Shown here: piece by piece, positions 1 to 34,168 of the stretch | Position numbering within the stretch: the first letter of the stretch is position 1 | Layout: each line of letters opens with the position of its first letter | Virus record (IMG/VR): IMGVR_UViG_3300034012_001155 | Location: 1 to 34,168 of that record | Strand: one strand, 5' to 3' | DNA length: 34,168 nt | Source of the DNA: a virus | Translations under genes and position numbers: made by a program | The notes under the pieces: model-generated | Database searches by the model: none | What the model was told of the DNA's origin: nothing | The model's input: only the letters and a program-made list of their open reading frames with translations

Positions 1-531
1 GCCAGGCTCATTCGTATGCCTGGAGCAGTAACGGAAATTGACGGCCTGCTAAAGGAGTTTTTTGTTTTGCAGGATGACGTCTATACCAATAAGCGCTGCG
101 ACAAGGAAATTGCTTCGTTTACTAAGCAAAAAGTTGGCGGGGCCAAAGGGGCACGCATTAGGTGGGATAAAGCCAAGCTAGAGGGTGGGGATAGCCTACC
201 CAATGGGGAGGGTAATGGGGAGGGCATAAGGGAGGGCAATGCTACCCCAATAGCAACCAAGAACCAAGAACCAAGAACCAGAGAGAGCCGCGCTACGCGC
301 TTGCCTCCAAACTGGGAACCGAGTGATGAGTTGATTGCTTTCATGCGCAAGGAAAGGCCTGATCTGAATCCAAGCCATACCATCATGAAGTTTTGCAACT
401 ACTGGCAAGCCAAGTCAGGCAAGGACGCTACCAAGCTTGATTGGGATAAGACCTTCCAAAACTGGGTGCTTGCTGAGAAAGAAGGCAAGGCCAAGCCTGC
501 AAGCCTTGATCCTTTTGCGGGTGCGCTATGA
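1..531 (+). CDS. Phage replisome organiser, DUF1376-like (5' end cut by window edge)
   Basis: The reading frame is open from base 1, so the ATG at base 16 is probably internal and the true start lies upstream. The visible 176 residues match the end of a DUF1376/YdaU-type replication initiator: an 'ARLIRMPG...LLKEFF' segment, then 'NKRCDKEIASF', a basic helix, a low-complexity linker (about residues 60-100) and a C-terminal domain with 'LPPNWEPSDEL' and a Trp-rich 'FQNWVL' motif. The family is thought to bind the phage origin and recruit helicase, which fits the helicase gene two genes downstream. The linker is encoded by G-run and heptamer repeats. It overlaps the next gene by ATGA at 528-531. 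The family call is from motif memory, not a search. Confidence 0.75.
   Translation, partial: ARLIRMPGAVTEIDGLLKEFFVLQDDVYTNKRCDKEIASFTKQKVGGAKGARIRWDKAKLEGGDSLPNGEGNGEGIREGNATPIATKNQEPRTRESRATRLPPNWEPSDELIAFMRKERPDLNPSHTIMKFCNYWQAKSGKDATKLDWDKTFQNWVLAEKEGKAKPASLDPFAGAL
183..236 (+). repeat. G-run cluster with G-quadruplex potential inside the replisome organiser gene
   Basis: Eight runs of three or four G lie within 54 bases (183-185, 187-190, 205-208, 210-212, 217-220, 222-224, 230-232, 234-236). The runs from 205 on have loops of 1, 4, 1, 5 and 1 bases, which fits the usual G3+N1-7 pattern. They encode the Gly/Glu/Asn-rich linker. Folding is inferred from the pattern only. Confidence 0.6.
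255..281 (+). repeat. Tandem AACCAAG heptamer repeat in coding sequence
   Basis: Three perfect AACCAAG units (255-261, 262-268, 269-275) are followed by a partial fourth. The period is not a multiple of three, so gain or loss of one unit would shift the frame of the replisome organiser. It lies in the linker between the two domains, 19 bases after the G-run cluster. It could be iteron-like origin DNA, a slippage site or simple low complexity. Confidence 0.7.
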
Positions 532-824
532 AGGGGCACGAGTTTGTCCTTACCTGCCAGGTTAAAGGCCAGCTTCCACAGGCCGTTTTTGTGGACTTTG
601 ATGGCCAACCTGATCCAAGCCTGCCAATCCCTGTTGTTGTGGCCAGCCGCGGTGATTTGGACTACCGCTGGGCCAGGGGATTACGCATCCATGTCTCAGG
701 AATCGATTCTGAGGCCGTTTTTGAGGCCGTAGAGGCGCTCAAGCGCTTCAATCCTGGCCGAATCATTGCCACCTACTTAGAAACGCGCCCAGTGCTCATT
801 TGGGACTCGGAGATCGATCAATGA
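528..824 (+). CDS. Hypothetical phage protein, 98 aa
   Basis: I do not recognise this family. The ATG overlaps the upstream stop (ATGA) and its own stop overlaps the helicase ATG (821-824), so it is translationally coupled inside the replication operon. The protein is acidic and soluble, with no signal peptide or membrane segment. It contains 'VFVDFDGQPDPS' near residue 20 and a C-terminal 'IATYLETRPVLIWDSE'. Alternating hydrophobic strands and one helix suggest a small alpha/beta fold. Position between organiser and helicase suggests an accessory replication role, which is inference. Confidence 0.75.
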   Translation: MKGHEFVLTCQVKGQLPQAVFVDFDGQPDPSLPIPVVVASRGDLDYRWARGLRIHVSGIDSEAVFEAVEALKRFNPGRIIATYLETRPVLIWDSEIDQ

Positions 825-1729
825 ACAGCATCCCAAATAACATCGATTTTGTGCAGTGGTATCACGAGATGGAAGCCGCTGTATCTGTAAGGCCAGCGAA
901 GGACATCATCAAGCAAGCCATCGACTTATTGCAAGCCGAGCCTACTAAGCCTGTGCTCATGCCCTGGCCCAAGGTCAAAGACCGATTCAGCTTCAGGCCT
1001 GCCGAGGTTACGGTTTACGCTGGCACCAACGGCTCAGGTAAAAGCTTGATCACAGGCATGATTGCCCTGCAGCTTATTGCGCAAGGCCGCTCAGTGCTGA
1101 TTGCAAGCTTTGAGATGAAGCCAACCACCACCTTGCAAAGGATGGTCCGACAGTGGACTGCATCATCATGTCCAGGTGTCGAGCAGTACGAAGCCTTTGC
1201 CAAGTGGGTTGGTGACAAGCTTTGGTTTTATGACAAACAAGGTGCCACAGGTCCTGAGCAAGTTATCGGTGTTGGCCATTACGCTGCGACGCAACATAAA
1301 GTCAATGATTACTTCATCGATAGCCTAATGAAGTGCGTAAGTGGTGAGGATGATTACAACGCTCAGAAAAACTTTGTGTCGGACTGTACGAACTTGGCTC
1401 GAGACACTGACCTGCACATCCACCTGGTCCATCACATCCGAAAGGCTGCCAATGATGAGACCATGCCTCAGAAGGTGGATTTGAAAGGTTCAGGATCGAT
1501 TGCCGACCAGGTCGATAATGTCTGGCTCATGTGGCGCAACAAGAAAAAAGAGCGGTCCGTTGAAGCCGGCTTGATTGTGGATGTTGCCGAGCCTGATGCA
1601 ATGTTGCTGTGTGAGAAGCAACGAAATGGGGACCACGAGCCGCGGTTAAGACTTTGGTTTGACCGTCAATCCCAACAATTTGTGGAGCTAGCAGGTGCAA
1701 ACGCCTACCGATTCAACCCCAACATTTGA
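821..1729 (+). CDS. DnaB/RecA-type replicative helicase ATPase
   Basis: A 302-residue RecA-fold ATPase. Walker A is 'GTNGSGKS' (about residues 68-75), followed by 'SVLIASFEMKP', the typical H1a-like segment of DnaB/T7 gp4/Twinkle helicases. A 'DYFIDSLM' Walker B-like strand, 'HIHLVHHIRK' (motif H3) and 'GSGSIADQVDNVWLM' (motif H4 region) follow in order. The C-terminal 'EKQRNGD...LRLWFD' is a usual arginine-finger and strand ending. There is no primase or Toprim domain, so it would need the host primase or another phage primase. I choose the ATG at 821 because it overlaps the previous stop (ATGA); an in-frame TTG at 800 would add seven residues. Role: unwinding of the phage fork in the cytoplasm. 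Confidence 0.88.
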   Translation: MNSIPNNIDFVQWYHEMEAAVSVRPAKDIIKQAIDLLQAEPTKPVLMPWPKVKDRFSFRPAEVTVYAGTNGSGKSLITGMIALQLIAQGRSVLIASFEMKPTTTLQRMVRQWTASSCPGVEQYEAFAKWVGDKLWFYDKQGATGPEQVIGVGHYAATQHKVNDYFIDSLMKCVSGEDDYNAQKNFVSDCTNLARDTDLHIHLVHHIRKAANDETMPQKVDLKGSGSIADQVDNVWLMWRNKKKERSVEAGLIVDVAEPDAMLLCEKQRNGDHEPRLRLWFDRQSQQFVELAGANAYRFNPNI

Positions 1730-2087
1730 GGCTACATTGCCATGGCCACCTACCGTAAACACTTACTGGCGGCACAGAGTCATTGGCAAGCTCGCCACCG
1801 TTTACATTTCGCAGGAGGGCCAGGCCTACCGCAAGGCGGTCAATCTGTGCTTAGCGGAACATGGGGTGAAGACCTACGAACTCGAGGGGGACCTGCGAGT
1901 CGAGATCGAAGTGTTCCCACCGGACAAGCGCAAGCGGGACATCGACAACCTGCTCAAGTCCCTGCTCGACAGCCTGACCCACGCGCAAGTGTGGAAGGAC
2001 GACAACCAAATCTCGGACCTGAGGATCTTCAGGAACAAACAAATCGCCGGAATCGTGAAGGTGAGGGTGTATGAAATTAACGGGTGA
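1695..2087 (+). CDS. rusA: RusA family Holliday junction resolvase
   Basis: 130 residues, the usual RusA length. The N-terminal 'LPWPPTVNTYWRH' is the family signature. The catalytic segment 'PPDKRKRDIDNLLKSLLD' places D82, D84 and K88, and D103 follows in 'VWKDDNQI'; the spacing matches E. coli RusA D70, D72, K76 and D91. It cuts Holliday junctions, here most likely resolving branched replicating DNA before packaging. The GTG at 1695 is the start, since the next in-frame start (TTG 1737) would remove the first strand. It overlaps the helicase gene by 35 bases. All active-site residues appear intact. Confidence 0.93.
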   Translation: MQTPTDSTPTFEATLPWPPTVNTYWRHRVIGKLATVYISQEGQAYRKAVNLCLAEHGVKTYELEGDLRVEIEVFPPDKRKRDIDNLLKSLLDSLTHAQVWKDDNQISDLRIFRNKQIAGIVKVRVYEING

Positions 2088-2283
2088 TCGCAACCAGTGC
2101 CAGGCCTGCAAAAACTACTTCAACTCAACCTTTGCCTTTGATAAGCACCGCACAGGCGATTTTGGGGTGAGCCGCAGATGCAAAACACGCGATGAAATGG
2201 AAAGGATGGGGATGAGTATCAACTCAGCAGGATTTTGGATTTCTAGCGCCTATGGCGGACCTTGGAGGGCCATTCATGAATGA
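2071..2283 (+). CDS. FDXHR family putative zinc-binding protein
   Basis: 70 residues with 'CQAC' (C10, C13), the family-naming 'FDKHR' at 23-27 and C37 in 'RRC', followed by an 'EMERMGM' segment. C10, C13, H26 and C37 would make one zinc site. Small proteins of this type are common beside phage replication genes; their role is unknown, though DNA or protein binding is likely from the zinc-finger form. It overlaps RusA by 17 bases and the next gene by 8 bases. Confidence 0.85.
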   Translation: MKLTGDRNQCQACKNYFNSTFAFDKHRTGDFGVSRRCKTRDEMERMGMSINSAGFWISSAYGGPWRAIHE

Positions 2284-2497
2284 CAATGTCAATCACCCGA
2301 AACATTACAACTCACATCCATCGGGTGTGGAGTGCATCGAGATTACTGAGCACATGAACTTTTGTTTGGGCAATGCCGTGAAGTACATCTGGCGCGCAAG
2401 CCTCAAGGGCAACGAGGTCGAGGACTTACGCAAGGCCCGGTGGTACATCGATCGGGAAATTTCACGCATCTTAAATGAGAAAAACAATGAAGCATGA
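2276..2497 (+). CDS. DUF3310 family protein
   Basis: 73 residues from the ATG at 2276, chosen because GGAGGG (2264-2269) sits six bases upstream; an in-frame upstream start at 2252 lacks this. The motifs 'NHPKHYNSHPSGVECIEI', 'LGNAVKYIWRA' and 'EDLRKARWYIDREI' are the DUF3310 signature. These small phage proteins have sometimes been labelled nucleotide-kinase-associated, but the function is not established. It begins inside the previous gene and ends inside the next, so expression should be coupled. Confidence 0.9.
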   Translation: MNDNVNHPKHYNSHPSGVECIEITEHMNFCLGNAVKYIWRASLKGNEVEDLRKARWYIDREISRILNEKNNEA

Positions 2498-2813
2498 TCC
2501 GCACGCCGCAGTCGATTACATCATTAAGCACGCGAAACAATTTGCTGACGCAAAAGCGCAGCGCGTGTACCTTGAAGAATTCCGAAAGAGCAAGAAGGCT
2601 TTGCTTATGAAGCAATCGCTTGAGACAGCGCTAGGCGCTCAAGAGCGTGACGCTTACGCGCACCCCGAGTACATTGAACTGCTGAGGGGTATTGAAATTG
2701 CAGTGCAAGTTGAGGAGAAATTAAGATGGGATTTGATCGCAGCGCAAGCGAGAGTGGACATTTGGAGAACGGAACAAGCAAACCTCAGGAACGAGGGCAA
2801 GGCCACGATCTGA
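2475..2813 (+). CDS. Hypothetical phage protein, helical, 112 aa
   Basis: Not recognised by name. Nearly all of it predicts as charged helices: 'ADAKAQRVYLEEFRKSKKALLM', 'GAQERDAYAHPEYIELLRG' and 'LRWDLIAAQARVDIWRTEQANLR'. Comparable small helical proteins occur next to phage recombination or replication genes, but I know of no proven function. Two starts are possible: ATG 2475, or ATG 2487, which follows GAGA and gives 108 residues; both overlap DUF3310. The stop overlaps the next start as TGATG. Confidence 0.75.
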   Translation: MRKTMKHDPHAAVDYIIKHAKQFADAKAQRVYLEEFRKSKKALLMKQSLETALGAQERDAYAHPEYIELLRGIEIAVQVEEKLRWDLIAAQARVDIWRTEQANLRNEGKATI

Positions 2814-3031
2814 TGAGCAACGATGGCCGCCACAAGCAAATGCTGGCAGACCTGGCTGACTTTCTCGGCGCCGTAGCGTTTGAGGACGATAAGGGCTGGA
2901 CTGAGGAGGTGTACGCCGAGGGCTGGAGCGCTGGCTTCAGGTCGGGATTGGCTTACGCCGCAAAGATTGCGCAATCACAAGGCAGGGGCTGGGGCATTGA
3001 GCATGCTGAGCAGATCCGCAAAGCGTTATGA
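2813..3031 (+). CDS. Hypothetical small protein, 72 aa
   Basis: I choose ATG 2813 because it forms a TGATG coupling with the previous stop; an in-frame ATG at 2726 would prepend 29 unlike, low-complexity residues. The product has an acidic helix 'KQMLADLADFLGAVAFEDD' and a second 'AGFRSGLAYAAKIAQ'. No membrane segment, cysteine pair or enzyme motif is visible. It ends in ATGA overlap with the remnant start of the Ref-like gene, which shows this was the original operon neighbour before the insertion at 3121. Confidence 0.65.
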   Translation: MSNDGRHKQMLADLADFLGAVAFEDDKGWTEEVYAEGWSAGFRSGLAYAAKIAQSQGRGWGIEHAEQIRKAL

Positions 3032-3123
3032 CCAACGAAGAGAAAAAGCACCTCGATAAGGTGGCTGCCATTGGCTGCGTGCTGTGTCACTTGCAAGGCA
3101 CGCCTGGTACGCCAGCAGAGTAG
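3028..3123 (+). pseudogene. Displaced 5' end of the Ref-like nuclease gene (31 codons, then TAG)
   Basis: This ORF, coupled by ATGA to its upstream neighbour, encodes 31 residues that match the first 31 of the intact nuclease at 3682-4008 (26 of 31 identical), including the 'CVLC' zinc pair and 'CHLQG'. It stops at TAG exactly where the match ends. It therefore looks like the original gene start, cut off by an insertion between 3120 and 3121. Joining 3028-3120 directly to 3775-4008 gives an uninterrupted 327-base ORF, the same length as the present gene. It may still be translated into a short peptide. Confidence 0.85.
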
Positions 3124-3131
3124 CAATTTTG

Positions 3132-3155
3132 TACACCATTCGCTACAATGGTGTA
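3132..3155 (+). promoter_or_regulatory. 9-bp perfect inverted repeat just before the homing-endonuclease RBS
   Basis: TACACCATT (3132-3140) and AATGGTGTA (3147-3155) are exact inverse complements around a six-base loop. The second arm ends where the strong Shine-Dalgarno AAAGGAGG (3155-3162) begins. A hairpin here could tune translation of the endonuclease, as hairpins do for some free-standing T4 endonuclease genes, or be a protein-binding operator. A TACAAT (3144-3149) lies inside but has no convincing -35 partner. Confidence 0.65.
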
Positions 3156-3167
3156 AAGGAGGTGGTC

Positions 3168-3689
3168 ATGGAAGAGTTATGGAAAGAGTGTTTTGGCTGG
3201 GAAAATTTTTATGAAGTTTCAGCCTTCGGCAACATAAGATCAAAAAGACGGCCTGTTCCAACTCGGTTTGGCATTTCAACACGAGGAGGCATAGTCTTAA
3301 AAAAAATTGTGGCAAAAAATGGTTATGAATGCGTTAACTTGACGGGTGGAGGATGCAGGAAACAAGAGCTTGTTCATCGGCTCGTCTTGCTCACTTTTGT
3401 AGGTGAGCCTGAGCAAAATCAAGAGGCTTGTCACAATGACGGCATCAGAATTAATAACTATTTAACTAATCTTCGATGGGACACGATTAAAAACAACCAT
3501 GCTGATAAGAAAAAACATGGGACATGGCAAGCTGGAGAGAAAAATCCATTTGCAAAATTAACAAATGAAGAAGCTGGAAAAATTAGGCAAAGCAATGATT
3601 CATTAAACAAATTGGCTGAAAAATTTGGAGTGTCAAAAAACTGTATTAGCCGTATAAAATGTCAAAAAACTTATATCTATTATGAATAA
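3168..3689 (+). CDS. HNH homing endonuclease with NUMOD4 and C-terminal HTH
   Basis: 173 residues. The N-terminal NUMOD4-type segment 'LWKECFGWENFYEVSAFGNI' is followed by an HNH core with 'VHRLVLLTF', 'ACHNDGIRINNYLTNLRW' and 'NNHADKKKHGTW', then a helix-turn-helix tail with 'LAEKFGVSKNCISRI' and preceding 'LTNEEAGKIRQ'. This is the standard build of free-standing phage homing endonucleases: nuclease core plus DNA-reading modules. The ATG at 3168 is supported by AAAGGAGG five bases upstream; an earlier in-frame start at 3084 lies in the target remnant. The gene is AT-rich, unlike its neighbours. Its stop (3687-3689) overlaps the restarted nuclease gene, whose ATG is at 3682. Confidence 0.92.
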   Translation: MEELWKECFGWENFYEVSAFGNIRSKRRPVPTRFGISTRGGIVLKKIVAKNGYECVNLTGGGCRKQELVHRLVLLTFVGEPEQNQEACHNDGIRINNYLTNLRWDTIKNNHADKKKHGTWQAGEKNPFAKLTNEEAGKIRQSNDSLNKLAEKFGVSKNCISRIKCQKTYIYYE

Positions 3690-4008
3690 AGAAGAAAAAA
3701 AACATTTGAGCAAAGTTGCCGCAATTGGTTGTGTTTTATGCCATCTTCAGGGCAATCCTGGCACTCCGAGTGAAATCCATCACCCCAGGAAGGGCACGGG
3801 CATGGCCCAGCGCGCAAGCCACTGGGACGCGATACCGCTATGCCCTGAGCACCATAGGGGACGCACTGGCATCCATGGCATGGGTATCAAAGCGTTTACT
3901 AAGCATTACCAGGTGGATGAGGCTGAACTGCTGCATGTGACACGCCGTTTAGTTGCCTACCATGACCACTTGTCGGATGGATGGCGTGTGTCTACACAAG
4001 TGGATTAA
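3682..4008 (+). CDS. Ref-like HNH nuclease with recoded N-terminus
   Basis: 108 residues resembling the phage P1 Ref (recombination enhancement function) family of small HNH nucleases. It has 'CVLC' (C17, C20), 'IHHPRKGTGMAQR' (H33, H34) and 'PLCPEHHRG' (C54, H57, H58), which are the zinc and HNH residues, then 'GIKAFTKHYQVDEAELL'. P1 Ref cuts DNA in RecA filaments. The first 31 codons are AT-rich and belong to the inserted element, while codons from ATC 3775 on return to the phage's normal usage, so the gene is a chimera. Expression is now coupled to the endonuclease gene (overlap 3682-3689) instead of its original upstream neighbour. Confidence 0.85.
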   Translation: MNKEEKKHLSKVAAIGCVLCHLQGNPGTPSEIHHPRKGTGMAQRASHWDAIPLCPEHHRGRTGIHGMGIKAFTKHYQVDEAELLHVTRRLVAYHDHLSDGWRVSTQVD

Positions 4009-4066
4009 ATGAGAGTACGATTGAGTCTCAGTAGCAAACAACGCAAACCAACCAGGAGCAAACGAC

Positions 4067-4267
4067 ATGCAACAAACAACGATGAACGATGACCGCAAAA
4101 CTTGGAAGCACAAAGGTAGTGACGGGCGTTTTCATGTATGGCACGCAGGCAAAAACCTGTACTACATTACCGACGGCAAGGACGGCATCATTGTCGGTTG
4201 CTGTACACAATTTGGAACTGCGTTTTCAGTGGCTTCCCGTCATGCACGCCTTGCCTTAGCTAATTAA
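4067..4267 (+). CDS. Hypothetical protein, 66 aa
   Basis: Unknown family. Aromatic-rich start 'KTWKHKGSDGRFHVWHAGKNLYYITDG', then 'GIIVGCCTQFGTAFSVASRHARLALA'. Predicts as a small beta-sheet with a final helix. AGGAG (4054-4058) precedes the ATG by eight bases inside 'ACCAGGAGCAAAC', a leader that is repeated before the next gene. No enzyme motif or signal peptide. Confidence 0.6.
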   Translation: MQQTTMNDDRKTWKHKGSDGRFHVWHAGKNLYYITDGKDGIIVGCCTQFGTAFSVASRHARLALAN

Positions 4268-4303
4268 ACCCAGGAACTACGGCCCCACCACCAGGAGCAA
4301 ACC

Positions 4304-4489
4304 ATGAGCAAAAAAGAATTTGATACTTGTATTGACCTTGAAGCAGTTGACCGTCTTACATTGAGCGAGCATGACAATGGCTTATGGTTGTCAGTATGGA
4401 AGTTGGGTGCTCATGCAGCAGTAGCCATCAACCGCGACAAAGTCATTGAGTTGCGCGATGCCATCAACACCTTTCTCAGCCTGGAGTAA
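4304..4489 (+). CDS. Hypothetical protein, 61 aa
   Basis: Unknown small acidic protein. It starts 'MSKKEFDTCIDLEAVDRL', has 'LWLSVWKLGAHAAVAINRDKV' and ends in a short helix. The start is fixed by the same 'ACCAGGAGCAAAC' leader (AGGAG 4293-4297) used by the gene before it, suggesting a duplicated translation-initiation unit. A four-base gap separates it from the next small ORF. Confidence 0.6.
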   Translation: MSKKEFDTCIDLEAVDRLTLSEHDNGLWLSVWKLGAHAAVAINRDKVIELRDAINTFLSLE

Positions 4490-4493
4490 ACAA

Positions 4494-4610
4494 ATGGATT
4501 ATGACGCATGGCTGGACCGCAAGTTGTATGAGTACTATCGTGAGCGCGAGCGTGCTGAGCGTGAAGAGGATTGCCAAGACGACGGGGAGGATTTAGACTC
4601 TGAGTTGTAG
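4494..4610 (+). CDS. Small acidic ORF, 38 aa
   Basis: Starts 'MDYDAWLDRKLYEYYRERE' and continues with a strongly acidic tail ending 'DDGEDLDSEL'. The ATG follows the previous stop by four bases, so it may be read by re-initiation; no separate strong Shine-Dalgarno is present, though 'CTGGAGTAA' (GGAG 4482-4485) lies close upstream. The Tyr/Arg/Glu-rich composition resembles small phage helical proteins. It is the last ORF before the terminator at 4663. Confidence 0.45.
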   Translation: MDYDAWLDRKLYEYYRERERAEREEDCQDDGEDLDSEL

Positions 4611-4662
4611 TCCATGTTGGTGTTCTTCCTGAGATCCCCTCTGTACTTCCCAACAGAGTTAC

Positions 4663-4688
4663 ACCCCCGCAATGGGGGTTCTTTTTTT
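4663..4688 (+). terminator. Rho-independent terminator ending the early module
   Basis: ACCCCC (4663-4668) pairs with GGGGGT (4674-4679) around a GCAAT loop, followed after a TC by seven T (4682-4688). It is a classical intrinsic terminator, sited 52 bases after the last small ORF and 51 bases before the late promoter. Confidence 0.88.
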
Positions 4689-4738
4689 GGTAAAGCTGTA
4701 GTAAAATCAAGCAGTTAGAGCTTGCCTTGCGCAAGTAA

Positions 4739-4767
4739 TTGCCACCAGCCCACCAAAACCCTATCAT
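4739..4767 (+). promoter_or_regulatory. Sigma70-type promoter for the packaging and late genes
   Basis: TTGCCA (4739-4744) matches the -35 consensus in five of six bases, and TATCAT (4762-4767) matches the -10 in five of six. The spacer is exactly 17. The expected transcription start, near 4774, lies just before the in-frame ATG 4779, leaving it almost leaderless. This favours ATG 4797 with GGAAG (4787-4791) as the small terminase start. Placement directly after a terminator supports a real unit boundary. Confidence 0.7.
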
Positions 4768-4796
4768 CAGCGGATCTTATGTCACTGGAAGATGTG

Positions 4797-5351
4797 ATGC
4801 CCAAACCCGCCAAACCCAAAGCCCAGGCCGCGCCAAAACCCGCGCCCAAGAAAACTGGCCGCCCCAGCAAATACACCCCTGAGATCGCCCAAGAGATTGT
4901 GGAGCGCTTAAGTAACGCTGAGCCATTAAGACAGATATGCAGAGATGAGGGTATGCCAGCATGGCAAACAATCTACGATTGGATGTATCGAGATGATGCT
5001 TTGGGTGCGGAGGGCGTCGGTCTTTCCAGAGCAATCGCACGCGCACGCGAAATCGGCTACGACAAGATGGCCGAGGAATGTCTCGAGCTAGCTGACACGC
5101 CTAAGTGGGGCACCAAGCAAGTTGAGACTGAAGATGGCATCACGGTTACCAGGGAAGACATGCTTGGTCACCGTAAGCTGCAGATCGAGACACGGCTCAA
5201 GCTGCTGGCCAAGTGGAATCCCAAGAAGTACGGTGAGCGCCTCACTCACGCTGGTGACGCTGACAATCCCGTGGCCATGCAGGCTGACATCAGCATCTTT
5301 GACGCCATGTTAAAGAACCTCGAGAGCAAGAGGCAACTTGGGGACAAGTGA
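4797..5351 (+). CDS. terS: Terminase small subunit
   Basis: 184 residues. After a Pro/Lys/Ala-rich leader ('PKPAKPKAQAAPKPAPKK') comes 'GRPSKYTPEIAQEIVERL', then a helix-turn-helix with 'LRQICRDEGMPAWQTIYDWM', as in Terminase_5/phage DNA-packaging HTH proteins. A long helix with 'ARAREIGYDKMAEECLELAD' and 'HRKLQIETRLKLLAKWNPKKYGER' completes the family pattern. It recognises phage DNA and loads the large subunit. The start at 4797 fits the promoter and the GGAAG signal; 4779 is an alternative. It overlaps the large subunit by 14 bases. Confidence 0.9.
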   Translation: MPKPAKPKAQAAPKPAPKKTGRPSKYTPEIAQEIVERLSNAEPLRQICRDEGMPAWQTIYDWMYRDDALGAEGVGLSRAIARAREIGYDKMAEECLELADTPKWGTKQVETEDGITVTREDMLGHRKLQIETRLKLLAKWNPKKYGERLTHAGDADNPVAMQADISIFDAMLKNLESKRQLGDK

Positions 5352-6768
5352 TCTTGAGGTCCTGCTCAAAGATCCACAGATCCGCGAGCAGTACACCAGG
5401 CTAGAGCCACAAGCGGCTGCCGCCTGGTCCTGGCGCATGATGTGGCTCACACGAGCACTCAAGCACCAGATCCTACCGCACGGTGACTGGTGGTCCATAT
5501 GGCTGATGCTTGCAGGCCGCGGTGCCGGCAAGACCAGGACGGCTGCGGAGCAGATCGGCTGGTGGGCACAGTCCTACAAAGCCACCAGATGGCTCGTGGC
5601 GGCGCCAACGAGTAGTGATGTGAGGGGTACATGCTTCGAGGGTGATTCGGGCCTCCTGAGCGTGATTCCTGCGGTCCTGATCGCTGATTACAACAAGGCC
5701 TTGCACGAGCTACGCTTGACCAACGGCTCGCTGATCAAAGGCATACCCGCTTCGGAGCCTGAGCGCTTCCGCGGTCCGCAATTCCACGGCGGGTGGTTGG
5801 ATGAACTTGCCGCCTGGGAGTACATTCAGGAAGCCTGGGACCAGATCCAGTTTGGTATGCGACTAAAGTTGCATGACATGAAGACCAGGCTGATCTGCAC
5901 GACGACACCCAAGCCCAAGGACCTGATCATCGACCTGATCAGCCGCGAGGGCGACGATGTGGTGCTTACCACTGCCAGCACTTACTCAAACCTGGATAAC
6001 CTGTCCGAGAACTTCAAGCGCCAGATCCTGCAGTACGAAGGCACCAAGCTTGGCCGCCAGGAAATCTACGCTGAGATCATCGACCCCGAGGAGGGCGGTA
6101 TCGTGCAGCGCGACTGGTTCAAGCTTTGGCCTGCTGACAAACCCATACCCAAGCTCGAGTTTGTGGTCCAGAGCTATGACTGCGCCTTCACCGAGAAGAC
6201 GGTCAACGATCCCACCGCAAGCATCACTTTCGGTGTCTTCAAGCCCCAGGACGGTGGCATGTGCGTACTGATCATCGACGCCTGGCAAGATCGGCTGCAG
6301 TACCCCGATCTTAAGCCCAAGGTCATTGACGAGTACGAGATCATCTTTGGCGAGGGCAAGACGGCCAAGAAGGTGGACCTGGTCCTGGTCGAGGACAAAG
6401 CCGCTGGCATCGTGCTGATCCAAGACCTGCAGCGCGCACACATCCCAGTGAGGGCTTACAACCCCGGCAGGGCTGACAAGATTCAGCGCTTATCGATTGT
6501 GGCCAACATCGTGAAGGCTGGCCGCGTGTATGTGCCCGAGTCCAGCAATAGGCCGGGTTATGTCCGCGACTGGGCTGAGGCGATGGTCACGCAGATCTGC
6601 AGCTTTCCGAATACCGACCACGATGACTTTTGCGACAGTTTCAGCCAGGCGCTCAGATACCTCAGGGATGCAAGCTGGCTCAACATCGACCCGCTACCGC
6701 CTGATGATTACGATCCCGAGGACTATGTGGACGCAGGCATCACGAGGACCAATCCCTATGCCAGTTGA
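5338..6768 (+). CDS. terL: Terminase large subunit (packaging ATPase and nuclease)
   Basis: 476 residues. The ATPase half shows Walker A 'GRGAGKT' (60-66), 'WLVAAPTSSDVRG', Walker B 'GGWLDELAAWE' with D155 and E156, and the coupling motif 'LICTTTPKP'. The nuclease half shows an RNase-H-like first strand 'QSYDCAFTE', then 'LVLVEDKAAGIVLIQDL' and the final acidic 'HDDFCDSFSQAL'. It pumps DNA into the prohead and cuts it. The start is TTG 5338, five bases after AGAGG (5328-5332) and overlapping the small subunit; no better start lies nearby. Full length, with no sign of damage. Confidence 0.95.
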   Translation: MGTSDLEVLLKDPQIREQYTRLEPQAAAAWSWRMMWLTRALKHQILPHGDWWSIWLMLAGRGAGKTRTAAEQIGWWAQSYKATRWLVAAPTSSDVRGTCFEGDSGLLSVIPAVLIADYNKALHELRLTNGSLIKGIPASEPERFRGPQFHGGWLDELAAWEYIQEAWDQIQFGMRLKLHDMKTRLICTTTPKPKDLIIDLISREGDDVVLTTASTYSNLDNLSENFKRQILQYEGTKLGRQEIYAEIIDPEEGGIVQRDWFKLWPADKPIPKLEFVVQSYDCAFTEKTVNDPTASITFGVFKPQDGGMCVLIIDAWQDRLQYPDLKPKVIDEYEIIFGEGKTAKKVDLVLVEDKAAGIVLIQDLQRAHIPVRAYNPGRADKIQRLSIVANIVKAGRVYVPESSNRPGYVRDWAEAMVTQICSFPNTDHDDFCDSFSQALRYLRDASWLNIDPLPPDDYDPEDYVDAGITRTNPYAS

Positions 6769-6822
6769 CGCCATGAGCAACTTTAGCCACAATGATGGTG
6801 TCTGTGTGGTGCAGATAGAGTC

Positions 6823-6898
6823 GTTCGGTATGCGTCCTGCCCTTGTACCTTTCACTACAAGGGAACACCACCAGGGCGCAGACCAAACGGCTTTTTTT
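6823..6898 (+). terminator. Nested long hairpin followed by seven T (terminator-like)
   Basis: CCCTTGT (6840-6846) pairs with ACAAGGG (6857-6863) around a ten-base loop. Outside it, GCGTCCTG (6832-6839) pairs with CAGGGCGC (6872-6879) with one G-U, and GTTCGGT (6823-6829) pairs with ACCAAAC (6882-6888) with one mismatch. The stack is followed by GGC and seven T (6892-6898). This could end transcription after the large terminase or be part of a folded RNA. Confidence 0.6.
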
Positions 6899-7021
6899 GT
6901 TTATGCACAGTCCGTACTCCGCACGATAGCAATGAGCCTGCATGGGCTGCTCGGAGTTAAACACTGGCTGGCACTAACCCCTGTCGCACGCCATCTGAAC
7001 TCTCAGCGAGGTATCGGGCAA

Positions 7022-7058
7022 CATGCACTTGATCAGGGTGGTAGACAGCAAGTGCATG
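7022..7058 (+). repeat. 10-bp perfect inverted repeat
   Basis: CATGCACTTG (7022-7031) and CAAGTGCATG (7049-7058) are exact inverse complements around 17 bases. It lies in the untranslated region between the terminase and polyvalent-protein genes and could be an RNA hairpin or a protein-binding operator. Confidence 0.75.
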
Positions 7059-7197
7059 GAAGGAATCGCTGGCTCAAGGCTACGCTGGCAGGCACATCAA
7101 ATGCGCCTTGTGGGCGAGGGTGGTTAGCTTCCACCCCTGGGAAGGCTATGCCTGAACGGAATGCCGAGTTATCATCCCGCGCAAACGGAGGCTGATG

Positions 7198-10100
7198 ATG
7201 CCCAATCCCAAACGACTGCTCGAGGCTCTGTACGGTGTCAACATGCAAGACGGTGGAAGCCCCTTAGATCGTTTTATGGGCAAGACACCAAAGCGTGGTG
7301 TGTCATCGCTACCAGGCTATGGCCAAGGCAATATCCTGCAAGACATCGAGACAGTGGCCCCGCGCCTGGCTGGTGGCATCGACGCCGCACTTACAGGCCT
7401 ACCAATTGCTGGCCGCACCTTGGTGTCACCTGCCGTCACTGCTGGCGCCTTCATCAAGGAAGCAATGAAGAGTGGCGACCCTTCAGACACAAGCCCACTG
7501 CAACGCGCCTTAGAAGCCTCTCAGGAGTTCATTACAGGCGATATGAGGCCCATGCAGACCGAGCTTGGCCCTGAGTACCTCGAGAGCACTGCCGAGGGCT
7601 TAGAGCGCCTTTTGCGCGAGTCCAAGCTGCCACCTATTTTGCCCCAGCTATGGACCACAGCGGCTATGCCTGGTGCCTTGGGTGCAGTTAAAGATGTAGC
7701 GAAAACCGCAACCAAAACAAATATTCCTGAAGTCTCAGCACCAAAGGCTGCGACAATACCTGCTCAAGGGGTGTCATATGAAACAACCACAGAAGGACCG
7801 TTCTACCGCGTCCGTCCTAGCGTCTCTCAAGCGCCTGCAGGAGAGCGTCGAGGCTCGCTCGAAAGCGATGGGCTTGAAGCCAGACAGCGTCCCGCAGGAG
7901 GAACTGGAAGCGATGTTCCGCAACCAATTACGGATGAAACAGTACGCCAAGTAATGTCTGACCCGACGAACTTTGTTCGTCAGTCGGCAGATACTTATGT
8001 GCAAGAGGCCTTTGGCAGGCCTTACCAACCGCCAGAAATCTCTGAAAGTTCAATCCTCAAGCAAGCGCCTATCGGTCGCGCCTTCATGCTTGCGACCACC
8101 GAGGACCCTGCTTACAAGCAGACGATCTTCGATCAGTATGCAAGCCAAATGCCTGAAGTCATTCAGCAGTCAGGGGCAAAGAACTACGATGAATTGCTGG
8201 CCGCCTCATACAGGCAGCTAGCCAAAGAGACCGATGAGCAATTTAAGCGCTTGCCTATCAACCTTTCGTATCATCGCGCAGGCGAGGGCAACTATCGCAA
8301 CAGCAAGCAAATGCTGCAGGATGTCTACGGCAACAAGCACCTGTATGTCTTCCAAGGTGGTGACGAGCATCCTTACCTGAAAGATGTTGATCCGATCACG
8401 GGCCTGAACGAGAACGAGAAGTTCCGCGCTGTGCATGACTTCTTTGGCCATGCCGTCCACGGCAACGAGTTTGGGCCCAAAGGGGAGGAAATAGCTTGGG
8501 CTGCACACAGTCAGATGTACTCACCATTAGCGCAACTTGCAATGAGCGCAGAGACGCGAGGCCAGAACAGCACGGTTAACTACACGCCATTGAATGCGGC
8601 ACTCAAACGCACTATCAACGAACTGAACATGCAGCGTTACGAAGCTAATCGCCGTGGCAAGACAGGCCTGGTCAAGGAGATTGATGGTCAGTTAAAAGAG
8701 GCCTGGAATGGCTTCCAGTTTGCGCCACAAAAGCCCGTGCTCCTGCCACCCGAATTCATTAGCACCAAGTACGAGGGTGAGATGCCTGATTACTTGCGAT
8801 CGCTCATCAGGCCTGAAGAGGGTACTTCGGTAAGTATGCCCATGATGCATTTCAGCAAGCAAGCTGGACTAACGGAAACAGATCCTTCGTTTTACGGCAC
8901 AGGTATCAAGGGTGAAGAGGCTGCTCGCTTGGGCGAGAAGGGATCAGTAAGGCCAAGGACATATTTTTACACCGACGAAAGCGTGACGCCTGAGCCTGGC
9001 TTGGGTCCACATCGTTATCGTGCCATGGGCGAAAACCTTTATGACTTATCGGCTGATCCGCTCATGCTCAGTATGTTGGCTAGAGAGACAACACGCATAC
9101 CCATGACGGCAAGCAGCAACAAAGGATTGGCGCAACCTGCCGAAGCAACCAATGCGCTTGAGCGCCTGATTCGCGACTATGGTTACGCTGGGTATATCAG
9201 CCCACAATCTACTAAGCCAAGCGCTGTGCTCTTTGGAAAAGTACCAGTAACCCCGTATAAGCAAGGCGGTGCCATAAGGCGAGTTCACATATCTGACAAC
9301 CCTGACACGATGTTGCTTGAGCTAATGAGAGCGCCACGAATGCAAGCTGGTGGCTCTACCGACCAATTCTTTGGCCGCACAGCACCGCGTGGCGTTAGTT
9401 CATTGCCTGGTTATGGCCAAGGTAAAGAAGATGTACAGCAAGCGCTTACAGCGCTTGAGGAAAGCCCTATTGGACGCATTGCATCAGGCGCAGGTGAACT
9501 TGCTGAAGGCTATATGTCTGGCGCAGGATCAACCGACCTTCAGAAGATTGGCCAAGGCCTATCAATGATTCCTATGCTTGGCTTGCCAGCGACGATAGGC
9601 AGGGTTGCAAAAACGGCAAAAATTGCCGAGCCAGCAATAGAGGCTGCGCAACTGACTGCAAAGCCAGTTGAGCAGATCAGCAAGGCTGCGCCAAAAAGCA
9701 TCGCAGAAATGACTGCTGAAATGGCAGAAAAAGGAAAATTAAATGTCAGAGAACCAAGTTCCTTACCTGGACAAGTGCCATCAATTCCTACCCCTAACAA
9801 CATACAACCCATCACCACCGTACAACTGCCAACTGGACAATTTGCCACAACAACAGGATTTTCAACTGTCAAGCCAGTTAGGACAGGATTTGATGTTGCC
9901 GAAACCCCAGAGCAAGTAGCCCATCTTACGGCAGGCTTACGCAAGTCTCCACAAGAACAACTTGTAGCTGTCGTGGTTGATGAGAACAACAAGCCAATTC
10001 AGGTTATCAGGCATACCGTAGGGTTGATCAATCAATCCTCCGCTGAACCGTTTTCACTTGTCGGCGCCATTGCCAATACACCTGGCGCAAAAGGTTTTTA

Positions 10101-10854
10101 CATCTCACACAATCATCCAAGTGGCGTTTCACAATTATCAAATGCAGACGAAAGACTTGCTGATGTCTTGTTAAACATGACTCAGGACACTGGCGTTCAA
10201 ATGCGAGGCATGTTAGCTATAGGAAAGGATAAATTTGCGTTTTATGATCCATTAAGCAAATCATCTTCAAAAGATACAAAAATACCGCCAGCAATACGCA
10301 ATAAATCAATTGACATGGTTGAGCGCACCTTGAAAAAAGCGCAGGTCATGGATGCAACTCAGTTTCAAGGCCCAAAAGATATTGCAAAGTTTGCAGATAA
10401 ATTTATTGGCGATCAGACTGGAGTATTGCTGCTAAACAACCAAAATTATCCTGTTGGTTTTATGCCTATTGATGCCGCGCAGTTTTCTAACTTAAGAAAA
10501 TCTGGCACTGCCATTAATATTCTTAAGGGCTTAGAAAGGGCCAATGCAAACAATGCCGTGCTAATAAGCAAAGGCAATATACCACCTGAAGAAATGCAAA
10601 ATATTCAAAGTTTTTTTAATGCTTCATCAGTTAGATTGTTAGATGCTTTAACTGGGCCGCAAAGAGATTCTTTATCAATGAAAGGCTCTTTGGGCAACAC
10701 AGGATCAACATCATTTAAGTCAGCAATACCAATAGCAGCAGGTCTTGGCGCCGCAGCAATGCAGGAAGATGAATATAAAAAGGGTGGCAAGGTTCGTATT
10801 TCAAACAATCTTGACGCAATGCGCCTTGAATTACTAAGGAAAAAACATGCCTGA
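7198..10854 (+). CDS. Large polyvalent-type phage protein with HDxFGHA and JAMM/RadC-like domains
   Basis: About 1218 residues. ATG 7198 is preferred to 7195 for its six-base distance from GGAGG. Parts in order: an N-terminal 'SSLPGYGQG' segment with helices; a variable linker (about 195-245); a domain with 'VHDFFGHAVHGNEFGPKGEE' (about 412-431), found in phage multi-domain proteins; a domain with 'MMHFSKQAGLTETDPSFYG' and 'RPRTYFYTDE' (from about 549), function unclear; a second 'SSLPGYGQG' copy; then a JAMM metalloprotease-like domain of RadC type with H971, H973, S981 and D984 in exact HxHx7Sx2D spacing; and an Arg/Lys tail. Such large proteins between terminase and portal may be injected. 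The two halves share start and end motifs, suggesting fusion of two related genes. Confidence 0.8.
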   Translation: MPNPKRLLEALYGVNMQDGGSPLDRFMGKTPKRGVSSLPGYGQGNILQDIETVAPRLAGGIDAALTGLPIAGRTLVSPAVTAGAFIKEAMKSGDPSDTSPLQRALEASQEFITGDMRPMQTELGPEYLESTAEGLERLLRESKLPPILPQLWTTAAMPGALGAVKDVAKTATKTNIPEVSAPKAATIPAQGVSYETTTEGPFYRVRPSVSQAPAGERRGSLESDGLEARQRPAGGTGSDVPQPITDETVRQVMSDPTNFVRQSADTYVQEAFGRPYQPPEISESSILKQAPIGRAFMLATTEDPAYKQTIFDQYASQMPEVIQQSGAKNYDELLAASYRQLAKETDEQFKRLPINLSYHRAGEGNYRNSKQMLQDVYGNKHLYVFQGGDEHPYLKDVDPITGLNENEKFRAVHDFFGHAVHGNEFGPKGEEIAWAAHSQMYSPLAQLAMSAETRGQNSTVNYTPLNAALKRTINELNMQRYEANRRGKTGLVKEIDGQLKEAWNGFQFAPQKPVLLPPEFISTKYEGEMPDYLRSLIRPEEGTSVSMPMMHFSKQAGLTETDPSFYGTGIKGEEAARLGEKGSVRPRTYFYTDESVTPEPGLGPHRYRAMGENLYDLSADPLMLSMLARETTRIPMTASSNKGLAQPAEATNALERLIRDYGYAGYISPQSTKPSAVLFGKVPVTPYKQGGAIRRVHISDNPDTMLLELMRAPRMQAGGSTDQFFGRTAPRGVSSLPGYGQGKEDVQQALTALEESPIGRIASGAGELAEGYMSGAGSTDLQKIGQGLSMIPMLGLPATIGRVAKTAKIAEPAIEAAQLTAKPVEQISKAAPKSIAEMTAEMAEKGKLNVREPSSLPGQVPSIPTPNNIQPITTVQLPTGQFATTTGFSTVKPVRTGFDVAETPEQVAHLTAGLRKSPQEQLVAVVVDENNKPIQVIRHTVGLINQSSAEPFSLVGAIANTPGAKGFYISHNHPSGVSQLSNADERLADVLLNMTQDTGVQMRGMLAIGKDKFAFYDPLSKSSSKDTKIPPAIRNKSIDMVERTLKKAQVMDATQFQGPKDIAKFADKFIGDQTGVLLLNNQNYPVGFMPIDAAQFSNLRKSGTAINILKGLERANANNAVLISKGNIPPEEMQNIQSFFNASSVRLLDALTGPQRDSLSMKGSLGNTGSTSFKSAIPIAAGLGAAAMQEDEYKKGGKVRISNNLDAMRLELLRKKHA
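7778..7954 (+). CDS. Probable nested gene, 58 aa, in another frame of the polyvalent gene
   Basis: The ATG at 7778 has AAGGGG (7766-7771) six bases upstream. The product begins 'MKQPQKDRSTASVLASLK' and continues with amphipathic, helix-forming sequence ('RLQESVEARSKAMGLKPD', 'EELEAMFRNQLRMKQYAK'), which looks far more protein-like than the overlapping host frame, here a Gly/Arg/Ser/Pro linker between domains. Nested genes in linkers of large phage genes are known. It may be an inserted gene now read through in frame, or a real overprinted gene. No family recognised. Confidence 0.5.
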   Translation: MKQPQKDRSTASVLASLKRLQESVEARSKAMGLKPDSVPQEELEAMFRNQLRMKQYAK

Positions 10855-13414
10855 GATGCCCATCGAGCAGGACTATGGCCGCTTTATCAGCGGTATGGCC
10901 GATGACGAGGTGCCCGTCGCTGATATGTCAGCCGAGTTGCCTGATGAAGAGGCTGAGATTGAAGAGCTTCCCGATGGCTCGGCAGTGGTTTACATGCCAA
11001 GCACTAAAGGGCCGCTGGAAGATCCCGACTTTTACGAGAACTTAGCAGAAGTTATAGATCCCATTACGCTGGATGCTATGGCATCGCGCTACTTAAACCT
11101 GCTGGATAAGGACAAAACAGCACGCGAGGACCGCGATAAGCAGTACGAAGAGGGTATCAAGCGCACGGGCATGGGCAAAGACGCCCCTGGTGGCGCTACT
11201 TTCTTCGGTGCCAGCAAGGTAGTCCACCCCGTTATTGCTGAAGCCTGCGTGGATTTTGCCTCGAGGACCATCAAGGAGCTATTCCCACCTGATGGCCCGG
11301 TCAAAACCAAGATCCTTGGCGAGACTGACGAGGAGAAAACCAAGCGTGCAGAGCGCAAACGCGATTGGATGAACTGGCAGCTTATCGAGCAGATCGAAGA
11401 ATTCCGCGATGAGCAAGAGCAACTGCTCACGCAACTGCCCCTTGGCGGCTCTCAGTATCTCAAACTGTACTGGGATGACAAAAAAATGCGCCCGGTGGCA
11501 GAGTTTTTGCCCATCGACAAGGTCCTGATCCCGTTTGCAGCCACAAGTTTTTACACCGCACAGCGCGCTGCAGAGATTCATGACATCACTGAGTTTGAAT
11601 TCAACCAACGCATTGATGCAGGCCTGTATCGCGACATCAGCTTGACCCGCGTAAGCCTGGAGCCTGAGCCAACCCGGCCAGAAAAGGCCAACAACAAGAT
11701 CGAAGGGCGCAAAGCCGAGGAAAACATCGACGGGATGCGCCGTGTTTTTCACATTTACACCTACCTTGAGCTTGATGATGACACCTATTCCAAGGGTGAC
11801 ATGGCGCCTTACATCCTAATGGTGGATGAAATCGACCGTGAAGTGGTCGGTTTGTACCGCAATTGGGAAGAAGGCGACGAAACCATGGAAAAACTCGACT
11901 GGGTGGTCGAGTACAAATTTATCCCATGGCGCGGTGCCTACGCTATTGGTATGCCCCACCTCATTGGCGGCCTGGCAGCAGCACTTACAGGAGCCTTACG
12001 GGCGCTTTTAGACTCAGCGCACATCAATAACGCCCCTGCCACGCTCAAACTGAAGGGTGCCAAGGTCTCAGGCCAGTCCGTTCAGGCTGATGTGACCCAG
12101 GTTGTTGAGATTGAAGCTGCGCCAGGTGTGGATGACATCCGCAAGATTGCCATGCCCATGCCTTTTAACCCCCCAAGCCCCGTGTTATTCGAGCTTTTGG
12201 GCTTCTTAGACAAGGCTGCCAAGGGTGTAGTGACCACCGCTGAGGAAAAGATCGCTGACATCAATTCTCAGGCCCCTGTAGGCACGACACAGGCACTGAT
12301 TGAGCAGGGTGCAGCCGTGTTTTCGGCCATTCATGCCCGATTGCACAAGTCACAGGGCCGCGTACTGAAGATTTTGCAGCGCCTTAACCGTTGGTACATC
12401 GAAGACATGCGCCGCGGTGAGGATGTGGTCGATTTGGAGGTCCAACCCGGCGATTTTGAGCGCATGGGCGATGTGGTGCCTGTCTCAGATCCCAATATCT
12501 TCTCTGAAACCCAGCGCATGGCGCAGATTCAGGCGGTTTTAGCACGATCGGATAAGGCACCTGACCTTTATGACCGTCGCGCAGTTGAAGAGCGCCTGCT
12601 CAAGCAGCTAAAGATCCCTGGCATCAACGAATTGCTCAAAGGAACGCCAGTTCCCGAGGAGCGCCCAGCGTCTGATGAGAATGTGGCCATGGCGCTCGGC
12701 CAGAATGCTTACGCTTACCCGCATCAGGACCAGTTATCGCACATCCAAACGCACCTGGACTTCGCGCTTAACCCTGCCTTTGGTGGCAATCCCATCATGG
12801 CATCGTTCTACCTGCCGCGGGTGCTCGAGCACATCAAGCAGCACATGGTCTTATGGTACTTAGGTCGCATGAATGGCTATGTGAACAAGGCTCGTGGCAA
12901 ACCCATGGCAGAAAGCGATTACGAGAACAAGATGCTGACCTCGGAAATCGACAAGACCTTTGCTATTGCATCGCAGCATGTTATGCAAGACACCAATGCA
13001 GCCTTCCAGCAAATGGTGCCCAAGCTGCAGCAACTCATGCAAGCCATGCAGAAACTTACGCCCCAGCCGCAACTACCGCCTGAGGCACAAGTGCTCAAGG
13101 AAACCAGCCTGGCTGAGACTCAGCGGCGCGCACAGCGTGATCAGGCTGAGATGCAACTTAAAGGTGCCGATATGCAGCAGCGTGGCCAGATTGACATGGC
13201 ACGCCTGCAGGGCGATCAACAACGCGCAGCCGAGCGTGACCAGTTGGAGGTGGCACTGAACGCCACAAACAACCTCACCAAGGAGCGCATCGCAACTGCA
13301 CAACTCACCCAGAAGGATGAGCAATTGCAGGCAGAGCAGTTTGAGACTGCTATCCGGCTTCAAAACGAAGCACAACGCAACTTAGGAGCTAATCGTGGCC
13401 CAACCATCCAGTAA
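10847..13414 (+). CDS. Portal protein
   Basis: 855 residues, at the long end for podovirus-type portals. It has an acidic N-terminus, then 'LDAMASRYLNLLDKDKTAREDRDKQYEEG', 'GASKVVHPVIAEACVDFASR', 'LPIDKVLIPFAAT', 'RVFHIYTYLELDDD', 'PYILMVDEIDREVVGLYRNW' and 'VVEYKFIPWRGAYAIGMPHLIGGLA', all typical of a large phage portal family. The last 150 residues are Gln/Ala/Arg-rich coiled coil ('AQRDQAEMQLKGADMQQRG'), fitting a portal barrel. It forms the dodecameric DNA gate and joins the connector encoded at 20961. The ATG overlaps the polyvalent-protein stop by eight bases, with AAGGA seven bases upstream. Confidence 0.9.
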   Translation: MPEMPIEQDYGRFISGMADDEVPVADMSAELPDEEAEIEELPDGSAVVYMPSTKGPLEDPDFYENLAEVIDPITLDAMASRYLNLLDKDKTAREDRDKQYEEGIKRTGMGKDAPGGATFFGASKVVHPVIAEACVDFASRTIKELFPPDGPVKTKILGETDEEKTKRAERKRDWMNWQLIEQIEEFRDEQEQLLTQLPLGGSQYLKLYWDDKKMRPVAEFLPIDKVLIPFAATSFYTAQRAAEIHDITEFEFNQRIDAGLYRDISLTRVSLEPEPTRPEKANNKIEGRKAEENIDGMRRVFHIYTYLELDDDTYSKGDMAPYILMVDEIDREVVGLYRNWEEGDETMEKLDWVVEYKFIPWRGAYAIGMPHLIGGLAAALTGALRALLDSAHINNAPATLKLKGAKVSGQSVQADVTQVVEIEAAPGVDDIRKIAMPMPFNPPSPVLFELLGFLDKAAKGVVTTAEEKIADINSQAPVGTTQALIEQGAAVFSAIHARLHKSQGRVLKILQRLNRWYIEDMRRGEDVVDLEVQPGDFERMGDVVPVSDPNIFSETQRMAQIQAVLARSDKAPDLYDRRAVEERLLKQLKIPGINELLKGTPVPEERPASDENVAMALGQNAYAYPHQDQLSHIQTHLDFALNPAFGGNPIMASFYLPRVLEHIKQHMVLWYLGRMNGYVNKARGKPMAESDYENKMLTSEIDKTFAIASQHVMQDTNAAFQQMVPKLQQLMQAMQKLTPQPQLPPEAQVLKETSLAETQRRAQRDQAEMQLKGADMQQRGQIDMARLQGDQQRAAERDQLEVALNATNNLTKERIATAQLTQKDEQLQAEQFETAIRLQNEAQRNLGANRGPTIQ

Positions 13415-13556
13415 CAACCTGAAAGACAACGAAGCCGTGCCCTATCACAAGCGTATCGCGATGGGCGCAAATCTTGACGGCACCAGCCTGCAGTCCAAAG
13501 GCCAAACCCAACAACCTAAAACCAAAGGAGGCGCACTGCCGGCTAAGAAAAAGTGA
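13395..13556 (+). CDS. Small basic protein, 53 aa, ending in Lys-Gly-Gly motif
   Basis: GTG start at 13395 with AGGAG (13384-13388) six bases upstream, overlapping the portal end by 20 bases. The product begins 'MAQPSSNNLKDNEAVPYHKR' and ends 'TKGGALPAKKK'. It is predicted to be disordered and strongly basic. The Lys-Gly-Gly element recurs in the polyvalent protein and in the gene at 18334. Function unknown; a minor head component is a reasonable guess from position. Confidence 0.6.
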   Translation: MAQPSSNNLKDNEAVPYHKRIAMGANLDGTSLQSKGQTQQPKTKGGALPAKKK

Positions 13557-13738
13557 ACCCATTAGCGGACCTGATCCGTGACATCAAGATACGCCAGGCT
13601 GAAATAAGCCAGTCTCTTGCAGCAGGAAATGCTGCGAATTGGGAAGCGTATCAGCGCACGGTCGGGATATATCTGGGCTTTGAACAAACGCTCCAGATGA
13701 TTGACTCTATTTTGAGAGATGAAGATGAATATGAATGA
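13553..13738 (+). CDS. Hypothetical helical protein, 61 aa
   Basis: GTGA overlap with the previous stop sets the GTG 13553 start. The product is one long helical region with 'LIRDIKIRQAEISQSLAAGN', 'NWEAYQRTVGIYLGFEQTL' and an acidic tail. Small helical proteins with this 'NWEAYQR' form are frequent between portal and capsid genes of similar phages. Function unknown; it could be a scaffold helper or head-tail factor. Confidence 0.7.
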   Translation: MNPLADLIRDIKIRQAEISQSLAAGNAANWEAYQRTVGIYLGFEQTLQMIDSILRDEDEYE

Positions 13739-14162
13739 ACCAGTAGCGTCTCACGACGCTGAGATGGCTTGGGCATTTCCGAGCGTAGATCCTGGTGCAA
13801 AACCTCTTGGTGGCCGTGTGATGGTACAGATCCGTCGGTCCAAGAAGAAGACCACCAAGGGCGGCATTATGCTGATTGAAGAGACCAAAGAGACGGAGAA
13901 GTGGAACACGCAAGTGGCCAAGGTCATTGAGATTGGACCGCTCGCGTTTTGCCATCGTGACACCATGAAGCCATGGCCTGAAGGCTCGTGGTGCGTGGTC
14001 GGTGACTTTATCCGCGTCCCCAAGTGGGGTGGCGATCGCTGGGAGGTCAAAGTGCCTGGCGAAGACCAAAGCGAAGATCCCGCGCTATTCATGATCATTA
14101 ACGACCATGAAGTCATCGCGAAGATTACGGGTAATCCGCTCGACACGAAGGCCTTCCTATGA
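13719..14162 (+). CDS. GroES-like co-chaperonin (Cpn10 family)
   Basis: 147 residues. 'PLGGRVMVQIRRSKKKTTKGGIMLIEE' matches the GroES start ('P..DRV.V......K..GGI..'), followed by 'VAKVIEIGPLAF', 'VVGDFIRVPKWGG' and 'IINDHEVIAKI', which are the matching GroES strands. The 'KTTKGGIMLIEETKETEKW' part would be the mobile loop contacting GroEL; the Gly-Gly-Ile/Met is present. As with T4 gp31, it would reshape the host GroEL cage for the phage capsid protein. Position just before scaffold and capsid genes fits. Of three nearby ATGs (13719, 13725, 13731) the start is uncertain by a few residues. Confidence 0.85.
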   Translation: MKMNMNEPVASHDAEMAWAFPSVDPGAKPLGGRVMVQIRRSKKKTTKGGIMLIEETKETEKWNTQVAKVIEIGPLAFCHRDTMKPWPEGSWCVVGDFIRVPKWGGDRWEVKVPGEDQSEDPALFMIINDHEVIAKITGNPLDTKAFL

Positions 14163-15121
14163 GTACAGAAAATGAAGAGCAAATCAATATCAAGGAGCAG
14201 CCTGACGGGTCCGTCACGGTTGACCTTCCTGATTCCATTCAGATTGCTCCGACTGATGACACGCCACCTGAGCAAAAGGCTGATGGTGACGATGAATTTC
14301 ATGAGGATGACAATCCCACCAACGATGAGCTTGAAGCCTTACGCAGGGCCAAGAGCGAGCGACGCCGCGCCAAGAAGGACCTAGTCCGCAAGACACAGGC
14401 CGAGAAGGATGAGCGCCTGGCATTGCTGCAGCGCCAGAATCAAGAGTTGATGGAGCGCCTCTCAGTCATTGAGCACCGCACCCATGCCAACGACATAGCC
14501 CAGATTGACAAAGCTATGCAAGATGGCGAGCTTCGCGTGCGGTATGCCAAGATGAAGTTGGCCGAGGCCGTACAAGCCCAGGATGGCGAGGCGGCAGCGC
14601 AAGCCAACGAGATGCTGCTTGATGAGCGCCAAAAGCTTGAGTCGCTGAAAAACTTTAAGCAGAAAGCCGTCCAGCCCCAGCAAAAGGCAAACATCCCAGA
14701 TGCTGGTACGCAACGCCAAATTGCGGCATGGATGGAGCGTAATTCGTGGTTCGACCCTGAGCGCAAAGATATGGATAGCAAGATTGCTAAACAGATCGAT
14801 GAGCAGTTACACGCAGAGGGTTGGAACCCAGCAACATCAGACTATTGGGATGAGATGGATAACCGCTTGCGGAGATACCTACCACACCGATACAATGATG
14901 TACATGAGGAAAGTTCCTCTAGGCGAAAACCGAGGAGTCCTGTGACTAGTTCTGGCCGTGAAAACGCTTCGTCCGCAGGTGGACGACATTCTTTCGAGTT
15001 GACCACCGACCAGGTGAGAGCTATGAAAGACGCTGGCTTTTGGGATGACCCAAAAAAAAGACTCAGCATGATTAAGCGTTACGCGGAACAAGCAGCGCAG
15101 CAACGGACATCGAAAGGGTAA
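14159..15121 (+). CDS. Scaffolding protein
   Basis: 320 residues, very acidic at the N-terminus ('DDEFHEDDNPTNDELEAL'), then long charged coiled coil ('RRAKSERRRAKKDLVRKTQ', 'LLQRQNQELMERLSVIEHR'), and an Ala/Gln-rich helix. The second half has 'QIAAWMERNSWFDPERKDMD', found in scaffold or capsid-assembly proteins of related phages, and a short basic helix-turn-helix tail typical for capsid binding. It would guide capsid assembly and leave before DNA entry. It starts in ATGA overlap with the co-chaperonin. Confidence 0.75.
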   Translation: MSTENEEQINIKEQPDGSVTVDLPDSIQIAPTDDTPPEQKADGDDEFHEDDNPTNDELEALRRAKSERRRAKKDLVRKTQAEKDERLALLQRQNQELMERLSVIEHRTHANDIAQIDKAMQDGELRVRYAKMKLAEAVQAQDGEAAAQANEMLLDERQKLESLKNFKQKAVQPQQKANIPDAGTQRQIAAWMERNSWFDPERKDMDSKIAKQIDEQLHAEGWNPATSDYWDEMDNRLRRYLPHRYNDVHEESSSRRKPRSPVTSSGRENASSAGGRHSFELTTDQVRAMKDAGFWDDPKKRLSMIKRYAEQAAQQRTSKG

Positions 15122-15124
15122 GCC

Positions 15125-15673
15125 ATGGAATCTAGACTCAAAAAATCAATCACTGCAGGTGGCCGTCATACTCGCGCAAGCGAAGATCATTCGCGCCTTC
15201 CTGCAGAGGAGCAGTTCGCTAGTACACAGGACATTGACCAAATGTGGAGTGACGAGTGGACACAAAGCGCTTTGCCGAAGGTCCCAGATATTCCGGGATT
15301 TCACCTTTGCTGGCTTTCCACCACTAATAGCTACGACACCATTGATAAACGGATTCGACTTGGGTATACGCCTGTGCTTGCAGATGAGTTGCCTGGGTTT
15401 GAAAATTACCGTGTAAAAGCTGGCGAGCATGTGGGCCACATCTCATGCAACGAGATGTTGCTGTTCAAGATCCCCATGGATCTCTACCAGCGCGTCATGA
15501 CGCACTTCCATTACCAAAAACCAATGGAAGCAACTCAAGCGATCATGGAGCGTATGGAGGAGTTGCAGTCGGGTGTTGACAGTTCAGGGCATAGGCTCCT
15601 GAAGACGGAAGGCGAAGGTTTTGGCAATGTTGCGAAATCATCCGTTAACCGACCCCCGGTATTCGAGGGTTAA
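15125..15673 (+). CDS. Putative virion-associated protein, 182 aa
   Basis: No named family recognised. It has a flexible start, then an alpha/beta core with 'PDIPGFHLCWLSTTNSYDTIDKRIRLGYTPV' cut by turns, 'VGHISCNEMLLFKIPMDLYQRVM' and a helix 'MEATQAIMERMEELQ'. The end is Gly/Pro-rich. Conserved location between scaffold and head proteins suggests a head-assembly role. It starts three bases after the scaffold stop without a strong Shine-Dalgarno, so coupling is likely. Confidence 0.7.
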   Translation: MESRLKKSITAGGRHTRASEDHSRLPAEEQFASTQDIDQMWSDEWTQSALPKVPDIPGFHLCWLSTTNSYDTIDKRIRLGYTPVLADELPGFENYRVKAGEHVGHISCNEMLLFKIPMDLYQRVMTHFHYQKPMEATQAIMERMEELQSGVDSSGHRLLKTEGEGFGNVAKSSVNRPPVFEG

Positions 15674-15687
15674 TCTGGAGCTTCCAA

Positions 15688-16296
15688 ATGTCTGCAACCT
15701 CAGCACCCTTTGGTTTGCGGCCTGCCTACCACCCGAGCGGTCTTGACCGCGCTCAGGGCCTTGCGAATGTTATTCAAGATGCTTATGCAGCTAACATTCT
15801 TAAGGGACAGGCTGTAACACTTGACCCAACCACGGGTTACATCGTTGTTCACAATCCAGCCACAACCAATGTCATTTATGGCGTTTTTGATGGCGTTGAG
15901 TGGACTGACACTACGGGCCGTCGTCGTGTTTCCAACTATTGGCCTACTGGCACCTCTTACCAAACAGGTTCATTGATCGCTTATGTTTGGACTGACCCTC
16001 AAGTTGTTTATGAGATTCAGGCCGCTGGATCGATCGCACAAACCGCGCTTGGCCAAGAGTTTGACATCACTAACGCAACCGCTGGTTCAACAACCACTGG
16101 TTTGTCGCAATGCACCATGGGAACCAGTGCGGCAGGCGCCAATTCCAACAAGGCATTGCGTGTGATCGATCTTGCCCCGTACCCAGGCAATGCTTGGGGT
16201 GATGCGTATACCATCGTTCGCGTTCAAATCGCTAGATTCCAGTATGCTGGTATCTACGAAGGCGCAACAGTGGCTTACCCCGTAACCATTGCTTAA
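15688..16296 (+). CDS. Putative head decoration or minor capsid protein
   Basis: 202 residues, beta-rich and low in charge. The N-terminus 'SATSAPFGLRPAYHPSGLDRAQ' and 'WTDTTGRRRVSNYWPTGT' plus 'YVWTDPQVVYEIQAAGSIAQTALG' are hallmarks of a protein encoded just before the major capsid gene in several phage groups. It probably decorates or stabilises the shell. GGAG lies nine bases before the ATG. The call rests on neighbourhood and sequence feel rather than a known active motif. Confidence 0.7.
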   Translation: MSATSAPFGLRPAYHPSGLDRAQGLANVIQDAYAANILKGQAVTLDPTTGYIVVHNPATTNVIYGVFDGVEWTDTTGRRRVSNYWPTGTSYQTGSLIAYVWTDPQVVYEIQAAGSIAQTALGQEFDITNATAGSTTTGLSQCTMGTSAAGANSNKALRVIDLAPYPGNAWGDAYTIVRVQIARFQYAGIYEGATVAYPVTIA

Positions 16297-16309
16297 GGAG
16301 GGCTAGATC

Positions 16310-17227
16310 ATGGCAGCCCCAATGCGCAGTACAGACTTTCGGTCAATTGTTGAGCCAATCCTCAACGAGTGTTTTGACGGAGTCTATGATCAGCGTGCCG
16401 ACGAGTGGTCGCGTGTTTTCCGCGAGCAGGACGGCATTCCCCGTAACTACCACGAAGAGCCTGTGCTCTACGGTTTTGGCTTGGCACCGTTGCTTCCTGA
16501 CGGCAGCCCAGTCACTTACCAGCAGGGTGGCGTACTCTTCCTCAAGCGCTATGTGTATGCAGTTTATGGTTTGGCCTTCGCGCTGACCAAAGTGCTTGTT
16601 GAGGATGGCGATCACATCCGCATCGGCTCGGTCTATGCCCGTCACTTGGCACAGTCCCTGGTTGAAACCAAGGAAACCCTGTGCGCCAATGTGCTGAACA
16701 ACGCCTTCACGGGCGGTCAGTATGCTGGTGGCGACGGTGTGGCACTTAACAGTGCTTCGCACCCCATCGTGAATGGCACTTTCAGCAACCTGCTGACCAA
16801 CGCTGCTGTTCTCAGCCAGACCTCGCTTGAGCAAATGCTCATTCAGATCCGTCAGGCAGTGGACAACAACGGGAAAAAGATTCGCCTCGTGCCACGACAG
16901 CTTGTCGTCGCTCCTGGCAATATCTTCCAGGCTGAGGTCCTACTGAAGTCCGTCTTGCGTGCTGGCCAAGCAAACAACGACATCAACCCAGTCAAATCCA
17001 TCGGCTTGCTCGATGAAGGCGCTGCGGTCCTGTCGCGTTTGACTTCGAGCACTGCATGGTGGGTCCAGACCGATGCGCCCGAGGGCATGAAGCTCATGAT
17101 GCGCCGCCGCCTTGAAAAGACCATGGAAGGTGACTTTGAAACCGACACCATGCGCTACAAGGCAACCGAGCGTTACGATGTCGGCTTCACCGATCCTCGT
17201 GCAATGTACGGTACGCCTGGCGTCTAA
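16310..17227 (+). CDS. Major capsid protein
   Basis: 305 residues, HK97-fold type with similarity to Mu gpT-like heads. It has 'SIVEPILNECFDGVYDQRADEW', an extended arm with 'PVTYQQGGVLFLKRYVYAVYGLAFALTKVLV', a long helix 'HLAQSLVETKETLCANVLNNAF', then 'LSQTSLEQMLIQIRQAVDNN', 'PRQLVVAPGNIFQAEVLLKSVL' and a last strand 'YDVGFTDPRAMYG'. AAGGAGG (16297-16303) is the strongest ribosome site in the window, as expected for the most abundant protein. A GNRA-loop hairpin follows the stop. Confidence 0.9.
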   Translation: MAAPMRSTDFRSIVEPILNECFDGVYDQRADEWSRVFREQDGIPRNYHEEPVLYGFGLAPLLPDGSPVTYQQGGVLFLKRYVYAVYGLAFALTKVLVEDGDHIRIGSVYARHLAQSLVETKETLCANVLNNAFTGGQYAGGDGVALNSASHPIVNGTFSNLLTNAAVLSQTSLEQMLIQIRQAVDNNGKKIRLVPRQLVVAPGNIFQAEVLLKSVLRAGQANNDINPVKSIGLLDEGAAVLSRLTSSTAWWVQTDAPEGMKLMMRRRLEKTMEGDFETDTMRYKATERYDVGFTDPRAMYGTPGV

Positions 17228-17236
17228 CCCCTGATG

Positions 17237-17252
17237 GCGGGGGAAACCCCGC
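17237..17252 (+). promoter_or_regulatory. GNRA tetraloop hairpin after the capsid gene
   Basis: GCGGGG (17237-17242) pairs with CCCCGC (17247-17252) around GAAA. There is no T-run, so it is unlikely to end transcription. It may protect the 3' end of the capsid message or mark an RNA processing site. The next gene's AGGAG follows within a few bases. Confidence 0.7.
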
Positions 17253-17265
17253 TAGGAGAAAGTAA

Positions 17266-18294
17266 ATGGCTCTTACAAACTTCCCTAATGGGATTACGAG
17301 CTTCGGGGTTCCCGTCATCGGTGGCATCGGCGGCATCCCGTTCTCGGGAAATTGGTACTTTGTTGACCCGGTCAATGGCGCTGACGGTAACGACGGCTCT
17401 GCTGACTATCCTCTAGCAACGCTTTACGCTGCGATCAACCGTGCTGTATCAGGCAATAACGATGTCATTGTCCTGATGAGTAACGGTGCATCAAGTGGCA
17501 CGGCTCGCCTGTCTACAGCTTTGGCTCAGACCATCGATCCGACTGCCACTACCGGCACGCTGAATTGGAACAAAAATGCCACGCATTTGATTGGCATGGG
17601 CGCTCCAACTCGCGTAGGTCAGCGTGCGCGTATTGCACCTCCCACGGGCACCTACACGGCTACGACCTTCAATGCAGACACCTTCATTAATGTCACGGGC
17701 GCTGGCTGCTTGTTTGCCAACATCGACATTTTTGTTGGCTTCAGCACTGGGTCTGCAAGCATGGTTGGTGTGCTTGAGGCGGGTGGACGCAATGCGTACC
17801 AGAATGTAAATATCCAGGGCATGGGTGATGCAGCATCAGCAGGCGGTTCTGCTGCTCGCACGCTGAAGATCACAAGCCAGGAAAACACATTCACTGATTG
17901 CGTGCTTGGCCTTGACACAGTGGCTCGTTCTGCAGCAAATGCAACGGTTGAGTTGGCCTCGGGCACTGCCCGTAACAGCTTCATTGGTTGCACATTTCCG
18001 TTCCAAACCTCAGCAGCAACACCACTGGGCGTTTTGGCATCGGCTGCTTCGGCCATCGATCGTTGGCAGTTGTTCCAGCAGTGCACCTTTATCAACAGCG
18101 TCCAATCAGGTTCCACAACCATGAACGGATTGGCAACGCTTCCTGCCTCGGCTGGTGGCTTGCTGATGATGAAGGATTGCTCAATGGTAGGCATCACTGA
18201 ATTTGGCACTGACGCGACCACTCGTGGTCAAATCTATGTCGATGGTGGCGCACCCACTGCTGCAACTTCCGGCATCGCTGTCAACCCAACCTAA
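17266..18294 (+). CDS. Beta-helix-like virion structural protein
   Basis: 342 residues. 'GNWYFVDPVNGADGNDGSADYPLATLYAAINRA' is the usual start of parallel beta-helix (pectate-lyase-like) proteins, where 'V...G.D.N.G....P..T...A' opens the solenoid. Repeated short strands rich in Asn, Ser, Thr and Gly follow ('NTFTDCVLG', 'NSFIGCTFP', 'WQLFQQCTFIN'), each with the 'F..C' stacking pattern of rungs. No catalytic site is visible. Its position after the capsid gene suggests a capsid or tail-spike accessory protein. AGGAG is nine bases before the ATG. Confidence 0.75.
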   Translation: MALTNFPNGITSFGVPVIGGIGGIPFSGNWYFVDPVNGADGNDGSADYPLATLYAAINRAVSGNNDVIVLMSNGASSGTARLSTALAQTIDPTATTGTLNWNKNATHLIGMGAPTRVGQRARIAPPTGTYTATTFNADTFINVTGAGCLFANIDIFVGFSTGSASMVGVLEAGGRNAYQNVNIQGMGDAASAGGSAARTLKITSQENTFTDCVLGLDTVARSAANATVELASGTARNSFIGCTFPFQTSAATPLGVLASAASAIDRWQLFQQCTFINSVQSGSTTMNGLATLPASAGGLLMMKDCSMVGITEFGTDATTRGQIYVDGGAPTAATSGIAVNPT

Positions 18295-18298
18295 GTTT

Positions 18299-18316
18299 CT
18301 GGCCCTTCGGGGCCAG
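18299..18316 (+). promoter_or_regulatory. UUCG tetraloop hairpin between virion genes
   Basis: CTGGCCC (18299-18305) pairs perfectly with GGGCCAG (18310-18316) around TTCG. No T-run follows. It sits between the beta-helix gene and the Lys-Gly-Gly protein gene and could stabilise upstream RNA or limit read-through. Confidence 0.75.
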
Positions 18317-18333
18317 TCTTGAAAGGACTAGAG

Positions 18334-19386
18334 ATGGGTCAGTTTAAGCCGATGGTCAAAATGATGACCACTGAGCCTTCAGTTGTGCTGAAGCTCAAAA
18401 AGGGCGGCCATGTGTCCAAGAAGCATGGTGGCAAGTCGGATGGCCACAAGATGATGAACGGCGGCGTGATGGCTGGGCTTGCTGAAGGCCCAACCCCAAG
18501 CCGCATGCAGATGGGTCAGGGCACTTTGCCCGGCCGCGCACCTGCTCGTCCATCGTTGGCCATGCGTCGCAAGATGGCACGCCCCATGATGAAAGAAGGT
18601 GGCGAGTCCAAAGCCGAACACGCAGCCGAAATGAAGAAGATGGCAGGCACGGAAGCTAAGCTCAAAAAGCATGCTTCCATGCCAGCATCGAAGGCTCATA
18701 AAGGTCTTGCGACAGGCGGCGTTGCGATGAGCAATGCTGGTGGCTACAAAGATGGCGGCATCATCAAAGTGGCAGCCTCTGAGAAGGGCGCAAAGGGCTA
18801 TGTAAGCACTAAGATGGACACGGCTGAAGGTGAGCATCACACGCCTAAAAAGACGGGTGAAGTGTCCATGGGCAAGCCTGGTGGCTACAAGCGTGGCGGT
18901 AAAGCGTATGCCAAGGGTGGTGGCGTTGAGGGTAATGTCTCAACATCCTCGCCTGGTGTAAGCAATACCACCACAGGCGAAGTCAAGAAGGGCAATGCTG
19001 GTGGCTACAAGAAAGGTGGTGCTCCAAAAAAGCACTACGCTACGGGGGGACTTGTTGATTCAGGCAAACCCGTAGCCTACCCCAAGCACCCAGTATCGAA
19101 GCCTGTAGCTAATACCATTCAATCGGGCACTTTCAAGAAGGGCGGCAAGGTTAAGTACGACACAGGCGGTAAAGTGGATGTATCGAAACCTGTTGCTGAT
19201 CCCGAGGCCACCGCAGCGAAAGCCAAGCGTGACCTTGAGGATGCCTTGAATCCCGTAAGCATGGTCAAAGAGCTTGGCGGCAAGTTGATGGATAAGATCC
19301 GCGGTAAGGGATCAGTCACTGAGACCAAAGAATCGGTCACAGTAACGCCACCACAAGCCCGTCGAAAAGCAGGCGGCGCGTGCTAG
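18334..19386 (+). CDS. Lys-Gly-Gly repeat protein, probable virion component
   Basis: 350 residues from ATG 18334 (AAAGGA six bases upstream; a TTG at 18319 is in frame but overlaps no signal). The protein is strongly basic and low-complexity, with at least nine 'KGG', 'RGG' or 'DGG' elements, such as 'YKDGGIIKVA', 'YKRGGKAYAKGGG', 'YKKGGAPKKHYATGG' and 'FKKGGKVKYDTGGKV', spaced by Ser/Thr/Pro spacers. Two Met/Lys-rich helices occur in the first third. The C-terminus is Cys. Disorder is likely. Possibly a DNA-neutralising internal head protein or surface adhesin; the function is unknown. The same element occurs in the polyvalent protein and in the 53-aa gene. Confidence 0.75.
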   Translation: MGQFKPMVKMMTTEPSVVLKLKKGGHVSKKHGGKSDGHKMMNGGVMAGLAEGPTPSRMQMGQGTLPGRAPARPSLAMRRKMARPMMKEGGESKAEHAAEMKKMAGTEAKLKKHASMPASKAHKGLATGGVAMSNAGGYKDGGIIKVAASEKGAKGYVSTKMDTAEGEHHTPKKTGEVSMGKPGGYKRGGKAYAKGGGVEGNVSTSSPGVSNTTTGEVKKGNAGGYKKGGAPKKHYATGGLVDSGKPVAYPKHPVSKPVANTIQSGTFKKGGKVKYDTGGKVDVSKPVADPEATAAKAKRDLEDALNPVSMVKELGGKLMDKIRGKGSVTETKESVTVTPPQARRKAGGAC

Positions 19387-19389
19387 ATA

Positions 19390-19409
19390 GCGGGGGCTTC
19401 GGCCCCTGC
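19390..19409 (+). promoter_or_regulatory. UUCG tetraloop hairpin after the Lys-Gly-Gly gene
   Basis: GCGGGGGC (19390-19397) pairs with GCCCCTGC (19402-19409), one G-U pair, around TTCG. There is no T-run. It is the third tetraloop hairpin in the capsid region, and again lies directly after a stop codon and before a new ribosome site. Confidence 0.75.
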
Positions 19410-19428
19410 ATCACATTGAAGGACAATC

Positions 19429-19731
19429 ATGAAGGTAGTGACCGTATCCAAAACCGGGGTAGGCTCAAGCAGCACCGTGGTCATGAATACCAACATCAGC
19501 CCGTTCAATGTGGGCTTTGGTGTCACGGTATCAGGCACGGTTGATTACACCGTCCAGCACTCATTTGACGACCCTGCAGGCACCATTTCTAACTGGTTTA
19601 GTCATCCCACGGTAGCAGGCGAAGTAGCGGCTGCTGATGGCAACTATGCATTCCCAGTTACGGCCATCAAGCTGCTGGTCAACTCAGGCTCTGGTACTGC
19701 AACGCTTAAACTCATTCAAGCAGGTATTTGA
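19429..19731 (+). CDS. Small beta-rich virion protein, 100 aa
   Basis: Starts 'MKVVTVSKTGVGSSSTVVMNTNISPFNVGFGVTVSGTVDYTVQHSFDDP' in spirit: alternating strands with no charge clusters, as in Ig-like or jelly-roll head accessory proteins. The final strands 'AIKLLVNSGSGTATLKLIQAG' continue the pattern. No Cys and no signal peptide. Such proteins are common beside phage connector genes. AAGGAC lies upstream of the ATG. Function unknown. The stop overlaps the next ATG as TGATG. Confidence 0.7.
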   Translation: MKVVTVSKTGVGSSSTVVMNTNISPFNVGFGVTVSGTVDYTVQHSFDDPAGTISNWFSHPTVAGEVAAADGNYAFPVTAIKLLVNSGSGTATLKLIQAGI

Positions 19732-19970
19732 TGGCTCCTGTTGGCTACTCAAGCGTTGCCAACCAAGCCAATACCTCGGATGGCTTTGCATTAGGTGTTG
19801 GTGCCCAGAATGTCATTGGTGGCACCGACTACGGCCTTGATGTTGGTGATGATGGCGTAGTTGATACTTACGGCACCTTGCCGCCAACCACTTTTTATAT
19901 CCTGGATGAGACTTCTCCAGGGTATGTGCTGCAAGAAGACAACAGCAAAATTGTTTTGGAGCAATCGTAA
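19731..19970 (+). CDS. Hypothetical virion-region protein, 79 aa
   Basis: Coupled to its neighbours by TGATG upstream and TAATG downstream, so a real gene is very likely. Sequence is Gly/Asp/Thr-rich with 'SDGFALGVGAQNVIGGTDYGLDVGDDG' broken by turns, then 'YILDETSPGYVLQEDNSKIVLEQ'. It is probably a small beta-protein. I do not know a family for it. Confidence 0.65.
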   Translation: MAPVGYSSVANQANTSDGFALGVGAQNVIGGTDYGLDVGDDGVVDTYGTLPPTTFYILDETSPGYVLQEDNSKIVLEQS

Positions 19971-20554
19971 TGGCTGACCAAAAAATCTCGGCAATGCCAG
20001 CAGCCGCAACACTGACGGGCGCAGAGCTTGTGCCGTTAGTGCAAAGTGGCGCGAATGTGCAATCAACCATCGGTGATTTGCGTGCGTTTGGCGCGGCTTA
20101 TGGCGGCTTTAGCAGCACCCTAGATCAGACGGGAAGCACCACTGTTGGCACGGCCATGACTTGCAATACGGTAGACATTACCGATGGCATCACGGTGGTC
20201 AGCAATAGCCGTTTTACAGTGCCTAATGACGGCATTTATAACTTTCAGTTTAGTGCTCAGTTCAAGAATGTTGATAACGCGCAGAACATTGTCACGATTT
20301 GGATCAAGATCAACGGCTCAGATCTTGCTAACTCGGCAACCAATGTAACCATACCAGCGCGTAAGAGCGCCAGCATTTTTGGCTTTGGTGTGGCGTCATG
20401 GAACTTTTATTTGGACCTTAATGCTAATGACTATGTGCAGTTGTTTTGGCTGCCTGAATCGACGGATGTAACGCTTGAAGCATTGCCATCGAGTGTGACG
20501 CCTGCGTACCCGGCTATCCCCTCGTTGATTGTTACCATGGGGCAGATAGCTTAA
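19970..20554 (+). CDS. C1q/jelly-roll-like virion protein with shared N-terminal module
   Basis: 194 residues. The first 37 ('ADQKISAMP...LTGAELVPLVQSG...') resemble the start of the long fibre gene at 22884 (about 19 of 37 identical), a module common at the base of phage fibres. The rest shows C1q/TNF-like strands: 'SRFTVPNDGIYNFQFSAQF', 'IVTIWIKINGSDLANS' and 'NFYLDLNANDYVQLFW', a trimeric jelly-roll fold. It may be a fibre knob or receptor-binding head fibre. The TAATG overlap sets the start. Confidence 0.75.
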   Translation: MADQKISAMPAAATLTGAELVPLVQSGANVQSTIGDLRAFGAAYGGFSSTLDQTGSTTVGTAMTCNTVDITDGITVVSNSRFTVPNDGIYNFQFSAQFKNVDNAQNIVTIWIKINGSDLANSATNVTIPARKSASIFGFGVASWNFYLDLNANDYVQLFWLPESTDVTLEALPSSVTPAYPAIPSLIVTMGQIA

Positions 20555-20959
20555 ATGCCTGCCAAGACTAAAGCGCAGTTCCGGCTCATGAAAGCTGCCG
20601 AGAACAATCCGAAGTTTGCCAAGAAGGTTGGCATTCGACCTGATGTGGCTGCAGAGTACACGCAGTCCAATGTAAAGGGGAAATCGTATGCAAAGCTTCC
20701 TGAACAGCTTAAGAACGGCGGTCCGAGCCTGGCGATTGGCCGCGGTGAGAAGCTTCCGGCAGATCAAGGCGCGGGTCTTACCGCCAAGGGCCGGGCAAAG
20801 TACAATCGAGAAACAGGATCAAACCTAAAAGCGCCACAGCCCCAGGGAGGGCCAAGGCGTGATTCGTTTTGCGCTCGTATGGGTCCAGTTGCGCGTAAAT
20901 CTGAGCGCGGATCTCGAGCCAGAGCGTCCATGAAACGCTGGAATTGTCCGGGCTGGTGA
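20555..20959 (+). CDS. DUF6321 family phage protein
   Basis: 134 residues. The N-terminal 'KTKAQFRLMKAAENNPKFAKKVGI' is a recurrent phage motif. The C-terminal half has 'GAGLTAKGRAKYNRETGSNLKAPQP', 'RDSFCARM' and 'MKRWNCPGW', the DUF6321 signature. The protein is strongly basic, with conserved Cys residues. The function is unknown; repeated presence in virion gene clusters suggests a DNA-associated structural part. It starts directly after the previous stop. Confidence 0.85.
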   Translation: MPAKTKAQFRLMKAAENNPKFAKKVGIRPDVAAEYTQSNVKGKSYAKLPEQLKNGGPSLAIGRGEKLPADQGAGLTAKGRAKYNRETGSNLKAPQPQGGPRRDSFCARMGPVARKSERGSRARASMKRWNCPGW

Positions 20960-20960
20960 A

Positions 20961-22031
20961 ATGTCCTATTCCGATACTTATGGCCAGGTTTTTAATGTCC
21001 AAACGCTGATTGACCACGCTGCGAGGCGCTGTGGCAAGCTTGCTGAAGAGCTAACTAGCGAGCAATTACTAACCGCACGCGAGTCGCTTGGCTTCACACT
21101 GACTAACCTGATCAACATTGGCATCCAATACTGGGCCATAAAGAAGGAAGTCATCGGCCTAACGCCAGAAAAGTACATTTACACGCTGCCAGTGGGCGCC
21201 AATGACGCCTTGAATGTGCTCTACCGCACATTAACAAGGCCTTCGGGCAGCTACTCGAGCAGCGCTGGCGGCAATGCAGCCTATGCAGGGGACAGCGATG
21301 TTGATACCTACTGCCTGCAAACAAGCACTAATGGCAATATCGCGATCAATTTTGGCACCAGCAACCCGATTTATGCTGGGTCAATCGGCCTGCTCCCCTA
21401 TATTTCTGGTGGTGGAAGTGCCACATGGACTCTCACCCTCGAGTATTCGACCGATGGATCAACTTGGAACACCTTGTATGACATCGGATCAGTGGTTGTC
21501 ACCGATAAAAAATGGGCTTGGTATGACATCGACCCTGGTCAGAGCGTCCAATACTACCGAGTAAGGGCGTCTGGTGGCACAACACTGGCTTTGCGTGAGT
21601 TTTATGTGGGCAATAACTCGCGTGAAATCCAGATGGCAAGGCTTAATCGCGACGATTACACCAATTTGCCCAACAAAAACTTCACAGCTAATCATCCCTA
21701 CCAGTTTTGGTTCAATCGCACGGTCCCACAGCCTGAAATTTACCTCTGGCCAGTCCCCAACGAGTGGTATGTGCAAATGACGGTCTGGTATTCCAAGCAA
21801 ATCATGGATGTGGGTGATTTGACTGACGAATTGCAGATCCCACAGCGCTGGTATCTGGCCACGATCGGCATGTTGGCGCACCAATTGAGCATGGAATTGC
21901 CTGCTGTGCCCATGGAGCGCATCAAATACCTCGAGGACCAGGCTGGTAAGTACCTGGCACTGGCCGAGGCTGAAGAACGCGACCGCAGCCCGATTTACCT
22001 GGCCCCGAATATTTCAGTTTATACGAAATGA
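20961..22031 (+). CDS. Head-to-tail connector, P22 gp4-like, with inserted discoidin-like domain
   Basis: 356 residues. Both ends are connector-like: 'LIDHAARRCGKLAEELTSEQLLTARESLGF' and 'YWAIKKEVIG...YTLPVGANDALNVLYR' at the start, 'YQFWFNRTVPQPEIYLWPVP' and 'LPAVPMERIKYLEDQAGKYLALAEAEERD' at the end. Between about residues 95 and 215 lies an extra beta-domain ('ATWTLTLEYSTDGSTWNTL', 'QYYRVRASGGTTLALREFYVG') that resembles an F5/8 type C galactose-binding fold. Part of this may sit on the virion surface and bind sugars. The start follows the previous stop by one base. Confidence 0.78.
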   Translation: MSYSDTYGQVFNVQTLIDHAARRCGKLAEELTSEQLLTARESLGFTLTNLINIGIQYWAIKKEVIGLTPEKYIYTLPVGANDALNVLYRTLTRPSGSYSSSAGGNAAYAGDSDVDTYCLQTSTNGNIAINFGTSNPIYAGSIGLLPYISGGGSATWTLTLEYSTDGSTWNTLYDIGSVVVTDKKWAWYDIDPGQSVQYYRVRASGGTTLALREFYVGNNSREIQMARLNRDDYTNLPNKNFTANHPYQFWFNRTVPQPEIYLWPVPNEWYVQMTVWYSKQIMDVGDLTDELQIPQRWYLATIGMLAHQLSMELPAVPMERIKYLEDQAGKYLALAEAEERDRSPIYLAPNISVYTK

Positions 22032-22543
22032 GCGCCTGCACTTTGTATTGGATAAGGGCAAGTCATCACTCAGATTTTATGAGCGAAGGTTATATTGGCG
22101 TTTCAAAAAACGCTAAACATAGATGGAAGTATGGCCACTATTGGGCGCAAAAGAATGATCGACATGAGAATCCTAGGCTTGCCAATGCTATAGCCAAATA
22201 TGGATGGGAAAACTTGTTAAAAGAGGTATTGGTAATTGGCTCAGAAGATTATTGCTATGAGCTTGAATCAAGAATTCGTTGTACAGATACGATGGGCTGG
22301 AATATCGCCCCTGGCGGCAAAAAGCCGCCAATATCAAAAAGTCGTGGGTATGACTATGTAAGTCCGCTTAAGGGTGTTTCGCGCCCAACGCCTTGGCTGG
22401 TTGGAAGATCAAAAAAGATGCCTGATAACTTTGGAAGTCTGGGTGGTAAAGCAGGCAAGGGTCGCAAGCAGACTGCCGAGCAAATTGCGAAGCGAGTTGC
22501 GTCGCGCCGCGCTACTCTAGAATCTCAGGGTAGGACAAAATAA
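22028..22543 (+). CDS. GIY-YIG homing endonuclease with NUMOD3-like tail
   Basis: 171 residues. The GIY-YIG core has 'LYWIR' (Y7), 'GYIGVS' (21-26), R32 in 'KHRWKYGHY' and a Glu in 'YELESRIR' (near 78-80), then 'GWNIAPGGKKP', as in free-standing phage endonucleases. A C-terminal 'GGKAGKGRKQTAEQIAKRVASRRAT' is NUMOD3-like DNA-binding sequence. The gene has more A and T than neighbours in its first two thirds. It sits exactly between two virion genes, with ATGA and TAATG junctions, so it disrupts nothing. It would cut a related phage lacking it and copy itself there. Confidence 0.9.
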   Translation: MSACTLYWIRASHHSDFMSEGYIGVSKNAKHRWKYGHYWAQKNDRHENPRLANAIAKYGWENLLKEVLVIGSEDYCYELESRIRCTDTMGWNIAPGGKKPPISKSRGYDYVSPLKGVSRPTPWLVGRSKKMPDNFGSLGGKAGKGRKQTAEQIAKRVASRRATLESQGRTK

Positions 22544-22884
22544 TGCCGATGTTTCTTGACACTGAGGGTTATTCCGACATCGCGATCGGTATTTGCGATC
22601 GGTGTCGCATGAAGCGTCCTCACGCCACCTTGGGGCCTGACATCAACTTTCCAGGGCTGATGGTGTGCGAGGAAAATTGCAGGGATGAGAAAGATCCTTA
22701 TCGGTTACCGGCACGGCAAACTGAGCGCATCAACTTGCGCTTTCCGAGACCTGATGTGTCAGTGGCTGCAATCCAGGATAATCTGGTGACAACGGATCAA
22801 CAAAATGTCATTGTCTCGACGGAAGGCAATACCCAGACGCCTGAGAACAATGGGAACCTCGATGGAATAGCGGTGTCACCCTAA
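22543..22884 (+). CDS. Zinc-ribbon-like phage protein, 113 aa
   Basis: Two Cys pairs, C18/C21 in 'CDRC' and C42/C46 in 'CEENC', with 'FPGLMVCEENCRDEKDPYR' between and 'INLRFPRPDVSV' after, form a small zinc ribbon typical of a protein encoded beside P22-gp4-like connectors. The rest is polar and probably disordered. It may be a tail or connector assembly factor. TAATG couples it to the endonuclease gene, TAATG to the fibre gene. Confidence 0.75.
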   Translation: MPMFLDTEGYSDIAIGICDRCRMKRPHATLGPDINFPGLMVCEENCRDEKDPYRLPARQTERINLRFPRPDVSVAAIQDNLVTTDQQNVIVSTEGNTQTPENNGNLDGIAVSP

Positions 22885-24623
22885 TGGCCAATCAAACCAT
22901 CACCCAGTTACCGACCGCCGATGCCCTCACGGGTACCGAGCTTGTGCCCATCGTTCAGGATGGTGGCACCGTCAAAACGACGGTGGCAGATATTGCCGCG
23001 GTCCCTGTAACCAATTACAGCTTTGTCACAGCAACGAGTGAAGGCTCACTCTCGCAATCACGCCAATTAAGCACTTCAGGTGGTGGCTTAACGCTCACAG
23101 ATAACGGCGCTGGCTCAACCCTCGTTCTAAGCCTCTCTGGAGCGCCTGCAAGCCTCGTAACAGCAGGGACAGGTATTCAGGTCAAGACCAACGCAACAAC
23201 GCTCACAGCGCGCTCTATCGCGGCTGGAACGGCAGGTATTAGCGTTGCCGATGGCGATGGCGTTGCTGGCAACCCAACGGTGTCGCTTTCAGGCTTGGTT
23301 CTCAACCTGGCGCAGTCTTCAGGCGTTGGCCTTTTATCGCGCACCAGTGGCAACAGCATCGGCGTTGTCACGCTTACGGGCACGGCTGATGAGATTGATG
23401 TAACCAACGGCACAGGTGATGGCGCTAATCCCACGGTGGGATTGGCTGATAACCCAGTAGTGCCTGGCACCGCATCGATGACGCTGCCCAAGGGCAATAC
23501 TGCGCAAAGGCCTGTCGCACAAGACGGGATGATTCGCTTTAACACGCAGTTATCGCAGTTTGAAGGTGCCATTGGTGGCACTTGGACCAATGCACTGGGT
23601 GCTTCAGGTATCTCAGGCTACTCAGGGTTTAGCGGCTTCTCAGGCTTGGGCCTGTCGGGCTATAGCGGCATTTCTGGCTTTAGTGGTATCTCGGGGTTCA
23701 GTGGCATTTCGGGTTACAGCGGCACTTCAGGCTTTTCAGGCTCTGGCGTATCGGGTTACTCGGGCACTTCAGGTTTTAGTGGCATCTCAGGATTCTCAGG
23801 GATCAGCGGTTTTTCAGGCATATCGGGCTTCAGTGGGATTTCTGGCTATTCGGGATCGGGCATCTCGGGTTACTCAGGCTCGGGTATTTCTGGCTTTTCA
23901 GGCACCTCGGGGTTCTCTGGCTTTTCAGGTATTTCAGGCTTTAGTGGGATCTCAGGCTTTTCAGGGATTAGTGGGTTTTCAGGCATTAGTGGCTATTCAG
24001 GATTCAGTGGCTATTCAGGTCTTGATGGCGTAGCCCAAAGCGGCACATCAGGATTTTCTGGGCGCTCTGGTTTTAGTGGCTTTAGCGGCATCTCTGGGTT
24101 CTCAGGTATCTCAGGTTTTTCTGGTATCTCAGGCTTTAGTGGCATCAGTGGATTCTCAGGGTTTAGTGGCATTTCAGGATTCTCAGGCTCTGGCATATCA
24201 GGCTTTTCTGGCTCAGGCATCAGTGGCTTTAGTGGCACCTCTGGCTTCTCGGGCATATCAGGATTTAGCGGCATATCAGGATTCAGTGGGATTTCAGGGT
24301 TTTCTGGTCGCTCTGGCTTTAGTGGGATTTCAGGGTTCAGTGGCTTCTCAGGCATTTCAGGGTTTTCAGGCATATCAGGGTTCAGTGGCTTCTCGGGCAT
24401 TTCTGGATTCAGCGGCTCGGGCGTTTCAGGATTCAGTGGTGTCAGTGGATTCTCTGGCGCGCCACCAACCAATGTGACCACTACAGCAAGCGCAACGGCA
24501 GGCTTTATCTTGTTTGCCACCAATTCAACAACGGGCAGTCAAGCCGTGCTTGTGGATGCAGGCTTGTCAGTGAATGGCAGCACTAACGCAATCACAGGTG
24601 GGGTTGACGGTGGAACTTTCTAA
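22884..24623 (+). CDS. Long fibre protein with about 90 Gly-X-Ser triplets
   Basis: 579 residues. Residues 1-37 share the fibre-base module with the gene at 19970. About 40-240 is a beta-rich Thr/Gly/Val segment. About 241-522 is an almost unbroken run of Gly-X-Ser triplets with X mostly Phe, Ile or Tyr ('GFSGISGFSG'), with dipeptide breaks ('GSG') and one longer break at 'LDGVAQ'. Gly every third place fits a collagen-like triple helix, yet no proline occurs, which is unusual. A short non-repeat C-terminus (about 525-579) may trimerise it. It probably forms a thin fibre. Glycosyltransferase genes follow directly. Confidence 0.8.
   Translation: MANQTITQLPTADALTGTELVPIVQDGGTVKTTVADIAAVPVTNYSFVTATSEGSLSQSRQLSTSGGGLTLTDNGAGSTLVLSLSGAPASLVTAGTGIQVKTNATTLTARSIAAGTAGISVADGDGVAGNPTVSLSGLVLNLAQSSGVGLLSRTSGNSIGVVTLTGTADEIDVTNGTGDGANPTVGLADNPVVPGTASMTLPKGNTAQRPVAQDGMIRFNTQLSQFEGAIGGTWTNALGASGISGYSGFSGFSGLGLSGYSGISGFSGISGFSGISGYSGTSGFSGSGVSGYSGTSGFSGISGFSGISGFSGISGFSGISGYSGSGISGYSGSGISGFSGTSGFSGFSGISGFSGISGFSGISGFSGISGYSGFSGYSGLDGVAQSGTSGFSGRSGFSGFSGISGFSGISGFSGISGFSGISGFSGFSGISGFSGSGISGFSGSGISGFSGTSGFSGISGFSGISGFSGISGFSGRSGFSGISGFSGFSGISGFSGISGFSGFSGISGFSGSGVSGFSGVSGFSGAPPTNVTTTASATAGFILFATNSTTGSQAVLVDAGLSVNGSTNAITGGVDGGTF
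23605..24460 (+). repeat. Degenerate 18-base repeat encoding Gly-X-Ser triplets
   Basis: The core unit encodes Gly-Phe-Ser-Gly-Ile-Ser. Ser is written with TCA, TCG, TCT, AGT and AGC, and Gly with GGC, GGT, GGA and GGG, mixed without order, so long exact DNA repeats are scarce although the protein repeat is near perfect. This would lower slippage and recombination. Confidence 0.85.
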
Positions 24624-25903
24624 TGAAGTATTCAATTGTCATACCGACCTACAACCATTGTGATGACCTACTAAAGCCCTGCTTAGAGTCTGTCTTCAAG
24701 TACACCGACATGGCCGATGTGGAATTGGTCATTTCGGCCAATGGTTGTACGGACAATACCGATGTCTACCTGAAAGAGCTAACGCAGCGCTTTACCAGCA
24801 TCGGCTTTGAGAAGCACATCAAAGTTGTTTGGAATGACAAGCCCTTGGGTTATTCAGGCGCTTGCAATGCTGGCATCGTAGCTACGCGCACTGACAAGAT
24901 TGTCCTGCTTAACAATGACACGGTCCTGCTGCCCCAGGAAAAGAGCCAGTGGCTGCACATGCTGGACCATCCCTTCGTCAATCCTCAGTGTGGCATATCA
25001 GGGGTTATCAAAGGACCGTCAGAGCCTGCAGGCCGTGACTTTGTAGTCTTCTTTTGCGTGATGATTCGCAGGCGCGTATTCAGCCAGATTGGCTTGCTCA
25101 GCATGGACTTTGGCGTGGGCGGTGGCGAGGATACCGAGTTTTGCATTCGCGCTGAAGAGGCAGGCTACGAGGTGACTGAATGCTCGCCAAAGCAGTGGGA
25201 TGGCTCACAGTACACAGGCGTCTTTCCGATTTATCACAAGGGTGAGGGCACGATGCTCGATCCCAAGCTGGTTGATAACTATCACGACATCTTTTTGCGC
25301 AACTCACTCAAGCTTGCCAAGATGTATAACCGTGAGTGGTATCGCTGGCGTTTATCGAATTACTGGGAGCGCGCAGTCTTCTTGAAAGGCGATCCAGTTT
25401 TCCCGAGAGAGTCAACTCGGTATCAATGGGCTGCAAGCCATGCAGGCCGCAACATTTTAGAGATTGGTTGCTCGAGTGGTTACGGCTCTCAGTTCATGCC
25501 TGACAAGCCTTACATTGGCCTTGATTACGATCCAATCATTGTGGATGTGGCCAACGAGCAGCAATGGACACCTCACTGCCAGTTCCATCATGCTGACATC
25601 AATACTTACCCTTTTGATCAGTACGACACGATCATTGCTTTTGAGGTTATCGAGCACTTAGACAATGGCCTTGAAATCCTGCAAAAGCTAAAGCAGCATT
25701 GCAAGACCCTGCTGTTTACGGTGCCGATGAATGAGCCACCAGGTTTTTGGGGTCCGCATCACAAGTTGCATGGCCTGAATGAATCGCACTTTCCTGGCTT
25801 TCATTTTGAGTACATCGATGAGGAAGGCGCCATCTCAACAGCGCCTAAAGCCATTGACGATAAGAATCGGTTAAACCTGCTGATCGGGCGCTGGCATGCC
25901 TAG
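24623..25903 (+). CDS. Glycosyltransferase family 2 fused to SAM methyltransferase
   Basis: 426 residues. The N-terminal half (about 1-235) is GT2, GT-A fold: 'YSIVIPTYNHCDDLLKPCLESV', 'GYSGACNAGI', 'KIVLLNNDTVLL', 'RRRVFSQIGLLSMDFGVGGGEDTEFCIRAEEAGY'. The C-terminal part (about 275-426) is a class I methyltransferase: 'ILEIGCSSGYGSQFM' for SAM, 'YIGLDYDP', 'IIAFEVIEHLDNG'. It would add a sugar and methylate it, or methylate the glycan made by neighbours. The start overlaps the fibre stop (TAATG). No membrane segments, so it acts in the cytosol. Confidence 0.88.
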   Translation: MKYSIVIPTYNHCDDLLKPCLESVFKYTDMADVELVISANGCTDNTDVYLKELTQRFTSIGFEKHIKVVWNDKPLGYSGACNAGIVATRTDKIVLLNNDTVLLPQEKSQWLHMLDHPFVNPQCGISGVIKGPSEPAGRDFVVFFCVMIRRRVFSQIGLLSMDFGVGGGEDTEFCIRAEEAGYEVTECSPKQWDGSQYTGVFPIYHKGEGTMLDPKLVDNYHDIFLRNSLKLAKMYNREWYRWRLSNYWERAVFLKGDPVFPRESTRYQWAASHAGRNILEIGCSSGYGSQFMPDKPYIGLDYDPIIVDVANEQQWTPHCQFHHADINTYPFDQYDTIIAFEVIEHLDNGLEILQKLKQHCKTLLFTVPMNEPPGFWGPHHKLHGLNESHFPGFHFEYIDEEGAISTAPKAIDDKNRLNLLIGRWHA

Positions 25904-26864
25904 CATTCTGTGCTCAATCTCGACACGAGGCCGCACGCATACCTTCTTGCCGATGGCCTTGCAGGCCGTGATGAATCAGACACGCAAGCCTGACAAGCTT
26001 GTGATCTTTGATGATAACGACGAGCATTTAGACCTGCGCCAGGACCCGATGTACAGCAAGTATTTCTTCATGCTTGAGCGCAAAGGCATTGCTTGGGAAT
26101 GGCTCTGGGCAGGCAAAAAGGGCCAGCATCACAATCATCAAATGGCCAATTGCATGGGCTATGACTGGGTGTGGCGCGTGGATGATGATGCCCTTCCTGA
26201 GCCTGGCGTACTCGAGCAATTAGCTAAGCACATTGCGCCTGATGTGGCAGGCATTGGTGGCTCAGTCTTTATGCCAGGCCATGACTTTGAGACGGCCAAG
26301 CCTACAGGCAAGATTGACTACATTGATCATGAGCCAAATCCACAGTGGCAGACCATTCACAAGGTCAGAGAGGTGGATCATCTTCACTGCACCTTCTTGT
26401 ACCGTGCTGGGATTTATGACTACAACCTAGGCCTGTCCCGCGTGGCACACCGCGAAGAGACGCTATTCAGTTGGGGTTTGAAGCTTAAAGGCTACAAACT
26501 GCTGGTTGTACCCAATGCAGTGACCTGGCACCTGAAAGCGCCATCAGGTGGTATCCGCATGGATAACAACGATCAGTTGTTTGCGCATGACGAGCAGATC
26601 TTCCGCAACACGATGGCATTCAGAGATGCAACGATTGTGGTGCTTAACAACGGCATGGGCGATCATGTGGTCTTCAAGCATGTGCTGCCATCCATTAAGA
26701 ACCCTGTGGTGTTTGGCTGCTATCCTGAGATCATCCCGTGCAGGTCCATCGCTGAGGCCAAAGACTTATTTGGCGACATCGAAATGTATAACATTTATGC
26801 GAAAATGGACCGTTGGAAGTGGAAGTCAAGCCTTGAGTCAGCTTACCGAAAGTTGTACTTATGA
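25896..26864 (+). CDS. Glycosyltransferase family 2 with GT9-like N-half at its end
   Basis: 322 residues. GT2 features: 'CSISTRGRTHTFLPMALQAVMNQ', 'DKLVIFDDND', 'YDWVWRVDDDALPEPGVLEQL', and 'EETLFSWGLKLKGYKLLVVP'. From about residue 244, 'ATIVVLNNGMGDHVVFKHVLPSIK' matches the first strand and glycine loop of GT9 (heptosyltransferase-type, GT-B) N-domains. The matching C-half is the next gene, coupled by ATGA, so GT9 seems to be split into two chains, or the C-terminal part is a remnant. Overlaps the previous gene by eight bases. Confidence 0.82.
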   Translation: MPSILCSISTRGRTHTFLPMALQAVMNQTRKPDKLVIFDDNDEHLDLRQDPMYSKYFFMLERKGIAWEWLWAGKKGQHHNHQMANCMGYDWVWRVDDDALPEPGVLEQLAKHIAPDVAGIGGSVFMPGHDFETAKPTGKIDYIDHEPNPQWQTIHKVREVDHLHCTFLYRAGIYDYNLGLSRVAHREETLFSWGLKLKGYKLLVVPNAVTWHLKAPSGGIRMDNNDQLFAHDEQIFRNTMAFRDATIVVLNNGMGDHVVFKHVLPSIKNPVVFGCYPEIIPCRSIAEAKDLFGDIEMYNIYAKMDRWKWKSSLESAYRKLYL

Positions 26865-27319
26865 TTGTGATCGCACCCTTTGCCAAAAAGCTATCCAACG
26901 GGAAGAAGAATCCCAAGGATTACCCGTTTTGGGAGGAGCTTATCCCGATGCTGCCCAAGCCTGTGGTACAGGTGGGAGTGGAGGGTGAGCCGCGGTTGGT
27001 TGATGACTTTCGCAAGAACCTGCCGCTCAATGCTTTGTGCAACCTCATCCGCGAGTGCGATACCTGGATTTCATGCGATAGCTTCTTGCAGCACTTTGGG
27101 TGGGATTTGGGCAAGCCTGGGATTGTGCTGTGGTCAGTATCGGACCCCAACATCTTTGGCCACCCTGAGAACATCAACCTGCTCAAGGACCGCGCTAATC
27201 TCGTGCCCAACCAGTTTTTGTGGTGGGACTGCTATGAGCATGACCCCAGCAAGTTTGTCGCGCCAGAGATCGTTTTAAGGGCTGTGAAAAGCCTTTTGTA
27301 CCTTGAACGCGCAGCCTAA
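26861..27319 (+). CDS. GT9-like (heptosyltransferase-type) C-terminal half
   Basis: 152 residues equivalent to only the nucleotide-sugar-binding half of GT-B enzymes: 'VIAPFAKKLSNGKKNPKDYPFWEELIPML', 'VVQVGVEGEPRL', and 'LIRECDTWISCDSFLQHFGWDLGKPGIVLWSVSDPNIFG', which is the usual GT9 'D....DS...HLA...G.P...L' end. A complete GT9 is about 330 residues, so this must pair with the end of the previous protein or be a remnant. The ATGA overlap favours pairing. Confidence 0.75.
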   Translation: MIVIAPFAKKLSNGKKNPKDYPFWEELIPMLPKPVVQVGVEGEPRLVDDFRKNLPLNALCNLIRECDTWISCDSFLQHFGWDLGKPGIVLWSVSDPNIFGHPENINLLKDRANLVPNQFLWWDCYEHDPSKFVAPEIVLRAVKSLLYLERAA

Positions 27320-27353
27320 AAATGATGAAATTGACTGATTCACGGAGGTAAAA

Positions 27354-29096
27354 ATGCCTGCAACCAATTACACGCCCATCCAGCTTTATCGCAGCACGAC
27401 TTCGGGCAACCTACCCCTTGCTGCCAATCTTAGTCCTGGCGAATTGGCGCTGAACATTGCTGATACCGACATGACGATGTATTTCGAGAATGCATCGGGT
27501 GTCGTCAAGCGCTTTTTCAACAATCCTGCCGAGCTTAAGTACCCTACGGCTGATGGCACGAGTGGGCAATTTTTGACAACCAATGGCGCAGGTGTTTTAA
27601 GCTTTGGCTCGGTAGCAGCAGGTGCCCTGACCAACAATACCCGTCAAGCCGTTACATCATCAGCTACAACCACGATCAACCTAAACAGTGGCAATGTCAT
27701 CGACTTAACGATGGCAGCAAACATCACGACACTTTCGTTTACCAATGTGCCTGCAAGTGGCACGCCGATTTTGATTCAGATCGTAGTGAAGAATGCCTCG
27801 GACGGTACGGCCTATACGATTGTTTGGCCTAATTCAGTGTATTGGAGCGGGCAGTATGCTGCTGCGACGATCAGCACCGTACAAACGGCACCGACCTTAG
27901 CTACCGGCGCAAACGGCATTACTGTTATTGCATTGCTTACAACGGATGGTGGTACGAAATGGCGTGGCTGGGTGGAAGCTACGATTCCGGGGGGAACGCA
28001 AGGTCAACTTTATTCTTGGGGAAATGGAGTTGCTGGCAAACTTGGTCAAAATAGTGCGGCCTCCATATCTTCTCCTACACAAGTTGGGGCATTATTGAAT
28101 TGGGCAAGTGTATCAGGCCAAGCCCAAGCTGTGGCTATAAAAACAGATGGAACAATGTGGTCTTGGGGTTATAATGCTCAAGGTCAACTAGGTCAAAATA
28201 ATATTATTTCCCGATCCTCCCCTGTACAAATTGGATCGCTTACTACTTGGGCTAGCGCGACAACAAATAATTCCTCTTGCGCAGCACTGACAGTATCAGG
28301 ACAATTATTTACTTGGGGTAATAATACCAATGGTTCCTTGGGGCATAATAGTTTATTAACTTTATCATCGCCAGTTCAAGTCGGAACACTGACCGATTGG
28401 GCAGAAATTTCTGGCGGTGGTCAAGCATTTCTGGCTCGTAAAACTAATGGGACCATGTGGTCTTGGGGGCTGAACTACCAAGGTGTTTTAGGCCAAAATG
28501 ATAATCCTTTTGGCAGTTTTGCCAGATCATCTCCGACTCAAATAGGTGCATTAACTACATGGTCAAAAATAAACATGGGCGTTTATCGAGCAGCAGCTAT
28601 AAAAACTGATGGCACGGCTTGGGTTTGGGGCCATAATCTTTGGGGGGAATTGGGTATTAATTCTACAACTAGCATGTCTTCACCTGTACAGCTTGGTGCA
28701 TTAACGACTTGGAAAAGCATAAATGTTGCTTCCGGTAATTATTCTAACTGTCACATGCTCGGAATTCTTACAACCGGAGAATTGTATGCCTGGGGTCGTA
28801 ACCAATATGGAAATTTAGGGCTTAACCACACATATCCAAGATCCTCTCCTGTACAAGTTGGTGCATTAACAACCTGGGATAAAGCGTCGGCAGGATTCGG
28901 AACTTCTTCTGTAATAAAGACGGACGGCACGCTATGGTCATGGGGTAGAAATAGCGATGGTCAACTTGGGCAAGGCAACACAACACCTAGATCATCGCCA
29001 GTTCAGGTTGGGGCATTAACAAATTGGGGGTTTATATCAGCCGGTTCCGGTAATGCTACATTTGGTATTACTCAAACATCAATCAGTCCTGCATGA
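27354..29096 (+). CDS. Tail fibre with C-terminal seven-repeat RCC1 propeller
   Basis: 580 residues. The N-terminus has 'LAANLSPGELALNIAD' and 'YFENASGVVKRFFNN', a widely shared tail-fibre base, then beta-strand repeats. From about 217 on, seven RCC1-type repeats occur, each 'WSWG.N..GQLGQN....SSPVQVGALT.W', spaced roughly 50 residues, enough for one closed seven-bladed propeller. The DNA of the repeat half is clearly richer in A and T than the first half, suggesting that the tip was acquired from another source. The propeller is the likely receptor-binding end. GGAGG (27344-27348) is five bases before the ATG. Confidence 0.88.
   Translation: MPATNYTPIQLYRSTTSGNLPLAANLSPGELALNIADTDMTMYFENASGVVKRFFNNPAELKYPTADGTSGQFLTTNGAGVLSFGSVAAGALTNNTRQAVTSSATTTINLNSGNVIDLTMAANITTLSFTNVPASGTPILIQIVVKNASDGTAYTIVWPNSVYWSGQYAAATISTVQTAPTLATGANGITVIALLTTDGGTKWRGWVEATIPGGTQGQLYSWGNGVAGKLGQNSAASISSPTQVGALLNWASVSGQAQAVAIKTDGTMWSWGYNAQGQLGQNNIISRSSPVQIGSLTTWASATTNNSSCAALTVSGQLFTWGNNTNGSLGHNSLLTLSSPVQVGTLTDWAEISGGGQAFLARKTNGTMWSWGLNYQGVLGQNDNPFGSFARSSPTQIGALTTWSKINMGVYRAAAIKTDGTAWVWGHNLWGELGINSTTSMSSPVQLGALTTWKSINVASGNYSNCHMLGILTTGELYAWGRNQYGNLGLNHTYPRSSPVQVGALTTWDKASAGFGTSSVIKTDGTLWSWGRNSDGQLGQGNTTPRSSPVQVGALTNWGFISAGSGNATFGITQTSISPA
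28005..29067 (+). repeat. Seven RCC1-type coding repeats
   Basis: Repeat starts, by their 'WG.N' element, lie near residues 221, 268, 319, 368, 423, 474 and 525 of the fibre. Units share 'WSWG', 'G.LG.N' and 'SSPVQ.GAL'. Unit four has a four- to five-residue insertion ('NPFGSF'). Seven is the number in eukaryotic RCC1 propellers. Confidence 0.8.
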
Positions 29097-30868
29097 TGCA
29101 CTTCTTATCTGGCTTACCACGCTCTGGATCCACGGTTCTTGCCGCGATCCTGAATCAAAACCCCCTGGTGCATGTCACACCAACATCAGGGCTAATTAGC
29201 ATCATGGGCGCTGTGGCTGAGAAGTGGGAGCGTGATGAGTCCATTCATGTCCAAGGTCGCAATGACGATGACATGATTCGCATGTTGCGCGGGTTGATGC
29301 AAGCCAAAAACGAGACCATTACCAAGCCTGTCATCATCGACAAAAACCGTGGCTGGCCTGCGCCACCGATCATGAAGACCATGACGAAAGTCTTAGGTCA
29401 AAAGCCCAAGATCATTGCAACGGTTCGCAGCGTGCCTGACTGCATTGCATCCTTTGTGCGTGTTGTTAAACCAGACAATGTGCAAAAGTTTTTGGCCGAG
29501 ACACACCTCATTGATGTGGTCAAAACAGGCTATGTGACGCTGCACGCAGGCATGTTGGAAGATCCCCTGTCCTTTTGCTTGATTGAGTACGAAGACCTGC
29601 TTGCTGACCCCAAAACACAGCTTGATCGCATTCATCAGTTCTTGGAGCTTGAGCCTTTTACCTATGACTTTGAGCGCATTGAAGGTTCAGTAGTAGCTGA
29701 GAAAGATGATGAGGTTTGGGGCATCCCTGGTTTGCACGACATCAAGCCTAAGCTTGAGCGTCAGCACAAGCAAACAGCCCAAGAGGTCTTGGGGCACCGT
29801 TATCACGAGTTTAACCAACCACGCTTTTGGCTTGGTGAAACGGAAGAGTCAAGACCCAAACAGCCCCTCGATTTGCAATTGGAAGCAGGCCGTCGCGGTG
29901 ACTTCCAAAAAGCTTGGGAGATTGCCCAGCACCTTGAGCGCGTTGAGCCTGAAAACCACCGTGCAGCCTATAACCGAGGCTTGTATGTGCTGATGCAAGG
30001 CAAGCTGCAAGAAGGTATGCAGTTACTTGCCAGGGGTAGGATTGAGCAGGTCTTCGGCAATCGCAAGCCTCAAGTGCCCACAGAGCTTTGGCAGGGTCAA
30101 CCTCATCAAACCGTCTTGCTTTACTTAGAAGGTGGCTTAGGCGATCAAATTCACCAGATGCGCTTTGTGCAAGACATTACGGCTCGCAACTGCCAAGTGA
30201 TTGTGGCTTGCTCGCCCGAGCTTGTAACGCTCTTTGCAACGGTTCCCAATGTGCGTGCGGTAGCCGTTCACGAAGCGGCCCCAGGCGTTTATCACCATGC
30301 TTGGGTGCCTGGAATGTCAGCGCCAATACCTTTAGGTATTGAGTACAAGGATGTGTGGGGTCGCGCTTATATCCCCTGCCCACAAGTCACAAAGGACAAA
30401 TTCCGTATCGGTTTGCGTTGGCAGGGTAATCCCAACTTCGAGCACGATCATCGCAAGTATTTCCCACCTGAGTTGCTCTTTAACGCTGTTAAAGGCTTTG
30501 ATGTTGAGTTTGTGTCCTTGCAGCGTGATGAAGGCGCACAGCATCGACCTGAATGGATTGCTGAGTCCAAGCTTGACTCATGGCAAGATACGCAACTTGC
30601 GGTGGCAGGCTGTGACTTAGTCATCTCATCATGTACCTCAGTGGCTCACCTATCGGCTGCGATGGGCATACCGACTTGGGTTGCTATCCCAATCCTGCCT
30701 TATTACTTGTGGGCCTTACCTGGAAGTAGCGTTCCTTGGTACGATGCTGTTCGATTGTTCAGGCAGAGCAAATACGATACTTGGGATGATGTTTTTGAAA
30801 TGATTCGCAGTGAACTTAGCGATTACTTGAATGGGGTACATCATGGCAGGATTAGATCTATGGGTTAA
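29093..30868 (+). CDS. Sulfotransferase - TPR - GT9 fusion protein
   Basis: 591 residues. Residues 1-250 form a sulfotransferase: 'SGLPRSGSTVLAAILNQNP' (5'-phosphosulfate loop, R10-S11-G12-S13-T14), 'VIIDKNRGWP', 'KIIATVRSVPDCIASFVR' (3'-phosphate site) and 'CLIEYEDLLADP'. Residues about 260-330 carry TPR-type helices ('HLERVEPENHRAAYNRGLYVL'). Residues about 340-570 form a GT9-like GT-B: 'LLYLEGGLGDQIHQMRFVQ', 'IGLRWQGNP', 'EFVSLQRDEG', 'LVISSCTSVAHLSAAMGIPTWV'. One chain would therefore add a sugar and sulfate. It overlaps the fibre gene by ATGA. The sulfate donor (PAPS) may be helped by the kinase at 31987. Confidence 0.85.
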   Translation: MMHFLSGLPRSGSTVLAAILNQNPLVHVTPTSGLISIMGAVAEKWERDESIHVQGRNDDDMIRMLRGLMQAKNETITKPVIIDKNRGWPAPPIMKTMTKVLGQKPKIIATVRSVPDCIASFVRVVKPDNVQKFLAETHLIDVVKTGYVTLHAGMLEDPLSFCLIEYEDLLADPKTQLDRIHQFLELEPFTYDFERIEGSVVAEKDDEVWGIPGLHDIKPKLERQHKQTAQEVLGHRYHEFNQPRFWLGETEESRPKQPLDLQLEAGRRGDFQKAWEIAQHLERVEPENHRAAYNRGLYVLMQGKLQEGMQLLARGRIEQVFGNRKPQVPTELWQGQPHQTVLLYLEGGLGDQIHQMRFVQDITARNCQVIVACSPELVTLFATVPNVRAVAVHEAAPGVYHHAWVPGMSAPIPLGIEYKDVWGRAYIPCPQVTKDKFRIGLRWQGNPNFEHDHRKYFPPELLFNAVKGFDVEFVSLQRDEGAQHRPEWIAESKLDSWQDTQLAVAGCDLVISSCTSVAHLSAAMGIPTWVAIPILPYYLWALPGSSVPWYDAVRLFRQSKYDTWDDVFEMIRSELSDYLNGVHHGRIRSMG

Positions 30869-31298
30869 GGTTGAAGACGGGAAGGTAGTGCGTGGTGCTA
30901 ATTTACTGCCACCTGATGTCTCAGCCTGGGGTGCTGATAAAGATGCGCTGATTCGCTCGGGTTGGTATCCCGTTGTTTCAGTGAAGCCTGATTCGATGGA
31001 TACGCGCACTGAGGTGTGGGATTCTGAAAGCTACGAGATCAAGGACGATCATGTAGTCTGGACGCTCGTTAAGCGATCCAAGACGCAAGAAGAGCTTGAT
31101 GCCGAGGCAGCAGAGCGTTGGCGCTTGTGGCGCATTGAGCGCAACTTCAGGCTTGCCGAAACTGATTGGGTCATTATCAAGTACCTGGAAGCAGGTCAGG
31201 CTATTCCCGAGGCATGGGCAACCTACCGTCAAGCCTTGCGTGATTTGCCTACCATCGTTGATTTCAACGGTTTAGATTGGCCTGTTAAGCCCACATGA
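30843..31298 (+). CDS. Tail fibre assembly chaperone-like protein
   Basis: 151 residues from ATG 30843 (GGGG 30833-30836 six bases upstream; ATG 30831 is an alternative). An N-terminal beta-domain ('LWVKVEDGKVVRGANLLPPD') leads to a C-terminal helix pair 'RNFRLAETDWVIIKYLEAGQAIP' and 'WATYRQALRDLPTIVDF', the signature of phage tail assembly chaperones that fold fibres. It follows the fibre by one gene and overlaps the sulfotransferase end, so it probably serves the RCC1 fibre. Confidence 0.82.
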   Translation: MAGLDLWVKVEDGKVVRGANLLPPDVSAWGADKDALIRSGWYPVVSVKPDSMDTRTEVWDSESYEIKDDHVVWTLVKRSKTQEELDAEAAERWRLWRIERNFRLAETDWVIIKYLEAGQAIPEAWATYRQALRDLPTIVDFNGLDWPVKPT

Positions 31299-31990
31299 AG
31301 TCGCTCTTCTACAGCTATGACATGGCTGTGGAGCGGGCTTACATTATCCGCATCCCAGGGCATGAGGTATCTGAGCGCAAGGCTAACGAAGCTGCTAAGT
31401 CCTGCGCCTCGATTGGTATGCCCTATCAGTTTTGGGATGCCTATAACGGCTTAGAAGACCCCATCCAGCCACCTGCTCACCACAGTCAGGTGATGAACTT
31501 GATCAAGGTGACTGACCACTACCTCACACGCGGTGAAGTGGCCTGTGCGCTCTCACATATAAGCCTGTGGGCCAAATGCATTGAAGATGACAAACCCCTT
31601 GTCATTCTTGAGCATGATGCGGTAATGGTTCAGCCTTATCGCCAGCATGCGGTTTACAACTCAATTTGCTATCTTGGGTGCCATGAGCAAACGCAAAAGG
31701 GATGGGCTGTGATGCCTACGCCACCACACGCGTCTGAAGGCCCTAATTATCATTTCATTTGCCGTGCTCATGCCTACGCAATTGACCCTGCGGTAGCTAA
31801 AAACCTGCTCTCGCATGTGATTAAGTACGGTATTGCTGTGCCTTTAGATATTCTGATTCGTGCTGATATTTTCCCGATTCATCAAATGGGCGTGTACGCT
31901 ACAGACGCACCTGATAAGACTGAGACAACCATCCTTGGACGCCCCAAGCATGGCCGAACAACTGACCGCAACGATAAGTTAGCCGCATGA
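31295..31990 (+). CDS. Glycosyltransferase family 25 (LPS biosynthesis type)
   Basis: 231 residues. 'AYIIRIPGHEVSERKANEAAKSCASIGMPYQFWDAYNG' matches the GT25 start, 'LTRGEVACALSHISLWAKCIEDDKPLVILEHDAVM' the conserved 'G.ea...SH...w......d.p.lilEDD' core, here with EHD in place of EDD. It transfers sugar, often galactose, to LPS or glycoprotein. It lacks membrane segments. ATGA couples it to the gene before and after. The His in the metal motif is a possible altered site, but family members vary here. Confidence 0.82.
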   Translation: MKSLFYSYDMAVERAYIIRIPGHEVSERKANEAAKSCASIGMPYQFWDAYNGLEDPIQPPAHHSQVMNLIKVTDHYLTRGEVACALSHISLWAKCIEDDKPLVILEHDAVMVQPYRQHAVYNSICYLGCHEQTQKGWAVMPTPPHASEGPNYHFICRAHAYAIDPAVAKNLLSHVIKYGIAVPLDILIRADIFPIHQMGVYATDAPDKTETTILGRPKHGRTTDRNDKLAA

Positions 31991-32829
31991 AAAAAATCTT
32001 GATCATGGGCCTGCCAGGAGCAGGCAAGACCTTTATGGCTGAGGCTTTGAAGAAGCGTCTGGAGGCCAGCACTGAGATCCCCGTCGAAACATTGGCGCAG
32101 TGTGAGGTGGTGCCCACCTTTTATCGACCCAGCGTGAAATGGTTCAATGCTGATGAGGTCCGCAAGAAGTATAACGACTGGGACTTTAGCCATGAAGGGC
32201 GCATTCGCCAGTCCTTACGCATGGCTGAGTTTGCCATGACTGCCAATGCTGACTATGTGATCTGTGACTTTGTGGCACCGCTGCCTGAGATGCGTCACAA
32301 CTTCAAGGCTGACTGGGTGATCTGGATGGACACCATCGATCAGGGCCGCTATGAAGATACAAACAAAGCTTTCGTATCACCTGATCTCTATGACTTTCGT
32401 ATTACCGAGAAAGACGCTGATAAGTGGTCTGACTTCATCGCTGACCACATCTTAAATGACCGTCGCAGACCACGCTTTGACTGGAAGAAAGAGACCGTTC
32501 AAATGCTTGGACGCTGGCAACCTTGGCATCCTGGCCATCGCAAACTCTTTGAGCGTGCGATTGCCAAGACAGGTCAGGTAGTCATTCAAATCCGCGATTG
32601 CCAGGGCTGGAACGGGTCCAATCCCTTTGCTGCCGAGCAGGTCAAGGACTTCATTAGGCGCGATCTTGATCCTCTGTATCAGGGCCAATATGAGATTCAG
32701 CTAGTGCCCAATGTTGTAAACATCACCTATGGCCGTGATGTGGGCTACAAGATTGAGCAGGAAGTGTTTGACGATGCGACGCACTCCATCTCAGCCACCA
32801 AGATCCGCGAGAAAATGGGTCTCAAATGA
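31987..32829 (+). CDS. APS-kinase-like P-loop domain fused to HxGH nucleotidyltransferase
   Basis: 280 residues. The N-terminal half: Walker A 'GLPGAGKT' (8-15), then 'WFNADEVRKKYNDWDFSHEGRIRQSLRMAEFA', much like APS kinase ('DGDNVR...D.GFS...R.EN.RR..E.A'), and 'YVICDFVAPLPEMR'. The C-terminal half: 'LGRWQPWHPGHRKLFERAI' (near 174-190) and 'ISATKIREKM' (near 267), typical of adenylyl/cytidylyltransferases such as NMNAT or, more distantly, ATP sulfurylase. With the sulfotransferase two genes earlier, it may provide activated sulfate (PAPS). NAD salvage (NadR-like) or a sugar-nucleotide role are alternatives. Confidence 0.75.
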   Translation: MKKILIMGLPGAGKTFMAEALKKRLEASTEIPVETLAQCEVVPTFYRPSVKWFNADEVRKKYNDWDFSHEGRIRQSLRMAEFAMTANADYVICDFVAPLPEMRHNFKADWVIWMDTIDQGRYEDTNKAFVSPDLYDFRITEKDADKWSDFIADHILNDRRRPRFDWKKETVQMLGRWQPWHPGHRKLFERAIAKTGQVVIQIRDCQGWNGSNPFAAEQVKDFIRRDLDPLYQGQYEIQLVPNVVNITYGRDVGYKIEQEVFDDATHSISATKIREKMGLK

Positions 32830-33527
32830 TCCCTAAAATCATTCACATAGCCTGGAATGACAAGGAGGTGCTCAAGAGTGACGCGCCTCTCATCAAGCAT
32901 GGCCTTAAAAAGCTTGTTGAACTCAACCCTGATTGGGACTTGCAGATCTCTGACGATGCTGACATCGAGGCCTACCTGCAAGAGAAAATGGCTGAGGACT
33001 ATGAGCTTGCTCAGCCCTTGCACATTGTGGCCAAGACCGATATCTGGCGTCTTTACAAAATGTTCTTAGAGGGTGGCCTTTACATTGATATTGACAGGCT
33101 TTGCAACATGCCCCTGTCAAAACTAATTGACGATGACACTCGGCAAGTTTTGCCGACTTGCCGCAACCATGACTTCTCGCATGACTTCATGTTGAGTGCG
33201 CCGCATAATCCGATCTACCGATCTGCTATCAGGCACTGGCTTGGCCGTCGCAAGCTTGGCGCTGACAGCATTTACTTCCTGGGCGCGCAGACTTACATGC
33301 ACGCCATCACAGAGACGCTTTTTGGCGGCATCATCGATACCAATCCAGGCGAAGAAGTGATGCAGCAAATGCGCGGTGCTGTGAACCAAGTGCAAGGTCT
33401 GAAATGCATCATGGAAGTGCCACCACATCGGACCGTCATTCACGAGGGCTTTGCAGGCAACTGGGAGCAAATGAAGCGAGACTTTTACGCTCAAAACGGT
33501 TTGCGTCACTGGACAGGTGAGTGGTGA
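32826..33527 (+). CDS. Glycosyltransferase family 32 (Gly_transf_sug type)
   Basis: 233 residues. 'IPKIIHIAWNDK' at the start and 'HIVAKTDIWRLYKMFLEGGLYIDIDRLC' (D in 'YIDID' as the DXD metal site) match the OCH1/capsule-sugar GT32 family. Then 'FMLSAPHNPIYRSAIRHWL' and 'VPPHRTVIHEGFAGNW', as in related bacterial enzymes. It is the fifth sugar-transferase-related gene in 9 kb. It overlaps the previous stop by ATGA, and the next gene by GTGA. Confidence 0.85.
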   Translation: MIPKIIHIAWNDKEVLKSDAPLIKHGLKKLVELNPDWDLQISDDADIEAYLQEKMAEDYELAQPLHIVAKTDIWRLYKMFLEGGLYIDIDRLCNMPLSKLIDDDTRQVLPTCRNHDFSHDFMLSAPHNPIYRSAIRHWLGRRKLGADSIYFLGAQTYMHAITETLFGGIIDTNPGEEVMQQMRGAVNQVQGLKCIMEVPPHRTVIHEGFAGNWEQMKRDFYAQNGLRHWTGEW

Positions 33528-34147
33528 ACTTTGATAAGCGCATCATCGTGGTGGATGACTTCTTCCCCAACTTTGCAGACATTCGTCAGATTGCGCTGCA
33601 GGCTGAGTATGAAGCGCCAGGAGAGCGTAATTACCCTGGGTGCAACAGCACGCAGGCGTTTTGGTCATTGGACCTTAACAACATGCTCTCAGCGATTACA
33701 GGCGATATTGTGTTCCCAACGCCTACCTCAAGCTGTGGCCACTTTCGCTTTACCTGCGAGCATGACACTTCAACCCAAGTCATTCACTTTGATCCCAAGC
33801 CTCAGCAGGTTTGGGCTGGGGTTATTTACCTAAGCCTGCCCGAGCATTATGCTGGCAAGCAGGCTGGCACATCCATGTATCGCCACCGCAAGTCAGGCAT
33901 GGAAGTAGCGCCACGGGACCATATCGAAGCACAAGCCATCGGTGTTACGACGCACGATGACATGGTCAAGTTCTTTGAGACTGAAGGCAAGAACAAAAAC
34001 TTATGGGAGCCTGTTTTTGACGCCCCGATTCGGACCAATCGCTTGGTTTTGTTTCGGCCCTGGATGTGGCATTCGATGGGAGATCACTTCGGTACCGATG
34101 TGACTAACAGCCGGCTGACACAGTTAATTTTCTTGAATGCTTTATGA
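33524..34147 (+). CDS. DUF6445 family, 2OG-Fe(II) oxygenase-like protein
   Basis: 207 residues from GTG 33524 (GTG 33521 also possible). 'RIIVVDDFFPNFADIRQIAL', 'YPGCNSTQAFW', 'QVIHFDPKPQQVWAGVIYLSLPEHYAG', 'GTSMYRHRKSGME' and 'NRLVLFRPWMWHSMGDHFG' make the DUF6445 pattern. The 'HFD' and distal 'WHS' or 'RLVLF' positions resemble the HxD...H iron site and 2-oxoglutarate Arg, so hydroxylation of a protein or glycan is a reasonable inference. It ends the glycan island in this window and overlaps the next start by ATGA. Confidence 0.8.
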   Translation: MNFDKRIIVVDDFFPNFADIRQIALQAEYEAPGERNYPGCNSTQAFWSLDLNNMLSAITGDIVFPTPTSSCGHFRFTCEHDTSTQVIHFDPKPQQVWAGVIYLSLPEHYAGKQAGTSMYRHRKSGMEVAPRDHIEAQAIGVTTHDDMVKFFETEGKNKNLWEPVFDAPIRTNRLVLFRPWMWHSMGDHFGTDVTNSRLTQLIFLNAL

Positions 34148-34168
34148 CCATGGAACAAAACATCGAAA
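34144..34168 (+). CDS. Start of the next gene, cut by the window end
   Basis: ATGA overlap with the previous stop opens a frame beginning 'MTMEQNIE' that runs off the right edge. Nothing can be said of its function. The overlap style equals that of the other genes here, so a continuing operon is likely. Confidence 0.4.

Follow-up and report, generated by a model that had tools for sequence, protein, structure and literature searches.

A probable HNH homing cassette that carries a replacement 5' end for the phage Ref gene it interrupts

WHO elements of Torulaspora and Lachancea yeasts combine an endonuclease gene with a replacement end of their target gene FBA1. According to the available text of PMC7282813, the 3' end of FBA1 is replaced at each integration, allele-specific cutting and resistance were shown, homing was proposed to leave an intact chimeric target and a displaced fragment, an essential homology arm, and a faster evolution of the target gene end was proposed. 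In fungal mitochondria, mORFs provide new carboxy ends of atp6, atp9, cox2 and nad3 (Allomyces atp6, Glomus sp.); in Glomus atp6 the two ends share 63.5% of their bases and 91% of their residues, and the nuclease is a LAGLIDADG protein (PMC3630166, available text). For relatives of phage T4, the accessible part of PMC2988022 describes the HNH genes mobA and mobE as inserted in phage genes, with co-conversion of the flanks in homing.

Here we describe a locus in the window, that is, the whole stretch of 34,168 nucleotides that was analysed (IMG/VR virus record IMGVR_UViG_3300034012_001155). We posit, with a probability of roughly 0.8, that positions 3121-3774 are a mobile homing cassette composed of an I-HmuI-type HNH gene and a replacement 5' end of its target, Ref. 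The features of the locus are as follows:

2726..3031, plus strand: upstream phage gene, its stop codon overlapping the old Ref start (ATGA)
3028..3120, plus strand: old Ref 5' end, displaced, 31 codons, ending on a TAG at the element's first bases
3121..3774, plus strand: putative mobile unit of 654 bases (leader, HNH gene and replacement 5' end)
3132..3155, plus strand: perfect 9-base inverted repeat in the leader, TACACCATT-N6-AATGGTGTA
3168..3689, plus strand: predicted HNH homing endonuclease gene (NUMOD4, HNH and a helix-turn-helix-like C-terminal part)
3682..3774, plus strand: replacement Ref 5' end, 31 codons, GC3 0.29, its start codon overlapping the HNH stop codon
3682..4008, plus strand: restarted complete Ref-family nuclease gene, 108 aa (PF16786, phrog_1588)
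3775..4008, plus strand: native Ref remainder, codons 32-108, with at most 22 of 234 differences among carriers

The earlier note had described Ref as cut after codon 31 by an HNH element which then restarts it, and this arrangement is present at the coordinates above. The old 5' end encodes MTNEEKKHLDKVAAIGCVLCHLQGTPGTPAE, directly followed by TAG (3121-3123), and the new one encodes MNKEEKKHLSKVAAIGCVLCHLQGNPGTPSE. Recomputation reproduced exactly the previously reported counts of 26 identical residues out of 31 and of a different codon at 20 of the 25 common residues that have synonyms, the 26th common residue being the start Met. At the DNA level 59 of 93 bases are identical (63%, residues 84%), and in register the identical runs do not exceed 5 bases. 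With runs this short the two 5' ends should recombine poorly and the cassette should rarely loop out. The restarted gene was identified as Ref (RecA-dependent nuclease) by PF16786 (36.5 bits, cut-off 26.9) and phrog_1588 (1.6e-26), so that the gene name given before holds. It comprises 327 bases; as 93+234 = 327, excising 3121-3774 yields an ORF of the same length, in agreement with what had been stated. The claim that the element restores the Ref gene it interrupts is likewise borne out by a complete chimeric frame of 108 aa with the second 5' end.

That the ORF is restored upon removal would also fit an intron or another spliced or bypassed insertion, in which 3121-3774 would be lost from the RNA or skipped during translation and Ref would be read from its old 5' end. 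No further support was found for this explanation, which we consider highly improbable: there is no Rfam intron match in 2700-4300 at E <=1, the non-coding remainder amounts to just 47 bases, and the borders of identity among carriers take in the new 5' end. Splicing would moreover be unnecessary, since a complete Ref gene lies downstream. The Rfam scan, which covered group I and group II introns, returned RAGATH-31 alone (E 0.25, 22.2 bits versus a gathering threshold of 71.8), which was taken as a chance match. An intein was rejected on the stop codon at 3121, the separate ORF and the lack of a Pfam match to a splicing domain.

The HNH ORF of the proposed cassette starts with ATG at 3168, preceded by the Shine-Dalgarno-like AAAGGAGGTGG, a good ribosome-binding sequence, and ends at 3689. 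Its TAA overlaps the ATG of the restarted Ref gene (ATGAATAA, 3682-3689). Both Ref starts look translationally coupled, since the old one (ATGA) overlaps the stop of the upstream gene and the new one that of the HNH gene. The inverted repeat of the leader matched in 37 of 418 loci, every one of them on element-carrying contigs. As a regulatory hairpin this region was not supported, its RNA fold being not significant (z -1.59), and promoter-like and terminator-like sites occurred at chance level only.

The predicted nuclease matches NUMOD4 (PF07463; 40.6 bits, 3e-10) over the cut-off and HNH_3 (PF13392) with 23.3 bits, 1.5 bits below the cut-off of 24.8. With a profile of 34 relatives, I-HmuI (1u3e_M, E 8.9e-28) was the sole solved structure at E <=0.01, and an AF2 model (pLDDT 94.4) aligned to it with a VIA-align Z of 15.6 and an rmsd of 2.1 over 105 residues. 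By its NUMOD4 and HNH domains and its modelled fold the protein is of the I-HmuI type, and its cutting activity is predicted. The C-terminal part of the model resembles many helix-turn-helix domains (Z ~4-5), a likeness that may merely reflect a common arrangement. The WHO family proper, with its HO-like LAGLIDADG endonuclease, does not fit: Pfam gives NUMOD4 and HNH_3 only, and the nearest solved structure is that of I-HmuI.

IMG/VR was scanned with the Ref protein (78 loci) and with the HNH protein (12 loci). Sixty-eight of the 78 Ref loci could be read in register, the truncated or distant loci L069-L076, L078 and L079 being left out. Among these, 11 have the new 5' end and 56 are uninterrupted, while L068, with 73% identity and a gap at its start, was set aside. 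Nine of the 11 have the HNH gene and two lie on contigs that begin inside the element. The number 56 refers to loci and not to distinct alleles, as they comprise 36 distinct 5' ends and, with L048 and L052 also dropped, 39 distinct full genes. The earlier note had set uninterrupted Ref alleles in related phages beforehand as a test, and these 56 loci provide them; the search that it proposed for the same endonuclease in Ref genes elsewhere yielded the complete element on 9 other contigs, with the left part alone on L087.

Across the 9 other carriers, element bases 3121-3681 (561 bases) show 0-1 differences, the new 5' end shows none in 93 bases and the whole 654-base unit 0 or 1. The flanks differ by up to 12/93 (old 5' end), 37/302 (left gene, 2726-3027) and 22/234 (Ref tail), and the differences closest to the unit borders are at 3114 on the left and 3795 on the right. 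The layout is thus above chance, being repeated in 9 other contigs with a unit far better conserved than its flanks. The comparison of the window with L080 gave 1/654 differences in the unit versus 34/327 in the within-gene flanks (Fisher p 4e-16), which supports a transfer of the whole unit, new 5' end included, from one allele background to another. The old 5' end of the window is 3/93 from that of the uninterrupted allele L017; the old 5' end of L080 is 0/93 from uninterrupted L031, and its tail differs by 5/234. With the near-identical unit in L017-like and L031-like backgrounds, we conclude that one and the same cassette occurs in no fewer than two allele lineages for which uninterrupted counterparts exist. 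What the DNA shows directly is where the unit begins and ends, how little it varies while its surroundings diverge, that empty alleles exist and that the chimeric gene keeps its reading frame.

All carriers are metagenome contigs, with no isolate among them. L002 and L007/L083 match the window across the entire compared stretch, so the independent backgrounds number fewer than nine. In L009, positions 1-49 consist of about 26 low-complexity bases followed by the element's end, which may be an assembly end. L031 contains another complete Ref gene on its opposite strand (6931-6608; 97% protein identity to the query).

An ordinary free-standing HNH gene located before Ref, with the upstream fragment as a leftover of a tandem Ref duplication, would resemble what several relatives display, as in L085, L086, L104, L106, L107 and L108 the HNH gene lies directly before, and overlaps, a Ref-like gene. 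Free-standing nucleases of T4 are, furthermore, associated with co-conversion of neighbouring sequence (PMC2988022, accessible part). We nevertheless regard this explanation as unlikely, as the fragment stops exactly at the start of the element, it is most closely related to the 5' parts of uninterrupted alleles, and the conserved unit extends beyond the nuclease gene to codon 31 of the downstream gene. Against a tandem duplication, no second Ref 5' end was found upstream of an uninterrupted Ref (E <=0.05; in 51 of the 56 loci the upstream DNA spans 700 bases or more), and the second complete Ref of L031 is on the other strand.

We posit instead that the homing cassette spreads as follows. During co-infection, the nuclease would cut or nick empty Ref alleles near codons 31/32, and the break would be repaired on the donor as template, so that the cassette is copied in. 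The remainder of Ref would provide homology on the right, and the displaced 5' fragment together with the genes before it would do so on the left. The outcome would be an old 5' fragment, the nuclease gene and a Ref chimera of donor 5' end and recipient remainder, whose translation is probably coupled to termination of the nuclease gene. The replacement end itself probably came from a diverged, AT-rich Ref relative in which a nuclease gene lay directly before Ref. The first insertion event, including the formation of the left junction, lies outside what these loci show.

The earlier note had called the new 5' end a recoded copy. The codon changes stand (20/25); recoding is the less likely origin for them, given the 6/25 codons that differ from the intact natural allele L036 and a GC3 of 0.29 next to 0.306 in the HNH gene. 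Its alternative, the 5' end of a diverged relative, is now favoured. The old 5' end has a GC3 of 0.645 and the Ref tail one of 0.61, and 37 distinct native 5' ends range from 0.355 to 0.71. The native end with the lowest GC3, that of L036 (with L048 and L052), is also the nearest to the new one (77/93 bases), and codon divergence as high as that between old and new ends (at least 0.80) occurs in 18 of 630 native pairs, or 9 of 595 without L036. In view of the closeness to L036, the HNH-like codon usage and the equally diverged native pairs, capture from a diverged, AT-rich Ref relative is the simplest origin of the new 5' end and a more probable one than recoding.

L036, L048 and L052 have an intact Ref with an AT-rich 5' end and could represent a source lineage or a footprint of past homing; the HNH profile found no match in the DNA examined of these three loci. 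To trace a direct donor, 21 bases of the new 5' end were searched for as an exact match; this gave only 11 contigs, all of them already known, and no donor. In the six loci with the donor-type layout, no Ref remnant was found upstream of the HNH gene (L106 has only about 260 bases upstream), and in L105 a Ref match lies downstream of the HNH gene. L085 and L086 are 93% identical over the HNH 3' half and Ref 5' part (528 bases), while their outer flanks have no match. In L032 (4399-5004) and L034, another HNH-like gene, weakly similar to the HNH profile, extends exactly onto the start codon of Ref. Upstream of it no remnant of Ref was found, and both loci are counted as uninterrupted. We take this gene to have an AP2-like end. 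A test for faster evolution of the Ref 5' end in the 39 distinct genes gave a weak signal (synonymous codon difference 0.452 vs 0.388).

These comparisons also bear on a scenario of recoding under selection, in which the cassette would have made a second copy of the 5' end of its target and later altered the codons of this copy so that its nuclease no longer recognised it. Such a scenario would explain why 20/25 codons but just 5 amino acids changed and why 9 of the last 24 bases differ between new and old end. If the cut site spans the junction, some change would be needed, because an unaltered copy would recreate the site in the restarted gene. We find the scenario doubtful in view of the closeness of the new end to L036, its nuclease-like codon bias and the native pairs that are equally diverged. 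The changes also fall nearly all at positions already variable in uninterrupted alleles: in the 33 uninterrupted loci that are most like the old end, 45 of the 93 positions never vary, and the new end departs from them at 3 of these 45 and, within the last 24 bases, at none of 12. The last 12 bases are, moreover, common to the new end and uninterrupted L029, L032 and L034. These three loci belong to the 33 and could themselves be resistant, which makes the allele comparison weak evidence either way on immunity. The divergence of the new 5' end may, as the earlier note had proposed, shield the new allele from the cassette's own nuclease.

In order to identify other cassettes of this kind, the peptides directly before and directly after HNH genes were compared with each other. 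The source scans (best 80 loci each; the scan of genome contigs gave 11 loci) contained 250 HNH-match loci, of which 149 were non-redundant and 141 had flanks, with 702 other ORFs of the same loci as control. In these best-80 lists, matches of at least 28 bits occurred at 7/141 HNH loci vs 7/702 control ORFs (p 0.004), at 35 bits the counts were 4/141 vs 2/702 (p 0.009), and after removal of low-complexity matches by eye they were 5/141 vs 3/702 (p 0.004). The signal is modest. Matches at L161, L162, L255, L275, L281 and L299 were rejected by eye as low-complexity, distant paralogues or non-adjacent, and in 12 named phages with related HNH genes no adjacent match survived inspection by eye. 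Thalassomonas phage BA3 was rejected as a second case; its HNH gene lies downstream of an apparently frameshifted Ref.

The five survey cases are the Ref cassette family of the window, L174, L305, L401 and L111/L112. L174 (3824-5499 of a 112-kb contig) is a strong candidate for an independent case of the same layout, affecting lysin B: the HNH gene follows on from 54 old codons, after which the gene restarts in full with 344 residues, the two 5' ends having 34/54 identical residues and 21/32 differing codons. Its GC3 is 0.89 in the old end, 0.56 in the HNH gene, 0.39 and then 0.71 in the new 5' part and 0.87 in the tail. Lysin B is uninterrupted in mycobacteriophage Brocalys, the one record examined of 833 phage records matching by DNA; uninterrupted relatives were examined for the Ref loci and for L174. 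L305 and L401 appear to be further, weaker cases. L305 has 23 old codons (17/23 residues identical, 9/16 codons differing) and a weak composition signal (GC3 0.87/0.72/0.78/0.87), its target being presumably a lysozyme-like gene, and in L401 a short 5' fragment is fused to the HNH gene, with a 31-residue match of 58%.

L111/L112 (3526-4585) is a good candidate for a 3'-end mirror image of the Ref cassette. Here a nuclease-like gene becomes AT-rich towards its 3' end (GC3 falling from 0.58 to 0.38) and is followed by the HNH gene, at whose stop codon 30 codons of the displaced, old 3' end (GC3 0.70) start. A further candidate mirror case was found outside the survey. In L039 (1122-1940) and L041, a different HNH gene interrupts a small gene of which window positions 2252-2497 are the uninterrupted allele; an AT-rich 3' part (GC3 0.35) appears to be supplied and the old 3' end follows the HNH gene, the protein match between the two 3' ends being weak.

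It is an evenly balanced question whether end-replacing HNH cassettes form a general class in phages, with members for either gene end that cut a target, supply a diverged copy of the displaced end and leave the target whole and chimeric. If so, Ref, LysB, L305 and L401 would be the 5'-end cases and L111/L112 and L039/L041 the 3'-end cases, repeated rounds of homing would contribute to phage mosaicism through chimeric gene ends, and L036 and similar intact alleles would be what earlier homing left behind as footprints. Such a cassette would explain a nuclease gene inside a functional gene without intron or intein, the target gene staying whole while an apparently selfish nuclease gene spreads, and it predicts chimeric gene ends as homing scars. 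Natural empty, occupied and possibly footprint alleles are available for a comparison of allele-specific cutting.

The predicted nuclease of the window is similar to I-HmuI (PDB 1u3e) in sequence and fold. I-HmuI differs in being intron-encoded (PMC2988022, accessible part), whereas no intron was found at the window locus. Unlike the Ref cassette, the T4 genes mobA and mobE leave their target split into two polypeptides, and the accessible part of the same source describes no replacement end. The literature surveyed, with subscription journals mostly outside its coverage, contained no phage case of a replaced 5' end, nor is one described in the available text of PMC10448857 and PMC12724721. 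The analogy to the Allomyces atp6 type drawn in the earlier note is apt, as the mORF, too, brings a foreign gene end and displaces the native one (PMC3630166, available text), and the values for Glomus atp6 (63.5% of bases, 91% of residues) are similar to those for Ref (63%, 84%). The mORFs differ in that they act on the carboxy end, in an organelle and in the order gene, new end, nuclease, old end, which is the mirror image of the Ref cassette.

WHO elements likewise consist of an endonuclease gene and an extra target-gene end, with an intact chimeric target and a displaced native end. They differ in having an HO-like LAGLIDADG nuclease, in residing in yeast and in replacing the 3' end, whereas the Ref cassette has an HNH gene, resides in phage and replaces the 5' end, its resistance being putative. 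While end replacement as such is known from yeast and fungal mitochondria, a homing cassette that is phage-borne, HNH-based and replaces the 5' end thus appears to be new, and it would place a homing strategy so far described for these systems in phage and in the opposite direction. As far as the accessible account of WHO homing goes, the mechanism that we propose for the Ref cassette would be the WHO model with its orientation reversed, in which the upstream genes could serve as left arm too.
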